DNA from: Anaerophaga thermohalophila str. Valhall | GTDB lineage: Bacteria > Bacteroidota > Bacteroidia > Bacteroidales > Marinilabiliaceae | Assembly: GCF_000250735.1 (NCBI RefSeq) | Contig: NZ_AHZV01000211.1 | Span: 1 to 64,000 of the forward strand | Length of the DNA: 64,000 nucleotides | Reading direction: 5' to 3' | Shown here: positions 1 to 64,000 of the stretch, one piece after another | Layout of the letters: every line of letters starts with the position of its first letter | Position numbering within the stretch: the first letter of the stretch is position 1 | Position numbers and translations under genes: made by a program | The notes under the pieces: generated by a model | What the model was told of the DNA's origin: nothing | Seen by the model: the letters and a program-made list of their open reading frames with translations, nothing else | Databases searched by the model: none

Positions 1-56
1 CTTTCTGAACAGGCACATGATAAGTGAGAAATTTTCTTGACTTTATAGACGCAACA
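1..56. repeat. R1 repeat, right-end fragment cut by the window edge
   Basis: The first 50 bases match the right end of the R1 element seen at 27080-27245 and 50664-50835: CTTTCTGAACAG, then CACATGATAAGT, a short degenerate hairpin and CTTTATAGAC. The rest of this copy would lie before the window. Confidence 0.7.
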
Positions 57-78
57 GTCCGTTAAACTTTTACAATAC

Positions 79-175
79 GTTGCAAACCAATTGCTTGTGT
101 TTAAAAGGTTGTGTTTGTTAAAATGCAGTATATCAAGATTATGTGAATCATCTTATATCTAAAATTCTAACGACC
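79..175 (+). repeat. R2 repeat, copy a
   Basis: Shares TGCAAA(C/A)CAATTGCTTG at its start, AAAATGCA(G/C)TAT in the middle and ATCTAAAA..CTAACG at its end with 50329-50460. The closing motif is also found at 20160-20180 and 52974-52992. It lies just upstream of hemL and may form part of its leader. Function unknown. Confidence 0.6.
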
Positions 176-251
176 TGTTATAGACGGGCAGTGAGTAATG
201 AATGAGATGATTTACTTTAACAAACTATTGAACGCACTCAAACATCAAAAA

Positions 252-1550
252 ATGGAGTTTATGAGACTATCCAAAAGCAAAGAAGCATTTCAAAAAGCAG
301 TGAATTTAATGCCTGGAGGCGTTAATTCGCCGGTTCGTGCTTTTAAAGGTATAGGTGGTAATCCGGTTTTTATTGAGAGGGGAAAAGGTTCCAGAATCTG
401 GGACATCGATGGGAACGAGTACATTGATTTTGTGGCTTCCTGGGGCCCGTTGATGTTAGGACATGCCCGGGATGAGGTTGTTGAGGCCATCCGGGAAACC
501 GCTGCAAGAGGAACCAGTTTTGGTGCTCCCACACTTCTGGAAAACGAGATGGCACAGCTTATTACAGAGATGGTACCCTCGGTTGAGAAAGTAAGAATGG
601 TTAATTCAGGTACCGAGGCCACCATGAGCGCTTTACGCCTGGCGCGTGGCTATACCAAACGTGATAAGGTGATTAAATTTGCCGGCTGTTTTCATGGTCA
701 TGCCGACAGTTTCCTGATCCAGGCCGGTTCAGGAGCTATGACACTTGGATTGCCAGACAGTCCTGGTGTTACAAAAGCAGCCGCACGCGATACATTGGTC
801 GCTTCTTTTAACAATCTGGAGTCGGTAGAAAAATTATTTGAGGAATATGAAAACCGGATTGCTGCGGTAATCGTGGAGCCGGTGCCGGGAAATATGGGAG
901 TAATTCCTCCCCGCACCGGTTTTCTGCAGGGATTAAAGGAGCTTACATCTCACCACGGTGCATTGCTGATATTCGATGAGGTTATTACGGGCTTCCGTCT
1001 TTCTCCCGGTGGTGCCCAGGACTATCTGGGAGTAACTCCCGATTTGACGACAATGGGCAAAATTATTGGAGGCGGCCTGCCCGTGGGGGCTTTTGGCGGA
1101 CGAGCAGAAATAATGGATTATCTTGCACCCGAAGGACCCGTCTATCAAGCCGGAACTCTCTCGGGAAACCCGCTGGCAATGGCCGCGGGAATTGCTGCTC
1201 TGAAGATTCTCAAAAACAATCCCGAAATCTATAAAGATATTGAAGCAAAGGCAGCACATCTTGAGAGAGGATTGAAGCGCAATCTTGAAAAGACTGGTGT
1301 TTCGGGAGTTGTCAACCGTGTGGGCGGAATGCTTACGCTTTTCTTTACCGGAGAGCATGAAGTTTTCAATTACGAACTGGCTGCTACCTCCGATACAAAG
1401 CGTTATGCTGCATATTTCGCGAACCTGCTTCAGAATGGTATTTATCTTGCTCCATCGCAGTTTGAGTGTACTTTTGTTTCAGATGCTCACACGATGGACG
1501 AAATTGACCGCTTGCTTGAAGTATCCGGGAAAGCTTTGGCCGCCCTGTAG
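252..1550 (+). CDS. hemL: Glutamate-1-semialdehyde 2,1-aminomutase
   Basis: PLP-dependent enzyme of the C5 pathway that turns glutamate-1-semialdehyde into 5-aminolevulinate, the first common tetrapyrrole precursor, in the cytoplasm. The N-terminus carries the family signature [36 protein letters not shown] and [18 protein letters not shown] follow, the last with the PLP-binding lysine near residue 270. An upstream in-frame ATG at 198 would add 18 residues unlike the family; starting at 252 (or 261) gives about 430 residues, the usual length. hemE follows after 37 bases, so the two haem genes are probably co-transcribed. The reading frame is intact. Confidence 0.96.
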
Positions 1551-1587
1551 AAGTCCTCTCTAACAATCTATTGAAATATAAAAGACA

Positions 1588-2619
1588 ATGCACAACAGCC
1601 TCCTGATTGATAAGCTAAAAGGCAAACCGACTCCCAGGCCTCCTGTTTGGTTTATGCGGCAGGCCGGACGAATTCTGCCCGGTTACCGAAAACTTAAAGA
1701 AAAATACTCCTTCCACGAACTGATGAGCAATCCGGATCTGGCATCACAGGTTACCCTGATGCCGGTATACGATTTGGGTGTGGATGCCGCTATTTTGTTT
1801 TCGGATATCCTGGTAGTTCCGGTGGCACTGGGAATGGAAATGTCGTTTACAGGCAGCGGACCGGTATTCCAAAAATCGCTTGCGGAAGCAGAAAAACCAT
1901 CGCAGGAATTAAAACCGGATGCTTCCAGGCTGGAATACATTTACCGGAATATTGATACGATCATTAACCAAAAGCCGGAGAATATTCCTCTTATCGGGTT
2001 TTGCGGCGCTCCCCTCACCACACTTTGTTATATGGTGCAGGGGACAGGCCGAAATCCCGATTTTCCCGAGGTGGTGAAATATCTTTATACAAACAAGCGG
2101 GATGCCCGTAAATTGATAGACGCCATTGCCGGGATGTCGGCTCATTATGCCCGGAATCAGATTCAACACGGAGTTGATGTTTTTCAGCTGTTCGATACAC
2201 ATGCAGGGTTAATCCCCGCAGACCTTTACATGGAACTATTCCTGCCCGCCATTAAGAAAATTTCGGAAACGGTGCGTAATACCGGGACACCATTTATTTT
2301 CTTCCCTAAAGGGTTGGGTACCGGAATTCAATATATCACCCCCGAATTGACCGATTTTGTTAGTGTCGACTGGCAAATGCCCCTCCGGCACGCACGAGGT
2401 TTACTGCCCAGGCAGATTGGAATTCAGGGAAATATCGATCCCCGTCTTTTATATGCCCCGCAAAAAGATATTGCAGAAAGTCTGGAAAAACTTATTCCGT
2501 TTTACCGAGAGCATCCCAACCTGATTATTAATCTTGGGCATGGCTTTTTGCCCGATATTCCTTACGAAAATGCCCGTTTTGTAACAGACTGGGTTAAACA
2601 GGTCAACTGGTCAGGATGA
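1588..2619 (+). CDS. hemE: Uroporphyrinogen decarboxylase
   Basis: Decarboxylates the four acetate side chains of uroporphyrinogen III to give coproporphyrinogen III in haem synthesis. The protein is 343 residues, normal for the family. It has the N-terminal signature PVWFMRQAGR (about residues 19-28), the following LPGYR, the DAAILFSDILVVP stretch with the catalytic aspartate near residue 73, and GFCGAPLTTLCYMV. It follows hemL in the same direction. Its last nine bases overlap the 3' end of the convergent GH130-type gene, so transcripts from the two strands overlap there and no separate terminator is visible. Confidence 0.97.
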   Translation: MHNSLLIDKLKGKPTPRPPVWFMRQAGRILPGYRKLKEKYSFHELMSNPDLASQVTLMPVYDLGVDAAILFSDILVVPVALGMEMSFTGSGPVFQKSLAEAEKPSQELKPDASRLEYIYRNIDTIINQKPENIPLIGFCGAPLTTLCYMVQGTGRNPDFPEVVKYLYTNKRDARKLIDAIAGMSAHYARNQIQHGVDVFQLFDTHAGLIPADLYMELFLPAIKKISETVRNTGTPFIFFPKGLGTGIQYITPELTDFVSVDWQMPLRHARGLLPRQIGIQGNIDPRLLYAPQKDIAESLEKLIPFYREHPNLIINLGHGFLPDIPYENARFVTDWVKQVNWSG

Positions 2620-4074
2620 TGCTTTCAGTTCACGAATCAGGTCATCCATGTTTACCGTGGCAAATGACGAAGCGTAATCGCTCATGGCATACGGAATAAT
2701 AAGTTCTCCATTGTGAATATAGGTACCACAGGTATATACCACGTTGGGTACATAACCGGCCCTTTCATTTTCAGAAGGTATAAGTAAAGGCTCTTTCAAA
2801 CGCCCTGTGACTTTTGTCGGGTCGTTCAGGTCGAGCAGACAGGCGCCAAGCGAATATTTCCTGACCGGCCCGACGCCGTGTGTTATCAAAAGCCATCCGT
2901 GCTCGGTCTCCAGTGGAGAACCCCCGTTGCCAATCTGCATCAGTTCCCATGGGTGAAGCGGCTCCTGGAGTATTTGAGCATGACTCCATTTGCTCAGGTC
3001 ATCGGAAAACATGATGTAATTGTTGACTCCGTCGATGCGTCCTATCATGGCAAATTTTCCGTTTATCCTTCTGGGGAACAATGCCAGGTTTTTGTCTTTG
3101 GCGAATTTGCCATGGATCGGAAATATCCGAAAACGGTAAAAATCTTTTGTAACGATTAGTTTGGGCAAAATGGTGTATCCGTCGTATGCCGTGTAAGTTG
3201 CATAATACGACACAGAGCCGTCATCTTCAACAAACCTCACAAACCGGGCATCCTCAATCCCGTTTTTTTCAAATTTTGACAAAGGAAAAATAACCCGTTC
3301 GGAAAGATCGGTATCCAGCGAAAACCGAATCTCAGTATAGGAGCCGGCCAACCATAATATTTCCTGGAGCGCTTTTTGTGCTTCCAGGCTCAAATCCGAC
3401 TCCTCTTCAATGTTTTGGGCGGCCTCCCTGACCTGATCGTAATTGAATTCATCGGGTAACTGACTGATCACCTTTTGATAGAGATGTTCCTCTATGCCCA
3501 TTTCTTTGAGCTTGCTGGTGAAAAGTTTTTTCTGGTAATTGTGGCTCTTTACCGATTCGGCTTCATCAATCTGGCTGCCCTCATCCTGAACATGTATCTC
3601 GTTATTCTGGTCGATGATTGCTCTGCGAAAAACCAGTGATGAAATATGACCTTCACCGGTTCCCCGCAGACTGATGATGACACGGGTTTGTCCTTCTTCC
3701 AGGCCACTTTGGTCAGGGTCTTCTACAATAGACGGGTTGAACAAAGCTGCCGATTCGACGGCATATTCCATGGTGAAATAGGCTCCGATGAGGAGCTTTC
3801 GGTTTTCCGACAGAACGGTTTTCCCGTTAAGTCCGTCAACAAGATGCTTTACCTTGTTGTAATGCTTTTTGAAAAGGGTTGTAATGCTTCTATGTCGGCG
3901 GGTAAATTCGCGAAGTATCTGGCTCAGATTGGCAAGAACTTCCTGTTCCGGCATTTTCAGAAGGTTCAGAATAACTTTTTTTGCACGTTCGTCACCGTTG
4001 AAAAAGAAGCGGGCAATAACCCGGTTATTATCCGGGTATATGATGGTATTCTTGCGTTCAACTGATAGTTTCAT
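2611..4074 (-). CDS. GH130-type glycosidase/phosphorylase with long N-terminal region
   Basis: A five-bladed propeller protein of the GH130 type; the family contains beta-mannoside phosphorylases and hydrolases. Supporting motifs are FNPSIVEDPDQSG (residues 112-124), SLRGTGEGHISSLVFR (135-150), IEDARF with the family's acidic residue (273-278) and a C-terminal GYVPNVVYTCG close to the GYVHNVVFTCG of the second GH130 protein at 23647-24573. At 487 residues it is much longer than that 308-residue protein because of about 100 N-terminal residues and a helical stretch at roughly 160-245. Substrate cannot be read from sequence. Its 3' end overlaps hemE by nine bases. The upstream region carries an R3 repeat and a four-unit 14-mer array that may control it. 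Confidence 0.8.
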   Translation of the reverse strand: MKLSVERKNTIIYPDNNRVIARFFFNGDERAKKVILNLLKMPEQEVLANLSQILREFTRRHRSITTLFKKHYNKVKHLVDGLNGKTVLSENRKLLIGAYFTMEYAVESAALFNPSIVEDPDQSGLEEGQTRVIISLRGTGEGHISSLVFRRAIIDQNNEIHVQDEGSQIDEAESVKSHNYQKKLFTSKLKEMGIEEHLYQKVISQLPDEFNYDQVREAAQNIEEESDLSLEAQKALQEILWLAGSYTEIRFSLDTDLSERVIFPLSKFEKNGIEDARFVRFVEDDGSVSYYATYTAYDGYTILPKLIVTKDFYRFRIFPIHGKFAKDKNLALFPRRINGKFAMIGRIDGVNNYIMFSDDLSKWSHAQILQEPLHPWELMQIGNGGSPLETEHGWLLITHGVGPVRKYSLGACLLDLNDPTKVTGRLKEPLLIPSENERAGYVPNVVYTCGTYIHNGELIIPYAMSDYASSFATVNMDDLIRELKASS

Positions 4075-4097
4075 TCGTATAAAATTTATTTATTAAG

Positions 4098-4168
4098 GTC
4101 GAATGGAACTCGCATGCAAGAACTTATATATGTTCTTGTTGGGGCAAACTTTGCCATGCTCGTTTCAT
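4098..4168 (-). repeat. R3 repeat, full copy 1
   Basis: Read on the minus strand it runs from ATGAAACGAGCATGGCAAAG to CATGCGAGTTCCATTCGACC and matches 23577-23646 from end to end. It can form two stem-loops: CAAGAAC/GTTCTTG (4117-4123 with 4132-4138) and GGCAA/TTGCC (4143-4147 with 4151-4155). The second stem is GACAA/TTGTC in the other full copy, a compensatory change. Both full copies sit upstream of minus-strand sugar-metabolism genes. Confidence 0.65.
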
Positions 4169-4328
4169 CTCTCTTGTCTCCGATAATTTGATTCCTGAAT
4201 ACAGGGCAAATTTATTAAAATATTTCAGGGCCCGTTTCTATCATGGGTTTGTTTTCGGGGAATAATGTAAATCGGGTTAATTTTTTTGTGAAGTTAGTTT
4301 GACAAACTGACGTATATGATATTTTTAA

Positions 4329-4408
4329 TTAACGCGGATTAAAAATTTAATTAATGCGGATTAAAATGAAATTTAATCCGCATTAAATTTCATTTTAATC
4401 CGCATTAA
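4329..4408. promoter_or_regulatory. Four 14-mer units at 22-bp spacing (27-bp perfect inverted repeat)
   Basis: Units start at 4329, 4351, 4373 and 4395, exactly 22 bp apart. The first two read TTAA(C/T)GCGGATTAA and the last two are the reverse complement TTAATCCGCATTAA. Each unit has TTAAT/ATTAA half-sites around a GCGG core. Units two to four together make a perfect 27-bp inverted repeat (4351-4377 with 4382-4408) around CCGC. Two helical turns between units suggests a multi-site operator for the GH130-type gene; a long hairpin acting as htrA terminator is the alternative. Confidence 0.6.
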
Positions 4409-4493
4409 CTTTAGATACTTAATCGTAATTTTTAAAAGCTTTCAAAGGTTTTTGTGAAAATGACCAGCGTGTATGACAAACATTCCTGTTTGA

Positions 4494-6020
4494 TTACATT
4501 CCAAAGGCATAATAGTATTTGCCCGGATAATCTTCGTATACACCTTCCAGGAACACTCCGCCTTTGATTTTTTCCAGTTGGTTAACGAAACTTTCGACAC
4601 TGCGTACACTGTTACCATTCACTTTGGTGATGATAAAACCTTCACGGACATCGGTGCTGCGCTTCAGTTTACCTTCTTTGAGCCTGGTAATTTTAACACC
4701 GCCTTCAATGCCAATTCTTCTTGCAGTTTCTTTATCTGCCTCTTCAAGTTCAACGCCAAGAATGGTAAGGACATCTCTTTCTTCTTTACGCAAAGGTTTG
4801 GTTTCTCCTTCGCGGTTTCGCAAAACCACATCAAAATCGAGCTCTTCTCCAAAACGATTGATTTTCAGTTTGACTTTATCGCCCGGATGGTGCCTTGCAA
4901 TAATTTCCAGTAATTCTCCGGTTGATTTTACGGGGGTATCATCAACTTGTGTGATAACATCACCTTCTTTTACACCGGCATCACCGGCAGCACTGTTTTC
5001 GGAAATACTGTCGACATATACGCCACTGGTAACGTCGAGGTCTTTTTCCCGTGCCAGATTACCGTCTACCTCCCTGATCATCAGTCCGAGATAACCTCTT
5101 TGTACCGATCCGTATTTGAGCAGGTCGTCCACAACTTTGGATACGATGTTGGCCGGAACAGCAAAACCATAACCTGCATAAGCACCTGTGGGACTTGCAA
5201 TGGCTGTGTTGATACCAACCAGTCCTCCTCTCAGATTGACCAAAGCGCCTCCGCTGTTACCAGGGTTAATGGCAGCATCGGTCTGAATGAATGATTCTAT
5301 GGCATTCTGACTGTGCAGGATGTTTATGTTTCGACCTTTGGCGCTTATAATGCCTGCAGTTACAGTGGAGTTAAGGTTGAAGGGATTGCCCACAGCCAGT
5401 ACCCACTCTCCAACTTCGACCTCGTCGGAATTGGCCAGTGGTAACGGGTCCAAATCGCCTGCCCTGACCTGTAGCAAGGCAATGTCTGTAGAAGGATCGG
5501 CACCAATTACTTTGGCTTTAAGTACCCTGTTGTCATGGAGTGTGACTTCTATGTCATCTGCATTGTCAATAACGTGATTATTGGTTACAATGTATCCGTC
5601 TTCGCTAATGATAACACCTGAACCCGTGCCAACCCGGGTTTGTGGTCCTCTTGGCCGTTGGGGAGAAGGAGATGGTGATTCAAAAGGCAATCCGAAAAAC
5701 CGTTCAAAAATATCATCATTAAAAAAATGACGGAAAGGATCGGGAATGCTTCGGTATTGGTAATTTTGAACGTTTCGAATCTGCGTAGACTTGATATGGA
5801 CCACAGATGGCATTACTTCTTTTGCTACATCCGTGAAATTCAGGGGAACAATATCGCCGTTTTTGTCGGTGGTGAATACTGCACTTACTGCGGGCGTGCC
5901 TGATACGTGTTCTATTTTTATTGGCTGTTTTTCATTGAATCCAAGGAGAAAAAAGCTTCCTGTTACTATGGCACCGCCAATAATTCCGGAAATTATGTAT
6001 GATGCAATCCGTTTCATCAT
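4494..6020 (-). CDS. degP: HtrA/DegP-family periplasmic serine protease
   Basis: Envelope quality-control protease/chaperone. The 508-residue protein starts with an N-terminal membrane anchor or signal (residues 5-27). A trypsin-like domain follows with catalytic His149 (TNNHV), Asp179 (STDIALL) and Ser256 (NPGNSGGAL), all present. Two PDZ domains occupy roughly residues 280-395 and 405-505; the second looks divergent. The start is supported by a strong ribosome-binding site, AAGGAGGG, five bases before the ATG. It sits next to hsp20 and a PfpI-type gene on the same strand, a stress-protein neighbourhood, but 321 bp separate it from hsp20, so it probably has its own promoter. Confidence 0.95.
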   Translation of the reverse strand: MMKRIASYIISGIIGGAIVTGSFFLLGFNEKQPIKIEHVSGTPAVSAVFTTDKNGDIVPLNFTDVAKEVMPSVVHIKSTQIRNVQNYQYRSIPDPFRHFFNDDIFERFFGLPFESPSPSPQRPRGPQTRVGTGSGVIISEDGYIVTNNHVIDNADDIEVTLHDNRVLKAKVIGADPSTDIALLQVRAGDLDPLPLANSDEVEVGEWVLAVGNPFNLNSTVTAGIISAKGRNINILHSQNAIESFIQTDAAINPGNSGGALVNLRGGLVGINTAIASPTGAYAGYGFAVPANIVSKVVDDLLKYGSVQRGYLGLMIREVDGNLAREKDLDVTSGVYVDSISENSAAGDAGVKEGDVITQVDDTPVKSTGELLEIIARHHPGDKVKLKINRFGEELDFDVVLRNREGETKPLRKEERDVLTILGVELEEADKETARRIGIEGGVKITRLKEGKLKRSTDVREGFIITKVNGNSVRSVESFVNQLEKIKGGVFLEGVYEDYPGKYYYAFGM

Positions 6021-6341
6021 AATGCCCTCCTTCTTTTATGGTGAATAAACTATGAGCCCGGTCTGAAAAGCATCTTTGTTGCCAAACTCTGTGTTGTTTT
6101 AAATTTTTGTATCCTCATTAACAATGAGTTAACTCCGGTGCAAAAATTTAAAACGCCTTGATTTTGACAAAAATGTGCTTTTTATACCGCACTCATTTAT
6201 TAACTGGATAAAAGCGACAGCGCCGGGGCGCAACGTCAGGCGTTGCAACCCCGGCGCCTCGTTTGAAGTTGACCTGTTTTTACAGAACAACCCATTTTAC
6301 CTCAATTATGAAGCTTTTGCCGGCTCAGGAAAGAAAGCCGG
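6021..6341. other. Intergenic region hsp20-htrA with GC-rich hairpin
   Basis: Contains a GC-rich inverted repeat at 6219-6257 (GCGCCGGGG with CCCCGGCGC, then GCAACG with CGTTGC, one bulge), unlike the AT-rich surroundings. A smaller hairpin lies directly after the hsp20 stop. The minus-strand segment near 6100-6180 should hold the htrA promoter; only an imperfect TAAATTTTTG is visible there. No coding sequence is supported. Confidence 0.55.
6320..6341 (-). terminator. Possible terminator of hsp20
   Basis: CCGGCT and AGCCGG form a six-base-pair stem immediately after the hsp20 stop codon on the minus strand. There is only a weak run of T after it, so this is tentative. Confidence 0.4.
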
Positions 6342-6797
6342 TTATGAAATTTTTATGGTTTTTGCGGGTTTGGGTTTTACTTCATCTTTCTTGGGCAAAG
6401 TGATATAAAGAATACCGTCGGTGTATTTGGCTGAGATGTCATCCACCTTCACCATGTCTTCCGGAACGTTAAATACGCGCTGGAATGACTGATAGTTAAA
6501 CTCACGACGGGTCACTTTGCCGTCTTTTTCATCTTTGCTCTCTTCTTTCTTTTCTGAGGAGATGGTCAACCTTCCGTTTTGATAATCTACTTTGAAATCT
6601 TTACGCTCCATTCCCGGAGCAGCTACCTCAACAGTAAACTCGTTGTCAGTTTCACGAACATTCACAGCAGGTAAGGTTGAATTGGTACCTGCAAAGTTTG
6701 ACAATCCCCAATCCATCAGGTCGCTGTTAAAGAAGTCTTTGAAAAAGCCTGGGATGGACGGGAATAAATCACCTCCGGTATATTTTTGTAATGCCAT
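6342..6797 (-). CDS. Small heat-shock protein, Hsp20/alpha-crystallin family
   Basis: ATP-independent holdase that binds unfolding cytoplasmic proteins. Of 151 residues, about 42-145 form the alpha-crystallin domain, with PAVNVRETDNEFTVEVAAPG, the charged loop around EKKEESKDEKDGK and the conserved DGILYITLPK near the end. The N-terminal arm contains LFPSIPGFFKDFF. A ribosome-binding site GGAGGG precedes the ATG by about eight bases, which fixes the start. It is flanked by htrA downstream and the PfpI-type gene upstream, all on the minus strand and all stress-linked, but separated by intergenic regions with hairpins. Confidence 0.95.
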   Translation of the reverse strand: MALQKYTGGDLFPSIPGFFKDFFNSDLMDWGLSNFAGTNSTLPAVNVRETDNEFTVEVAAPGMERKDFKVDYQNGRLTISSEKKEESKDEKDGKVTRREFNYQSFQRVFNVPEDMVKVDDISAKYTDGILYITLPKKDEVKPKPAKTIKIS

Positions 6798-6968
6798 AAC
6801 TTAACCCTCCATTTTTTTGGTTAGACATCTGTTTTTTCTCTCGCTTTATCGTTTTTCACTTTTGTGCGTTTCAAATGGTATGCCATTGAATAATGTCTGA
6901 TTTGCTAAAAAATATTAAAAAATAAAATATTGAAAAACAATTACTTTATGATGGGTTAATTCAATAAA

Positions 6969-7000
6969 TAAGGGTGAAAAATGTCGATTTTTCACCCTTA
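6969..7000. terminator. Perfect 13-bp hairpin, terminator-like
   Basis: TAAGGGTGAAAAA and TTTTTCACCCTTA pair perfectly around a six-base loop. On the minus strand the stem is followed by TTTATTG, so it may end the PfpI-type transcript, though about 300 bp after its stop codon. Confidence 0.55.
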
Positions 7001-7163
7001 ATTAGTGCTATAAACTCGCAAAAGTTTTTACAAAATATGTGTCTGTTCAGAAAGTGTCATTTGCAAGGCTTACGAAGCCGCCAAAAACAGAGTCTACCTT
7101 AGTAAATGAGTATTTTGACGACGAGCGTAACGCAGCAAATGGTACTTTATGGACAAACACTAA
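7001..7163. repeat. R1 repeat, copy in reverse orientation
   Basis: Core from GTGTCTGTTCAGAAAGTG at 7039 to TTATGGACAAACAC at 7160; the outer ends read ATTAGTG (about 7001) and CACTAATT. It is the reverse complement of the arrangement at 45436 and 50664. The two halves are imperfect inverted repeats of one another. Confidence 0.75.
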
Positions 7164-7304
7164 TTATCATGACATCTTGTCTTTGTTAACAAAGCTATCA
7201 TGACATTTTTTCAGTAAAGACATTAACAATCAATTAAAATTTTGACAGTTTACTACCGTGTGTACCTGCTCGAAAAACAGATGCTTTATCCGCAGCGTTG
7301 CTTG

Positions 7305-7826
7305 TTAAGGTTGCAATAGTTGAATGAACGCTCGGGCATAAAACGGCAGGTCTGCCGGTGTACGGCTTGAAACCAGATTTTTATCCACCACAACGGCATC
7401 GTCTACCCAATCGGTTCCGGCGTTGATCATGTCATCTTTAATAGCGCCAACACTTGTGGCTCTGCGGTTTTTCAAAATATCCGCAGAAATGGTGACCCAT
7501 CCGGCATGGCAAATTATTCCGATGGGCTTACCGGCTTCGTCTGTCTGTTTTACAAAGGCCAACACATCGGGGTATCGACGAAGTTTGTCGGGGGCATAAC
7601 CACCGGGGATAATCACTCCGTCAAAATTGTCTTTATCCAGATCATTATAGCCAATGTCGGCTATGGCCGGGATGCCGTGTTTGCTTTTGTATTGAGCACC
7701 TGGTTTTTCACCGGCCAGCAACACTTCCGCTCCGGCTTCACGCAAACGAATTACCGGATACCAAAGTTCCAGGTCTTCGTAAAGATCGTGTACCAATGCT
7801 GCGATTTTTTTGTTTTTCAGTTCCAT
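7305..7826 (-). CDS. DJ-1/PfpI-family protein
   Basis: Member of the class I glutamine amidotransferase-like fold that includes intracellular protease PfpI, YhbO and DJ-1, associated with stress and with protein or nucleotide deglycation. The 173-residue protein has the N-terminal acid region YEDLELWYPVIRL, IIPGGYAPDKLRR, and the nucleophile elbow GIICHAGW with Cys106-His107. Length is typical of PfpI. It is read on the minus strand upstream of hsp20 and htrA, which fits a stress role, but exact activity cannot be told from sequence. The start at MELKNKK is the only good one. Confidence 0.9.
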   Translation of the reverse strand: MELKNKKIAALVHDLYEDLELWYPVIRLREAGAEVLLAGEKPGAQYKSKHGIPAIADIGYNDLDKDNFDGVIIPGGYAPDKLRRYPDVLAFVKQTDEAGKPIGIICHAGWVTISADILKNRRATSVGAIKDDMINAGTDWVDDAVVVDKNLVSSRTPADLPFYARAFIQLLQP

Positions 7827-7923
7827 AGTTTCAGTTTTTCTGTTTTTTATTAAACGGTTAAAGATGTATCATTGTTTGATGAGATAGTAGGGTTAAAATT
7901 ACTGTTAACTTTACGGACAATTT

Positions 7924-7986
7924 CGTAAATGAATATTTTGGCGGCAGGCGAAACACAGCAAATGGCACTTTATGAACAAACATTAA
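7924..7986. repeat. R1 repeat, degenerate half copy
   Basis: Matches the right half of the 7039-7160 copy (GTAAATGA.TATTTTG, ACACAGCAAATGG, ACTTTATG.ACAAACA) with many substitutions. It ends seven bases before the start codon of the PP-loop gene, so it forms that gene's immediate upstream region. Confidence 0.6.
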
Positions 7987-7993
7987 GTAGGTT

Positions 7994-8704
7994 ATGGAGA
8001 AAACAATCATAAACTGGAGTGGCGGCAAGGACTCGGCTTTATGCCTGAAATACATTATAGATTCCGAAGAATATGATCCAATTTGCTTGCTCACAACAAT
8101 AAGTAAACCTTATCAACGCATTTCGATGCATGGGGTGCGTACAGAGTTACTGGAAGCCCAGGCAGAAAGCATCGGACTACCTCTTGTGAAAGTGGAAATG
8201 CCCGAAAATCCTTCAATGGGGGATTATGAAAACCTGATGGTGCATAATCTTTCAGTATTGAAAAAAGAGGGTGCTACGGTTTCGGCTTTTGGGGATATTT
8301 TTCTTGAAGATGTGCGGCAGTATCGGGAACAAAACCTGAAAAAGATTTCTCTTAAACCGGCCTTTCCGCTTTGGGGGAAATCAACCAGCCGGCTGGTAAG
8401 AGAGTTTATAGATATGGGGTTTCGTACTATTGTTACCTGCGTGGATGAAAAGTATCTGGATAAGAGTTTTGCCGGACGCGTTATTGATCATGACTTTTTA
8501 AAGGACCTTCCCGCCGGTGTTGATCCTTGTGGAGAGAATGGTGAATTTCATACTTTTGTGTTTGATGCGCCTGTCTTTAAAAACCCGGTTGAACTAAAAA
8601 AGGGAGAAGTTGTATACCGGCAATACCCTGCTGTTGGAGAGGATGTTGACAATAAAGAAAGATTGTCTGCCGGATTTTGGTTTTGCGATCTGGTACCTTG
8701 TTAA
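7994..8704 (+). CDS. PP-loop ATP-binding protein (diphthine-ammonia ligase/DUF71 family)
   Basis: The N-terminal ATP pyrophosphatase loop NWSGGKDSALCL (SGGKDS at residues 9-14) and the C-terminal GENGEFHTFVFDAP signature place this 236-residue protein in the family of Dph6-like ATP-grasping amidases. In eukaryotes and archaea Dph6 finishes diphthamide on elongation factor 2. Bacteria lack diphthamide, so the bacterial role is unknown; an amide-forming reaction with adenylated carboxylate is the family inference. It stands alone between the PfpI-type gene on the other strand and the TamA-like gene. Confidence 0.85.
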   Translation: MEKTIINWSGGKDSALCLKYIIDSEEYDPICLLTTISKPYQRISMHGVRTELLEAQAESIGLPLVKVEMPENPSMGDYENLMVHNLSVLKKEGATVSAFGDIFLEDVRQYREQNLKKISLKPAFPLWGKSTSRLVREFIDMGFRTIVTCVDEKYLDKSFAGRVIDHDFLKDLPAGVDPCGENGEFHTFVFDAPVFKNPVELKKGEVVYRQYPAVGEDVDNKERLSAGFWFCDLVPC

Positions 8705-8783
8705 AACCGGAGTCTTTTATTTCCATTAGATGGGGCTGTCTAAAAACTCTGTTATACCCCACTCATTATACTTTTGTAACAAT

Positions 8784-8805
8784 CTTTGCCATGCACGTTT
8801 CTTCC
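8784..8805 (-). repeat. R3 repeat fragment
   Basis: On the minus strand it reads GAAACGTGCATGGCAAAG, the conserved left end of the R3 family with one change. No right end is visible. It lies in the 166-bp gap before the TamA-like gene. Confidence 0.4.
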
Positions 8806-8870
8806 AGTCAAAAACATTCCATAAATTGTTATATTATTCCCAACGTAAAACAGGTTTCTGTTTAATCTAA

Positions 8871-10718
8871 ATGTTGTTTCCTCTGAAAAAAAACTTATAC
8901 ATATCGTTGTTCGCTTTTTTTATTCTGATGTGCCCTGACAATTTCTTTGCTCAGGAAAATGCAGAAATCCGGAACATCAGGTTTAGAGGGAATCATGCTT
9001 TCAGTGATGGTGAATTGCTGGATAAGATGACTTTTCAGGAATCATCCTGGACCGGCAAGACTTTTTTAAAAAAAGAACCTTCTTTTTACACTTCAGAAGC
9101 CTGGGAGATGAATAAAGCCCAGTTGAGGACTTTCTATCAGTCGCACGGTTACCTGCATGTTGTGATAGACTCCCCTGCTATTGAGATGCATCCGCGTAAA
9201 TATAAAGTTGATCTTACTATTAAGGTAAATGAGGGTCGGCCTGTAGTTATTGAAGATATATCTTTTGAAACCATAACAGAAGGAACAACCGATTCATTGT
9301 TTGAGCAGCCGGAATGGGAAAAAACAAAACAAAGTCTCGCGGCCAAACCGGGCAAAAGGTTTCGTGATGAACAGGTAAAAAGTGATCAGGAGGTGATTGC
9401 TTCATGGTTTGCTTCTCACGGGTTTGCCTACGTAGGTGTAACACCGGATATTTCGTTATCTGCCGATACCCTTAGCGCATCCATTAATTGGTTAATTCGA
9501 AAGGGACCGCTATGCCGTTTCGGAGAAATTTCTATTGAGGGAGCGGAACGAACCCCTCTTAAGTCTGTTCGCAGTCAGCTCTCCATTCAGAAGGGAGATA
9601 TATACAGTTCTGAGAGGCTTTCACAATCTCAAAAACAGGTTTATGAACTGGGACTTTTTCGTATTGCCTCTGTTCAGACCCGGTTGACCAATCAGAAAAA
9701 TGATACCATTCCTGTCAGGATCAAAATAGAAGAAGCTCCACGCTTGTCAACACGGCTGGGATTTGGTTATGGGAAAGAAGACAAATTCCGAACCTTTGCA
9801 GATGTCGGATATCTGAATTTTCCGGGGCGAACCATGCGAACGAACCTTTATGCAAAACATTCGGGGCTGGAGCCGTACCGGTTCGAAACGACTATCACAC
9901 AACCGGCTGTGTTCGGGCCTAATTCGTCATTGGAGTTAAACCCTGCGGTACGCCGGAGGAAAGAAGAAAGTTTTGAGTCGTTTCTCTGGGGAGGAAATTT
10001 GTCGCTTCATCAAAATTTCTCAGATTTTCTCGCCAGTTCCGTTTCATTATATTTTGAGCGGGTCGATATAGAAATTGCATCCGATTTTGAGCGCTCTCTG
10101 GCCGAACTCAATCAATCCGTTTATTCCAAAAACGGGATTTCGGCCGGATTGATCTATAATACTTCCAGTCCGCGTTTCGATCCTGTCGACGGCTGGTCTG
10201 TAGCTTGTAATGCAAGTGCAAACAGTTCTCTTTTCAACTCGCCGTATCCGTTTTTTAAATATTTATTCGAGTTAAAGCGTTATCAGCCGGTTACGAGCGG
10301 AGTGGTGCTTGCAATCAGACTGAAAGGAGGAAGCATTATGCCGATGGGGAAAGCCGGTATTACCCCGGTAGAAGAACGATACTTTGCCGGGGGAAGCCAG
10401 TCGGTTCGCGGATGGGCTCGTCAGATGCTTGGGCCTCTCGATGTTGAAAATATCCCGGTGGGAGGAAATTCCCTTGTGGAAGGGAGTATTGAGCCCAGAA
10501 TTAAAGTATTGGATCCGGTTAGCCTTGTTGTATTTTTGGATTACGGAAATGTGTGGCGAGATGAGAATACATTCGGGATGAATGATTTACGTTTTGCAGC
10601 CGGCACGGGACTTCGTGTTTCAACACCAATCGGGCCGGTGGGAATTGATTTTGCCCGTCCCGTTTTCGACGAGGTCTCAAAATGGCAATTTCATTTGAAT
10701 ATAGGTCATGCTTTTTAG
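8871..10718 (+). CDS. TamA/BamA-like outer-membrane protein (Omp85 family)
   Basis: A 615-residue Omp85-family protein with a signal peptide (about 1-27, ending FFAQ), an N-terminal periplasmic part with about three POTRA-like repeats (roughly 30-290; the third contains GEISIEGAERTPLKSVRSQL), and a C-terminal beta barrel (about 295-615). The barrel contains the family motif VRGWARQMLGP, and the chain ends on an aromatic residue (HLNIGHAF). The next gene encodes a TamB-like protein, which argues for the TamA role: moving envelope material or lipid between membranes and assembling autotransporter-like proteins. BamA itself is usually longer and has five POTRA domains. Confidence 0.88.
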   Translation: MLFPLKKNLYISLFAFFILMCPDNFFAQENAEIRNIRFRGNHAFSDGELLDKMTFQESSWTGKTFLKKEPSFYTSEAWEMNKAQLRTFYQSHGYLHVVIDSPAIEMHPRKYKVDLTIKVNEGRPVVIEDISFETITEGTTDSLFEQPEWEKTKQSLAAKPGKRFRDEQVKSDQEVIASWFASHGFAYVGVTPDISLSADTLSASINWLIRKGPLCRFGEISIEGAERTPLKSVRSQLSIQKGDIYSSERLSQSQKQVYELGLFRIASVQTRLTNQKNDTIPVRIKIEEAPRLSTRLGFGYGKEDKFRTFADVGYLNFPGRTMRTNLYAKHSGLEPYRFETTITQPAVFGPNSSLELNPAVRRRKEESFESFLWGGNLSLHQNFSDFLASSVSLYFERVDIEIASDFERSLAELNQSVYSKNGISAGLIYNTSSPRFDPVDGWSVACNASANSSLFNSPYPFFKYLFELKRYQPVTSGVVLAIRLKGGSIMPMGKAGITPVEERYFAGGSQSVRGWARQMLGPLDVENIPVGGNSLVEGSIEPRIKVLDPVSLVVFLDYGNVWRDENTFGMNDLRFAAGTGLRVSTPIGPVGIDFARPVFDEVSKWQFHLNIGHAF

Positions 10719-10748
10719 AAAAGCTGAATTTATACTAAAAAAGACCAG

Positions 10749-13700
10749 GTGAATAAACTTGTCAAATACATATTGTTTGTCTTTGCAGGCCTGATTGCCT
10801 TGCTAATCCTGCTTTTGTTGTTTACCCGGACAGCGATGTTCCGTCACATTGTGAAAGAACAGGTAGTGAAGATGGCCAACCGTGAGTTGGGCGGGAAGGT
10901 GGAGATAGACAGGCTCGAAGGTAATTTTTTCAGTCATCTTTCTGTTCAGGGATTTTTTTGCCGGTTTGGATCAGACAGATACTCTTCTGGCTTTTGACGA
11001 ATTGTCGCTTCGATATTCCCTGTGGCCATTATTGAAAGGTCAGGTTTATGTTGATTCAATAATATTGCGCCGCCCTTTGGTCAACATCAGCCGGGATAGG
11101 GATTCCACATGGAATTTTCAAAAGTTATTTCCCATGCCGGCGGCAGATGATGACACTGCATCTTCAGAGCCTTTGTCATTGTCTTTCCATCTGGGGACTT
11201 TTAGAATAGATAACGGGCATTTTGTCATCGGTACAACTGACAGCATTGTTCCTGCATCCATAAATAACTTCAACCTGGAGTTGGCCGGGCATTATTCGGC
11301 CCGTTCTATGAAGATAGACCTTAAACACCTCGGCTTTCTGACACCGGCCGGAATTCCCGATCTGGAGCATTTGCAGTTTGTTGCGTCGATGGAGGATTCG
11401 GTTCTTGCACTGTCCGATTTTGCCCTGATAACACCACAAAACAGACTGAAAGCACAGGGAAATTATTCTGATACGGGAAAACCTGATGCAGCGGGTGATT
11501 TAGAAACAAGTCCGTTGGAGTTCTCAGAATTTTCCTGGATTTTACCCGATATCAGGATTGGTGTCAGTCCCGAAATCGAACTGAAAACCCGGCTCTATGG
11601 TGATAATATTGATATTGACCTGAAGGTGAGGCATCAGGAGCAGCAGGTCGCTCTGAAAGGAGGAATTACAGACTTCTCAAACTTGCTGAACGATAGCCTG
11701 ATGCACCATTCTGCGCTTAATGTTGTTCTTTCGTTTCAATCGTTTGATCCCGGAAAATGGTTAATGTTGTCTGATTTTCCGCTTGTTTTAAACGGAAATA
11801 TTCAAGTATCGGGGAATGGACTTGAGAACAGTGGTGACCCGTTAAAAATAGATGCCGACCTGACACGAAGCCGATGGGACAATCAATCTTTTCGTGAACT
11901 GAAACTTTCAGGCACTTTCCTTGGAGGAGCAGCAAAGGTGCAATCACGAATTGCTACAAACACAGGTTTTTCGGAAATCACCGGAGAAACTCATTTCGAA
12001 AAAAACGATGCACCTTTCAGGCTAACTATCCGGACAGACCGGTTTCCAGCCGGCCGTTTTCTTCCGGAGTGGGGCGATAGTACTTTTCTGAATATGAAAT
12101 TTAGTTCCAAAGGAATCGGCAGCAATTTAAACTCGCTGAAGGCAAACTTCGATTTGGAGTTGGAAAGGTCGGTAATTGCCGGTATCCCGGTTGATTCGTT
12201 CATTACCATGGGACAGCTTACCAATGGCTCTGTGAAGCTTGATATGTTGCATTTCAGGAACCGGTCTGCCGAAGTAAATGCCAGCGGAGATTATTCCCGG
12301 GAAGGTTTGATATATTCTGAATTTGAAGCATTTCTGACCAACCTGGATGCCTTTGGCCATTATCTTGAAGTGCCGGCAACATGGCAACAACTAAATTTGT
12401 CGGGGAAAGCAGAAGGAAAGACGGACTCTTTGTTAACAGATATATCAATAAACGGGCAGTCTTTGAAATTTGATACAATAGCGGGTCTTGATAAAGTTTT
12501 TCTCCGGCTGGAAGGATTGCTTAAGCCTGATGAATATTCAGGCCGCGTGCAGACGACTATTCATGGAATTTCTGCTTCGAATGTGGATATTGATTCAATT
12601 TACCTGGCTGCTGATGTGATTCCCGGTGAATGGCAGATGGAAACTTCCGCGTGGCTGCCCGATTCACTGGGGTTAAAGGTACGGGCGGTCGGGAATTTTC
12701 AGATGCCATTTCAGGTATCTGTTCCGGTAATGGATATTTTTACCCCATTTGAATCTTTTTCCCTAGCTGGAGATAGCGCTCATTTATTCTTTGATTCTAC
12801 CCGAATAGCGCTGTCAGATTTTTCTTTGACTTCCCCAAACCGAATTGACCCCTTGCTCTCTGCCGCAGGGGAGTATATTCCGGGAGATTCCATTGATGTG
12901 AGGGTTTCAGTGGCGGACTTTGATCTTTCATTGATCAGGAAGCTGGGGCTTGTTGAGGAACTCATAGCAGGCAGGGTATTAGCCGGGGTGAATGTTAAAG
13001 GTGCACTTTCTGATCCTGTTTTGGATATGGTTCTGGTGTCGGATAGTGTTGAAGCCGGACAGGCCCGATTCAAAAGACTGAAGGTAGATGTTTCATTTAT
13101 TAAAGATACACTGAGGGCATACCTGATGGTAAAAAGTCCGGCAGGTGATTCACTGACTGCTGAAGGGGTATCCCCTGTCCTGATTGATTTTTCAGACAGT
13201 ATAATGGTTTCAGGTATCAAAAAAATCAGGGGGAGAATTTATTCCCGACAGTTAAGACCATCTTCATTCTTTGTATTTGACGATCCGGACAATCAGTTTT
13301 TCAAAGCCTTGGTCGACATGGATGTTACTTTTGACGGGCCATTGTTCCAACCTTTTTTAAAGGGTTTTGTGAATGTTTCGAACGGAGAAATATTGTTGCC
13401 ATCCTATGGCATTGCTTATAGCGGTTTAAAACTCAGAACAAGCGTCGACAGCAACCGTGTAATGGTCGATTCCCTGTTCGCAAGACAGGATAAAGGCACC
13501 TTTCTGGTTTCGGGAAGTGTAACATTTGATTCCGGTTTGATTTCAGGAAATGTTTCGCGGGTGGACATGTCGATGAAAGCAAAGGATTTTTTTGTTTCGC
13601 GTCATCCCAATCATGAGATTCAAATTAATGCCGATACCTGGTTCAGAATGGAGGAAGACAGCCCCGCATACGGAGGTAGCCTTGCCGTATTGCGTTCGAG

Positions 13701-14616
13701 CTTTTACCTGCCGGCCTTGCTGGATATGGGTGGTACTTCGGATGTGAATCAGCCCATGTTGGTAAACGCCCTCGAAGATGAAAAGAGAGATAGTGCCTTT
13801 AATATAGGTACGGATTCAATAAAGCAGGAAAAACCGGAAAGCGTGGAAAATCAAATGATGAAAAACCTTACGGGTAGAATAAACGTGAAAATTCCGCGTA
13901 ATAGCTGGATTAAATCGAAAGATATGAACCTGGAGCTATACGGTGATTTTGATCTTCTAAAAAACAATGAGTACTTCGAAATCTTCGGGGAATTGGGTAT
14001 CTCGAGAGGATATTATACCTTGTACGGACGAAAATTGATTGTCCGTGAAGGACAACTGACATTTCAGGGAGGAGAAGATATCAATCCCGCGATAAGTCTT
14101 AAAGCAGAATATATCTTCAGGGGAAAAGACAAACAAAAAAATGAACTGGTCATGATTGCCGGTGGCACGGCCTTTGAACCACAATTGTCGTTTACTTTAA
14201 ACGGGAACAGTATAACCGAGCGGGATGCCATGGCCTATCTCGTCTTTAACCGGTCGTTTGACGAGCTGAGTTTCAGTAATCAGGAAGGTGTATCGGGTAA
14301 CCTTCCATCCGCCATGTTGTCAGGTTTGGTTTCTTCACAGTTGACAAAGACCATTGGAAATACTTTTGATCTGGATATGGTAGAGATTCAGGCAGGAGAT
14401 GATTGGGAAAGTGCTACCTTTATGGTTGGTAAATATATTACCAACAATCTTTTTGTGACTTATCAGAGAGGATTTGGTGAGAACGAAGAAGAATCTCTGA
14501 TCCCCCGAAAGATAACCCTGGAATACGAATTGACTCGAAATTTGTCATTCAGGCTCACTCAGGGAGATGTTAAAGATTCTGGAATTGATGTAATTTTGAA
14601 ATTTGAAAAAGATTAA
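10749..14616 (+). CDS. TamB-like translocation/assembly protein, interrupted by a +1 frameshift
   Basis: Very long inner-membrane-anchored periplasmic protein of the AsmA/TamB (DUF490) family. It starts at GTG 10749 with a membrane anchor (residues 5-25), followed by the typical FRHIVKEQVVKMANRELGG. After SVQGFF the frame breaks at a T7 tract (10953-10959). With six T the protein reads on as GFFAGLDQTDTLLAFDELSL and stays open to 14616, giving about 1,288 residues. The body is repetitive beta structure and the C-terminal 300 residues hold the TamB domain (ISRGYYTLYGRKLIVREGQL). It follows the TamA-like gene by 30 bp. An intact second part argues against long-standing decay; sequence error is likeliest, slippage at T7 possible. 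Confidence 0.85.
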
Positions 14617-14618
14617 AT

Positions 14619-16829
14619 ATGGAAGTCCCGGCACAAAACAAACAACGACAGGTCTACAGCCTTTTGACTGATAAGCGGGTGAAAGAGTCGCTTGACCTCC
14701 TGTCCGAACTTGTAAAGGAGACCCACAACAGCGATTTGATTGACGGACTTTACCAGCTGGAGATGACGTATAAAAGTCTGTTGAGATACACTGTTGAGGG
14801 ATTTACCGATCCTGAACGACAGCAGGTTTACAATCATTTGCTGGCTGATATTTACACCCTGGCCGATCGTGTTGTTGATGCACTTCGTTTGCGCAGTGGT
14901 CAGGGATGGCTGTTTGATGCCCGACGCTATCTGAATAATCTTCCGGAAGAAGAACTTGATACAATTGTTACAAACTATCTTAAAGAGTCTGACCAATATA
15001 TGGTCTCTTATACGGTCGATCCTTCCATTGCTTTGCCCTATCAGCTGGAGAAATCGCTCGATCGTCTGTTTGAGATGATTGCAGCATTGCCTGAATTTGC
15101 CAAAGGAAGAGAAAAGGATATCAGAAATATATTTTTCGGGGATGATTTTTTCTGGCCATGGCAGAGTGTCATGGTTAGCGCTTTGACGATTAATCTGCTT
15201 AACACTTTCAGAGAGGATAATCTTGCTCTGCTTTTTGATCTTTGTGAGCATCCTAATTTGCAGGTAAAGCTTAGGGCATTTACCGGCCTCATTTTTATTT
15301 TGTATAAGTACGATGCCCGACTTTCGCTCTATCCCGGTATTGATATTCGCATAAAGAAACTGAATGATCAGTTTTCACCCGAAATGATTCAGACCATATT
15401 GATTCAGATTATCCGCACCAGGGAAACGGAAAAGCTTACCAAAAAGATGAATGAAGAGATCATACCGGAAGTTGCCCGTATTCAGCCCAACCTGCGTCGA
15501 AAGCTTGATTTGGACAACCTCCTGGGAGAAGGTTTTTCGGAAGATAAAAACCCCGACTGGGAAGATATTTTTTCCGACTCACCTGAGCTGATGGACAAGC
15601 TGGAAGAGCTGAGCCGTATGCAAATGGAGGGTGCCGACCTGTTTATGTCTACTTTTAAAATGTTGAAGCATTTTCCTTTTTTCAATGATATTTACCATTG
15701 GTTCCTGCCGTTTTTCTATCCCAATCCCATTGTTCAGGATGCTTTGAAGAATGAGACCGGACCACTCAACAACAGCGATATTCTTAGCTCTATGGCAGAG
15801 TCGGGTGTGCTGTGCAATTCCGATAAATACTCGCTGATAATGAGTATTCCCCAAATGCCCGGGATGCAAAAAGAGATGATGGGGAAAATGTTTGGTGCTG
15901 AAATTCAGGCCATGAAAGAGGTACAGAAAAGCGATGAACTCGTTGATCCGGAAAAGAAAAAATTATATATTTCAAATCAGTATGTTCAGGATCTTTATCG
16001 TTTTTTCAAGCTGCATCCGCAAAAACAGTCTTTTGACGACCCTTTTGAATGGAATATCAATTTTCAGGATAAATGGTTTCTTTCATTCCTTGCTCCCGGG
16101 CACAATTTGTTGTTGAAGCTTGCTGAGTATCTGTTTGGCAAAGACTATTTCAAAGAGGCCGGGAAGGTTTATTTAAAGGAGGTGCAGAAAGAAGTGCCCG
16201 AAAAGCAAATTCTGCAGAAACTGGCTTATTGTTATCAGCAGGAAAACGATTACGAAAAAGCGTTGCACTATTACCAGCAAGCCGATCTTTATGGCGAATC
16301 CGAAGTATGGAACCTGAAAAAAATTGCCCTGTGTTACCGTTATTTGAAAAATCCGTCAAAAGCCCTCGAATACTATAAACTTGCGGAACAAAAGAAACCG
16401 GATGACCTTCATACACAGGTGAGCATAGGTCACTGCCTGCTCGAGCTTAAACGTTACGACGAAGCCCTGAAGTACTATTTTAAGGTGGAATATCTGGCTC
16501 CGGATAATCATAAGGTGTGGCGGCCGATTGCCTGGTGCTCATTTGTTGAGGGGAAACTGGAACAGGCAAAGAAGTACGGCCTGAAACCCATGGATGAGAA
16601 TCCCACTCAGCATGATTATATGAATATGGGACATATTGTCTGGTGCCTGGGCGAACGTCAGGAAGCCCTTGAATGGTATCTGAAATCAATTCGGCACAAG
16701 AATTCTTCACTCAAAGAGTTTACTGATGCCTTTAATGAAGACAAAGAAATTTTGTTGAAACATGGTGTGGATGTTTCAGATGTACCCATCATGCTTGATC
16801 AGTTACGCTACTATCTTGAAGAGAATTAG
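14619..16829 (+). CDS. TPR-repeat protein of unknown function
   Basis: A 736-residue protein without signal peptide or membrane segment. The first 500 residues are helical and unfamiliar. The region from about 505 to 690 holds several tetratricopeptide units, for example AYCYQQENDYEKALHYYQQA, ALCYRYLKNPSKALEYYKLA and GHCLLELKRYDEALKYYFKV, a fold that mediates protein-protein contacts. It starts two bases after the tamB-like stop and is followed after two bases by the next small gene, so it is almost certainly in one transcript with the TamA/TamB pair. A scaffold role for that system is a guess from position only. Confidence 0.8.
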   Translation: MEVPAQNKQRQVYSLLTDKRVKESLDLLSELVKETHNSDLIDGLYQLEMTYKSLLRYTVEGFTDPERQQVYNHLLADIYTLADRVVDALRLRSGQGWLFDARRYLNNLPEEELDTIVTNYLKESDQYMVSYTVDPSIALPYQLEKSLDRLFEMIAALPEFAKGREKDIRNIFFGDDFFWPWQSVMVSALTINLLNTFREDNLALLFDLCEHPNLQVKLRAFTGLIFILYKYDARLSLYPGIDIRIKKLNDQFSPEMIQTILIQIIRTRETEKLTKKMNEEIIPEVARIQPNLRRKLDLDNLLGEGFSEDKNPDWEDIFSDSPELMDKLEELSRMQMEGADLFMSTFKMLKHFPFFNDIYHWFLPFFYPNPIVQDALKNETGPLNNSDILSSMAESGVLCNSDKYSLIMSIPQMPGMQKEMMGKMFGAEIQAMKEVQKSDELVDPEKKKLYISNQYVQDLYRFFKLHPQKQSFDDPFEWNINFQDKWFLSFLAPGHNLLLKLAEYLFGKDYFKEAGKVYLKEVQKEVPEKQILQKLAYCYQQENDYEKALHYYQQADLYGESEVWNLKKIALCYRYLKNPSKALEYYKLAEQKKPDDLHTQVSIGHCLLELKRYDEALKYYFKVEYLAPDNHKVWRPIAWCSFVEGKLEQAKKYGLKPMDENPTQHDYMNMGHIVWCLGERQEALEWYLKSIRHKNSSLKEFTDAFNEDKEILLKHGVDVSDVPIMLDQLRYYLEEN

Positions 16830-16831
16830 GA

Positions 16832-17221
16832 ATGTCCGGAAAGAAGCCACAGGTAGAATTATACAGTTACGGCATATACAGTTCATGGGATCGTTCCTCT
16901 CGTGAGTTGCCTAAACTAAAGGAAATTACAACAAATATACCGGTCATCCCCGATGTGGAATTTGGGTATGTTTTGAAAATAAAAGGGGCAAAAGGGAAAA
17001 TTCTGGAATATCAAATTTTTCATCCCCCGTTCGAAGATGAGGATGGAAATGTTGCTCCACCGTTTACCGGTGAGGTCTTGATTAATTCAAACGACTGGGA
17101 ATTTTACCTCGGAGATACTGTTTGGGAGCCATATAATAATAAAGCCGGTGAGTGGATCATCATCACCAGGCTTCAGAATAAGGAAATTGCTCGTAAAAAA
17201 TTTGTGCTTTTCTTACCCTGA
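16832..17221 (+). CDS. Small conserved protein, DUF3859-like
   Basis: A 129-residue soluble protein with ELYSYGIYSSWDRSS near the start, IPVIPDVEFGYVLKIKGAKG in the middle and GEWIIITRLQNKEIARKKF at the end. The layout resembles short beta-sandwich proteins annotated DUF3859, but I am working from memory and no profile search was possible. No signal peptide, no catalytic motif. It starts two bases after the TPR gene, as the last member of the tamA-tamB-TPR unit. Confidence 0.7.
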   Translation: MSGKKPQVELYSYGIYSSWDRSSRELPKLKEITTNIPVIPDVEFGYVLKIKGAKGKILEYQIFHPPFEDEDGNVAPPFTGEVLINSNDWEFYLGDTVWEPYNNKAGEWIIITRLQNKEIARKKFVLFLP

Positions 17222-17579
17222 AAAATTATGAAAAGGTAATATTAAACAGAAATGCACCGAAGATAATCAGCACAATTACAATAGCTACTTCAATGATAGA
17301 ATAAATCAATATCTTCCTCTTCAACTTCGCTATTGTATCATTCTCGCTCTCTCTCATTTTTTTTCTTTTCAAAAAATTCATATCTGCAAAGGAAAAGTTT
17401 TTTGTAGAAATTTCGAATAGCCAAAACGATAGTTGTGAATTTTTAACTATTTTTAAAAAGCTGCCTATAAGGATTTAAATCAGTGTTTTGCATATTTAAA
17501 TTGAAAATATATGATAAGAAAGTGATAGAATAATATCAGGCATGTATGTGAAAAATATTTCGGATTGAAATTGACATGG
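17222..17579. other. Intergenic region between the TAM-like operon and ychF
   Basis: A 358-bp AT-rich stretch between a plus-strand operon end and the minus-strand ychF 3' end. It contains one plausible small minus-strand gene (17226-17381). Nothing else is recognisable in 17382-17579. Confidence 0.6.
17226..17381 (-). CDS. Candidate 51-residue single-span membrane protein
   Basis: Reads MNFLKRKKMRESENDTIAK..., with a basic, charged N-terminus of about 25 residues followed by a hydrophobic span (residues 28-47, IYSIIEVAIVIVLIIFGAFL) and a short FNITFS tail. A second ATG would give 43 residues. This is the composition expected of a real small membrane protein with the N-terminus in the cytoplasm. 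There is no obvious ribosome-binding site, which is common in Bacteroidota. The gene is convergent with the TAM-like operon and follows no other gene. Chance cannot be excluded. Confidence 0.45.
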   Translation of the reverse strand: MNFLKRKKMRESENDTIAKLKRKILIYSIIEVAIVIVLIIFGAFLFNITFS

Positions 17580-18680
17580 TCAGACATTAAACCGGAAATG
17601 CATGATATCTCCGTCCTGAACTTCATATTCTTTACCCTCGATATGCATTTTACCTGCTTCTTTACACGCCTGCTCAGAACCTAATGCCACGTAATCTTCA
17701 TATTTAATGACTTCTGCCCGGATGAATCCTTTTTCGAAGTCGGTATGGATAACTCCCGCAGCTTGCGGAGCCAGAGCGCCGGCAGGAAATGTCCAGGCCC
17801 TGACTTCTTTTTCCCCGGCGGTAAAGAATGTTTTGAGATTGAGCAGTTTGTAGGCTGATTTAATGAGCTTGGCAACACCGGATTCCTTCAGACCGATATC
17901 GTCGAGAAACATCTGTCGTTCTTCAAAAGTTTCCAGTTCAGCTATTTCTGCTTCGGTTTGAGCGGCAATTACCAGTACCTGGGCATCTTCTTCCTTTACA
18001 GCTTCTTGTACGGCTTCAACATATTTATTACCGGAAATAACAGATGCTTCATCCACATTACATACATAAAGAATCGGCTTGTTGGTCAGGAGGAAAAGGT
18101 CTTTAGCTACTTTTTCTTCCTGCCCGGTCAGTGGCACGACTCGCGCCGATTTCCCGCTTTCAAGAGCAGCTTTGTATTTTTGCAAAACCTCGAGAAGTTT
18201 TTTAGCCTCAGGGTCTTTAGATGTTTTAGCCACTTTTTCTGTCTTTCCGATCCGGGTTTCAATGGTTTCCAAATCTTTGAGCTGAAGCTCCATGTCGATA
18301 ACATCTTTGTCGCGTACCGGGTCAATGGTTCCGTCGACATGGGTTACATTGTCATCTTCGAAGCATCGCAAAACATGAATAATGGCATCGGTCTCCCTGA
18401 TGTTGGCCAGAAATTTATTTCCCAGTCCTTCACCTTTGCTGGCACCTTTGACAAGTCCGGCGATGTCGACAATCTCTATCGTAGTCGGTGTAACTTTTTT
18501 AGGTTTCACCAGCTTTTCCAGTTGTATCAGTCTTTCGTCAGGAACTGTTATTACCCCGACATTGGGCTCGATAGTGCAGAAAGGAAAATTTGCCGATTGC
18601 GCTTTTGCATTTGATAAACAATTGAAAAGGGTTGATTTTCCCACATTGGGTAGCCCCACTATACCGCATTGTAATGCCAT
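17580..18680 (-). CDS. ychF: Redox-regulated ATPase/GTPase YchF
   Basis: Obg-family P-loop protein (OLA1/YchF) that binds ATP rather than GTP in studied members and associates with ribosomes. From MALQCGIVGLPNVGKSTLFN the 366-residue chain has the P-loop at the start, DIAGLVKGASKGEGLGNKFL as switch II region, NVDE in place of the canonical NKxD guanine motif (expected for YchF), and a C-terminal TGS domain (about 280-366). An upstream in-frame ATG at 18731 would add 17 residues not found in the family, so I start at 18680. It has its own apparent promoter at 18835. Confidence 0.96.
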   Translation of the reverse strand: MALQCGIVGLPNVGKSTLFNCLSNAKAQSANFPFCTIEPNVGVITVPDERLIQLEKLVKPKKVTPTTIEIVDIAGLVKGASKGEGLGNKFLANIRETDAIIHVLRCFEDDNVTHVDGTIDPVRDKDVIDMELQLKDLETIETRIGKTEKVAKTSKDPEAKKLLEVLQKYKAALESGKSARVVPLTGQEEKVAKDLFLLTNKPILYVCNVDEASVISGNKYVEAVQEAVKEEDAQVLVIAAQTEAEIAELETFEERQMFLDDIGLKESGVAKLIKSAYKLLNLKTFFTAGEKEVRAWTFPAGALAPQAAGVIHTDFEKGFIRAEVIKYEDYVALGSEQACKEAGKMHIEGKEYEVQDGDIMHFRFNV

Positions 18681-18800
18681 AGATTCTCTGTCATTTTTTG
18701 TCCATAAAGTACCATTTCCTGCGCCTTCCATCGGTCACAAAGACATGCCGGTGATATGACGCTAAAGCTTCAGGCAGCAGGCAATCCGTGAAAATTCATT

Positions 18801-18820
18801 CCTGCCATGCTCGTTTTCAG
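18801..18820 (-). repeat. R3 repeat fragment
   Basis: On the minus strand CTGAAAACGAGCATGGCAGG matches the conserved left end of R3. It lies in the ychF 5' leader between the promoter-like motif at 18835 and the start codon at 18680. Confidence 0.4.
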
Positions 18821-18834
18821 TTTGCAAAGGTAGC

Positions 18835-18842
18835 TGTTTTTT
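18835..18842 (-). promoter_or_regulatory. Promoter -7 element for ychF
   Basis: Minus-strand TACCTTTG is a perfect match to the Bacteroidetes -7 box TAnnTTTG. No TTG sits at the ideal 20-base distance, so the -33 part is weak. It would give a leader of about 150 bases that includes the R3 fragment. Confidence 0.45.
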
Positions 18843-18909
18843 TTGCAAAGAAATGAGGATAGAGCTTTGATTTATTTATCTTCGCAGTAATAAATCAAGG
18901 AAACCTGAT

Positions 18910-19461
18910 ATGCAGCCTGACGATAAGGAAATATTGCATCTGGCACAGGAAGCCGGTAAGCCCGACCAGGCCTTGGCTTTGTTGATGAAAAAGTATAAAG
19001 AAAGGCTTTACTGGCATATCAGAAAGATGGTGATTGTGCACGAAGATGCCGACGATTTGTTGCAAAATACGTTTATGAAAGCCTGGAAGAGTATTGGTAA
19101 ATTTCGTGGTGACGCCTCTCTTTATACGTGGTTGTACAGGATTGCTACCAATGAAACGCTTAATTACATCAATAAGAAAAAGGAGGGTTTGCTGAATGAA
19201 GATTCGGATATGGAAATAATGTTAGGTAACAAGATTGAGACCGACCCCCTCTTTTCCGGCGATGAAATTCAAAAGCGATTACAAAAGTGTTTGCTTGCCC
19301 TTCCTGAAAAACAACGGCTGGTATTTAATATGAAATATTTTGAGGATATGACTTATGAGCAGATTTCCGAAATTCTCGGGACTTCTGTTGGTGCCTTAAA
19401 AGCCTCTTATTTTCATGCCGTTAGAAAAATTGAAGCTTTTATTAAGAATGAGGTTTTTTAA
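18910..19461 (+). CDS. ECF-family RNA polymerase sigma factor
   Basis: A 183-residue sigma-70 family factor with region 2 (EDADDLLQNTFMKAWKSIGKF and LYTWLYRIATNETLNYI, about residues 45-95) and region 4 (LPEKQRLVFNMKYFEDMTYE followed by QISEILGTSVGALKASYFHA, about 135-180); regions 1 and 3 are absent, as in ECF factors. The next gene encodes a small membrane protein of the type found beside such sigmas, and the one after that a Spy-like periplasmic protein. Together this suggests an envelope-stress regulator with a membrane-bound partner. Confidence 0.93.
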   Translation: MQPDDKEILHLAQEAGKPDQALALLMKKYKERLYWHIRKMVIVHEDADDLLQNTFMKAWKSIGKFRGDASLYTWLYRIATNETLNYINKKKEGLLNEDSDMEIMLGNKIETDPLFSGDEIQKRLQKCLLALPEKQRLVFNMKYFEDMTYEQISEILGTSVGALKASYFHAVRKIEAFIKNEVF

Positions 19462-19618
19462 ATCGAAAGCAGGTTAAACCTTTTTTAGTTTAAATGTTCT
19501 AAATAAAGAAGTTAATGGCGTGCAGGGCATGCTTGTGAAATCGAAGAACAAATTTTTAAGCGTTTTATGCTTCAGAGAATTTGATCTTCAAGGGTTTAAG
19601 GGTCAAAACAGAAGAATA

Positions 19619-20038
19619 ATGAAGGAAAATTTATTTGGCAGGAAAGAGCGTCCGTTCAAAGTTCCGGATAATTACTTTGAGGATTTTGAACAACGCTTAT
19701 TTGCTAAGATTGAAGCTGAGGCAAAGAGGGAGCGAAATAAAGATTCGTTAGCTCCGGTAATTTCGGTTATCAAACCCTGGTTGGCCATGGCTGCAGCTTT
19801 TCTGGTGATTGCTCTCGTTTATTATCAGGCACCAAAACTCTTTAACGGTTCTGATGAAACAGCTATACTAAACAATACGGATGAAGAGTTTATTAATTCT
19901 TTGGCCCTCATTATAGATGAAAATGATATCAATGAACTGATCATTGCAGAAGATTCCTCACTTGTGCTTCCACCTGATACTTTGTTTTGGGGAGAATTTA
20001 CAGAAGAGGAACTGGCGGCTGTTACTTATTTTGAATAA
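19619..20038 (+). CDS. Single-span membrane protein, likely partner of the ECF sigma factor
   Basis: Start taken at MKENLFGRKERPFKVPDNYF because the 33 residues of the longer frame (from 19520) look like non-coding sequence. The 139-residue protein has a charged cytoplasmic part (1-50, with VPDNYFEDFEQRLFAKI), one hydrophobic span (about 53-69, PWLAMAAAFLVIALVYY) and an acidic C-terminal part on the far side. No zinc-binding anti-sigma motif (HxxxCxxC) is present, so an anti-sigma role rests on position, 158 bp after the sigma gene, and on topology. Confidence 0.75.
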   Translation: MKENLFGRKERPFKVPDNYFEDFEQRLFAKIEAEAKRERNKDSLAPVISVIKPWLAMAAAFLVIALVYYQAPKLFNGSDETAILNNTDEEFINSLALIIDENDINELIIAEDSSLVLPPDTLFWGEFTEEELAAVTYFE

Positions 20039-20045
20039 TTCTTTT

Positions 20046-20183
20046 ATCAATAGTCAGTGAAAAAAATGTCTAAACGCAGACGCAATGACGCAAAGTTTTT
20101 ATTATGAGAGAGTTGTGGTTTATATTAATGACTGTGTAAACAATGAATTATCTTAAATTCTATATCTAAAAAATCTAACGATC
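20046..20183 (+). repeat. R2 repeat, copy b
   Basis: Shares ATCAATAGTCAGT, GCAATGACGCAAAG, TTTTATTATGAGAGAGTTGT and TGTGTAAACA with 52789-52996, and ends in ATCTAAAAAATCTAACG. It fills the gap between the membrane protein and the Spy-like gene, ending about 35 bases before the latter's start. Confidence 0.7.
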
Positions 20184-20217
20184 AAAAGTTTTATGTTTTG
20201 GTTTAAAAATCGATGCT

Positions 20218-20727
20218 ATGAATAAAAAGAATATCATATTAGTGATGGTTTTTACCATTTCTCAGGTATTTTTCTTTTCAGGGAATGCCCAGGAAGAAGA
20301 ATCCCGTCTTGAGCGACTTAAATCGCAAAAGGTTGCCTTTTTGACCGAGCGGATTGGCCTCTCAACAGAAGATGCCCAAAAATTTTGGCCGGTATATAAT
20401 GAGATGGCAGAAAAAATGGATAAACTTTGGAAAGAGAAAAAAGAAAATATCAAAAGGCTTTATCATTCCGACGAACCTTTGAGTGAAGCCGAGAAAGAAG
20501 CTGCCATTGATCAACATATCAGTTATGAGTTGAAAAAGGCAAATCTTGAAAAGGAATATCACGAGAAATTTAAAAAGATACTGACCATTGATCAGGTGAT
20601 TAAATTATATGGCGCTGAGCATGAATTCAAGAAAAAAATGCTTCATCTGATTAAGGGGGGCAAAAGTTCATCCTGCTCCGATTGTGATAATGATAATGAA
20701 CCAGATAGAATGCCCTCTAAAACCTGA
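20218..20727 (+). CDS. Spy/CpxP-like periplasmic protein
   Basis: Signal peptide in residues 1-24 (cleavage near GNAQ), then a highly charged all-helical chain to residue 169 with ERIGLSTEDAQKFWPVYNEM, a pattern seen in small Bacteroidota proteins related to Spy/CpxP chaperones. The C-terminus carries SSSCSDCDNDNEPD with two cysteines. Such proteins commonly sit next to ECF sigma factors, as here, and could sense or buffer envelope protein damage. An R2 repeat separates it from the upstream gene. Its last 11 bases overlap the convergent hutH gene. Confidence 0.75.
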   Translation: MNKKNIILVMVFTISQVFFFSGNAQEEESRLERLKSQKVAFLTERIGLSTEDAQKFWPVYNEMAEKMDKLWKEKKENIKRLYHSDEPLSEAEKEAAIDQHISYELKKANLEKEYHEKFKKILTIDQVIKLYGAEHEFKKKMLHLIKGGKSSSCSDCDNDNEPDRMPSKT

Positions 20728-20742
20728 GGGCATTTTCTTTTC
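20709..20742 (+). terminator. Terminator inside the hutH/Spy-like overlap
   Basis: AATGCCCTC and GAGGGCATT form a nine-base-pair stem with an eight-base loop, followed by TTTTCTTTT. The stem lies in the coding ends of both convergent genes, so one hairpin may stop transcription from both sides. Confidence 0.75.
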
Positions 20743-22222
20743 GGGTTTGCAAAAAACGAATGGTCTTTTCTATCTCCATGTACATAATTTTGTCTTCGTG
20801 AATGAAGGCTACTTCTTTTCTGTAATCCAGCAGAAGTTTTTCAAGAATTTCGGATGATTTTGCGGGACGCCTGAATTCAATTGCTTGTGCGGCATTAAAA
20901 AGTTCAATGGCCAAAACTCTCTCTACGTTTTGTACTATTTTCAGCGCTTTTGTAGCAGCATTGCCGCCCATGCTCACGTGATCCTCCTGCTCGTTGGATG
21001 ATGGGATGCTGTCAACCGAAGCCGGTGTAGCCAACTGTTTGTTTAAACTCACAATTGAAGCGGCAGCATATTGCGGAATCATGAAACCTGAGTTTAGCCC
21101 GGGATTCGCAACCAAAAAGACCGGTAATCCCCGCTCACCCGATATCAGCCGGTAAATTCTTCTTTCGGAAATGCTTGCCAGTTCACTCACAGCGATTCCC
21201 AAAAAGTCGAGGGCAAGCGCAAGTGGTTCACCATGAAAATTACCCCCTGACAGTATGACTTCTTCATCAGGGAAAACAATAGGATTATCTGTTACCGAGT
21301 TGATCTCAGTGTGCACTACTTTGGCCACATAATCGATGGCGTCCTTAACCGCACCATGAACCTGCGGTATGCATCTGAAGGAATAGGGGTCCTGAACCTC
21401 TTTGTGCCGGGATGAAATTATTTCACTTCCATCCAGTAATTCCCTGATGTTTCTGGCTGTCTCCATTTGGCCGGCATGAGGTCTGACTGATTGAAGAATT
21501 TCCATGAAAGGGTCTATTCTTCCGTTAAACGCATCAATGCTAAGCGCTGCGATGAGGTCGGCCTGCTTTGATATTCTGAACGCTCTGATGAGTGTATATA
21601 CTGCATACGCGCTCATAAACTGGGTGCCGTTAAGCAATGCCAGGCCCTCTTTGGCTTCGAGTTTTATCGGCTCCCATCCAAACTTGCGAAGCATTTCAGA
21701 TGCATCGTTTTTTTCATCGTCTATCCAAACCTCTCCATGTCCCAGTAAAGGGAGGAAAAGGTGAGCCAGAGGAGCAAGATCGCCTGAGGCACCAAGTGAA
21801 CCCTGTTCCAAAACTACCGGTACGATCCCATTGTTGAAAAAGTCGATCAACCGCTCAACGGTTTTTAGTTGAACGCCCGATTTCCCAAGACTCAACGCAT
21901 GTATTTTTAAAAGAAGCATGAGCCGGACTACATCGCGGGGTACTTCAGGGCCGGCACCACAGGCATGACTCAGAAGAAGGTTTTCCTGCAGTTTGTTTAG
22001 ATCGGTGCGTGATATTGACCGGTTATGAAGGGCTCCGAAGCCTGTGTTTATGCCATAGACGGGACCTTCTTCTTCAGCCAGTTTTTTGTCGAGCCATTTT
22101 TTACACTTTATTATAAGGTTAGATGATTCTTCGGATAAGGCAATCCGCTTCCCTTCGGTAAGTATGCTTTGTATGGTTTTAAAAGTGAGAGGGGCAGGCG
22201 AAATATGATGTATTTTTTCCAT
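20717..22222 (-). CDS. hutH: Histidine ammonia-lyase
   Basis: Deaminates histidine to urocanate, first step of histidine breakdown. The MIO-forming triad Ala145-Ser146-Gly147 sits in the signature GSLGASGDLAPLAHL; YGINTGFG (57-64) and the later SSNEQEDHVSMG are also typical. Starting at MEKIHHI (22222) gives 501 residues, close to the family's usual 500-510; the longer frame from 22261 adds 13 residues of unlikely sequence. The other hut genes are not in this window, so hutH stands alone. Tyrosine ammonia-lyase activity is less likely, but substrate-selecting residues cannot be judged by eye. Confidence 0.93.
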   Translation of the reverse strand: MEKIHHISPAPLTFKTIQSILTEGKRIALSEESSNLIIKCKKWLDKKLAEEEGPVYGINTGFGALHNRSISRTDLNKLQENLLLSHACGAGPEVPRDVVRLMLLLKIHALSLGKSGVQLKTVERLIDFFNNGIVPVVLEQGSLGASGDLAPLAHLFLPLLGHGEVWIDDEKNDASEMLRKFGWEPIKLEAKEGLALLNGTQFMSAYAVYTLIRAFRISKQADLIAALSIDAFNGRIDPFMEILQSVRPHAGQMETARNIRELLDGSEIISSRHKEVQDPYSFRCIPQVHGAVKDAIDYVAKVVHTEINSVTDNPIVFPDEEVILSGGNFHGEPLALALDFLGIAVSELASISERRIYRLISGERGLPVFLVANPGLNSGFMIPQYAAASIVSLNKQLATPASVDSIPSSNEQEDHVSMGGNAATKALKIVQNVERVLAIELFNAAQAIEFRRPAKSSEILEKLLLDYRKEVAFIHEDKIMYMEIEKTIRFLQTRKENALRF

Positions 22223-22245
22223 GAGATGACAAGTTTTGATTTTAG

Positions 22246-22315
22246 GAAACGAGCATGGCAAAGGTCAGACCACACTCATGTATGGTTTTGTAGCGTCAAA
22301 ACCTGTCAACTCACG
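22246..22315 (+). repeat. R3 repeat, partial copy
   Basis: Begins GAAACGAGCATGGCAAAG and continues with CATGTATGG and CTCACGGGAACCTGATATC, a decayed version of the R3 right end. It lies upstream of hutH and downstream of the GT4 gene. Confidence 0.5.
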
Positions 22316-22475
22316 GGAACCTGATATCGCCTCCCGGTAAAACATTTGTGGTAACCCGGTTTTTAAGTATTCTGCCCATGTGAAAAGGCCCTTTTGTTAT
22401 GAACCTTTTCAAGGTTAGCATTTTTAACGTATAAATGAAATGACTTCCATCATTTACTGCACTTATTGTTAAGGT

Positions 22476-23483
22476 TTATTTGAGAATTTGCTCGTAGACT
22501 TTTATGTAATCATTCACCATCTTTTCCTGGCTGAAATGTGTTTCGGCCCATTCTCTGCATTTTTTTCTGTCGAGCCGGTCCAGTTGCGGTATTTTTTCTA
22601 CAGCCTCTTCTACATTTTTTACCAGAAAACCGGTGATACCGTCGTTGATTAATTCCGGCATTGATCCCCGATTAAAAGCAATAACGGGAGTACCGCAAAA
22701 CATTGCTTCGGCAACGCTCAAACCAAAAGGTTCGTCAAAATTAACGGGATGCAGCAGGGCTTTAGCGTTGCGCAGCAAATTGTCCCGCTTTTCAGGACCG
22801 GAGCTGCCCACGAATATTATGTTGTCATCGTTTATGTAGGGAGCCACATTTCCATCAAAGTAGTCGCGATCCTGAATGATTCCCGAGATAATGAGCTTCA
22901 TTTTAGCTTTTTTTGCAATCTCTATGGCTTCACGGGTCCCTTTGTCATGATGGATTCGCCCGAAATAGAGCAAATAATCGTCCGGATGCTCATTTAAAGT
23001 GAAGAGGTTTTTGTTGATTCCGTTGTACACGGTGGCAATATACTTTAGCTCAGGACTCCTGTCGGAGTTACTTATGGATACATAATAATTGATGCTGTTG
23101 TATCGTTTGTAAACGGGAATGATTTTTGGCGATGAAAAACCATGTATCGTGGTAACAACCGGCGTATTTATCAGTCCTGTGTAGGTTAGCGGCAGAAAGT
23201 CGAAATGATTGTGAATAATGTCGAATTCCCGTGCCTTCTCCATGGCATAACTGATATGAAGACATTCCGAAACCTTGGGGTCGGAGTCTTTATCTTCTTC
23301 ATATCCCTGTTCGATTATCCCGTCCAGTTTCCCCTTTGTTTCGGAGTCGAGAGTGGCAAAAAGTGTGACATCGATACCTCTTGCCACCAGTCCCTCGGCA
23401 ATATTGGAGGCTACCTGTTCCCAGGGACCGTAGTGTCTGGGAGGCGTTCTCCATGCTACAGGTGAAAGAATTGCTACTTTCAT
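22476..23483 (-). CDS. GT4-family glycosyltransferase
   Basis: A 335-residue GT-B fold retaining glycosyltransferase. The N-terminal domain starts VAILSPVAWRTPPRHYGPWE; the C-terminal nucleotide-sugar domain has YLLYFGRIHHDKGTREAIEI and the E-x7-E motif in FDEPFGLSVAEAMFCGTPVI. It is the last gene of a minus-strand set with the GH130 gene and the GT4-toroid gene; a 163-bp gap with an R3 repeat separates it from the GH130 gene. Acceptor and donor are unknown; mannose chemistry is suggested only by the GH130 neighbour. Confidence 0.9.
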   Translation of the reverse strand: MKVAILSPVAWRTPPRHYGPWEQVASNIAEGLVARGIDVTLFATLDSETKGKLDGIIEQGYEEDKDSDPKVSECLHISYAMEKAREFDIIHNHFDFLPLTYTGLINTPVVTTIHGFSSPKIIPVYKRYNSINYYVSISNSDRSPELKYIATVYNGINKNLFTLNEHPDDYLLYFGRIHHDKGTREAIEIAKKAKMKLIISGIIQDRDYFDGNVAPYINDDNIIFVGSSGPEKRDNLLRNAKALLHPVNFDEPFGLSVAEAMFCGTPVIAFNRGSMPELINDGITGFLVKNVEEAVEKIPQLDRLDRKKCREWAETHFSQEKMVNDYIKVYEQILK

Positions 23484-23576
23484 GGTGATACCTATTTTGT
23501 TGTTTTTTTACACAGATGTCTCAGATTTTCATAGATTTCCAGGCTTTCATCAGTATAAAATTAGTCTAAGTTATTG

Positions 23577-23646
23577 GTCTGATGGAACTCGCATGATTGG
23601 GTTTATACATGTTCTCTTGTGACAAACCTTGTCATGCTCGTTTCAT
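23577..23646 (-). repeat. R3 repeat, full copy 2
   Basis: Full-length match to 4098-4168. Its inner stem is GACAA/TTGTC (23621-23625 with 23629-23633) where copy 1 has GGCAA/TTGCC. It fills the gap between the GH130 3' end and the GT4 start. Confidence 0.65.
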
Positions 23647-24573
23647 TTAAATTGCAGACCGGCTGTTGTTGAGGCATAGATTCACCAAATCTTCGGTTTT
23701 TGCAGTTCCAACACACATAACACTGTCGGAAGCTCCCCAGTAAATCTTTAACGTACCGTCGTTTTCAGGGACGGCACCACAGGTGAACACCACATTATGA
23801 ACATAACCGGTAAGTTCATAGGGTTCTTCTGGTTGCAATATCCAGTCGTCGCCCACACCGATGATCTTTGACGGATCATTCAAATCATGCAATGCAACCC
23901 CCAGACGATAAACGCTTCCGTCCATTGTCGGGTAGACCCCATGATAGATATTAAGCCATCCCTTGTCTGTCTTTATGGGTGGAGCCCCGGGGCCAATTTT
24001 CATCTCGTCCCAATGATATTGCACCGGACGCATAATAAGTTTCGAATCGCCCCAATAACGGAGGTCTGGTGAATAACTGATCCAGACAGACCACGGACTT
24101 ATTTCGCTGTGCGGCCTGTCGAGCCTGGCATACAAACCGTTGAATTTGTCCGGAAAAATGACCACATTCCGGTAATCGGCTTCGGTAATGAGTGAAAAGC
24201 GTTCCACACTTTCCCAGTCACGCGTTTTTGCCAGGCCAACACGCACACCGTGACGTGAATATGCAGAGTAGGTGATGAGGTACTCTCCGTCGATAAAAGT
24301 TATGCGGGGGTCTTCAACCCCATACTCCTCATATTCAGCAAAAATTCCCTTTTTAGCCGGTTCCATAAACGGTTGTTCTTCAGCCTTCCAGTGGTAGCCG
24401 TCAATACTTCTGGCCAGACCAAGGATGCTTCGGCCGTTCATTTTATGCGAACGGAAAAGCATAATGTACTCACCCCTGTATGTTGTGATTCCGGCATTAT
24501 GTACTGTGCTCACCGGATAAGGGATGTCTTCTTTGGTTAGTATGGGGTTATACTGATAACGTGTAACCAGCAT
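23647..24573 (-). CDS. GH130-family glycoside phosphorylase/hydrolase
   Basis: A 308-residue five-bladed propeller enzyme of normal GH130 length. Motifs include NAGITTYRGEYIMLFRSHK (26-44), VEDPRITF with the catalytic-position aspartate (EDPR 87-90), LDRPHSEISPWSVWISYSPD and GYVHNVVFTCGAVPEND. Characterised family members break beta-1,2- or beta-1,4-mannosidic bonds, by phosphorolysis or hydrolysis. No signal peptide, so it acts in the cytoplasm, which favours a phosphorylase working on an internal or imported oligosaccharide. It starts 14 bases after the GT4-toroid gene. Confidence 0.9.
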   Translation of the reverse strand: MLVTRYQYNPILTKEDIPYPVSTVHNAGITTYRGEYIMLFRSHKMNGRSILGLARSIDGYHWKAEEQPFMEPAKKGIFAEYEEYGVEDPRITFIDGEYLITYSAYSRHGVRVGLAKTRDWESVERFSLITEADYRNVVIFPDKFNGLYARLDRPHSEISPWSVWISYSPDLRYWGDSKLIMRPVQYHWDEMKIGPGAPPIKTDKGWLNIYHGVYPTMDGSVYRLGVALHDLNDPSKIIGVGDDWILQPEEPYELTGYVHNVVFTCGAVPENDGTLKIYWGASDSVMCVGTAKTEDLVNLCLNNSRSAI

Positions 24574-24587
24574 GGCATAAAATTTTT

Positions 24588-26831
24588 TTAGAGATTTTCG
24601 AAAATATGTTCTTTTTCCTGGGCGGCCAGTACAGTGAGATGCGAAATCCAGTATGCCAGTGTGCTTTCAGCGCCCTGGTTGCGATTGACACCTTGTGACT
24701 CAAGTCCGTCACAACACCCAAGGGTTTCATGATCGAAAAGAGGTAAACGAAGGGAGTTTTCTCCCAGGAACCAAAGATAACTGGTAAACATTTTTTCAAT
24801 ATAACTTTTTTCCTTGGTTATCTGGAAAATCTGATAATAGAGCAACACCATTGCCATAACATCTATGGATTGCTGGTCGAATTCAGGGACTCTTCCCCCG
24901 CGTTGATACCATCCCTGGTTTCCTACCGGTGTCAGGTGTCCCGACCTGAAAACAATGCTTTCCAGGAAACGGGTTGTATTCATAGCTATGTCAAAATACT
25001 CCTCAATTCCGGTCACTTCAAAGGCAGCAAATAGAGCCAACGGTAATATGGCATTGTCGTAAGTCATCTGGTCTTCGAACCACTGCCAGTCATCTGAAGA
25101 TATGGTGTGGTATGCAAGGGTTAGTTTTTCTACCAGTTTTTTCAGGGTTTTTACCATCCCTTCGTCGTTCTGGGAGTCTTTTAGATAATAACTTATGCCG
25201 ATTATAGTATTAGCCGCCCCCCTTATGGATTCTACATTTTCGAAATGGGAGACAGAATTGAAAAATATTTCGCGACCAATTTGCTTAAAAGCATCATTGG
25301 GGGCAAATCGTATCAGGTACCCGAGGGCCCAGATGGTTCGTCCGAAAGAATCGTCGGAACCGTATTCATCCAGAAACTGACGGCTAAAGCTCAGGAAATT
25401 TCTGAAATTGCCGTTTTCCCGCTGCATGTAGTGTATGAAGCTCAGGTATATCGGCATCAGGTATAATGCGTCTTTATCTTTATTTTGCCGCCAGGCCATC
25501 AGTGCCATGATGAGTGCACGGGCATTGTCATCCATGCAATACCCTTCTTTCAGATTAGGAATCCCGTATTTTGCATGTTGAACAATCCCGGTGTCATCGG
25601 TAAGCCTTTTTATATGCGACAAATTGTAGGAAGGCATCAGCGAAACATCGATGGCCAGTTTTTCGGGTTCAGGTTCTTTATCCCAATTGTCAAATACGTA
25701 CTCTGCCAGGTAGAGGTATTGTTTGCCGATTTTTGGCCAGCGTATCTTTTTCCCGTACTCGAACGCTTTCTCGCGCAAAGCCACCATTTTGTCATCATCG
25801 TCGAGCAGTTCTAAAAGTACACTTGATAACTCATCCGGATTTTTGAAGCCAAAAAGTCGTCCCCTGCCATTGTCTAATAGCTCCTGTGCGTGCCAGTAGG
25901 GTGTTGAAACTACTGCACAGCCTGCTCCTACGGCGTATGAAAGAGTTCCGCTGGTAATCTGCGCCTCACTCAGGTAGGGTGTGATGTAAATATCACTGGC
26001 AGTAAGGTATTCGAAAAGTTTAGCCTCGGTAACAAATTCATTGTTGAAGAAGACATTTTTTTCGAGACCAAGACTTTTAACCAATCTTTTTAAATAGTTT
26101 CTGTATTCGTCTCCCGAATGTTTAAAAACCGATGGATGTGTTGCCCCTAAAACAATATATAATAAGTTAGGATGGTTCTTTACGACCGGAGGCAATGCAT
26201 TCAAAACAGTCTCAATACCTTTGTTCCGGCTTAACAGACCAAAGGTGAGCAATACTTTCCGGTTTTCCAGTCCGTGTTTTTCTTTGGCGGCTTTCCGTGA
26301 TATTTTTTCGAATTCGGGAACTCCGTGCTCTATAAGTGTTATTTTTTCCTTTGGAATGTGGTAAATATCTTCAAGGAACTCTACTGCCCTGCGACTCATC
26401 ACTACGATGCGGGCTGCTTTTTTGCCAATTTCCTGAACGATCGAACGCTGAGTATAGGAGGGATCCCTTAGTACCGTATGAAAAGTTACAATAAGTGGTA
26501 CTTCGAGCCGATGAAGCAGCGGTAGAATATAGACGCCGTCATCACCGCCGAAAATTCCAAATTCATGTTCCAGGATGCAAACACCCGCATCGCTGTAATT
26601 AATTACTTTGGCTGCATTGATATAGTCCCTCTGATGGTTTTGCCGGATGACATGCTTTACTTCTTCCGGATATTCGTACTGACTGCCATCTTCGTTAATG
26701 GCCACCACCATTGCGGTGTCACTTATTTTTTTGTTTTCGGTATTTGCATGAATGGCTTTCACCAGGTTGTTGGTAAATGTTCCTATACCACATTGCCGCG
26801 GTGGATAAGTTCCGATAAATGCAATTTTCAT
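24588..26831 (-). CDS. GT4 glycosyltransferase fused to an alpha/alpha-toroid-like domain
   Basis: A 747-residue two-part protein. Residues 1-370 are a GT4 glycosyltransferase (IAFIGTYPPRQCGIGTFTNN; LLTFGLLSRNKGIETVLNAL; YLSEAQITSGTLSYAVGAGC). Residues 400-745 are a helical region with repeated aromatic and acidic motifs (GYCMDDNARALIMALMAW; DDWQWFEDQMTYDNAILPLA; FDQQSIDVMAMVLLYYQIF), which resembles six-hairpin glycosidase folds. A transferase joined to a possible glycan-binding or trimming domain could build and edit one product. It is first in the minus-strand GT4-toroid / GH130 / GT4 set. The fold of the second part is my inference. Confidence 0.82.
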   Translation of the reverse strand: MKIAFIGTYPPRQCGIGTFTNNLVKAIHANTENKKISDTAMVVAINEDGSQYEYPEEVKHVIRQNHQRDYINAAKVINYSDAGVCILEHEFGIFGGDDGVYILPLLHRLEVPLIVTFHTVLRDPSYTQRSIVQEIGKKAARIVVMSRRAVEFLEDIYHIPKEKITLIEHGVPEFEKISRKAAKEKHGLENRKVLLTFGLLSRNKGIETVLNALPPVVKNHPNLLYIVLGATHPSVFKHSGDEYRNYLKRLVKSLGLEKNVFFNNEFVTEAKLFEYLTASDIYITPYLSEAQITSGTLSYAVGAGCAVVSTPYWHAQELLDNGRGRLFGFKNPDELSSVLLELLDDDDKMVALREKAFEYGKKIRWPKIGKQYLYLAEYVFDNWDKEPEPEKLAIDVSLMPSYNLSHIKRLTDDTGIVQHAKYGIPNLKEGYCMDDNARALIMALMAWRQNKDKDALYLMPIYLSFIHYMQRENGNFRNFLSFSRQFLDEYGSDDSFGRTIWALGYLIRFAPNDAFKQIGREIFFNSVSHFENVESIRGAANTIIGISYYLKDSQNDEGMVKTLKKLVEKLTLAYHTISSDDWQWFEDQMTYDNAILPLALFAAFEVTGIEEYFDIAMNTTRFLESIVFRSGHLTPVGNQGWYQRGGRVPEFDQQSIDVMAMVLLYYQIFQITKEKSYIEKMFTSYLWFLGENSLRLPLFDHETLGCCDGLESQGVNRNQGAESTLAYWISHLTVLAAQEKEHIFENL

Positions 26832-27079
26832 GATATCATATTTTAGTTTTTACTATATGCACACCATTTTTGTTCATGTTCAAAAAACTTATGCTTCAGA
26901 ATCAGTTCATAATAGTCCGTCCAGGTTTTATATATACCTTGCTGTCAGCTACAGCACTTAACCTATATCATCTTTTATCTAACTTAAATCATAAACTGTT
27001 CAAAATATTGTATTTATATACTTTGTTTGTTGGTTTTTTGAGTTTGTCAGTACCTGCAATATCCCAATAGTGGCAAAAT

Positions 27080-27245
27080 AGTGTCTGTCCATAAAGTGTC
27101 ATTTACTGTGTTACGCTCGTCCGAAAATTATCCATTTACGATGATTAAACTCCGTATTTTCGGATTTCGCAGGCCTTGTCAATGACACTTTCTGAACAGA
27201 TACATGATAAGTAGGAATCTTTTCCTACTTTATAGACAGGCACTT
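27080..27245. repeat. R1 repeat, full copy
   Basis: Starts GTGTCTGTCCATAAAGTG (27081), has inverted halves around TTTACGATGATTAAA, then CACTTTCTGAACAGATAC, an AGTAGGAA/TTCCTACT hairpin and CTTTATAGAC. About 165 bp. No open reading frame inside. Confidence 0.8.
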
Positions 27246-27489
27246 CTATCTAAAAATTTCAAAAACTAATTGAGGAAAGAAAAATAATAAAGGAAATGCT
27301 GATAATTTATTAACAAATTACAGGCCATTCCCGGATTTCATCCAATGCAAAATGGCTTAAATACGGTATTGTGACATAAACGAAAAAGGCAAACTGACAA
27401 AATGTCTTATGCAAAAGAAGAAAGACCTAATCGGTTTTCAAGTGAAAGGATCATAACAAGTTGTACCACAATGAGAATATGAATAAATC

Positions 27490-27525
27490 TTACATGCGGG
27501 TTCTATCAGACCAATGACTTAAGTA
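27490..27525 (+). repeat. R3 repeat, right-end fragment
   Basis: CATGCGGGTTCTATCAGACC followed by AATGACTTAAG matches the R3 right end (minus strand of 23561-23597) with few changes. Confidence 0.5.
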
Positions 27526-27585
27526 AATTTTATAAACACTGAAATTACCTGCTTCTGTGAACCCGGAAAAAAGAAAGATATTTGG

Positions 27586-27616
27586 ACAAAAAAAACCTCA
27601 ACTTATAATTGAGGTT
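27586..27616 (-). terminator. Rho-independent terminator of tRNA-Lys
   Basis: On the minus strand AACCTCAA and TTGAGGTT form an eight-base-pair stem with a seven-base loop, followed by eight T. It lies 29 bases beyond the tRNA 3' end. Confidence 0.9.
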
Positions 27617-27644
27617 TCTGATTCAATGACTTTGGCATTTTTTG

Positions 27645-27717
27645 TGACCCAGCAGGGATTCGAACCCTGGACCCCATCCTTAAAAGGGACGTGCTCTACC
27701 AGCTGAGCTACTGAGTC
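27645..27717 (-). tRNA. tRNA-Lys (anticodon TTT)
   Basis: 73 nt. Acceptor stem GACTCAG/CTGGGTC, D-arm GCTCAGCTGGTAGAGC, anticodon loop CTTTTAA with TTT, T-arm with GGTTCGAATCC, discriminator base A. CCA is not encoded. It has a promoter at 27741 and a strong terminator, so it is a single-gene unit. Confidence 0.98.
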
Positions 27718-28017
27718 ATCCGTTTCTCTCAAACGCGGTGCAAAAATAGGGGGTTCTTTTTGAACTCGCAAGGATTATTTCGGAAAATTGTCGTTAAAAA
27801 ATGTTTTATTGCTTTTAAACGCCCGGCTTTTAAATGATTAATGTACGATTTTTTTTGAGACTGAAATTTATGTTTGTAACTTTAAACTGATAGCATGATT
27901 TATGAATAAAGCAGGTTAGATTAAACAAAACTGATATCCATGCCTGGATGCACAATATCGATTCAAAGGCAACGAAACTCATTTGTTTGTTTCTTCAGTA
28001 ACAATCTGAAGGAGGCA
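27718..28017. other. Intergenic region tRNA-Lys / MEMO gene
   Basis: A 300-bp divergent region. It holds the tRNA promoter (27741-27771) and, for the plus-strand MEMO-AMMECR1 gene, a TATGTTTG at 27869-27876 and an overlapping TTTG, 19 bases, TAACTTTA arrangement (27854-27884). Either could be the -7 element. Confidence 0.5.
27741..27771 (-). promoter_or_regulatory. Promoter of tRNA-Lys
   Basis: Minus strand TTG, exactly 20 bases, TATTTTTG: a perfect Bacteroidetes housekeeping promoter, ending 24 bases before the tRNA 5' end. Confidence 0.8.
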
Positions 28018-29506
28018 ATGGTTTTAATTTTATTGGCAGCATTCACTTCATTATCATCAGCCCAAAACCGAAATGCTATGGAAGTAAAAGACAGAGTACC
28101 GGCAGTAGCAGGAATGTTTTACGAAGGAGATTCCGCTTCTCTGAAGGAGCACCTGAGTAAATTGTTCGATCAGGCCAAATTGCCCGTTTGTGATGGAGAA
28201 GTAGCAGCACTGATCGTGCCTCACGCAGGATACATTTATTCGGGCGGTGTAGCAGCTTCAGGATTTAACCAGATACCTGAAAATGCTGAGTATGAAAATT
28301 GTTTTTTTAATCGGTTCAAGTCATCGAATGGCTTTTAACGGCGCATCTGTATATACAAAAGGTGATTATTTAACGCCGCTGGGGAGAGTAGAGGTGAACA
28401 GAGAACTGGCTGAGAAACTCGTTGAAAGTTCTTCTGTTATTTCTGATTATACAGCGCCGCATATAGAAGAACATTCGCTGGAAGTCGAATTACCCTTTTT
28501 GCAATACCATCTCAAAAAACCGTTTAGGCTGATTCCTATTATTATGGGACCCCAGGATGCATCGGGCGCAAGAAAGACCGCTGAGGTACTTAAACCATAT
28601 TTTAAACCGGATAATTTATTTGTAATCAGCACCGATTTTTCACATTATCCGGAATATGAAGATGCCAAAGAGGTTGATAAAAAAACGGCAGAAGCCATTC
28701 TTAAAAATGAACCGCGTTTGTTGCTGAAAACACTTGAGGAAAACAGAAAACTTGGAATTGAGGGATTGGCTACAAGTCTTTGCGGATGGACTTCGGTTTT
28801 GACACTATTGTACCTTACCGAAGATAACAACAACCTGGATTTTTGCCATATCGAATATAAAAATTCCGGTGATGCCCGTTATGGTGATGCGTCACGCGTT
28901 GTGGGCTATAATGCTATTGCAGTTTTCAGAAAGAAGGAAACAAAAAATGCGGATAACGGTTTTTCTTTAAATGAAGATGAAAAAGAGTGGTTGCTGAAGA
29001 GGGCACGTCAGACTTTAAATTTAGTGGTCAGGGGAGAAAGTCCCGGCGAACCTGAGGGTGAAATTTCGGGGACGTTGAAAATAGGTGCCGGTGCTTTTGT
29101 TTCTCTTTATAAAGATGGTAAGTTGAGGGGCTGCATTGGTAATTTTGGTTCCTCTGCTCCTTTATGGAAGGTGGTAGACCGGATGACGGCCTCAGCTGCT
29201 CTCAACGATTCCAGGTTTCTTCCGGTTACACCTGATGAGGTGGGTGAGATAACCATTGAAATTTCAGTACTTACACCTATGAAAAAAATTGATGATATAA
29301 GTGAGATTATCCCGGGAAAGCATGGAATTGTTGTGGAAAAAGATGGCCGCAGCGGCACATTTCTTCCCCAGGTGGCCCGGAAAACCGGATGGGGACTTGA
29401 AGAACTCCTGGGTCATTGTGCACGCGATAAGGCCGGCCTTGGATGGGAGGGCTGGAAAGATGCCGATATTTATGTTTATGAAGCGCTTGTTTTCAGAGAA
29501 AAGTAG
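28018..29506 (+). CDS. MEMO-AMMECR1 fusion protein (AmmeMemoRadiSam system), interrupted by a +1 frameshift
   Basis: One protein combining a MEMO-like domain and an AMMECR1 domain, the A and B parts of the AmmeMemoRadiSam system. ATG 28018 follows a strong ribosome-binding site (AAGGAGG) and gives a signal peptide (MVLILLAAFTSLSSAQN). MEMO motifs: PAVAGMFYEGDSASLKEHL, VPHAGYIYSGGVAASGF, FLIGSSHRMAF and SLCGWTSVLTLL, covering the conserved His, His and Cys of the MEMO metal site. AMMECR1: GAFVSLYKDGKLRGCIGNFG with the LRGCIG motif. The frame shifts at T7 (28302-28308); with six T it reads ENCFLIGSSH. The second part is intact to 29506. Chemistry of the system is unknown. Confidence 0.85.
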
Positions 29507-29685
29507 GAATGAGTAATTCAGCCAGTAGTTTTTAGTCAGTAGTGAGCTGTTTTTGTCAAGATCGGGATGCAATGAATTTCTGAAATGAAGTTAACCGGGA
29601 TACAATGAGTGTTTTAATTTTTTTTGCACTGCGATTGGCAAAAAAGACTTTCGGGAGTGTCCCCGGATAAATAATTTTCAGTACA

Positions 29686-31830
29686 ATGTTGGACATTAAT
29701 AAAAAGTTTTTCTCAAAGCCGCCTTCTTTCATGTTAAAAGGGCGGCTTGCTATTTTTGTCAGTGGCTTTACCATGCTTCTGGTGCAGGTTATTCTGCTTC
29801 GCGAACTGACGTCGTTATATGCTGTAAATGAGTTGATAGTTGGTGTCTTTCTGTCGTTTTGGATGTTGTTTACCGGTGCGGGTGCGTTTGTAGCCCGGTA
29901 TTTCAGGGGATTTAGCTGGCAGTACTCAGGTTTGTTTCCTCTGCTTGCAGGTACATCGGCTTATGTGGCACTTTTGTTGCTCTATATTGCAAAAAACTGG
30001 CTTGTACCTGGCGGTATAGCTCCGGGCCTTTCTCAATGGCTGATTACCACAACCATTGTAACCTTTGTGTTTTGTTTTCCCTCGGGGATGATGTTTACCT
30101 GGTTTTCTGCGGCATTAAGCAATGTATCGCACGAGCGTCAGACAGAAGGTATCTACATCTCCGAACAATTGGGGAGTCTGATTTCCGGTGTTCTTTTTTA
30201 CCTGGCAGCAGGTTTGTGGTTGAATGCTTTCTCAGCACTTTCTTTTCTGTTGTTTGTAAATTTTTTGGTGGCGGTTTTTCTTTTTTCTCCAGTCAGAACA
30301 ACCTTTTCAAAAGTGCTCATCTTTGCAGGGATTGTGGTTTTGGTGATATTATACGCTCTTCCCCAGTATCGTTTTGCCCGTGAAAAAGTGCATGATAGCT
30401 CCGTTAGTAAGACTTATTTTTCACCTTATGGAACAATTGATGTTCTTGAAAAGGATGGTAAAAGAGATTTCTTTGGTAATGGAAGGTTCTTTTCTGATAA
30501 ATTGTTGCCAGGTGAGCGCGAAGAGCTTTTGCACCCGGCTTTATTGTTGCATCCTCGTCCCAGGCGACTTTTGCTCATTAATGTAGGCCCCGGTCTTTTG
30601 TCCGAAGCTTTAAAGTATGATTCTTTACAGATTGAATTTCTTTCACCCGACAAAGCAAGGATTGACCTGGAAAAGCAAATATTATCTGATGATAATGAAG
30701 ACTCCGAAAGGATTCATTTCATACACGATGACCCGTTAAATTATCTGAACAGTAAAAATCAGACAAGAGGTTATGATGTTATTCTGATTGGAGGAGGTGT
30801 TCCTGAAGATTTGGCTTCTACCAGATTCTATACCATCGATTTTTTCGATATGGTGAAAAGAAATATGAGCAAGGGCGGGTTGATGGCAACAGGAGGCCTC
30901 TCTTATGAACCTTACTGGTCGGATTCCATGAAGGGTATCCTGAGAATAATGAATAGTACAGTCAGCGAAGTTTTTCCGTTTATCAGGATTTGGGCAGGTG
31001 AGAAAGTCTTTTTTATTGCGTCGGATAAAGAGCTGACCACCGGATGGTGGTCGTATCACAGAGAAGCTGTTGCACAAAACAGTTTTTTGAATGAGGACTA
31101 TTTCCCGGAATCAATATTAAAAGGGCAAGTTGAAGATGTAAAGTCTGTCATTGCTGAGGATGCCCCGGTAAATACACGTATAAAGCCGGTTTTGTTTCGG
31201 ATGGCTATTATGGAAATGGGGAATTTCTGGGATGTCAGGATTGAGTGGTTTGCAGTAGTTCTGGGAATTTTGTTGATAATCGGACTAATAATTTTCAGGA
31301 GAAGTGCCAGGGGGGTTTTTTTGGCCGGCATTGTTCTTGGAGGAATGCAAGTTGTTATTTTGCTACTTTGGCAGTTGGTTATGGGCGATTTGTACCGGGC
31401 CACAGGTGTCCTGTTTTCTTTGTTTATGGCAGGGCTTGCGCTGGGCGCTGTGTTGGGCAACAGGAATGTACTCTTTTTTCGTGCCCGTTATTTTCCGGTT
31501 ATGTTGATAATGATGGCCGTTTTAAGCATAGCAGCAGTTCCGGTAATTGACAGTATGGCCAACCGGATGGTTTTTCCTGTTGTGGTTTTAATCATTTTGT
31601 TTGGAATGGCTATGTTGGGAGGAGGTATTTTTGTTGCAGGCCTCTCTCTGCATGAAGGAAGTGTTCAGAGCGGGGCGGCCATTACTTATGTTGCCGATGT
31701 TACCGGTGGTGCGTTGGGGTCTTTTATAACTGCTATATTTTTTGTACCTTATACCGGTCTCGTAAATACAGGATACCTTTTTGGAATGGCATTACTGATT
31801 GGAGGGTTATTGCTGATCAGAAATTATTAG
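29686..31830 (+). CDS. Membrane protein with central spermidine-synthase-like domain
   Basis: A 714-residue protein in three parts: about seven hydrophobic spans in residues 20-225, a soluble Rossmann domain at 235-455 of the polyamine-synthase/methyltransferase type, and about seven more spans at 510-712. The Rossmann part keeps the layout (RRLLLINVGPGLLSEALKYD; IHFIHDDPLNYL; GYDVILIGGGVPEDLASTRF; FDMVKRNMSKGGL), but the glycine-rich GGGDGG becomes NVGPGLL and the catalytic D-x-x-D after the DVI strand is replaced by GGGVPED (369-374). Aminopropyl transfer is therefore doubtful. It lies between the MEMO-AMMECR1 gene and the radical SAM gene on the same strand. Confidence 0.75.
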   Translation: MLDINKKFFSKPPSFMLKGRLAIFVSGFTMLLVQVILLRELTSLYAVNELIVGVFLSFWMLFTGAGAFVARYFRGFSWQYSGLFPLLAGTSAYVALLLLYIAKNWLVPGGIAPGLSQWLITTTIVTFVFCFPSGMMFTWFSAALSNVSHERQTEGIYISEQLGSLISGVLFYLAAGLWLNAFSALSFLLFVNFLVAVFLFSPVRTTFSKVLIFAGIVVLVILYALPQYRFAREKVHDSSVSKTYFSPYGTIDVLEKDGKRDFFGNGRFFSDKLLPGEREELLHPALLLHPRPRRLLLINVGPGLLSEALKYDSLQIEFLSPDKARIDLEKQILSDDNEDSERIHFIHDDPLNYLNSKNQTRGYDVILIGGGVPEDLASTRFYTIDFFDMVKRNMSKGGLMATGGLSYEPYWSDSMKGILRIMNSTVSEVFPFIRIWAGEKVFFIASDKELTTGWWSYHREAVAQNSFLNEDYFPESILKGQVEDVKSVIAEDAPVNTRIKPVLFRMAIMEMGNFWDVRIEWFAVVLGILLIIGLIIFRRSARGVFLAGIVLGGMQVVILLLWQLVMGDLYRATGVLFSLFMAGLALGAVLGNRNVLFFRARYFPVMLIMMAVLSIAAVPVIDSMANRMVFPVVVLIILFGMAMLGGGIFVAGLSLHEGSVQSGAAITYVADVTGGALGSFITAIFFVPYTGLVNTGYLFGMALLIGGLLLIRNY

Positions 31831-31856
31831 TGTCTGTTACGTGGTATGGAGGAGCT

Positions 31857-32984
31857 ATGCGAACAAAGAAAATTTCGAAACGTGAATTTTTAAAAATGGG
31901 AGGGATGGCATTAGCCGCCTGGCCATTTACTTTATCCGGAACCGAAAGAGGAATCGTTGGTGGCAAAGATTCATTTGAGGGTGTCCCGGCTCGATTTGCA
32001 ATTAATACACCACGGGGCATTCGTTGTCAGCTGTGTCCCAATAAGTGCACCATAAAAGAAGGGGAGCGTGGCGACTGCCGTACCCGCATCAACCGAAGCG
32101 GAGAACTCATAACACTGGCTTACGGGAATCCGTGTGCAGTTCACATCGACCCCATTGAAAAGAAACCCCTGAATCATTTCATTCCCGGAACTACCAGTTT
32201 CAGTATTGCAACAGGGGGATGTAATCTGGCGTGTCTTAATTGTCAAAACTGGCAAATTTCGCAAAAGGCACCCGATGAGGTTGAGACGGTAGATATGATG
32301 CCCGGAAGCGTTGTTTCGGCCGCCAAAGCACAGGGATGTTCGTCCATTGCTTATACTTATACCGAACCGATAGTTTTTTATGAATATACCGACGATACAG
32401 CGAAGATAGCACATGAGAAAGGGCTTCGTAATGTGATTGTTTCGGCGGGGTATATAGAGGAAAGACCTTTGCGCGAATGGTGTCAGAATATCGATGCAGC
32501 TAATATCGATTTAAAGAGTTTTAGCGATGAAATATATCAGCGACTTAATGCAGGCACACTTCAGCCTGTTCTGAATACCCTGAAGGTATTGAAAGAGGAA
32601 GGTGTATGGGTTGAAATTACGAATCTGATAGTACCGCAGTGGACCGATGATCCTGAAATGATAAAAAAGATGTGCGGGTGGCTTGTGGATAAAGGGTTTG
32701 AAGATAATCCGCTTCATTTTAGCCGGTTCACTCCTATGTATAAACTGAATCGCTTACCGTCCACCCCGCTGGAAATATTGGAAAAAGCGCATAAAATTGC
32801 AAGAGAGGCAGGTATGAAGTATGTTTATATAGGCAATGTTCCAGGACACGAAGCCCAGGATACCTATTGCCCTGCATGCAGAAAGAAAATTATTGACCGG
32901 TCGGGATTCAGAATCAGAGAAAATCACATTGTCGATGGTCGTTGTGAGTTTTGCGGAGAGCCCATTGCCGGAGTTTGGAAATAA
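31857..32984 (+). CDS. Radical SAM protein of the AmmeMemoRadiSam system
   Basis: A 375-residue radical SAM enzyme. Start at ATG 31857, preceded by GGAGGAG; a GTG at 31830 inside the upstream stop region would add nine residues. The N-terminus KISKREFLKMGGMALAAWPF resembles a Tat signal with KR in place of RR, so it may be exported folded with its clusters. The cluster motif is CNLACLNC (Cys122, 126, 129). Extra cysteine sets flank it: CQLCPNKC and GDC near residues 57-74 and CPAC...CEFC at the C-terminus. It resembles pyruvate-formate-lyase-activating-enzyme-like proteins. Its stop is 71 bp before the MaoC-like gene. Confidence 0.9.
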   Translation: MRTKKISKREFLKMGGMALAAWPFTLSGTERGIVGGKDSFEGVPARFAINTPRGIRCQLCPNKCTIKEGERGDCRTRINRSGELITLAYGNPCAVHIDPIEKKPLNHFIPGTTSFSIATGGCNLACLNCQNWQISQKAPDEVETVDMMPGSVVSAAKAQGCSSIAYTYTEPIVFYEYTDDTAKIAHEKGLRNVIVSAGYIEERPLREWCQNIDAANIDLKSFSDEIYQRLNAGTLQPVLNTLKVLKEEGVWVEITNLIVPQWTDDPEMIKKMCGWLVDKGFEDNPLHFSRFTPMYKLNRLPSTPLEILEKAHKIAREAGMKYVYIGNVPGHEAQDTYCPACRKKIIDRSGFRIRENHIVDGRCEFCGEPIAGVWK

Positions 32985-33011
32985 GAACCTTTATGGTTAT
33001 TAAAATATGTA

Positions 33012-33043
33012 TTTGAATGCGTCGGCCGGTTTTCCTATTTTTG
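33012..33043 (+). promoter_or_regulatory. Promoter of the MaoC-like gene
   Basis: TTTG, 20 bases, TATTTTTG: perfect Bacteroidetes promoter. The predicted start of transcription is about 7 bases before the ATG at 33056, so the mRNA is nearly leaderless. It also separates this gene from the radical SAM gene upstream. Confidence 0.75.
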
Positions 33044-33055
33044 CGGTGAAGTTTG

Positions 33056-34162
33056 ATGCGTATGGAAGAATATTTGAAACCAAACCGCCGGGCAGAGTAC
33101 GGGCTCGATTTGGATAAAGTTTTTGTGGGAAAGGAAATTGTAAGCCGCTATAATATTACTGTCGACGAATCGGTATTGAGTATGTGGAGCGGATTTATGC
33201 CCACATCGTCCTATCCTGAGAGTAGCCGCGAATATGCCGGGAGACTTGGGTTTCCACAAATTTTTCTTCCGTATGGTTTTTTGCTCAACCTGACTTTGAG
33301 CCTGGGGGTTGAAAATTTCGCCCATTCCAGTGTGCTGAAACTGGAATTACGGGATGCACTCTATTTGAATGCTGCTTTTCCCGGCGATACATTTTCATGT
33401 ATTATCAGAATTAAAGATATCCGGACTGCCCGCAGACCCGGACACACAGTAATAGAATCCTCTCATCTTCTGTTTAATCAAAAAGGTGAGCCGGTTTTTT
33501 CACTGGTGCGGGTGTCGCTCTTCCCGGAGATACATCCAAGAAAGACCATTCTTCCAGAGCATGACGATTCTCATCAGAACAACCTTTTCAAGGAAAAAAT
33601 ACTTGCAAGAGCACGAAGTATTAACATGGAGAATGTTGTTTTGAACTTCTCTTCCGGGGATTTGATACTTCACCCCTATGTGCGTCCAATCGGGAAAAGT
33701 GAAAACCTTTTCTGGTCAACCTATCTTAAGAACACTCATCCTACACACTATAATTATCAACGCTACCAGCCCGGCGAAATAATCGTATCCGGGGGGATCG
33801 TCGTGGCTATGGTTACGGGGATTGCTGCCCGTGAATTTCGGCAGATACTGATGCAACAAATACATAATGCTTTCCATGTACACCCCGTTTATGCCGAAGA
33901 CAGGGTTGGGGCTTTTAGTTATGTTTACGAAGTGAGGCAATTGATGCCGGGATTTGAAGAAGTGTTTATCCGGACTTTTGGCATACGTAATCTGGATACT
34001 GAACCGGAACTTTCGGATGTGGCTTTCCCAAAATCTTTGTTCGATGCAAAGGTGGAAAGACCTTCCGAAGTAAGAGAGATTATAAATGAAAAATGTCCGT
34101 CACTGCGTGATAAAGTAGGGTGTATGATCAACTGGAGTGTTCTTCGTAAAGTGGACGGCTGA
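33056..34162 (+). CDS. MaoC-like double-hotdog protein
   Basis: A 368-residue soluble protein. Its two halves each look like a hotdog domain: residues 25-165 (YPESSREYAGRLGFPQIFLP, a hydratase-like substrate loop) and 205-340 (LFWSTYLKNTHPTHYNYQRY, GGIVVAMVTGIAAREF). Two-hotdog MaoC proteins include mesaconyl-CoA hydratase and other enoyl-CoA hydratases. The likely reaction is reversible hydration of a branched or dicarboxylic acyl-CoA, but the catalytic Asp/His pair is not certain by eye. It follows the AmmeMemoRadiSam genes but has its own promoter. Confidence 0.6.
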   Translation: MRMEEYLKPNRRAEYGLDLDKVFVGKEIVSRYNITVDESVLSMWSGFMPTSSYPESSREYAGRLGFPQIFLPYGFLLNLTLSLGVENFAHSSVLKLELRDALYLNAAFPGDTFSCIIRIKDIRTARRPGHTVIESSHLLFNQKGEPVFSLVRVSLFPEIHPRKTILPEHDDSHQNNLFKEKILARARSINMENVVLNFSSGDLILHPYVRPIGKSENLFWSTYLKNTHPTHYNYQRYQPGEIIVSGGIVVAMVTGIAAREFRQILMQQIHNAFHVHPVYAEDRVGAFSYVYEVRQLMPGFEEVFIRTFGIRNLDTEPELSDVAFPKSLFDAKVERPSEVREIINEKCPSLRDKVGCMINWSVLRKVDG

Positions 34163-34565
34163 AAGAAAAGAAACTCACCCACGGTAATCAGGGCTCGGTG
34201 CATTCATCAAATTCTTTCTTTGCGATTTTAGCGTCCTTAAATTTTGCTTTCCTGGCGTGGAATAAAAAACAGACAAAACTCAAAACGCCTCAAAATAATA
34301 TTTATCCATTCTGACTGATTTGATGAAAATCACACTAATACTTCCTTTCATATACATTTTTAATTCATTAGTGTAAAAAAATAATCCATTCGTCAAAAAT
34401 ATTTTTGATTTTTTTGAAACTTTAAAATGGGCATAACGTTAAACGGAACAAAGACGTTCGTCAAATAATTTAGTTATTTCGTCAAATAAATTATTCCGTT
34501 CGTCAAAACCAAGTACCGATAAACAGAATTAAGAACACCCTTATACAAGGGAAAAACAATGCCCT
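34163..34565. other. Intergenic region upstream of the T9SS cargo gene
   Basis: A 403-bp gap with no gene. It holds an 8-bp inverted repeat (ACACTAAT 34332-34339, ATTAGTGT 34367-34374), the TTCGTCAAA array (34457-34507) and a small CCCTT/AAGGG hairpin at 34538-34551 just before the start codon. No perfect TAnnTTTG box is visible, so the promoter may depend on an activator. Confidence 0.6.
34437..34507 (+). promoter_or_regulatory. Direct-repeat operator array, TTCGTCAAA at 21-bp spacing
   Basis: CGTCAAA occurs at 34459, 34480 and 34501, exactly 21 bp apart, each in the wider form TTCGTCAAA(A/T)AA or similar. A weaker CGTTAAA lies 22 bp upstream (34437) and another TTCGTCAAAAA at 34389-34399. 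Two-turn spacing of short direct repeats is typical of response-regulator sites such as LytTR boxes. The array ends about 58 bp before the T9SS cargo gene. Confidence 0.65.
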
Positions 34566-35393
34566 ATGAAAAAGTTTTACACCACCCTTTTAGCAATTGT
34601 GTTTTCCGCATTAATGATAAATATTAACGGGCAACACCAGGAGAATGAATCTACCGGAGTCTCTACTGCCGGGAGTTCATTGAAGTCTACCACAGTCTAT
34701 GATTTAATTCGTCTGAAAATTGAGAATCCTTATGTTTATGATGCTACTGTAATTTATTATCATGAAAGTTTTTCAGATGGTCGTGGGCCCGAAGATTCTG
34801 AAAAAATGTTCAACTCGTCTGAGAATATACCTGAGATATTTACACGAATCGGAAATACGGCAATGGCCATCAATGGCTTTTCCGAACTTGACGGGCAAAG
34901 CTATGTCTCCGTACCTGTCAGTGTCAGGAACAGGGTTTGGGACGACTGCGAAATTTCTGCCGATCTATCCGATTTCAGGGAAGACTATGATGTTGTACTT
35001 GAAGATAAAATGAAGGGCAGATATACGAATCTGAGAACTTCAACATATACATATACTCCTTTGGTATTAGGAATTGAGGACGAGCGGTTTGTTTTACATT
35101 TGTCAAAAAGCTCACGCGTTCCTACCGCTATGTTTGATGGATTAGAAGACACTGAAGAGAAGATACATTTTTATAGCGATTATGAAACGTTGAAAGTGAG
35201 TATTGAAAATGAAGTGTTAGCCGGTCCTGGCCGGCAAGGCAGAATTGACGTTTATTCCCTTAACGGCCGGAAACTGACCAGTCGTATTGCCAATGAGGGA
35301 GTAAACCAAATTGAATTAGCAGGCGGCCAAATATACATCGTAAGTGTTGCCGTAGGTAACCAGATAACTACGAAGAAGGTGGCTGTTCGCTAA
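34566..35393 (+). CDS. Secreted protein with type IX secretion sorting domain
   Basis: A 275-residue protein with a signal peptide (1-23, ending NINGQ). The C-terminal 70 residues have the features of a type A T9SS sorting domain: IDVYSLNGRKLTSRIANEG, then IELAGGQIYIVSVAVGNQIT and a closing TTKKVAVR. The central part (30-200) is not recognised; it contains YYHESFSDGRGPEDSEKMF and alternating beta-like stretches. The protein should leave the cell through the Por/T9SS machinery and be released or anchored at the surface. Its upstream repeat array suggests dedicated control. Confidence 0.85.
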   Translation: MKKFYTTLLAIVFSALMININGQHQENESTGVSTAGSSLKSTTVYDLIRLKIENPYVYDATVIYYHESFSDGRGPEDSEKMFNSSENIPEIFTRIGNTAMAINGFSELDGQSYVSVPVSVRNRVWDDCEISADLSDFREDYDVVLEDKMKGRYTNLRTSTYTYTPLVLGIEDERFVLHLSKSSRVPTAMFDGLEDTEEKIHFYSDYETLKVSIENEVLAGPGRQGRIDVYSLNGRKLTSRIANEGVNQIELAGGQIYIVSVAVGNQITTKKVAVR

Positions 35394-35417
35394 TTGCTTC
35401 ATAGGGTTACTTGGGTT

Positions 35418-35456
35418 GTCCCCTTTTTCGGTAGTACCGGGAAAGGGGACTTTTTT
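35418..35456 (+). terminator. Terminator of the T9SS cargo gene
   Basis: GTCCCCTTT and AAAGGGGAC form a nine-base-pair stem followed by six T. The last T residues are part of the convergent tadA stop codon. Confidence 0.9.
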
Positions 35457-35901
35457 ATCGTTTGGTGGCAAAAAATTGTTTTACCAATTGCGTGCATTCC
35501 GATTCCAAAACTCCGCCAATTATTTCTGTTCTTGGATGAAGTGGCAATGGGTTCAGTCTTCTGTAACCCCTTTTTTCGTCCGCGGCACCATATACAATTT
35601 TCCCGATTTGTGCCCAGTTAAGAGCGCCGGCACACATTGTACAAGGTTCAAGTGTTACATACAAAGTGCAATTGTTGAGGTATTTACTCCCGAGTTGTTC
35701 GGATGCTGCGGTAATGGCAAGCATTTCTGCGTGCGCCGTAACATCATTTAGAGTTTCTGTCATGTTGTGTGCTTTGGTAATGATGGCCCCTTCGCTAACG
35801 ATCACTGCCCCCACAGGTACTTCGTCTTTGTCAAAGGCTTCCCGGGCTTGTTGAAGAGCTTGTTTCATGAAATATTGGTCGGTAAAATCAATTTTTCCCA
35901 T
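35455..35901 (-). CDS. tadA: tRNA-specific adenosine deaminase
   Basis: Zinc enzyme that converts the wobble adenosine of tRNA-Arg(ACG) to inosine. The 148-residue protein has the deaminase motif HAE (His57, Glu59) and PCTMC (Cys87, Cys90), with the following AGAL typical of TadA. It is divergent from aspS with 127 bp between the start codons and convergent with the T9SS cargo gene. Free-base or other deaminases share the motif, but length and spacing fit TadA best. Confidence 0.93.
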   Translation of the reverse strand: MGKIDFTDQYFMKQALQQAREAFDKDEVPVGAVIVSEGAIITKAHNMTETLNDVTAHAEMLAITAASEQLGSKYLNNCTLYVTLEPCTMCAGALNWAQIGKIVYGAADEKRGYRRLNPLPLHPRTEIIGGVLESECTQLVKQFFATKR

Positions 35902-36028
35902 AATTTGATACCTTTTTTAAAAGCTTTACAGCAGTTTCTGTTTTTCTTTATATTTTCGCAAAGATATTGTAAAATCAGTTTTTCATGCAGAACCGGGAGT
36001 GAATTTGGCTCCCTCAAACCGTATAATG

Positions 36029-37798
36029 ATGTACAGAACACATACTTGTGGAGAATTAAGATTATCTGATGCAGGCAAAACCGTGACCTTGAGCGGATGG
36101 GTTCAGCGATTGAGGAATCTTGGGGGAATGACTTTTATCGATCTTCGCGACCGTTATGGCATTACCCAATTGGTGGTTAATAATGAAGATAATAATGCTT
36201 TAAGCCGCCAGGTGAAGGAACTGGGTCGGGAGTATGTGGTGCAGGTAACAGGTAAAGTAGCTGAGCGAAGTAGCAAGAATACCAAAATTCCCACCGGCGA
36301 AATTGAAATCCTCCTCGATTCCTGCAAGGTTCTCAATTCTGCCGATCTTCCTCCGTTTACCATTGAAGATGAAACCGACGGTGGTGAGGAACTCCGGATG
36401 AAATACAGATACCTTGACCTTCGGCGTAATCCCGCCCGTAAAGCTCTTGAGTTAAGACATAAAATGGCTCTGGAGGTAAGAAAATACCTGAGTGATCAGA
36501 ACTTTATTGAGATCGAAACACCGATACTTATGAAGTCAACCCCCGAGGGGGCACGCGACTTTGTTGTTCCTTCGCGGCTAAACCCCGGGCAGTTTTATGC
36601 TTTACCCCAGTCACCTCAGGTCTTTAAACAGCTTTTAATGGTTGCCGGGTACGATCGTTATTTTCAGATTGTCAAATGTTTCCGGGATGAAGATTTCCGG
36701 GCCGACCGTCAGCCGGAATTTACACAGATCGACTGTGAAATGTCGTTTGTCGATCAGGAAGATGTTTTAAAAACGTTTGAAGGACTTACGAAGCATCTTT
36801 TTAAATCTGTAAGGAATATTGACATAACTGGTGATTTTCCGAGGATGTCCTATGCCGATGCCATGAAATATTATGGCACCGATAAACCGGACATTCGTTT
36901 TGAAATGCGCTTTGTTGATATTACCGAAGTTGCCTCAGGTAAAGGGTTTAGGGTTTTTGATGATGCTGAATACACAGGAGCCATTTGTGCAGGGAACTGT
37001 GCCAAATACAGCAGAAAAGAACTTGACCAGTTGACCGACTTTGTTAAGCGTCCACAGATTGGTGCCAAAGGACTTGTTTATGTGAAATATAATGAGGACG
37101 GTACTTTTAAGACCTCTGTTGACAAGTTTTTTGGGGAAGATGATTTCAAACAATGGTGCGAAATGTGTAACGCCAAGCCGGGCGATTTACTGCTGATCCT
37201 TGCCGGCAATAAAAATAAAACACTGACAGCACTTGGTGAGTTAAGACTGGAAATGGGCAATCGTCTCGGTTTACGCGATAAGAATAAGTTTGCACCGCTC
37301 TGGGTAGTGGATTTCCCTCTACTTGAATGGGATGAGGAAACACAACGTTATTATGCCATGCACCATCCCTTTACTTCGCCCAAAGAGGAGGATATTGAAT
37401 TGCTGGATTCTGATCCCGGTGCGGTGAGAGCGAATGCTTATGACCTTGTTATTAACGGAGTTGAAATAGGGGGAGGGTCGATACGTATTCACAACGATGT
37501 ATTACAGCAGAAAATGTTTAAGGTACTAGGCTTTACAGAAGAAGAGGCTGAAAGCCAGTTTGGTTTCCTGATGAATGCTTTTAAATATGGTGCACCTCCA
37601 CATGGAGGGGTGGCTTTTGGTTTCGACCGTTGGGTTTCTTTGTTTGCCGGAATGGACTCCATCAGGGAGGTAATTGCCTTTCCAAAAAACAATGCAGGCA
37701 GGGATATAATGAATGATGCACCCTCGCCTATTAGCAAGGAACAGCTGGATGAGCTGATGATCGAGTTAAAAGGGGAAGCAAAAAAGAGAGTTTTGTAA
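36029..37798 (+). CDS. aspS: Aspartyl-tRNA synthetase
   Basis: Class IIb synthetase charging tRNA-Asp. Starting at [12 protein letters not shown] gives 589 residues, the usual bacterial length. In order: an OB-fold anticodon domain (1-105, [20 protein letters not shown]), the catalytic core with motif 2 ([18 protein letters not shown]), the bacterial GAD insertion (about 285-420) and motif 3 (GVAFGFDRW). An upstream in-frame ATG at 35999 would add ten non-conserved residues. A TATTTTCG at 35951-35958 is a near match to a -7 box. Confidence 0.97.
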
Positions 37799-37814
37799 AT
37801 CTCTTCAATGGGAT

Positions 37815-38984
37815 TTATTCCAGAACAGATTTCCCCAACAAATCCCGCTTATTAGCAACCGGGTTGGCATACATCTCGAACAGTGTTTTTCTGAGGAAGT
37901 CTCTGTCTCCTTCCCCTCCTTCAATACGGTCGAGATGTTCTTCAATATAATCGAGGAATACCTGTTTTTCTTCGGATGAGTATTTATTGCTGTATTCGTT
38001 GTTTTCGTTGAGCATATCCCAGGCTACCCAGTTGCCGGGCCAGAGTTTGTAATTTTCATGTACATGTTTATCTATCAGCCGGGCCAGATATTCAAATTTT
38101 TCATTCTTGTTTTGTACATCTTTAATCTGGTCGAATTCATTTCCAATGGGCTGCCCGAAAGAAAAATGAACACGCCCTTTCCTGCCACTAAGGCCGGCAC
38201 CCATGTGTTTCAGGTCGTCCTCGGAGGTTTTGACATAATCGGGATTGTCGCGTTTGTGTTGAAACTCGAGCGCCTTGAGATAGTCGCAGGGGTCGTATTC
38301 ATAAGAAATAGAGACCGGCACAATTTTGAGTTCTTTGAAGTTTTCGGCCACCGATTCATTTTTTCCGCTGATATTCAGCATTTTTAGCAAGCTTAGCTGG
38401 GTTCTGTCGTTTCCGTCTTTCGAGCGGCCTTCGCGTTGAGCGATCCAAATACTGTTTCCAACCTTTGTAAGTGTATGTCTTATATATTCAGAAAGCAGGG
38501 TTGAATTTTCGAGCATTTGGCGAACCGGAAGATTTCGCTTTACGATGAAAGTACGGTTGAGTTTTACCAGATCGGTTATCCAGGGATAAATCAAGAGATT
38601 ATCTCCGATAGCAATTTCGGTAGTGTCAAAGCCATTCTCGAAAAGAATGACATTCAGTATGGCGGGATCAAGAACGATATCCCGATGATTGGAGATATAA
38701 AGATAGGCTTCATCCGGATTAAGATGATCCAGACCTTCGGAGGTTACTCCCCTGGTTGTGTTTTTGATGATTTCTTTGACATAGGGAGATATTACCTCCT
38801 GTTGAAATTGCCTGATGCTCTTGATTTGCATCATTTTGTCAAGGAATTTCTGAGCAGGCAATTCCGGATAAAGAAAACCGATGAGTTCAATGAATGAGGT
38901 CTCCTTTTTTAGTCGTTCAAATACCTGTTGAATTTCATGGTCCTGGTAGGGCCGTATCGATTCAAAATCCAGTTCTTTGGTCAT
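37815..38984 (-). CDS. PlsC-type acyltransferase family protein
   Basis: A 389-residue protein with the acyltransferase H-x4-D motif (ISNHRDIVLD, His100 and Asp105), followed by FIVKRNLPVRQML and the acceptor-site-like EGRSKDGNDRT. These are the 1-acylglycerol-3-phosphate acyltransferase blocks I-III. It is longer than PlsC and has about 80 residues before the motif, as in a group of Bacteroidota acyltransferases of unsettled substrate. Convergent with aspS. A TAATTTTG at 39007-39014 on the minus strand may be its -7 box. Confidence 0.8.
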   Translation of the reverse strand: MTKELDFESIRPYQDHEIQQVFERLKKETSFIELIGFLYPELPAQKFLDKMMQIKSIRQFQQEVISPYVKEIIKNTTRGVTSEGLDHLNPDEAYLYISNHRDIVLDPAILNVILFENGFDTTEIAIGDNLLIYPWITDLVKLNRTFIVKRNLPVRQMLENSTLLSEYIRHTLTKVGNSIWIAQREGRSKDGNDRTQLSLLKMLNISGKNESVAENFKELKIVPVSISYEYDPCDYLKALEFQHKRDNPDYVKTSEDDLKHMGAGLSGRKGRVHFSFGQPIGNEFDQIKDVQNKNEKFEYLARLIDKHVHENYKLWPGNWVAWDMLNENNEYSNKYSSEEKQVFLDYIEEHLDRIEGGEGDRDFLRKTLFEMYANPVANKRDLLGKSVLE

Positions 38985-39072
38985 TTTTGACTTTTTGGTT
39001 TATAGACAAAATTACTTAAACATGCCGGTTTTCGAAATTATAAGGTCTTTATATTTTTGATTATGGCGCTCT

Positions 39073-39423
39073 TCAGCTTTCTTCGTTGCAAAGAATATCC
39101 CAGTATTCCATGGCTTTGCGGGTGTGCGGAATTACAATTGTTCCGCCGACAATATTGGCGACGGAAAATATTTCCATCATTTCCGGTGTTGAAATTCCCT
39201 GTTCATAGCATTTTTCCAAATGATATTTTATGCAATCGTCGCATCTCAGCACCATTGATGCAACCAACCCGAGCATCTCTTTTGTCTTTTCCGGCAGCGC
39301 ACCTTCTTTGTAGGTGTTGGTGTCCAGATTGAATAACCGTTTCAACACAAGGTTATCGTGAGAAAGAATTCGTTCATTCATTCGGGAACGAAAGTCCCTG
39401 AATTTTTTTATCTGTTCGTTCAT
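39073..39423 (-). CDS. AhpD-like carboxymuconolactone decarboxylase family protein
   Basis: A 116-residue all-helical protein with the redox motif CDDC (Cys61, Cys64) followed by IKYH, the arrangement of AhpD-type alkylhydroperoxidases, and the helical GISTPEMMEIFSVANIVGG. It starts five bases after miaB and is read in the same direction, so it shares the miaB promoter. Activity as a peroxidase or as a different thiol-disulfide enzyme is not decided by sequence. Confidence 0.88.
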   Translation of the reverse strand: MNEQIKKFRDFRSRMNERILSHDNLVLKRLFNLDTNTYKEGALPEKTKEMLGLVASMVLRCDDCIKYHLEKCYEQGISTPEMMEIFSVANIVGGTIVIPHTRKAMEYWDILCNEES

Positions 39424-39428
39424 GGAGT

Positions 39429-40814
39429 TTATTTGTTTCCGGTTGGGATGCCTTTCAGAGTGGCTTGTGTAACTTCTGTAATTTTCACATTCACGATGTC
39501 GCCTGTTTTATAACCGCTTCTAGGGAAAACCACTACTTTATTCTGCGAAGTTCTGCCAACGAACTCGTCCTTCGACTTTTTGGAAATACTTTCTGTCAGT
39601 ACTTCAAATGTTTTGCCGATATCTTTTTGGTTGCTCCGGAGCGATAGTTGGTTCTGTAATTCAATAATTTCACTGAGCCGGCGACTTTTAACTTCTTCCG
39701 GTACATTGTCGGGCAACTTTTTTTGGGCATAGGTTCCCGGACGTTCGGAGTATTTAAACATATAAGCCATGTCGAAGCCCGCCCATGTCATAAGCTCCAG
39801 GGTTTGCCGGTGATCCTCTTCGGTTTCGGAATGGAAGCCGCAAAATACATCGGTTGTTATTCCACAGCCGGGGAGAATGTTTTTTATGGCTTCAACCCTT
39901 GATTTATACCATTCGGCAGTATATTTTCTGTTCATCAGATTCAATATCCTGCTCGATCCCGATTGCAGCGGTAAATGTATGTGTTTGCATAGATTCTGAT
40001 GACGGGCCATTACCTTCAGGGTGTCATCACTCATATCCTTTGGATGCGATGTGGTGAAGCGAATTCTGGTTTCAGGGAATTCCTTGGCCAGAAAATCCAG
40101 TAATTCCGGGAAATTCATAGTTGAGTTCTTCTCCTTGTAAAGGAAAGAATTTACGTTTTGTCCCAGAAGTGTGATTTCTTTATATCCTTTTTCTAAAAGG
40201 CCTTCAATTTCTTTTTTTATGCTGAGGGGGTCGCGGCTTCTTTCTCTTCCTCTTGTATAGGGAACCACGCAGTAGGTGCAAAAATTATTGCATCCGCGCA
40301 TAATGCTAACAAAAGCTGAAATTTTGTCGGGACCCAGTCTTTTGGGAATGATGTCGCGGTATGTTTCAGTTCTGGAAAGTTCAACATTTATGGCTTTTTG
40401 TCCCTTCTCGGCCATGCTTACAAGGTTGGGCAAGTCAAGATAAGCATCGGGGCCTGCCACCAGATCGGCTCCTTCTTCAAAAAGACTGTCTTTGACACGC
40501 TCTGCCATGCAGCCAATAATGCCCAATATGAGCCCGGGTTTTTTCTTTTTGAGTGCTTTTAATTCCTTAATACGCCCCAGTACTCTTTGCTCAGCGTTTT
40601 CACGAATAGAGCATGTATTGATAAATATGGCATCTGCCTGTGCGTATTCGGTTGTTGTTTCATAGCCGTCCATTTGCATCACGGAAGCCACTACTTCACT
40701 ATCGGCAAAATTCATCTGGCAGCCGTAAGTTTCTATGTATAATTTTTTTTCGTCCTTACCATACGACAGAACGGCCTCCATTGTATCAACGTTATGCTGT
40801 TTGCTGTTTTCCAT
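39429..40814 (-). CDS. miaB: tRNA-2-methylthio-N6-dimethylallyladenosine synthase
   Basis: Radical SAM methylthiotransferase acting at A37 of tRNAs reading UNN codons. The 461-residue protein has the N-terminal UPF0004 domain with Cys32, Cys68 and Cys102 (auxiliary cluster), the radical SAM motif CNNFCTYC (Cys175, 179, 182) and a C-terminal TRAM domain (about 390-457). Motif RGRERSRDP after the cluster is typical of MiaB rather than RimO or MtaB. A perfect promoter lies 20 bases upstream of the start codon. Confidence 0.96.
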   Translation of the reverse strand: MENSKQHNVDTMEAVLSYGKDEKKLYIETYGCQMNFADSEVVASVMQMDGYETTTEYAQADAIFINTCSIRENAEQRVLGRIKELKALKKKKPGLILGIIGCMAERVKDSLFEEGADLVAGPDAYLDLPNLVSMAEKGQKAINVELSRTETYRDIIPKRLGPDKISAFVSIMRGCNNFCTYCVVPYTRGRERSRDPLSIKKEIEGLLEKGYKEITLLGQNVNSFLYKEKNSTMNFPELLDFLAKEFPETRIRFTTSHPKDMSDDTLKVMARHQNLCKHIHLPLQSGSSRILNLMNRKYTAEWYKSRVEAIKNILPGCGITTDVFCGFHSETEEDHRQTLELMTWAGFDMAYMFKYSERPGTYAQKKLPDNVPEEVKSRRLSEIIELQNQLSLRSNQKDIGKTFEVLTESISKKSKDEFVGRTSQNKVVVFPRSGYKTGDIVNVKITEVTQATLKGIPTGNK

Positions 40815-40833
40815 TGCAAAATTTATGAGGGTG

Positions 40834-40864
40834 CAAATTTAATGTTTATGCATGGTTTCCCCAA
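40834..40864 (-). promoter_or_regulatory. Promoter of miaB-ahpD
   Basis: Minus strand TTG, exactly 20 bases, TAAATTTG. The predicted start point is about 14 bases before the miaB ATG. Confidence 0.8.
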
Positions 40865-40922
40865 GTAATTGTAAAGTAGATGAATTACGCTTTTAAGTCG
40901 TAAGATGAATAATATCAGTTGC

Positions 40923-40953
40923 TTGTGTGGATTTTCCGTTTTTCGTACCTTTG
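40923..40953 (+). promoter_or_regulatory. Promoter upstream of yebC
   Basis: TTG, exactly 20 bases, TACCTTTG, a perfect match. Transcription would start near 40960, leaving an unusually long leader before the yebC ATG at 41139. Confidence 0.7.
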
Positions 40954-41138
40954 CATTCCGTTTTAGCCGGTTTTGTGAAATACAGCCTGAAATAAAAGGT
41001 TTACAGGTGCTTTTTCAATAATATTTTGCCGGATTAAAGAAAAAAATCTGAAAATATAGCGATCTATTGATCTAAAGCTCGGGCGATCTGTAGTGAAATG
41101 TGGAACGAACTATTAATCAATAAAAAACAAATTACTAT

Positions 41139-41891
41139 ATGGCTGGACACAGTAAATGGGCAAATATAAAACATCGCAAAGGGGCCCAGGATGCAAAAAG
41201 AGCAAAAATGTTTACCCGGATAACCAAGGAAATTCAGGTTGCAGTAAAAGAAGGTGGCCCCGATCCCGAAACCAATCCAAGGCTCCGGTTGGCGGTGCAA
41301 AATGCACGATCGGTCAATATGCCTAAAGACAACATTAACAGGGCTATTGCTAAGGCTGCTGAAGTTGGAGGCGAAAGTTTTCAGGAAATCACTTTCGAAG
41401 GTTACGGCCCGGGAGGCGTTGCTGTTTTTTTGGAGTGCATGACCGATAATAATAACAGGACGGTGGGTGCTGTTCGTTCCATCTTTAACAAGAGGGGGGG
41501 GAGTCTTGGAACAAATGGATCACTGAGTTTCCTTTTTGATCGCAAGGGGGTTTTTCAGATTGTAAAAAGGGACGATATGGACCTTGAGGAACTGGAACTT
41601 GAACTTATCGATGCAGGGGCTCAGGAGATAGAGATGGACGACGAGCTGATTGTAGTTACAACTGAAATGGAGGATTTTGGAGCCGTTCAGAAGAAACTGG
41701 ACGAACTGGGCGTTCAGGTTGAAAATGCAAGCCTTCAGAGAATTCCTAACAGCTATAAAGAATTGGATCTGGAGACGGCAAAAAAGTTCCTTCGCATGAT
41801 AGATGAATTTGAAGATAATGAAGATGTTCAGAATGTTTATCACAATCTTGAAATGACCGATGAACTTGCAAAAACACTTGAGTCAGAGTGA
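41139..41891 (+). CDS. yebC: YebC/PmpR family protein
   Basis: Conserved protein of the YebC/TACO1 family (DUF28); members act as transcriptional regulators or as helpers of translation through proline stretches. The 250-residue chain opens with the hallmark MAGHSKWANIKHRKGAQDAK, followed by RLAVQNARSVNMPKDNI and GYGPGGVAVFLECMTDN. The length is normal. It has its own promoter and a long leader. The next gene is separated by an R1 repeat. Confidence 0.95.
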   Translation: MAGHSKWANIKHRKGAQDAKRAKMFTRITKEIQVAVKEGGPDPETNPRLRLAVQNARSVNMPKDNINRAIAKAAEVGGESFQEITFEGYGPGGVAVFLECMTDNNNRTVGAVRSIFNKRGGSLGTNGSLSFLFDRKGVFQIVKRDDMDLEELELELIDAGAQEIEMDDELIVVTTEMEDFGAVQKKLDELGVQVENASLQRIPNSYKELDLETAKKFLRMIDEFEDNEDVQNVYHNLEMTDELAKTLESE

Positions 41892-41949
41892 GAATTTTCG
41901 GGTCTTATGCAACTACTTTATAGTATATTACGTATATTAGGTCGTTGTA

Positions 41950-42079
41950 ATTAGTCCGTCCGTAAAGTACAATTTGCTGCGGTACGCTTGCCGCTAAAAA
42001 CGCAGCTTACTCATCCTACATGAGTGATTTTCGGACGAGCGTAACACAGCAAAAGGTACTTTACGGACAGACACTAATT
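41950..42079. repeat. R1 repeat, short palindromic copy
   Basis: AATTAGTCCGTCCGTAAAGTAC at the left (shown in parts: AATTAGT, CCGTCCGTAAAGTAC) pairs with GTACTTTACGGACAGACAC and CTAATT at the right. About 130 bp with imperfect inverted halves of 60 bp. It lacks the extra AGTAGGAA hairpin of the longer copies. Confidence 0.8.
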
Positions 42080-42092
42080 AAATTTTATACGA

Positions 42093-42932
42093 ATGAAAAG
42101 AATACTTGTACCCATTGATTTTTCAGAGAACTCTGTGTTTGCTCTCCAGGTGGCTGTTGAACTTTCCAATCAGCTTCATTCAGCATTGAGGATTATTCAT
42201 GTTCAGACCGGTCAGAAATACGCACCCGAATTTTTAGGAGATAATCCCGAGTCCCGGTTAATGGGTCAGGCAGGACAGTGGCTTGAGCATCTGATTGAGA
42301 GATTTTCAGGGGATTACAGGGTTTACAATGGTGAGTTCGACTATAAAATACGTGAAGGAAATGTTGTCCGGGAAATTAACAATCAGGCCAGATACGATGA
42401 TGCTTCATTAATTGTAGTGGGAACTCATGGTGTTTCAGGGGTTGAAGACAAATGGCTTGGAAGTAATGCCTATCGTTTGGTTTCGCATGCACCCTGCCCT
42501 GTTCTTACCATCAGGAAAGAGATGAAATGGGAATCACCACATAAAATCTTATTGCCGCTTGACGATAATAAACTGACGCGTAAGATTGTGCCGATTGTTA
42601 CGGGATTTGCCAAACTTCTGAAAGCTGGTATAGAGATTATTGCTCTTCAGAAAAAATCAAAGTGGCTGATTCCCGGCCGAAGCGATATATATGCAAAACA
42701 GGCTGAAAGATACATAAAAAGCAACACCGATTTGGATGTCAACATTGTGCCGTTTCGTTGGGGAGGGCAGGCCAAAAACATCCTCGAACTAGCGCACAAT
42801 AAATCTGCTACAGTGATAGCCATTCATCTTAATAAGTCCATTCATCCTTTTGAGAGTTTCTTCAGGCCTTTTGCAAATGAGCTTCTCAATATTTCAGATA
42901 TCCCGGTACTGGTTGTTCCTGTAAAGGAATAA
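42093..42932 (+). CDS. Universal stress protein, tandem UspA domains
   Basis: A 279-residue protein with two Usp folds. The first (1-145) begins KRILVPIDFSENSVFAL and keeps the ATP-binding pattern VVGTHGVSGVEDKWLGSNAY followed by RLVSHAPCPVLTI. The second (150-279, from HKILLPLDDNK) lacks the glycine-rich loop, so probably only the first binds nucleotide. It starts 13 bases after an R1 repeat, whose right end therefore forms its upstream region. Confidence 0.92.
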   Translation: MKRILVPIDFSENSVFALQVAVELSNQLHSALRIIHVQTGQKYAPEFLGDNPESRLMGQAGQWLEHLIERFSGDYRVYNGEFDYKIREGNVVREINNQARYDDASLIVVGTHGVSGVEDKWLGSNAYRLVSHAPCPVLTIRKEMKWESPHKILLPLDDNKLTRKIVPIVTGFAKLLKAGIEIIALQKKSKWLIPGRSDIYAKQAERYIKSNTDLDVNIVPFRWGGQAKNILELAHNKSATVIAIHLNKSIHPFESFFRPFANELLNISDIPVLVVPVKE

Positions 42933-42938
42933 AAATTG

Positions 42939-42946
42939 TACCTTTG
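42939..42946 (+). promoter_or_regulatory. Promoter -7 element for the SPOR gene
   Basis: TACCTTTG matches TAnnTTTG 20 bases before the ATG at 42966. The nearest upstream TTG is at 23 rather than 20 bases. Confidence 0.5.
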
Positions 42947-42965
42947 CGATCAAAAGAAAATCAGC

Positions 42966-43439
42966 ATGAAGCGTTATTCATTAGCAGCTGTCTTTTTGAT
43001 TGTGATTGTTTTTGAAGGGATAGCCCAGTTGCCCGGCGGAAATTTGTCTTCCGAAACGGATATTTTTGACCGGTTAGAAAAGACCGAGGATGGTAAAGGC
43101 ATTATCACCATTGAACAGTCGGAACGAATGGAAGGTCTGGTTGCGACCCATATCGCGATGAACAGGAGGACTGCCGGAGTGGAAGGTTTCAGGGTTCAGT
43201 TATTCAGCGGAGTTGGAAGCAAAGCACGCCAGGAGGCTCTTGATGTAAAAGCCAAAGTTTTATCGGAATTTCCCGATGAGCGCATTTTTATAGAATACAG
43301 CGCTCCCTTTTGGCGTGTTCGAGTGGGGAGTTTCAGGCACAAACATGAAGCTTTACCTTTGCTTGAAAAACTCAGGAAATTATTTCCTGCCTGTTATGTG
43401 GTAAAGACCAATGATATTCCTTTAAGAGCTTTTAAATAA
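42966..43439 (+). CDS. SPOR-domain secreted protein
   Basis: Start taken at MKRYSLAAVFLIVIVFEGIA, a clear signal peptide; the ten residues before it in the same frame are leader. The mature part has a 40-residue linker and a SPOR domain (about 72-150: FRVQLFSGVGSKARQEALDV, FWRVRVGSFRHKHEALPLL), which binds peptidoglycan stripped of stem peptides, often at the division site. 157 residues in total. It ends in a strong terminator and precedes the purF-like gene. Confidence 0.9.
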   Translation: MKRYSLAAVFLIVIVFEGIAQLPGGNLSSETDIFDRLEKTEDGKGIITIEQSERMEGLVATHIAMNRRTAGVEGFRVQLFSGVGSKARQEALDVKAKVLSEFPDERIFIEYSAPFWRVRVGSFRHKHEALPLLEKLRKLFPACYVVKTNDIPLRAFK

Positions 43440-43445
43440 ACGCAG

Positions 43446-43473
43446 GCCCGTTTGTGCTCCAACGGGCTTTTTT
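43446..43473 (+). terminator. Terminator of the SPOR gene
   Basis: GCCCGTT and AACGGGC form a seven-base-pair stem with an eight-base loop, followed by six T. It lies directly upstream of the purF-like promoter. Confidence 0.9.
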
Positions 43474-43478
43474 GTTGA

Positions 43479-43509
43479 TTGGTCTTTTCGATAAATTGCA
43501 ATAAATTTG
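43479..43509 (+). promoter_or_regulatory. Promoter of the purF-like gene
   Basis: TTG, exactly 20 bases, TAAATTTG. The predicted start point is about 17 bases before the ATG at 43532. Confidence 0.8.
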
Positions 43510-43531
43510 CATCTTCTTTTCTGAAATAAAT

Positions 43532-45436
43532 ATGAGCGACCAGGTAAAACACGAGTGTGGCATTGTGCTGATCCGGCTTTTGAAACCGCTGAATTATTAC
43601 CAGAAGAAATATGGTTCATGGAGATACGGTTTGAATAAGTTGTATCTTCTTATGGAGAAACAGCACAATCGTGGTCAGGACGGGGCAGGGGTTGTAAGTT
43701 TGAAATTTAACCAGCCACCCGGGAAGAAGTATCTTTCCCGTCAGCGCTCCAACGAGGGCAATCCTATTCAGGAAGTCTTTTCTGCCATCCACAGTAATTT
43801 CGATGCGGTATATGAACATCATCCGGAATTATTAAATGATCCGGTTTGGGCAAAGGAGAATCTTCCTTTTGCAGGGGAACTGTATCTGGGGCATCTTCGA
43901 TATGGTACTTTCGGTAACAACAGTATTGATTATGTCCATCCCGTAATGCGCGAAAACAACTGGCGTTCAAGGAACCTTGTGCTGGCCGGAAATTTTAATC
44001 TTACCAATGTTGATGAGATATTTAAGACGCTCATTGAACTTGGTCAGCATCCCAAAGATTATACCGATACGGAGTCGATGCTCGAAAATATGGGGCACTT
44101 TCTTGATGAGGAAAACCAGTTGCTGTTCAGGCAGTTCAAAAACGAGGGTTTTTCGAATAAAGAAATATCCGCCCTGATAGAACGCGACCTCGATATAAGA
44201 AAGGTGCTGGAAAGGTCGAGCCGGCGCTGGGATGGGGGATATGTTATAGCCGGCTTGCTCGGACACGGCGATGCTTTTGTAACCCGCGATCCATGGGGTA
44301 TCCGGCCGGCATCCTATTATGCCGATGATGAGCTGGTTGTTGTTGCTTCAGAGAGACCTGTTATCCAAACGGCTTTAAACATTCGTTCGGTTGAGGTCAA
44401 AGAATTACAACCCGGTCATGCGTTGATTATCAAAAAAGACGGCCGCATCAGTGAAGAAATGGTGGCTGTCCCACAAACAAGAAAATCGTGCTCCTTCGAG
44501 AGGATATATTTTTCGCGCGGAAGCGATCGTGATATTTATAAGGAACGGAAAGAACTGGGACGATTGCTATCTCCGATTATTCTTGATAAAATAGAATGGG
44601 ACCTTGAAAATACGGTCTTTTCATATATCCCGAATACTGCCGAAACGGCATTTTACGGGATGATGGAAGGCATACGCGAACATCTGGACAAGGTAAAAGC
44701 CAATCGGATTCTTGCTTTGAAACAGGAAGACCTGACCAAAGATAAGGTGACGGAAATTCTTGCTCTTGAACCCCGTATTGAGAAAGTGGCCATTAAAGAT
44801 GTAAAAATGCGCACATTCATTGCAGACGACAACAGTCGCGATGACCTGGTGGCGCACGTTTATGATGTTACATACGGAATTGTTAAAAACAGGGTGGATA
44901 CTCTGGTCATCATTGACGATTCTATTGTGAGAGGCACTACATTAAAACGGAGCATTCTCAAAATTTTAGACAGGCTGCATCCGAAAAAAATTATTATTAT
45001 TTCCTCTGCTCCGCAAATCCGTTATCCCGATTGTTATGGAATCGATATGGCAAGGTTAAAGGATTTTTGCGCTTTTTCAGCTGCTATTGAGCTTTTAAAA
45101 GATTCGGGCCGTGGTCATGTCATCGATGAGGTTTACAGGCAGTGTAAGGAACAGCAATATCTGCCAAAGGAAGAAATTGTGAATTACGTTAAGGAAATTT
45201 ACAGACCTTTTACCGATGAACAGATATCTTCAAAAATAGCAGAAATGCTAAAGCCGGAAGATATTGATGCAGAAGTGGAGATTGTTTATCAGACAGTTGA
45301 AAATCTTCATAAAGCCTGCCCCAATGATCAGGGCGATTGGTATTTTACTGGAAATTATCCTACTCCCGGGGGTAATAAAGTGGTGAATACTTCCTTCATC
45401 AATTTCATTGAAGGGATTAACGGAAGGGCCTATTGA
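43532..45436 (+). CDS. Amidophosphoribosyltransferase-like protein (long PurF homologue)
   Basis: PurF makes phosphoribosylamine from PRPP and glutamine in purine synthesis. Here Cys9 (HECGIVLI) is the candidate glutaminase nucleophile if the N-terminus is processed. HNRGQDGAGVVSL follows, and the PRPP-binding loop is VIIDDSIVRGTTLKRS. The chain is 634 residues, 130-150 longer than normal PurF, with an insertion around residues 70-200. Long homologues of this kind are known in Bacteroidota, often beside a regular PurF, so the exact role is uncertain. A terminator precedes it and an R1 repeat begins at its stop codon. Confidence 0.85.
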   Translation: MSDQVKHECGIVLIRLLKPLNYYQKKYGSWRYGLNKLYLLMEKQHNRGQDGAGVVSLKFNQPPGKKYLSRQRSNEGNPIQEVFSAIHSNFDAVYEHHPELLNDPVWAKENLPFAGELYLGHLRYGTFGNNSIDYVHPVMRENNWRSRNLVLAGNFNLTNVDEIFKTLIELGQHPKDYTDTESMLENMGHFLDEENQLLFRQFKNEGFSNKEISALIERDLDIRKVLERSSRRWDGGYVIAGLLGHGDAFVTRDPWGIRPASYYADDELVVVASERPVIQTALNIRSVEVKELQPGHALIIKKDGRISEEMVAVPQTRKSCSFERIYFSRGSDRDIYKERKELGRLLSPIILDKIEWDLENTVFSYIPNTAETAFYGMMEGIREHLDKVKANRILALKQEDLTKDKVTEILALEPRIEKVAIKDVKMRTFIADDNSRDDLVAHVYDVTYGIVKNRVDTLVIIDDSIVRGTTLKRSILKILDRLHPKKIIIISSAPQIRYPDCYGIDMARLKDFCAFSAAIELLKDSGRGHVIDEVYRQCKEQQYLPKEEIVNYVKEIYRPFTDEQISSKIAEMLKPEDIDAEVEIVYQTVENLHKACPNDQGDWYFTGNYPTPGGNKVVNTSFINFIEGINGRAY

Positions 45437-45606
45437 TTAGTGTCTGTCCATAAAGTGCCATTTACTGTGTTACGCTCGTCCGAAAATTACTCATTTACGA
45501 TGAGTAAACTCTGTATTTTCGGACTTCGCAAGCCTTGTAAATGACACTTTCTGAACAGACACATGACCAGAAACGACTTTTGCGTAATTTATAGACGGCC
45601 ACTAAT
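45436..45606. repeat. R1 repeat, full copy between convergent genes
   Basis: Starts ATTAGTGTCTGTCCATAAAG directly at the purF-like stop and ends ATAGACGGCCACTAATT, about 170 bp. The halves pair around TTTACGATGAGTAAA. The right terminus CACTAATT supplies the stop codon (CTA, read as TAG on the minus strand) of the serine hydrolase gene. Confidence 0.85.
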
Positions 45607-46762
45607 TCTCTTCAAGTATGGTAAAAGCCGTGTTAAGCCATGTAAAAACATCGGTAGGATGATGGTGGCGGTAGGTATTGCTTCTTTTGTGTCCCAGCCT
45701 GACAACTATGGCATTATGCTTTGGAATAACAAAAATATATTGCCCTAATATACCTCTTGCATAAGGTATTTTCATGTTGTTGTATTCAACAATCCACCAT
45801 GACAGGCCATAATAATCTACCATTTTTGCATCTTTGTCAGTCAGGTAGCTTACAGGCTGAATCATTTCTTTGATATAGTTTGCCGAAACAATCTTTGTAT
45901 CCCGAAATTCGCCTTCATTTAAAACAAGATTTCCAATACGGGCAAAATCGCGGGCATTACTGTTAAAGCAGCAATAGGCTTTCTCAATTCCCTCTTTTTT
46001 GTCGAGCGACCATAATGCAGGAACTTCAGCTCCAAGCGGTTGCCACAATTTTTTTGATGCATACTCTGAAATGCTCATCCCTGTTACTCTATGCAGAAGA
46101 CGCTCAATAATTTGTGTGTCTCCACTTCTGTATTTGAAGACTATCCCCGGGTGATTGATAATCTCTACCTTACGGATGGTTTTGTTTAGATTTCGCCCGT
46201 AATAAGCCTGTGTGGTTATGGAGAAGGGGGAAGAATAACTTTCATCCCAGCTCGATCCGGAGCTCATTGTCAGTAAGTGTCTGATGGTTAGCTCGTGGCT
46301 ATGCGGCCCGGTGAGCCAGGGAAGATGGGGTTTTACTTTTTCATCAAGACTTTTAATGTAACCATCGTCAATGGCGCATCCAACCATAAGTGAAACGATA
46401 CTTTTGGCCATTGAAAACGAGTTTGAAATTGTAGTTTCGGTATGATCATTCCAGTATTTTTCAAAAAGTAACGAGTCGTTTTGAATAACAAGGAAAGAAA
46501 CTGTATTGTATTTTTCCAGAGAATCGGTCAATGTTGGCGGTACATCAATGTTGTTATATCTTTCGGAAACAGCCCAGTTTGCAGGCATTCCTGTTTTTAC
46601 CTCCCGGTTGTCGAATATCTTGTAGTCATCAATATCAGGGGTGAAATAAATCAGGCCTTTTTGCAGGTAGTCAGGAAGGAGTGTATAGGTGGCTGTGATT
46701 GCCACGATGAAGATAATTATACTTCTGAATGTTCTGTTTTTTCTGTTTCCTGTTTTTCTCAT
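45602..46762 (-). CDS. Serine hydrolase of the beta-lactamase/DD-peptidase family
   Basis: A 386-residue class C beta-lactamase-like protein with an N-terminal membrane anchor (13-29). The nucleophile motif is SMAK (Ser117, Lys120), and SYLTDKDAKMVDYYGLSWW and HKRSNTYRHH follow. Members include esterases, DD-peptidases and peptide hydrolases. Start at MRKTGNRKNR, whose ATG overlaps the flavoprotein stop as ATGA, so the two are translationally coupled; the longer frame from 46801 would run into the upstream gene. The stop codon lies in the terminal repeat of an R1 element, so the natural C-terminus may have been changed by insertion. Confidence 0.85.
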   Translation of the reverse strand: MRKTGNRKNRTFRSIIIFIVAITATYTLLPDYLQKGLIYFTPDIDDYKIFDNREVKTGMPANWAVSERYNNIDVPPTLTDSLEKYNTVSFLVIQNDSLLFEKYWNDHTETTISNSFSMAKSIVSLMVGCAIDDGYIKSLDEKVKPHLPWLTGPHSHELTIRHLLTMSSGSSWDESYSSPFSITTQAYYGRNLNKTIRKVEIINHPGIVFKYRSGDTQIIERLLHRVTGMSISEYASKKLWQPLGAEVPALWSLDKKEGIEKAYCCFNSNARDFARIGNLVLNEGEFRDTKIVSANYIKEMIQPVSYLTDKDAKMVDYYGLSWWIVEYNNMKIPYARGILGQYIFVIPKHNAIVVRLGHKRSNTYRHHHPTDVFTWLNTAFTILEEN

Positions 46763-48282
46763 TGCTTCAATGTTTGTGTTACAGGATCCCCCGGATTCCA
46801 TTCGCTCACGATAATATTTTCAGGAAAAGCAACAGGCTTATAGATGGATTTTGAAGCCAGTGCCCTCATGCTTTCCTGGATACCTTCTGTAATGCTGGGA
46901 TGCGGATAGAATATTCTTAACACCTCGCTTACGCTGTTTCCCTGGTTTATGAGATGAGCAATGGCTACGATAAAAGCTGAAGCCTGTGGCCCGGCGGCTC
47001 TCATACCAAGTATACGTTGTTTATCGTCGTTGCTGACCAGAATTTTTACAAATCCGTTGGTGTTTCGCATTGCTATAGCCCTGTTAACGAGGTGGTTGGA
47101 GTAGTATACCGCTTTGTATCCGATGCCTTTTTTCTGAAGTGTTTTTTCGTTGGCTCCGACAGCAGCTACCTCAGGTTTGAAGAACATCAGCGTTGACATG
47201 TTGGAATAGTCGGGTTTGTAACAAATATTTCCCATGATGTCTTCCACCGCCAGCCTTCCTTCAAATTCGGCCACACTGTATAGCTGAGCGTGGCCTGTAA
47301 TGTCACCAACGGCATAAATGTTTGATAGTTCTCTTGAATTAATCACTTTACCTGTTTCGGTTGTGGAAATAATTCCCCGTTTATCAGGCCTGATGCCCAG
47401 GTTTTCAAGCCCAAGATCATCGGTATTCGGAATTCTGCCGATAGCTATAAAGGCCACATCAACCTCGATTACCTTGCTGTGTCCGGCATCGTAGTCCAAT
47501 ACCACTTCCAGGTGCCGCGGATATTCCCTGATACATCTCATTTGAGCGGTGTGGTGAATAATGACACCATTATCTTCAAGGCTTTGGGCAACAAATCGGC
47601 TCAGATCATCGTCTTCGTATGGGAGCACTCTGTTGGCTCTGTCGAGCAAATGTACCTGTGTTTGCTTGAAGTTGGAAAATATGGTCGCGAATTCGCAGCC
47701 AATAATGCCTGAACCGATAATAAGCAGGCGTCCGGGGAATTCGGAAAGTGATAAGATATCATTGGAGGTGATGATACGTTTCCCGTCGGTTTTGAGTCCG
47801 GGGTATTCTCTAGGCCTTGAGCCTGTAGCAATGATGAAATGGGTTCCTTTTATTATCAGGCGATTGCTTTTTTCTTCAACCTCGATTGTGGTTGCGTTAA
47901 TGAAACGGGCATGACCTGTTATTAAACTGAGATTTCCCTTTTCGGATTTGTTGGTAAAGGTCTCTATCTGACTCCGCATTTGATATTGCTTTTCCCTTGC
48001 AGCTTCAAGTACCGTGTTTCGAACCTGTCCGAAGTCAACCGAAAGAGCGCTGGCCCGGTAACCACGATCAATGCGGGCAGCAACAGCATAATCCATCGAT
48101 AATTCATACATTGTCTTCGATGTCAGAACACCATTTATGATACCTGTGCCACCCAGGTGTTTCTTTTCGATAAGGGCAACATTTAGTCCGAAGTCTAATG
48201 CTCTGTTGGCAGCAGCAAACCCTCCCGGGCCACTGCCAATTACCACCAGATCGAAATGATATGGTTTCTGCCCGGCCATCAT
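46759..48282 (-). CDS. Pyridine nucleotide-disulfide oxidoreductase homologue lacking both redox cysteines
   Basis: A 507-residue two-dinucleotide-fold flavoprotein resembling dihydrolipoamide dehydrogenase and soluble transhydrogenase. FAD motif GSGPGGFAAA (16-25); NAD(P) motif GSGIIGCEFATIF; second FAD motif IYAVGDITG. At the active-site position the family reads GGTCLNxGCIPSK, but here it is GGTGIINGVLTSK (44-56): Gly47 and Val52 replace the two cysteines. The C-terminal His and Glu of the HPxxTE stretch (YPHPSITEG) remain. It cannot form the usual disulfide, so a transhydrogenase or cysteine-free oxidoreductase role is more likely. Its ATG directly follows the glsB-type stop. Confidence 0.88.
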   Translation of the reverse strand: MMAGQKPYHFDLVVIGSGPGGFAAANRALDFGLNVALIEKKHLGGTGIINGVLTSKTMYELSMDYAVAARIDRGYRASALSVDFGQVRNTVLEAAREKQYQMRSQIETFTNKSEKGNLSLITGHARFINATTIEVEEKSNRLIIKGTHFIIATGSRPREYPGLKTDGKRIITSNDILSLSEFPGRLLIIGSGIIGCEFATIFSNFKQTQVHLLDRANRVLPYEDDDLSRFVAQSLEDNGVIIHHTAQMRCIREYPRHLEVVLDYDAGHSKVIEVDVAFIAIGRIPNTDDLGLENLGIRPDKRGIISTTETGKVINSRELSNIYAVGDITGHAQLYSVAEFEGRLAVEDIMGNICYKPDYSNMSTLMFFKPEVAAVGANEKTLQKKGIGYKAVYYSNHLVNRAIAMRNTNGFVKILVSNDDKQRILGMRAAGPQASAFIVAIAHLINQGNSVSEVLRIFYPHPSITEGIQESMRALASKSIYKPVAFPENIIVSEWNPGDPVTQTLKQ

Positions 48283-49230
48283 TTATTCATGTGGTTCGTT
48301 TGGTTTGTAACTGTGTACGTGTCTGCTTATTTTTGCCTGGTAAAGCTCTTTGATGGTAATAATGATACCCGTTTCTTCAACATCCCCGAAACGCTCGTTC
48401 ACAGCAGTCCCGAATGTTCGCATGGAAGGGGAAAGATTCATGTATGCATTGATGAGAGGGGGAATGTTTTCTCCAAGTTCTCTGACAGTTTTACTTAATA
48501 TTCTGTAGTCATCGGCAAAAGAATCACCGGAAAAAATCTCCTTCACTTCACTCTCGGTAAGTGAGCTTTTTACCGGATTATATGGATAAACGAGGTTGTC
48601 GGGGTCGTTAAAATACTTGTCCATAAATGCCCTGATGAGGCTTCTGACTTTAGGATTGGAGTGTGTGTACATGGTTACTTTACCGAAGAAAAACTCCATT
48701 TGGGGATGATTGATGATCAGTGAGCCCAACCCGTCCCATAAATTGTCAAGCGCATACAGACTCTTCGAGCCCATTTTGCTCGACTGATACTGAGGTTGAA
48801 CAAACGAACGCCCCAACTCTATTGTTTTCGGCAAATATTCCCGGATGAATTTTTCGGAAAAGTGAAACATTCTGGCCGTGGCCAAATGGACTTTGCCTTC
48901 GGCGTCCGGTTTAACTGTATCACACATTATATAACGGTATCCCCCAAGAATTTCACGCGCTTTGGGGTCCCAAACAATAAGCTGATGATAAGGATCACTT
49001 CCGGTGTCGTAATCATCAACATCACAATCTTTTCCGGTTCCTCCACCGGCTGAACGAAAAGATTCTTCACGTAACCGGCCGACTTCCCTCATTAAAGCAG
49101 GTGCTTCGTTGGCGGTAAAATCATAAATTTTGTTCTCGCCTTTGTTGGTATACCGCACAAAAAGGTCTTGCGTAAGTTCTGCTTCCAGCTCTTCTCTTGG
49201 TACGGGTGGAATAATTGGCTTGTTTTCCAT
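48283..49230 (-). CDS. glsB: N-acyltransferase of the OlsB/GlsB type
   Basis: A 315-residue GNAT-like enzyme of the family that transfers 3-hydroxyacyl chains from ACP to an amino acid: ornithine for OlsB, glycine for GlsB of Bacteroides. Typical parts are REESFRSAGGGTGKDCDVDD, YHQLIVWDPKAREILGGYRY, FFGKVTMYTHSNPKVRSLIR and ELGRSFVQPQYQ. Together with the next upstream gene (O-acyltransferase) it should make glycine- or ornithine-type aminolipids of the membrane. The flavoprotein gene follows with no gap. Glycine is the likelier substrate by analogy with Bacteroides; this is not readable from the sequence. Confidence 0.8.
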   Translation of the reverse strand: MENKPIIPPVPREELEAELTQDLFVRYTNKGENKIYDFTANEAPALMREVGRLREESFRSAGGGTGKDCDVDDYDTGSDPYHQLIVWDPKAREILGGYRYIMCDTVKPDAEGKVHLATARMFHFSEKFIREYLPKTIELGRSFVQPQYQSSKMGSKSLYALDNLWDGLGSLIINHPQMEFFFGKVTMYTHSNPKVRSLIRAFMDKYFNDPDNLVYPYNPVKSSLTESEVKEIFSGDSFADDYRILSKTVRELGENIPPLINAYMNLSPSMRTFGTAVNERFGDVEETGIIITIKELYQAKISRHVHSYKPNEPHE

Positions 49231-49358
49231 CTATCTTTTTTTGTTGCGATTCGCAAAATAAAATATGAACAAGACAAACTTTCTTTAAAGATAAATAAAC
49301 CCTAAAACCGGGGTGTAAGCCTGTCAATTTAGAACCGGGCGGCAAGGTTTTTACAAAA

Positions 49359-50210
49359 TTAATGGTTTTTTGCCAGTTCGTAGCTCATATCTTTTATTTT
49401 CCGGGCCCATGTTTCCAAATCCCCGGTTTCTTTAATGGTCTTCCACGAAATAGGCTCTCCAAAACGAATGGTCAGATTTTCATTGAATTGCTTGAACATT
49501 TCATCTGGTAAATACAGCATCTCAATGTTTGATTTTATACCCAGTAATTTTCTTAAATTGGCGAGCCTGTAAAAGAAATTGGTGTTGCGGCCGGTAATAT
49601 GTACCGGAATTATGTCACGTTGATGCTGAATTGCTTTTCGAACAAAGTTCTTTTTCCATTCCAGATCGCGGATGATTCCTTTTTGTTTACGACTGACCAA
49701 TCCGGCAGGAAACATTAGTATCTGTGCATTCGATTTGTAGGCTTCTTCTATCAGTCTCGCAGCATCTTTCGAATGTCCTCCGTGTTTGTTGACAGGTACG
49801 AAGATGTTATCAAGTGGTTTCAGATTCAGAAGAATATCATTTACGGGAAATTTCAAATCGGCGAATTTTTCACTAACCGCAACCAGCAGAGCAATACCAT
49901 CAAGCCCTCCAAGCGGGTGATTACTGGCAAAGATAAATCGTCCCTCCGATGGAAGCTTGTCCAGACCAATGGTTGTATATTTTGCCCCAAACAAATCATC
50001 CAGTATGGCACGACCAAATTTTGCCCCTTTTAAATGACCTTTTTCCGACAAAAACTTATTGATCTCATCCTGATGAACAATCCGTTTCAGATAATTGATC
50101 ACGAATTTGGGAATGATTTTGAGAAGAGCAGGATTTTTACTGGCAAAAACCTGTTCAACATCAATTAAGAGTTTATTTCCCTGATTGTTTGGTGTACTGT
50201 TTGTTTCCAC
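49359..50210 (-). CDS. glsA: O-acyltransferase of the OlsA/GlsA type
   Basis: A 283-residue PlsC-superfamily enzyme with the H-x4-D motif SNHPLGGLD (His98, Asp103), VPVNKHGGHSKDAARLIEEA and the acceptor block LMFPAGLVSRKQKG. It would add the second, ester-linked fatty acid to the hydroxyl of an N-acyl amino acid made by the neighbouring OlsB/GlsB-type enzyme 128 bp downstream. The N-terminal 80 residues are helical and typical of this subgroup. It is the first gene of the minus-strand set glsA-glsB-flavoprotein-serine hydrolase. Confidence 0.82.
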   Translation of the reverse strand: METNSTPNNQGNKLLIDVEQVFASKNPALLKIIPKFVINYLKRIVHQDEINKFLSEKGHLKGAKFGRAILDDLFGAKYTTIGLDKLPSEGRFIFASNHPLGGLDGIALLVAVSEKFADLKFPVNDILLNLKPLDNIFVPVNKHGGHSKDAARLIEEAYKSNAQILMFPAGLVSRKQKGIIRDLEWKKNFVRKAIQHQRDIIPVHITGRNTNFFYRLANLRKLLGIKSNIEMLYLPDEMFKQFNENLTIRFGEPISWKTIKETGDLETWARKIKDMSYELAKNH

Positions 50211-50328
50211 TTCTATAACGATTAAAAGTAACAGAAAATCAGCCCGGGTTATTAATGTTGTTCCTGATCTTTGCGATCGGAGAATTCAATTTGTCATGGA
50301 CAATACTCCGTTTCACTTTTTAATAGAC

Positions 50329-50460
50329 TGCAAAACAATTGCTTGCAAGAACTTGGGTAATTATAGGTTTTGTCTTCTAAAATGCACTATTTCAATACTG
50401 TATGGATGATTTTGTCTGCCTCCTGAAAGGCAGAAATCTTACATCTAAAAACCTAACGTT
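50329..50460 (+). repeat. R2 repeat, copy c
   Basis: Matches copy a (79-175): TGCAAAACAATTGCTTG at the start, CTAAAATGCACTATTTCAA in the middle, ACATCTAAAAACCTAACG at the end. It includes a TTG, 18 bases, TAGGTTTTG arrangement (50343-50372) that could act as a weak promoter. Confidence 0.6.
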
Positions 50461-50569
50461 CAAACCTTCTTTTGAAAGGGCAATATTACAAAAAATGCGG
50501 GTTTTTTCTGCTTTGATTCAGGCAGACTGATTTATCAAAGTCGTGGAATCACCCACGAGCGGATTGTTG

Positions 50570-50594
50570 CAGCCTCAGATGAGGTTGTTTTTTT
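50570..50594 (+). terminator. Orphan rho-independent terminator
   Basis: CAGCCTCA and TGAGGTTG (one G-T pair) form a tight stem followed by seven T. A second small stem, TCGTGG/CCACGA, lies just upstream (50541-50558). No plus-strand gene precedes it back to the purF-like gene. Confidence 0.7.
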
Positions 50595-50663
50595 GTTTAA
50601 AGCGATGCCGGTGTTTAAAATTTGTGATGCGACTTCGACAAGTGCGACGTGAACAAGATATTT

Positions 50664-50835
50664 AAATAGTGTCTGTCCATAAACTACCATTTGCTGTGTT
50701 ACGCTTGCCGCCAAAATACTCATTTACGAAAAGTAAACTCCGTTTTTGGCGGCTTCGCAAGCCTTGCAAATGGAACTTTCTGAACAGACACATGATAAGT
50801 AGGAATCTTTTCCTACTTTATAGACACGCACTAAA
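50664..50835. repeat. R1 repeat, full copy before the dcw cluster
   Basis: AATAGTGTCTGTCCATAAAC at the left, inverted halves around TTTACGAAAAGTAAA, then AACTTTCTGAACAGACAC, the AGTAGGAA/TTCCTACT hairpin and CTTTATAGACACGCACTAAA. About 170 bp, ending roughly 50 bp before the MraZ operator. Confidence 0.8.
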
Positions 50836-50886
50836 TAACCAAAAATTGTGAATTTTTGATGAGAGTAATGAGTTTTTCGTCAAAAA

Positions 50887-50920
50887 GTGTAAAAAAGTGG
50901 CTCAAAGTGGTTGATTGTGG
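50887..50920 (+). promoter_or_regulatory. Predicted MraZ operator, GTGG repeats at 10-bp spacing
   Basis: GTGG ends at 50900, 50910 and 50920, with a GTGT at 50887-50890, so the units keep an exact 10-bp period. In E. coli MraZ binds TGGG-type repeats with the same 10-bp period in front of its own gene. Here the motif is GTGG. The last unit overlaps the -33 element, which fits repression. Confidence 0.7.
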
Positions 50921-50941
50921 TTTAAAAAAATTGTAGTTTTA
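50911..50941 (+). promoter_or_regulatory. Promoter of the mraZ-led dcw cluster
   Basis: TTG, exactly 20 bases, TAGTTTTA (one mismatch to TAnnTTTG). The start point would be near 50948, about 16 bases before the mraZ ATG. Confidence 0.65.
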
Positions 50942-50963
50942 CGCAAATATTACCCAAACTGTA

Positions 50964-51428
50964 ATGTTCACATTCATTGGCGATTTCGAGTGCAAGACGG
51001 ATGCCAAAGGGCGCATCGTTTTTCCTTCAGCTTTTAAAAAGGTGTTGGGGGAGGGCGATCTGCGTATGATTGTACGTAAGGATTTATTTGAACCATGTCT
51101 TGTTCTTTATCCTTTTTCAGTTTGGGAAGAAGAGCTGGCACGCATCCGAACGGGATTGAATCCTTACAATCGCGAGCACAATCGATTTCTCAGGCATTTT
51201 TTTAGGGGTTCTGCCGAAATTTCTCTTGATGGTAACGGCCGTTTTCTTATTCCAAAACGTCTTCTGGAACAGGCAGGTATTGAACGTGAGGTTGTCCTGC
51301 TTGGCGTTGACAGGTGTGTAGAAATTTGGGATAAAGGGAGTTATATGGATGGCAGCCTTTCCCATAAAGAACTTGGTAATCTGGCCGAAAAAATATTGGG
51401 AGATAGTCACCCGGGAGAGGATAATTGA
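50964..51428 (+). CDS. mraZ: Transcriptional regulator MraZ
   Basis: First gene of the dcw cluster and its regulator; forms a ring that binds repeats in the cluster promoter. The 154-residue protein has two SpoVT/AbrB-like halves: GDFECKTDAKGRIVFPSAFK (residues 5-24) and GSAEISLDGNGRFLIPKRLL (77-96). Length and both DxxGR(I/F)xxP motifs are canonical. A promoter with overlapping GTGG repeats lies directly upstream, consistent with autoregulation. rsmH follows after 27 bases. Confidence 0.95.
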   Translation: MFTFIGDFECKTDAKGRIVFPSAFKKVLGEGDLRMIVRKDLFEPCLVLYPFSVWEEELARIRTGLNPYNREHNRFLRHFFRGSAEISLDGNGRFLIPKRLLEQAGIEREVVLLGVDRCVEIWDKGSYMDGSLSHKELGNLAEKILGDSHPGEDN

Positions 51429-51455
51429 TGGTAATTTTGCATTAAATTTAAAGCA

Positions 51456-52367
51456 ATGATGTCAGATCAATACCATACACCGGTTTTGCCGGAAGTCGCA
51501 GTCGACGGGTTAAACATTGATCCGTCAGGGGTATATATTGACCTGACATTTGGTGGAGGCGGACACAGCCGCTCAATACTGGAACGTTTGGGCAGCAAAG
51601 GGCGATTGATTGCTTTTGATCAGGATGCTGATGCCTGGGAGAATGCGTTGGAAGATAAACGTTTTACCCTTGTAAAGCATAATTTCCGGTATCTGGAGAA
51701 CTTCATTGATTACCTCGGAATTTCAAGTATTGACGGGGTATTGGCCGATTTAGGAGTTTCTTCGCATCATTTTGATGCACCTGAGCGAGGATTTTCTTTT
51801 CGGTTTGACGGCCCGCTGGATATGCGGATGTCGCCTGGGATAAAGCACTCGGCGGCCGATGTTTTGAATAACTATCCGGCCGGGAGGCTATTTACTGTTT
51901 TTAAGATGTACGGAGAAATAGCAAAGCCAGGCCGATTGGTAAGTTCTGTATTACAATTCCGTGAGGTCTCGCCATTTGAAAATACATTGCAGTTGAAGGA
52001 AGTTGCTGAACAATCAGCCCCCCGGAAGGAGCGTAGCAAATACCTTGCACGCGTTTTTCAGGCACTGCGGATAGAGGTCAATAGTGAAATGACCGCCCTG
52101 CAGGATTTACTGATGCAACTTCCTGATCTGTTAAAACCAGGAGGAAGGATGGTTTTTATTTCTTATCACTCTCTGGAAGACCGGATGGTTAAGAATTTTA
52201 TTCGTTCGGGCCGTTATGACACGTCTCAGGCTGAAACAGATATTTACGGAAACCGGAAGGTTCCGTTCCGGGCTGTGACAAGAAAAGCAGTTATGCCGAC
52301 CGAAAGTGAAGTGTTAAGAAATCCGCGTGCGCGAAGTGCTAAACTCAGAATTGCTGAAAGACTATGA
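51456..52367 (+). CDS. rsmH: 16S rRNA m4C1402 methyltransferase
   Basis: SAM-dependent enzyme that N4-methylates C1402 in the ribosomal decoding site; encoded second in most dcw clusters. The 303-residue protein has the signature YHTPVLPEVAVDGLN, DLTFGGGGHSRSILE (SAM site), VLADLGVSSHHFDAPERGFS, and the C-terminal KNFIRSG...NPRARSAKLRIAE. The start is ATG 51456 or 51459. Its last four bases overlap ftsL (ATGA), so the two are coupled. Confidence 0.96.
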   Translation: MMSDQYHTPVLPEVAVDGLNIDPSGVYIDLTFGGGGHSRSILERLGSKGRLIAFDQDADAWENALEDKRFTLVKHNFRYLENFIDYLGISSIDGVLADLGVSSHHFDAPERGFSFRFDGPLDMRMSPGIKHSAADVLNNYPAGRLFTVFKMYGEIAKPGRLVSSVLQFREVSPFENTLQLKEVAEQSAPRKERSKYLARVFQALRIEVNSEMTALQDLLMQLPDLLKPGGRMVFISYHSLEDRMVKNFIRSGRYDTSQAETDIYGNRKVPFRAVTRKAVMPTESEVLRNPRARSAKLRIAERL

Positions 52368-52765
52368 AGTGGTGGTTTAAATCAAAACAGAAAACCAGGG
52401 AAAATGAATTCCTTTCAGGGAAGGAGGAATTTAATGAATTAAAAGGTATTTCGTTTAAAGAATTCCTTCATGGACGGTTTCTGGCCGGCAAAGGCCTTGG
52501 TCAGCATTGGGGATTTATGACTTTTATTGTTTTCCTTGCCGTGTTATATATCGGGAATCGTTACCAGATGGAACATTTGCTGGACCGGCAAGCCGATTTG
52601 ATGTATGAGCTTAAGGAACTTAAATATGAGGCAATTACTACTTCGTCAGAACTGATGAATATGAGCAAACAGAGTGAAGTAATGGAGAGAGTACATGAGG
52701 CAGGAATTGAACTGGAGGTATTAAAAACACCACCAAGAATTCTGAAAGTTAAAAAGATTGAATGA
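52364..52765 (+). CDS. ftsL: FtsL-like cell-division protein
   Basis: A 133-residue bitopic membrane protein in the FtsL position. The cytoplasmic part (1-45) is basic, a single membrane span covers about 47-62 (GFMTFIVFLAVLYIGN), and the periplasmic part is a short coiled coil (MEHLLDRQADLMYELKELKY). FtsL joins FtsB and FtsQ to control FtsW/FtsI. Sequence is weakly conserved across phyla, so the call rests on size, topology and location. Downstream, an R2 repeat separates it from ftsI by 239 bp. Confidence 0.85.
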   Translation: MKWWFKSKQKTRENEFLSGKEEFNELKGISFKEFLHGRFLAGKGLGQHWGFMTFIVFLAVLYIGNRYQMEHLLDRQADLMYELKELKYEAITTSSELMNMSKQSEVMERVHEAGIELEVLKTPPRILKVKKIE

Positions 52766-52788
52766 AGTGTGCATGGCAAGGTTTTTAC

Positions 52789-52996
52789 TATCAATAGTCA
52801 GTTAAAATAAAGCCTAACCCACAGATGCAATGACGCAAAGGTTTTATTATGAGAGAGTTGTAATTTGTGCCATTAATTGTGTAAACATTTAATTACCAGA
52901 CATCTGTAGAAGTTTAACGGAGTATTGTACTATAGAAGATGTTTAAAATCAGTCATGTCTTTCTGGCATTTGGCATCTAAAAAAATCTAACCACTG
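52789..52996 (+). repeat. R2 repeat, copy d, inside the dcw cluster
   Basis: Matches 20046-20183 at ATCAATAGTCAGT, GCAATGACGCAAAG, TTTTATTATGAGAGAGTTGT and the closing CATCTAAAAAAATCTAACC, with an extra segment of about 65 bp. It ends nine bases before the ftsI start codon. Confidence 0.7.
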
Positions 52997-53004
52997 TATT
53001 GGAT

Positions 53005-55120
53005 ATGACAATCAAAACAAAAAATATTATTAAGGCTGGGCATTATTTATCTGATGTTTGGGGGCCTTGTGCTTTTTATTTTGTTTGAATTGGTTAAACT
53101 TAAAATTTTTGAGGCTTCAAAATGGGAAGAAAAAGCAAAAACCTTAGAAAGCAGTAGTATTGTTATTGAAGCCAACCGGGGAAATATTCTTGATGAAAAC
53201 GGGAAAAAAATATCTCTTTCGGTTCCCAGCTATCGTATTTACATGGATTTACGGGCTCATGGCTTGACCAGTGCGGTGTTCAACGCTAAAATTGACAGTT
53301 TGGCTATTTGCTTATCGCAATTTTTTGGAGACCGTTCCGCTTCCTATTATAGAAATGATTTGATACGTGCTCGAAGGAACGGAGAGAGATATCACCTGGT
53401 TCATCCGCGTAAAATATCATATATTGAGCTTCAGGAAGTCAGGGAATTTCCCATCTTCAGGAGGGGAAGAAATTCAGGAGGGTTTATTCCCCAGCAGTAT
53501 GATGAACGTCGCCTTCCCTTTGGTTCCCTGGCAGCCCGGACTATTGGCAAACTATATGGGGATAGGTCAAAAGGCGGTATGGTGGGTCTCGAAAGGGCCT
53601 ATGATAATGTTCTGAAAGGAACCAATGGTGTCAGTACCTGGAAGCGAATTGCCGGCAGCTGGATTCCTGAAGAAGAAATTCCGCCTCATGACGGGAAAAA
53701 TTTGATTACTACATTGAATATTGAACTTCAGGATGTTGCCGAACAATCTTTGCTGCACCAGCTTCAACTTCATGACGCTCATCATGGCGTTGCCATTCTG
53801 ATGGAGGTAGAAACAGGGGCTGTTAAGGCAATGGTAAATCTTCACCGAAGTGAGCCTGATGTGTATATCGAAGACCATTTTAACTATGCTGTTGGTGAGG
53901 CTGTTGAACCGGGTTCTACATTTAAGCTTGCATCCATTATTGCTGCACTGGAAGATGGAGAAGTGAGGCTTACCGATTCCATTGATACGGGAAACGGAGC
54001 CTATCGTTACTACGATCGTATTATGCGTGACAGCCATCATGGGGGATTTGGCAAGATTACTGTTCGCGAGGCTTTTGAAAAATCTTCCAATATAGGAATT
54101 TCTAAAATTATTTTTGAGAACTACCGGGATAATCCCAGACGATTTGTTGACAGGCTCTATTCTATGGGATTAAATAAGCCGCTGGGTTTAGAAATTAAAG
54201 GGGAAGGAAAGCCGGTAATAAAGTATCCCGGAGATACTTCCTGGTCGGGCGTCACCTTGCCCTGGATGTCGATTGGCTACGAGGTGAAGATGACCCCATT
54301 GCAGATACTCTCCTTTTACAATGCAGTGGCCAATAATGGAAAGTTGGTAAAACCAATGTTTGTCAAAGGTATTAGTCAGCACGGAAAAATTTTGAGAGAG
54401 TTTGAATCTGAGGTAGTGAATCCTTCCATCTGTTCGGTTGCCACACTCGAAAAGGTACAGGATTTGTTAAAAGGCGTTGTTGAACGGGGTACGGCCACCA
54501 ATATAAGAAATGATGTTTATCAGATTGCCGGAAAAACAGGAACGGCACAGATAGCCAGGGGGATAAGTGGCTATCAAAGTGAGGAAGGCGTGCAATACAT
54601 TGCCTCGTTTGTGGGATATTTCCCTGCCGACAGACCGATGTATTCCTGTATTGTTGCGGTTAATAGTCCCTCGAATGATGTTTATTACGGGAATGTGGTT
54701 GCAGGTAGCGTGTTTCGCGAAATTGCCGACAGGGTTTATGCCTTGAGTTACGAAAAACTGCCACCCGACGAAATCAAACCGAAGATAACCGAAGGTGTCT
54801 TTCCATGGTCGAAAGGAGGCCCAGAGGATGAGCTGTCTGTTATTTTCGATGAACTGGGTTTTCCGGTTCAGTCCCGTAAATTGAATACGGAATGGGTTTC
54901 CACACTGGCCATGGAGCATGCAGTAAAGTTTCGTCCCAAACCATTGCCCGGGTCGCTTGTGCCTCAGGTCAAAGGAATGGGAGCCAAAGATGCTGTCGCC
55001 GTATTGGAGAATCGGGGATTGAAGGTAGCCATCAGTGGTGTGGGAAGGGTTGCCAGACAATCTATAGAGCCTGGAACCCCTGTGAAAAAAGGACAAACGA
55101 TTGTTATATATCTTGAATAA
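53005..55120 (+). CDS. ftsI: FtsI, septal peptidoglycan transpeptidase (PBP3), with a +1 frameshift near the start
   Basis: Class B penicillin-binding protein that cross-links septal wall with FtsW. The open frame from ATG 53054 gives 688 residues: anchor, PBP dimer region, transpeptidase motifs STFK (288-291), SSN and KTGTAQ, and a C-terminal PASTA domain (about 630-688). The family has 10-20 further N-terminal residues. An ATG at 53005 opens MTIKTKNII; removing one A at 53032-53033 joins this to RLGIIYLMFGGLVLFILF, exactly the expected anchor. So the start is probably 53005 with one extra base in the sequence. Starting at 53054 would shorten the anchor. Confidence 0.93.
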
Positions 55121-55127
55121 CCATAGC

Positions 55128-56591
55128 ATGCGAAAAAAACTATCGGATTGCATACAGGGACTTGATTGGGTTGAAAAGACCGGAGATACCGATCCTTACG
55201 TGGATAATATTACTTTCGACTCCCGTGAGGTGGAACCACACTCGCTTTTTGTAGCCTTGCGAGGGACAAAAGTGGATGGTCATGTGTTCATCCCGGATGC
55301 TGTTTCGGCCGGGGCACTTGCTGTTGTTTGTGAGGAGTTGCCTGAAGGAAATCATCCGAATATTGTATTCATTAAAGTGAACGACAGCCACCGTGCTCTA
55401 TCCATAATTGCAAAAAATTACTACGATTCGCCGTCATCAAAGCTGGAACTGGTGGGTGTTACAGGAACAAACGGTAAAACTACTATTGCTACTCTTTTGT
55501 ATCATACAGCTAAGATTTTAGGATATAAAGCAGGCCTCTGTTCAACGCTGGCCAATTACGTTGATGAAGGAAAACTGGAGACCAACCTTACCACGCCTGA
55601 CATAGTAACACTCAACAGACTGATGCATCAAATGGTGGAAGCCGGTTGCAAATATTGCTTTATGGAAGTCAGCTCACATGCTGTTCATCAGGGAAGAATT
55701 GACGGGCTGGAATTTAAGGGCGGCATCTTTTCCAATATTACACATGATCATCTCGATTACCATAAGACATTTGATGAGTACATCAGGGTGAAAAAGAAAT
55801 TTTTTGATGATCTTCCGGAATCGGCTTTTGCCCTCACTAATATTGATGATAAACACGGGCGGGTGATGTTGCAAAACACCGCTGCCGGCAAAAAGACCTA
55901 TTCATTGCGTGAGATGGCATCATACCGGGCTCGTATTGTTGAAGGAGCATTTGAAGGAATGCAGCTGTCAATTGACGGTGAAGAGTTCTGGACACCTTTC
56001 GTCGGACGATTCAATGCCTCTAATCTGTTGGCGGTATATGGTGCCGGCCGGGAACTGGGATGGAGTAAAAAAGACCTTTTGATTGCTATGAGCCGTTTGA
56101 AACCGGTAGGAGGTCGATTCGAGGCTATCAGATCGGCCGATGGAATTACCGGAGTTGTAGATTATGCACACACGCCGGATGCCCTGAGAAATGTTCTCGA
56201 GGCCATTAATAAAATCAGAAGGCCCGGGCAGGTATTAATTACAGTAGTTGGGGCAGGGGGAAACAGAGATACACTGAAACGTCCCGTAATGGCTGCCGAG
56301 GCGGTTAAAAACAGTTCCAAAGTAATATTAACTTCTGATAACCCCAGAGATGAAGACCCACAGAGTATCATTGATCAGATGATGGAAGGGGTCTCTTTTG
56401 CCGAGCGCATTAAAGTTTTATCAATTCTCGACCGGAAAGAGGCCATTCGCACAGCTTGTTCTATTGCCCGTCCGGGAGATATTGTGTTAGTGGCCGGCAA
56501 AGGGCATGAAACTTATCAGGAAGTAAAAGGTAAAAGATCGCATTTTGATGATCGTGAAATTATCAGGGAGTTTTTTGAACAACAACAATAA
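55128..56591 (+). CDS. murE: UDP-MurNAc-tripeptide ligase (meso-DAP type)
   Basis: Adds the third residue to the peptidoglycan precursor. The 487-residue protein (from [12 protein letters not shown], eight bases after ftsI; an earlier in-frame ATG at 55101 lies inside ftsI) has the Mur ligase P-loop [14 protein letters not shown], the domain for UMAG binding at the N-terminus ([15 protein letters not shown]), and SDNPRDEDP, where DNPR marks meso-diaminopimelate as substrate. The wall should therefore be of the DAP type. Confidence 0.96.
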
Positions 56592-56593
56592 GT

Positions 56594-57832
56594 ATGCTTT
56601 TTTCACTGTTTAAATATCTTGAATCCATCGATTTTCCGGGCGCGGGCATGTTTCAATACATTTCTTTCAGGTCGGGGATGGCTGTTATTTTTGCGCTTTT
56701 AATAGGTACCATCTTCGGCAAATTCATCATCCGGGTTTTGCAACGCCAGCAGATTGGTGAAATTGTTCGTGACCTGGGACTTGAAGGACAGTACCAGAAA
56801 AAGGGAACACCTACGATGGGTGGACTTATTATTATTGCCTCTATTTTGGTGCCGGTGTTGTTGTTTGGAAAACTTGACAACGTTTATGTTTTGCTGATGA
56901 TTACCACCACAGTATGGTTAGGACTGATTGGTTTTATCGATGATTATATTAAAGTTTTCAAAAAAAATAAGAAGGGGCTTGCAGGTGGCTTTAAAGTTGT
57001 CGGGCAGATTGTTCTCGGACTGGTTGTTGGACTAACATTGTTTTTCAGTGATGATGTTGTGGTGCGGATGGAGTCTCCGGCAGATGCCGAAATAAGGCAG
57101 ATTGAGGCCGAAGCAAGACCAACCGATGCAACAAAAGAAACACAGTATATCAAAGCACCAATAACCAATGTTCCTTTTTTTAAGGATAACCGCTTTAATT
57201 ATAATTCTTTACTTTGGTTCCTGGGTGATAAGGCAGAGCAATGGGGTTGGATCATTTTTGTTCTGGCCGTTATTTTTATTACTACTGCTGTTTCCAACGG
57301 GGCTAATATTACCGACGGACTGGATGGCCTTGCAACCGGCACTTCTGCTATTATAGGAGCAACTCTCGGAATATTGGCTTATGTATCCAGTAATACTATT
57401 TATGCCGATTATCTGAACATTATGTATGTTCCTTATTCGGAAGAGCTTGTTGTGTATATGAGTGCGTTCATAGGCGCAACGGTTGGGTTTTTGTGGTATA
57501 ACTCCTTTCCTGCACAAATATTCATGGGCGATACCGGTAGCCTCACTATTGGAGGCATTATCGCGGTGTTTGCTATTCTTATTCGAATGGAATTGCTTAT
57601 TCCTATTCTGTGCGGAATATTTCTGGTTGAGAATATTTCGGTGATGATGCAGGTGAGTTATTTTAAATATACCCGGAAAAAGTATGGTGAGGGAAGACGC
57701 ATTTTCAGGATGGCGCCGTTGCATCATCACTATCAGTTAAAGGGATATCCCGAATCCAAGATTGTGGTTCGCTTTTGGATTGTTGGGATTATCCTGGCTG
57801 TTTTGACAATAGTTACATTGAAAATCAGATAA
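56594..57832 (+). CDS. mraY: Phospho-MurNAc-pentapeptide transferase
   Basis: Integral membrane enzyme making lipid I from UDP-MurNAc-pentapeptide and undecaprenyl phosphate. 412 residues with about ten spans and the motifs [22 protein letters not shown] (catalytic aspartates), [15 protein letters not shown] and [11 protein letters not shown]. It is 40-50 residues longer than the E. coli protein because of a loop at about 155-205 ([20 protein letters not shown]), which is usual in Bacteroidota. Starts two bases after murE and is followed by murD after three. Confidence 0.97.
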
Positions 57833-57835
57833 TCT

Positions 57836-59188
57836 ATGGACAAGGAGCTTGTTATATTAGGTGCCGGTGAAAGTGGCACAGGAGCTGCTCTTTTGGCAAA
57901 AGCCAAAGGGATGAAAGTCTTTGTATCCGATTGCGGAACTATTAAATCTGATTTTCGCGAAGAAATGAAACAGGCGGGAATTGAGTTTGAAAGTGGCCAA
58001 CATTCCGAAGAAAGGATCCTTAACGCTCAGGAAATTGTCAAGAGTCCCGGTATACCTGAGCATTCACCGCTTATCAGAAAAATAAGAAAACAGAATATCC
58101 CCGTGATCTCTGAAATAGAATTTGCCGGACGACATTCCAATGCAAAAACGATTGGCATTACAGGAAGCAATGGTAAAACCACTACAGCTATGTGGACTTA
58201 CCATCTGATGAAAAAAGGAGGTTTGGATGTTGTTCTGGCCGGCAATGTTGGAACCAGCCTTGCCCGTCAGTTGCTTAAAGGAGACCCTGAGTTTTTTGTC
58301 ATAGAACTAAGCAGTTTCCAATTGGAGGGAATGTATGATTTTAAGTGCAATACCGCAGTGATCACGAATATTACACCCGATCACCTTGACAGATATGATC
58401 ATAGGTTCGAAAAGTACGCAGATGCAAAGTTCAGGATTTTGAATAATCATGATGAGAAGAGTGTTTTTGTTTTCAATGCGCACGACAGAGAAATAATGAC
58501 ACGTCTGAAAAAAATGAAATACCCCGGACATCGTTGTCCTTTTGCCTATGACAATATTTACGGTGAAGGGGCATGCCTGGATAAAGATAAGATTGTTGTA
58601 AATACTCCGCGGCAACATTTTACTTTTCCGGTTTCGGAATTGGCGCTTGCCGGGAAACATAATCTGAGCAACGCTATGGCTGCTACTCTTGCCGCTTTAA
58701 GTGCCGGTACTCCGGTGGGAGCTGTGAAGGAGGGATTAAACGATTTCAGTGGCGTTGAACATCGTCTGGAGAATGTGGAGGAAGTAAACGGTGCTCTGTA
58801 TATTAATGACAGCAAGGCTACCAATACAGACTCTGCCTGGTTTGCACTGGAAAGCATGGAGCGACCGGTGATATGGATTGCCGGCGGAACTGATAAAGGA
58901 AATGACTATGCCTCGCTCGAAGAGTTGGCCGTTCAAAAGGTGAAGGCCTTAATTTGTCTTGGAGTGGATAACAGCAAACTGGTTTCATTTTTTAAAGGAA
59001 AAATTCCCCAAATAATTGAGACCTCCTCAATGAAAGAAGCTGTTCGACGAGCCTGGAAAATGGCTGAGCCGGAAGATGTTGTTTTGTTGTCTCCTGCGTG
59101 TGCAAGCTTCGATTTGTTCGAAAATTTCGAGCACCGGGGACGTCAATTTAAAGAAGAGGTATACAAACTGAAGAAAGGCTATGAGTAA
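57836..59188 (+). CDS. murD: UDP-MurNAc-L-alanine:D-glutamate ligase
   Basis: Second Mur ligase of precursor synthesis, adding D-glutamate. 450 residues with an N-terminal Rossmann-like domain (LVILGAGESGTGAALLAKA), P-loop GITGSNGKTTTAMW, central TNITPDHLDRYD, and C-terminal INDSKATNTDSAWFAL and LLSPACASFDLFENFEHRG, the last typical of MurD. Its last eight bases overlap the ftsW start. Confidence 0.97.
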   Translation: MDKELVILGAGESGTGAALLAKAKGMKVFVSDCGTIKSDFREEMKQAGIEFESGQHSEERILNAQEIVKSPGIPEHSPLIRKIRKQNIPVISEIEFAGRHSNAKTIGITGSNGKTTTAMWTYHLMKKGGLDVVLAGNVGTSLARQLLKGDPEFFVIELSSFQLEGMYDFKCNTAVITNITPDHLDRYDHRFEKYADAKFRILNNHDEKSVFVFNAHDREIMTRLKKMKYPGHRCPFAYDNIYGEGACLDKDKIVVNTPRQHFTFPVSELALAGKHNLSNAMAATLAALSAGTPVGAVKEGLNDFSGVEHRLENVEEVNGALYINDSKATNTDSAWFALESMERPVIWIAGGTDKGNDYASLEELAVQKVKALICLGVDNSKLVSFFKGKIPQIIETSSMKEAVRRAWKMAEPEDVVLLSPACASFDLFENFEHRGRQFKEEVYKLKKGYE

Positions 59189-60378
59189 TTTTGTTCGGAA
59201 ATATATTAAAGGAGATCAGAATATCTGGGTTATAATAGTATTTCTGTCCCTGGTGTCTTTGCTGACCGTTTATAGTGCCACTGGAAGTCTTGCATATAGT
59301 ACCCAGGGAGGTAACACTACCTATTTCATGTTTAAGCAGCTTTCGTTTCTTCTTGTAGGTATCACTCTTATTATATTGGTTCATCATATTCCGTATAAAT
59401 ATTTTGTCATTTTTAGTTTGCCGGCACTATATTTTTCAATTTTGATGTTGCTGATAACCCTTTCTTCGGGACAGAACCTGAATGAAGCCAGCCGTTGGCT
59501 CGAAGTGCCGGGTATCGGGTTGAGCTTTCAACCTTCCGAAATGGCTAAACTGGCCCTCATTGTTTATGTGGCCAGGGTTTTGGCCCAGCATCAGCGCGAG
59601 GATGCCCCAACTTATGGAGCTTTCTGGCCTATAACAATACATACGGGTATTGTTTGTTTACTGATTTTTCCGGAGAATCTTTCAACATCTTTGTTGCTCG
59701 GCGGTATAGTGGGTTTAATGATGTATCTGGGACGTGTGCCGTTTAAATATTTGTTTTTTACAGGATTGGCAGGAACAGCATTGGTGACGCTTGTATTGGT
59801 GTTGGCGATGAATGATATTGTATTGATTGATCGTGCCGAAACCTGGGCCACACGGGTTGAACACTTTTTTGATGAAGAAACGGCCACTAGCGAATATGGA
59901 AGTGACTATCAGGTTACACAGTCGAAAATAGCCATTGCTACCGGGGGAATATTTGGCAAAGGTCCCGGGAATAGTGATCAGCGAAATTTCTTGCCGCACC
60001 CTTACAGCGACTTTATTTATGCCATAATTGCCGAAGAATTCGGGTTGTTAGGGGCAGCATTGGTGTTGGGTGCCTATTTCTTCTTTTTAGGACGAATCGG
60101 GGTGCTGGTCAGAAGAAGTAACCGCACATTTCCGGCATTTATGGTACTCGGGCTTGGTCTGATGCTGGTTATACAGGCTTTCGTAAATATGGGTGTGGCT
60201 GTTGGTATATTTCCGGTTACCGGTCAGCCTTTACCTTTGGTTAGCATGGGAGGAACATCCATTTTGTTTTACATGTCTGGCTCTCGGGGCAATTCTCAGT
60301 GTTAGTCGGCATTATCAGGAACAGCATCAAAGGCAGTTGGCGCGTGAGCAAAATATCGGAAATATAAAGGAGGCATAA
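59181..60378 (+). CDS. ftsW: FtsW, septal peptidoglycan polymerase, with a +1 frameshift near the 3' end
   Basis: SEDS-family glycosyltransferase that polymerises lipid II at the septum with FtsI. About ten spans; motifs include SRWLEVPGIGLSFQPSEMAKL and GNSDQRNFLPHPYSDFIYAI. The frame runs through PLPLVSMGGTSILF and then breaks: T4 at 60267-60270 should be T3. With three T it continues TCLALGAILSVSRHYQEQHQ to the stop at 60378, exactly the family ending; about 398 residues. As printed, the protein ends early at 60305 with a nonsense tail and loses the last span. FtsW is essential, so the extra T is probably an error. Confidence 0.95.
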
Positions 60379-60387
60379 TAATATTGA

Positions 60388-61500
60388 ATGAAGAACAGGA
60401 AATTAAAAATAATAATCAGCGGCGGAGGGACTGGCGGTCATGTTTTTCCTGCTATTGCCATAGCTGATGCACTGATGCAAAGGAATCCCTCAAATGATAT
60501 TCTCTTTGTCGGTGCATTGGGACGCATGGAGATGGAAAAAGTTCCAGCGGCGGGTTATCGTATTGAAGGGTTGCCTGTGGCCGGATTTCAAAGGCGTCTG
60601 ACTTACAAAAACATAACATTCTTTTTTAAGCTTGCAGCCAGTATGCTGAAAGCTCGTAGAATTGTTCGTTCTTTTAATCCCGATGTGGCGGTCGGAGTAG
60701 GGGGATATGCCAGCGGGCCGGTATTGAAAGCCGCTGCATCCATGGGTGTGCCGACTCTCTTACAGGAACAGAATAGTTTTCCAGGCATTACCAACAAAAT
60801 TTTGGCAAAGAAAGCCGGACGAATATGTGTAGCCTATCCCGATATGGGACGTTTTTTCCCGCCATCGCGCATTGTGTTGACAGGCAATCCTGTAAGAAAG
60901 CAATTGCTGAAGCCTGTCGACCGGTTGGCAGCCTTGTCTGAATTGGGCCTCGACGCTGAAAAAAAGACCATTTTGGTCGTTGGCGGGTCTTTAGGTGCGA
61001 GAAGCATTAATGAAGGAATCATTGAGGGCATTGATGAATTATTGAATTCTGATAGCGTTCAATTGCTTTGGCAGTGTGGAAAATATTATTACGACGAATT
61101 GAGTGAGAAGCTCAATGAGAGAAGATCGTCCAACATAAAACTGGAAGCTTTTATTTCGCGGATGGACCTGGCTTACGGAGTGGCTGATGTTGTTGTATCA
61201 CGGGCAGGTGCAGGGACTATCAGCGAGTTGGCATTGCTTGGAAAAGCCTGTGTTCTGGTGCCTTCTCCTAATGTGTCTGAAGATCACCAGACCAAAAATG
61301 CCATGTCGCTCGTGAAAGAGGGAGCTGCAATACTGGTGCCCGATCACGAATCGCGTCATCGTTTGATGCCCGAATCGCTCGCTTTATTGAATGACGAAAA
61401 CAGAAGGCAACAATTACAGGAAAAAATAAAGTTTTTTGCATACCCTGATTCGGCTGAAAAGATTGCCGAAGAAATTGAAAAATTATCAGAAACAGAATAG
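60388..61500 (+). CDS. murG: UDP-GlcNAc:lipid I N-acetylglucosaminyltransferase
   Basis: Peripheral membrane GT28 enzyme converting lipid I to lipid II on the cytoplasmic face. 370 residues with the N-terminal G-loop SGGGTGGHVFPAIAIADAL, GVGGYASGPVLKAA, LLQEQNSFPGITNK, the second G-loop VVGGSLGARSINEG, and SRAGAGTISELALLGKACVL. Length and motif order are normal. Starts nine bases after ftsW and runs directly into murC. Confidence 0.97.
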   Translation: MKNRKLKIIISGGGTGGHVFPAIAIADALMQRNPSNDILFVGALGRMEMEKVPAAGYRIEGLPVAGFQRRLTYKNITFFFKLAASMLKARRIVRSFNPDVAVGVGGYASGPVLKAAASMGVPTLLQEQNSFPGITNKILAKKAGRICVAYPDMGRFFPPSRIVLTGNPVRKQLLKPVDRLAALSELGLDAEKKTILVVGGSLGARSINEGIIEGIDELLNSDSVQLLWQCGKYYYDELSEKLNERRSSNIKLEAFISRMDLAYGVADVVVSRAGAGTISELALLGKACVLVPSPNVSEDHQTKNAMSLVKEGAAILVPDHESRHRLMPESLALLNDENRRQQLQEKIKFFAYPDSAEKIAEEIEKLSETE

Positions 61501-62904
61501 ATGAAGTTGTTTAACGAATACCAAAATGTCTATTTTGTAGGCATAGGAGGCATCGGAATGAGCGCCCTGGCAAGGTTTTTCAGTTCTGCCGGACAACCGG
61601 CAGGAGGATACGATCGTGTCCAAAGCCCTGTAACCGATGCTTTGCAGTCGGAAGGTATAAATGTGGTATTCGATAGCGCTGTTGAAGCAGTTCCTGATGA
61701 TTTCAGAGATAAAGAAAGAACACTGGTTATTTACACGCCTGCTGTTCCTGCAATGCATCCGCAACTATCCTGGTTTAAAGAGAATGGATTCAAAGTGTTG
61801 AAGCGATCCCGGGTATTGGGTATGATTACAGATGATATGTGGTCGGTTTGTGTTGCAGGTACTCATGGCAAAACAACTGTTTCAACCCTCACTGCCTTTT
61901 TGTTGCATAACTGCCGGCCTGGTGTCAATGCTTTCCTGGGAGGGATTTCCCGGAATTTTAACACCAATTTCATCGGTAATGGGGATTCGCAGGTGGTAGT
62001 GCTTGAGGCCGATGAGTTCGACCGTTCATTTTGGCAGCTTAATCCGTCAATCGGCTTGATAACATCAATGGATGCCGATCATCTCGATATTTACGGAACC
62101 ATCGATGAGGTTAGAAAAGGATTCGAAGGTTTTGCACAAAGGATTAAAGCCGGTGGAAAGCTGATTATTAAATCGGGGCTTCCTGTGCCCTCCAATCTTC
62201 AGCAACAAGTTGAGGTGTTTACTTATTCGATGTATGGAGATGCTGATTATACAGCGGTTAATGTTGAGGCTGTTAACGGATATTATCATTTTGACCTGAA
62301 AACACCTGAAGGGACTATTGAGGGATTCAGAATGGGGACTCCCGGACTTTTGAACGTGGAGAATGCAGTAGCAGCGCTGACTCTGGCACGAATGAGCGGA
62401 GCCGGATATCATGAATTGATCGATGCTTTGCCAAACTTCAGGGGAATAGCCCGGCGATTTGATGTATTAATAAATACCTCACGGTTGGTATATGTCGATG
62501 ATTATGCTCATCATCCGCAGGAAATAAGGGCAACATTGCAGAGTATTCGGGATATGTGGCCTGGTCGCCTGGTAACCGGCATTTTTCAGCCACACTTGTA
62601 CTCACGAACGCGCGATTTTGCAAAAGCGTTTGCCGAAGCACTCGACAATGGACTCCACCGGATTGTTTTATTGCCCGTATATCCCGCAAGGGAAGAGCCA
62701 ATACCCGGCGTGTCCAGCGAAACCATCAGCCGGTATATTGACAAGAACAAATGTACAATTGTTGAAAAAGATGAACTGATCCCTTATTTGAACAATTTTG
62801 AACCCGACGTTTTAATTACCATGGGAGCCGGAGATATTGACAGACTGGTACCTGGCATTTGTGAATGGGGATACCGGTATATAAAAAATGACAACAATAT
62901 CTGA
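61501..62904 (+). CDS. murC: UDP-MurNAc:L-alanine ligase
   Basis: First Mur ligase, adding L-alanine to UDP-MurNAc. 467 residues: N-terminal nucleotide-binding domain YFVGIGGIGMSALARFF, P-loop VAGTHGKTTVSTLTAFLL, VVLEADEFDRSFW, and DDYAHHPQEIRATL with the conserved histidines. The ATG directly follows the murG stop, so coupling is likely. ftsQ follows 14 bases later. Confidence 0.97.
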   Translation: MKLFNEYQNVYFVGIGGIGMSALARFFSSAGQPAGGYDRVQSPVTDALQSEGINVVFDSAVEAVPDDFRDKERTLVIYTPAVPAMHPQLSWFKENGFKVLKRSRVLGMITDDMWSVCVAGTHGKTTVSTLTAFLLHNCRPGVNAFLGGISRNFNTNFIGNGDSQVVVLEADEFDRSFWQLNPSIGLITSMDADHLDIYGTIDEVRKGFEGFAQRIKAGGKLIIKSGLPVPSNLQQQVEVFTYSMYGDADYTAVNVEAVNGYYHFDLKTPEGTIEGFRMGTPGLLNVENAVAALTLARMSGAGYHELIDALPNFRGIARRFDVLINTSRLVYVDDYAHHPQEIRATLQSIRDMWPGRLVTGIFQPHLYSRTRDFAKAFAEALDNGLHRIVLLPVYPAREEPIPGVSSETISRYIDKNKCTIVEKDELIPYLNNFEPDVLITMGAGDIDRLVPGICEWGYRYIKNDNNI

Positions 62905-62918
62905 ACAACTTGTTACCA

Positions 62919-63650
62919 ATGAAGCGAGTAAAAAAAATATTACTTTGGAGCTTATTGCTTTTGTACTTTCCGGTGATGCTCGGGCTGGTGGGAAGTCATC
63001 ACCATGAAGTGGTGTGCAGTGAGGTTGAAGTAAATGTTCTGGATAGCATGCAAACTCGTTTTGTCAATCATGAGATGATCAGAAATGCCGTTCTGATGAA
63101 ATTTGAAGGCATTCTGGGAGAACCGGTAAATTCGTTGAAACTAAATGAAATAGAGGCCTTTGTGGGCAAGCACCCGGCGGTCAGAAATTGTGAAGTCTAC
63201 AATACAATAGAAGGCCGTCTGAAAATCGATCTTTTACAGCATTATCCATTGTTCAGAGTCTTTGAAGACAATCGATCTTATTACATCGACGAGGACGGGA
63301 ACGAGATGCCGTTGTTCGACCATTTTACTGCCAGGGTGATGGTTGTCAGCGGTGCAATAGATGGGCAAATGGAGCATTTGATTTATATTGCCAGGATTTT
63401 CCGTAACGATCCGTTTTGGTCGGCTCAGATGGAGCAGTTGTATATAAAGCAGAACGGCGATTATGTTTTGGTACCACGAGTGGGTGATCATCTCATTCTC
63501 CTGGGACCTCCCGAGCGCATCGAGGAAAAACTCAGAAACCTGAGAGCACTCTATAAGCAAGGGCTATCACCCCGTGAGTGGAACAATTATCAGGTGATTA
63601 ATTTGAAGTATAAAGGACAAGTACTTTGCTCGAAAAACAGGAATATATGA
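62919..63650 (+). CDS. ftsQ: FtsQ-like division protein
   Basis: Bitopic divisome protein. Start at MKRVKKILLWSLLLLYFPVM; a TTG at 62910 in the same frame is less likely. One membrane span (6-24) is followed by a POTRA-like alpha region (VNVLDSMQTRFVNHEMIRNA; FVGKHPAVRNCEVYNTIEGR) and a beta domain to residue 243. It lacks a recognisable FtsQ signature beyond fold and position, normal for this phylum. The ftsA start overlaps its stop (ATGA). Confidence 0.88.
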   Translation: MKRVKKILLWSLLLLYFPVMLGLVGSHHHEVVCSEVEVNVLDSMQTRFVNHEMIRNAVLMKFEGILGEPVNSLKLNEIEAFVGKHPAVRNCEVYNTIEGRLKIDLLQHYPLFRVFEDNRSYYIDEDGNEMPLFDHFTARVMVVSGAIDGQMEHLIYIARIFRNDPFWSAQMEQLYIKQNGDYVLVPRVGDHLILLGPPERIEEKLRNLRALYKQGLSPREWNNYQVINLKYKGQVLCSKNRNI

Positions 63651-64000
63651 CTCAGAGACTAAATTTAATTTCAGCCATAGACATCGGATCCACCAAAGTA
63701 GTGGCCGTTGCAGGACGCAAACATCCCGATGGACAAGTAGAAATTCTGGGAATAGAAAAGGTGGGATGCACCGGTGTAAAAAGAGGAGTCGTTCTCAATA
63801 TCGAGGAAACGGTGAAGGCTATTCAGCAGGCTGTTTCCACCCTTGAAGATAGTCTTGGCATTAAGTTGAGTGAGGTTTTCGCAGGGGTGTCGGGCCAACA
63901 CATTCGCACCATGGGAAACCGTTGCTATCGGTTCATTAAAGCGGGTAATGAGATAAATACCTTTGACCTTGAACAACTTTTACAGGACAGCTATCGTATT
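63647..64000 (+). CDS. ftsA: Cell-division protein FtsA (5' part, cut by window end)
   Basis: Actin-like protein that anchors FtsZ to the membrane. The first 118 residues are present: MTQRLNLISAIDIGSTKVVA with the phosphate-1 loop, GCTGVKRGVVLNIEETVKAI, then VFAGVSGQHIRTM. The ATG overlaps the ftsQ stop codon by four bases. The remaining two thirds lie beyond the window; ftsZ is expected next. Confidence 0.95.
   Translation, partial: MTQRLNLISAIDIGSTKVVAVAGRKHPDGQVEILGIEKVGCTGVKRGVVLNIEETVKAIQQAVSTLEDSLGIKLSEVFAGVSGQHIRTMGNRCYRFIKAGNEINTFDLEQLLQDSYRI

Follow-up and report, generated by a model that had tools for sequence, protein, structure and literature searches.

A putative exported form of the AmmeMemoRadiSam system with a transporter-like membrane partner

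The AmmeMemoRadiSam locus described here is best explained, overall, as an exported form of this system in which a transporter-like membrane protein (MEM) is the usual partner; we give this explanation a probability of roughly 0.6. That the locus belongs to an extracytoplasmic variant is in itself very likely, judging from signal-like N-termini, predicted topology and gene linkage. The exported form seems to occur in several bacterial groups and perhaps in some archaea: export signals on the radical SAM enzyme (rSAM) and its partner go together with one membrane protein in Bacteroidota, Ignavibacteriota, Acidobacteriota and DPANN archaea, as assigned by record label or placement. If this is true, radical SAM chemistry would be possible in more places, and a supply of SAM outside the cytoplasm would be implied. 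MEMO and AMMECR1 both have human relatives. Their role would become more testable with a form that is separate from the cytoplasm, may act on membrane-side substrates and has a transporter-like partner. No account of an exported AmmeMemoRadiSam system or of a MEM partner was found in the literature searched; Burroughs et al. 2019 may mention the membrane gene, and the novelty of the exported form with MEM is not certain.

Organization of the locus

An AmmeMemoRadiSam locus, consisting of a MEMO-AMMECR1 fusion, MEM and a TIGR04337 radical SAM enzyme, was present in the window, i.e. the whole stretch of 64,000 nucleotides that was analysed. All three families known from this system (TIGR04335, TIGR04336 and TIGR04337) were found above their cut-offs. 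The features are as follows.

28018..28338, + strand: N-terminal part of MEMO with signal-peptide-like start, frame A (PF01875 positions 2-64, TIGR04336)
28283..29506, + strand: C-terminal part of MEMO and AMMECR1, frame B (PF01875 positions 63-267, PF01871, TIGR04335)
28294..28315, + strand: one-base length difference splitting MEMO (comparison with the same-genus locus L287)
29686..31830, + strand: MEM, predicted 14-span protein of MFS fold; helices 7 and 8 flank a spermidine-synthase-like domain (PF01564, AlphaFold2, PDB matches, charge rule)
31830..32984, + strand: rSAM, TIGR04337, with Tat-like N-terminus (376 bits, CxxxCxxC, motif KREFLK)
33053..34162, + strand: weakly MaoC/FAS1-dehydratase-like gene, outside the system (sub-cut-off profile matches)

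TIGR04336 (MEMO) matched two pieces with 64.9 and 166.8 bits (cut-off 26), and TIGR04335 (AMMECR1) matched with 142.9 bits (cut-off 99). The coding sequence is split over two frames, 27940-28338 and 28283-29506, the former (frame A) stopping past the shift. Frame A is open from 27940 and has an ATG at 28018, followed on reading by a signal-peptide-like stretch. The preliminary description had listed a MEMO-AMMECR1 fusion with a signal peptide; its domains and signal-like start were recovered, while the single open frame gave way to two. In L287 the fusion is intact (521 aa), with one base fewer near 28299, so that the frameshift in the window is more simply explained by an assembly error or by a mutation that arose recently. 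A programmed or slippage frameshift at the T run of MEMO was also considered and is less likely: L287 has the run and carries one base fewer before it.

The metal ligands of MEMO were conserved in most of the relatives, the equivalents of H49 and H81 being kept in 88/89 and 89/89 sequences, respectively. Human MEMO1 (PDB 7KQ8) has the MEMO domain in common with these proteins (E 2.6e-26 for L155). In contrast to the human protein, the relatives investigated here are signal-bearing and fused to AMMECR1, and by reading of the alignment an Asp was seen one position ahead of C244 in 88/89 of them.

The rSAM matched TIGR04337 with 376 bits (cut-off 220). Its reading frame starts with a GTG at 31830, with an ATG at 31857 as an alternative. 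The N-terminus, MRTKKISKREFLKMGG, is Tat-like and contains the motif KREFLK, with KR in place of RR. The CxxxCxxC motif is intact at residues 131-138 and was kept in most rSAM relatives. Extra cysteines are also present, which are probably features of the TIGR04337 family, since the match to this model covers them. The earlier reading of a radical SAM protein with a Tat-like start and additional cysteines thus proved correct, the motif being of the KR type.

Distribution and linkage of MEM

In the sample of genomes from one order, MEM was found in 69/140 rSAM-positive versus 2/155 rSAM-negative genomes (Fisher p 4e-25), and in a second phylum in 65/184 versus 1/113 (p 6e-15); these p-values overstate independence, as genomes inside one order or phylum are kin. 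The counts indicate an association of the locus beyond chance. Among the 71 order-sample genomes with a MEM match, three (G376, G439 and G507) gave short weak matches, which may be ordinary spermidine synthases. The same may apply to 13 of the 24 matches, likewise weak and short, that were obtained in the 71 genomes of the window's family.

Of the 73 MEM matches obtained from the order sample, at least 50 lay within 10 kb of an rSAM, with MEM upstream in 47/50 and the strand the same in all; the other 23 were more than 10 kb from, or without, an rSAM among the matches listed. A set of 80 MEM loci, 13 of which duplicate an order-sample MEM, contained rSAM in 66, MEMO-AMMECR1 in 68 and both in 62. 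Seven of the 14 loci without rSAM end at most 420 bases from MEM, and seven have 1.9 to 7 kb after it. The 67 rSAM genomes of other classes yielded six MEMs at E < 1e-100, all of which by eye adjoined an rSAM among the matches listed. In the second phylum, MEM lay beside rSAM in at least 40 of the 68 MEM matches; the linkage of 40/46 there is not unbiased, the rows having been picked in part for MEM and rSAM on one contig. MEMO-AMMECR1 was absent from the retrieved stretch in 5/20 second-phylum loci. The preliminary description had named rare linkage of the membrane gene to such loci as an outcome that would speak against it; the neighbourhood survey revealed the opposite, with MEM often adjoining rSAM and hardly ever present in genomes that lack rSAM. 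When the genes within 4 kb were clustered over 115 distinct MEM loci, no other conserved neighbour emerged, no family occurring in more than 11.

N-terminal export signals

A Tat-like motif was detected in 97/104 usable rSAMs from MEM loci versus 6/44 from loci without MEM, and in none of another 60 rSAMs whose short loci contained no MEM. The strict form of the motif was found in 91/105 rSAMs from MEM loci, in 4/44 without MEM and in 4/783 other genes. Of the six rSAMs that bear the motif in loci without MEM, two (L152 and L260) appear to be over-long start choices. Among the seven motif-less rSAMs of MEM loci, L102 and L107 are tandem copies of the cytosolic type, L169 and L171 have an RR that was missed by the pattern and L195 reads TREFLK. 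The remaining two, L141 and L149, are MEM-linked and lie on a separate branch, with a plain membrane anchor in place of the Tat-like signal. A Tat-like rSAM is encoded in at least four genomes (G365, G468, G526 and G560) in which a profile search found no MEM, which indicates that MEM is not indispensable.

The motif was of the KR type in 86/97 and of the RR type in 11/97 rSAMs of the first set, and this prevalence of KR counts against the export reading. RR was present in 28/29 second-phylum rSAMs and in four DPANN-labelled loci. TatC was found in 49/52 genomes, i.e. in the window's and in 48/51 others, including all 43 good ones.

A hydrophobic N-terminal extension was present on 81/82 usable MEMO-AMMECR1 proteins encoded with MEM, but only on 3/10 without MEM; the anchor pattern was used in its wide form, a narrower one having left 49/105 usable. 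The 15/97 unusable MEM-linked proteins comprise six cuts at contig ends, eight pattern misses and the frameshifted piece of the window. The starts of the eight missed proteins look hydrophobic. In L323-L325, hydrophobic MEMO starts were seen in longer stretches. The MEMO-AMMECR1 fusion also occurs in loci of the cytosolic type within the order (L142, L143, L145 and L147); the window type differs from them by MEM, by the signal-like start of MEMO-AMMECR1 and by the Tat-like extension of rSAM. A cytoplasmic location of all parts, named beforehand as the other outcome that would refute the proposal, was not what the computation gave: export signals recurred across phyla together with MEM and were rare without it.

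Fold, topology and adenosyl site of MEM

MEM has a length of 714 residues and matched PF01564 with 35 bits. Its AlphaFold2 model (pLDDT 88.6, pTM 0.90) has 7+7 helices flanking a central spermidine-synthase-like domain, approximately residues 238-512, which lies between membrane helices 7 and 8. Together with VIA-align matches, the model assigns the membrane part to the MFS fold, with two six-helix halves and two extra helices. The membrane part aligned with VMAT2 (Z 28.7, 349 residues) and with PepTSt (Z 23.9), and the soluble domain with the Thermus thermophilus aminopropyltransferase (Z 26.9, 269-275 residues); a spermidine synthase PDB profile matched at E 3e-26. The fold of the membrane part is thus like that of POT and VMAT-type MFS transporters, from which MEM differs by an identity of 12% and by the whole domain inserted between helices 7 and 8. 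Similarly, the soluble domain has its fold in common with SpeE (T. thermophilus 1UIR/3ANX), but in MEM it sits within a membrane protein and its aminopropyl-transfer residues are replaced. The content of K+R was 21.8 in even short loops versus 3.6 in odd ones, with an identical direction in 112/112 aligned sequences, so that by the charge rule the spermidine-synthase-like domain is predicted to face outside in all of them.

A comparison by profile match was made with the fused MFS/spermidine synthase family (NF037959, also PRK03612), whose model has 480 positions versus the 714 residues of MEM. All 13 central MEM relatives matched NF037959 at E 0.001 (L106 with 49.5 bits, cut-off 40), and the MEM of the window gave no match at E 0.1. 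The MEM of L287 is 92% identical to that of the window.

In a set of 119 relatives that excludes the window clade, the adenosyl-ligand carboxylates were kept at two positions (acidic in 117/119 and Asp in 114/119). The transferase residues D104, D173 and D176, whose human spermidine synthase numbering and catalytic roles we take as given, were largely replaced in the MEM relatives: the D173 equivalent was Asp in 14/119 and Asn in 79/119, the D176 equivalent was Asp in 31/119 and the D104 equivalent was hydrophobic or aromatic in 112/119. The MEM of the window has G and V at the catalytic aspartate positions and its clade has none of the three residues, i.e. this MEM lacks the SpeE catalytic aspartates for aminopropyl transfer. 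Alignment of these sequences indicates that most MEMs retain adenosyl-binding carboxylates and have lost the residues for aminopropyl transfer. In the window clade (seven sequences), one adenosyl carboxylate is also lost (E to S) and the glycine motif is broken, which counts against SAM binding in that clade. Both the model and the alignment bear out the initial view of MEM as a 14-span membrane protein with a central Rossmann domain that has lost its catalytic aspartates.

Possible haem-binding features

An N-terminal three-helix module was observed in 40/112 MEMs, with four conserved His in 35, 39, 40 and 38 of the 40; the other 72 MEMs, including that of the window, are without it. When 26 of these modules were compared with profiles at E values up to 1, DUF4405 was matched by 12 (best 4.7e-6), ferric-reductase by five and cytochrome b561 by two. 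Unrelated membrane models such as Oxidored_q2 (2.9e-5) were matched as well. Structure comparison of the module yielded no Foldseek match at E < 0.001 and a best Z of 7.4. The cytochrome b complex 6g94_B reached Z 6.2, level with unrelated rows. In rSAM, a CxxCH motif occurred in 13/29 second-phylum proteins versus 0/148 of the first set; in a scan of six proteins, the CxxCH insert gave no match to cytochrome models and weak matches to zinc domains.

Proposed mechanism and alternatives

In the preliminary description, the chemistry was assigned to the cytoplasmic membrane or to the space outside it, and this predicted location was supported by MEM-rSAM linkage, co-occurrence and export signals. 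The Rossmann protein may, as was also suggested there, handle a SAM-derived or lipid substrate. MEMO-AMMECR1 would be exported by Sec and either secreted or lipid-anchored, and rSAM would be exported via Tat, probably prefolded with its iron-sulfur clusters. MEM, as the usual MFS-type partner, would hold its spermidine-synthase-like domain outward, and the reaction would be located at the cytoplasmic membrane, on its outer side. The likeliest task of MEM would be to bring S-adenosylmethionine out or to return 5'-deoxyadenosine or methionine, and its adenosyl-binding domain would then serve for binding on the outside; this cargo, SAM or an adenosyl product, is proposed tentatively, at less than even odds. 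Radical SAM catalysis depends on SAM, an iron-sulfur cluster and a source of low-potential electrons, and the enzymes are usually regarded as cytoplasmic. We know of no experiment that demonstrates such catalysis outside the cytoplasm, and the supply of SAM and low-potential electrons there is a real difficulty for the reading as an exported system. Electrons might perhaps be delivered through haem in the lineages with possible haem motifs. The full combination of extracytoplasmic radical SAM chemistry by a Tat-exported rSAM together with exported MEMO-AMMECR1, MEM as a SAM transporter with a retired transferase domain and electron delivery via haem in MEM or rSAM is rather unlikely.

MEM might instead carry a lipid, isoprenoid, peptide or aromatic compound that the system uses as substrate or releases as product, its spermidine-synthase-like domain serving only for binding or docking and the enzymes being exported. 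This somewhat unlikely alternative agrees with the MFS fold, the loss of the transferase residues, the partly lost adenosyl site of the window clade and the occurrence of some Tat-like rSAMs without MEM, and Memo contexts have reportedly been tied to isoprenoid and base modification; a mere docking module would however not require the adenosyl-ligand carboxylates, which 117 and 114 of the 119 relatives retain. Their retention, like the kinship to spermidine synthase (PDB profile E 3e-26), would also suit an outer-face transferase that uses SAM, decarboxylated SAM or another adenosyl donor and whose product is altered by the other two proteins. Replacement of most D173, D176 and D104 equivalents, of which the window clade has none, makes such an enzyme improbable. 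A role of MEM mainly as an electron path feeding the iron-sulfur enzyme outside is also improbable: the four-His module of 40/112 MEMs, with its DUF4405, ferric-reductase and cytochrome b561 matches, and the CxxCH of 13/29 second-phylum rSAMs point to it, but 72/112 MEMs including the window's have no module, unrelated membrane models match it too, its best structural Z was 7.4 and proteins of MFS fold do not carry electrons.

The N-terminal stretches might also not serve for export at all, the KR-type signal being unused and the system working on the cytoplasmic side of the membrane. The generally cytoplasmic nature of radical SAM enzymes and the KR in 86/97 motifs argue for this, while RR in 28/29 second-phylum relatives and in the four DPANN-labelled loci, the secretory or lipoprotein-like starts of MEMO-AMMECR1, the outward domain predicted for MEM by the charge rule and the rarity of Tat-like signals where MEM is not nearby argue against it; we consider it improbable as well.

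The MaoC-like gene

The gene at 33053-34162 had been described as MaoC-like and as part of the locus. It matched PF13452 with 16.3 bits (cut-off 22) and NF038241 (RipB/Ich) with 21.9 bits (cut-off 340), so that its MaoC-like identity is weak, both scores being under the curated cut-offs. As a fourth component it was rejected, being the best query for no gene across 59 loci. The gene is a local neighbour that was seen to adjoin the system only in the window's own clade; at the DNA level, six (L287-L292) of the eight relatives from the window's family (L287-L294) have it beside the system.

The locus and its surroundings

The window is part of one contig of a genome of 4.5 Mb in 371 contigs, and contains the following features:

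22476-26831, minus strand: two GT4-type glycosyltransferases flanking a GH130 mannoside-phosphorylase-like gene
27644-27717, minus strand: tRNA-Lys (ttt), directly upstream of the locus
28018-29506, plus strand: MEMO-AMMECR1
29686-31830, plus strand: membrane protein MEM
31830-32984, plus strand: AmmeMemoRadiSam radical SAM enzyme (rSAM)
33053-34162, plus strand: weakly MaoC-like gene
34566-35393: gene for a protein that begins like a signal peptide and ends in a T9SS type A tail (21.9 bits, just below the 23-bit cut-off)

The MEMO-AMMECR1 fusion of the preliminary description was found at 28018-29506, but is split over two frames in the window, while the counterpart in a same-genus relative (L287) is intact in one frame, with one base fewer at the split site. 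Compared with this relative, the window thus shows a one-base frameshift in the MEMO part at 28294-28315. This is the sole MEMO found in the genome. A second TIGR04337 protein, of the cytosolic type and without N-terminal extension, is encoded on another contig (G000:C166:789-1769; L006 711-1781), and no MEMO or AMMECR1 gene was found near it in the 15 kb examined.

Linkage of MEM to rSAM

In an order sample of 295 genomes, TIGR04337 (E <= 1e-40) was detected in 140 and MEM (E <= 1e-10) in 71. MEM occurred in 69 of the 140 rSAM-positive genomes versus 2 of the other 155 (Fisher p 4e-25, ignoring kinship). For at least 50 of the 73 MEM matches, a listed rSAM was no more than 10 kb away; MEM and rSAM share the strand in all 50 of these pairs, and MEM is upstream in 47. 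The remaining 23 had no listed rSAM within 10 kb and were mostly on contigs other than those of the listed rSAMs. A scan of genome contigs with 13 aligned MEMs yielded 268 relatives, from which 80 loci were taken (13 duplicating a MEM of the order sample), with record titles including Bacteroidota, Ignavibacteria, Terriglobia and Nano-/Woesearchaeota. rSAM was present in 66 and MEMO-AMMECR1 in 68 of these loci; 62 carried both, so that this neighbourhood survey bore out the linkage of MEM to AmmeMemoRadiSam genes. Seven of the 14 loci without rSAM stop at most 420 bases past MEM and seven do not. Of 112 genomes with any rSAM match, 67 with strong matches, all from classes other than the window's, were examined further; in these, all six MEMs with E < 1e-100 adjoin an rSAM when compared by eye. 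In a second phylum, to which the Terriglobia locus L169 belongs, MEM (E <= 1e-60) was found in 65/184 rSAM-positive versus 1/113 rSAM-negative genomes (p 6e-15, ignoring kinship); 10 kb or less separated rSAM from at least 40 of the 68 MEMs listed. Further gene families near MEM were each shared by at most 11 of 115 distinct MEM loci.

Exceptions were also observed. Profile searches gave no MEM in genomes G365, G468, G526 and G560 despite a Tat-like rSAM (loci L144, L240, L247 and L239); in G526 and G560 (loci L239, L247) this rSAM adjoins a signal-bearing MEMO-AMMECR1. MEMO-AMMECR1 was not found within the fetched stretch at 5 of 20 second-phylum loci, and MEM loci L102 and L107 have an additional cytosolic-type rSAM in tandem. 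At L140 (9325-13142), three tandem radical SAM paralogues with RR motifs adjoin one MEM. Archaeal MAG loci with DPANN titles (L204, L208, L224, L229) carry MEM and an RR-bearing rSAM; mis-binning is possible.

Predicted export signals and catalytic residues

The N-terminal extension before the first cysteine set had a median length of 67 residues in rSAMs with MEM and of 19 in those without. A Tat-like motif, [KR]R-x-F-[LI]-K, was present in 97 of 104 usable rSAMs of MEM loci (86 KR, 11 RR) and in 6/44 from loci without MEM. A tighter form of it, looked for within the first 45 residues, gave 91/105, 4/44 and, for other genes of the same loci, 4/783. The motif was absent from all 60 further rSAMs without MEM in their own ~4-kb loci (30 from a phylum sample, one cut after two residues, and the second phylum's top 30 by score). 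The KR type (86/97) dominated the first set, mostly from Bacteroidota, and relatives in other phyla had RR: all 20 second-phylum rSAMs inspected by eye, 28 of 29 in an enlarged set (readable in 29 of 40 loci) and those of the four DPANN-titled loci. In the MEM-linked rSAMs of L141 and L149, a simple membrane anchor takes the place of the Tat-like signal. TatC was found in 49 of 52 genomes, including all 43 of good quality, and in 8/9 genomes behind cross-phylum loci. A tree of 131 rSAMs shows strong clustering of the MEM label, with a few gains or losses: it needs 4 changes (at least 3 by starred branches), and shuffled labels needed a mean of 36.3, none of 500 being as low.

Among 97 MEM-linked MEMO-AMMECR1 proteins, 81 of the 82 usable ones had a hydrophobic N-terminal extension, 41 of these with a lipobox-like cysteine; 3 of 10 without MEM had such an extension. 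The iron ligands of MEMO1 are given as H49, H81 and C244 in an excerpt of PMC11081632. By homology to MEMO1, 88 of 89 MEM-linked proteins retain one metal histidine and all 89 the other, and an Asp adjoins the Cys244 position in 88/89. CxxxCxxC is kept in 101/104 rSAMs of MEM loci (28/29 in the second phylum). Because these residues are retained, the predicted exported forms of both proteins look competent to act.

Predicted structure and possible role of MEM

An AlphaFold2 model from an alignment of 69 sequences (pLDDT 88.6, pTM 0.90) gave seven membrane helices, a mixed domain and seven further helices, confirming the 14-span protein with a central Rossmann domain described earlier. In structure comparison, the membrane part resembled MFS transporters (VMAT2, Z 28.7 over 349 residues, rmsd 3.6; PepTSt, Z 23.9), and the inserted domain resembled spermidine synthases (1UIR and 3ANX, Z 26.9; Foldseek E 1.4e-10). 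Even short loops carried on average 21.8 Lys + Arg and odd ones 3.6, a bias shared by all 112 of 112 MEMs, the window's among them; together with the seven helices ahead of the domain, this predicts that the domain lies outside.

Residues were compared using T. thermophilus aminopropyltransferase as template, over 119 relatives outside the window's clade. In human numbering, we take E124 and D155 to be adenosyl ligands and D173, D176 and D104 to be aminopropyl-transfer positions. The E124 position is acidic in 117 and the D155 position Asp in 114, while Asp is found at D173 in 14 and at D176 in 31, and 112 have a hydrophobic or aromatic residue at D104. With the carboxylates kept and the transfer positions changed, the domain looks like a predicted adenosyl-binding one without aminopropyl transfer. 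The window's clade (7 sequences), with Ser at the E124 position and a broken glycine motif, looks further along this loss than the rest of the family.

The locus is most likely an extracytoplasmic AmmeMemoRadiSam variant with a transporter-like partner, and we put the probability of this location at roughly 0.85. That MEM carries SAM or its adenosyl products is a tentative proposal, and transport of the system's substrate by MEM ranks close behind it. The MEMO, AMMECR1 and rSAM families and a fused MFS/spermidine synthase family are already known. An excerpt of PMC7159879 mentions 'recently-described Memo-Ammecr1 systems', associates them with a related radical SAM domain and cites Burroughs et al. 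2019. An exported AmmeMemoRadiSam or its membrane partner was not found in the literature searched, which included excerpts of PMC10924467, PMC7694686, PMC2699552 and PMC10350532 but did not cover Burroughs et al. 2019. A radical SAM domain is named in the stationary-phase secreted-protein table of the Rhizobium etli extracellular proteome (PMC2964644, excerpt), for a putatively exported protein.

Possible redox modules

An extra N-terminal three-helix module was found in 40 of 112 MEMs (e.g. L155, L156, L159), its four conserved His being present in 35, 39, 40 and 38 of 40. Scanning 26 modules gave mostly weak matches to DUF4405 (12), ferric reductase (5) and cytochrome b561 (2), and unrelated membrane models also matched; the module weakly resembles haem-b membrane families. 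Comparison of its fold gave no Foldseek match below E 0.001 and a top Z of 7.4. In 13 of 29 second-phylum MEM-linked rSAMs (L365-L372, L374, L375, L395, L397, L398), CxxCH followed by further His is placed after the Tat-like signal and ahead of the first cysteine set; it occurred in 0/148 rSAMs of the first set. Since six of these CxxCH-type rSAMs gave no Pfam cytochrome match and some gave weak zinc-domain scores, the motif is a possible c-type haem site, with zinc as an alternative.
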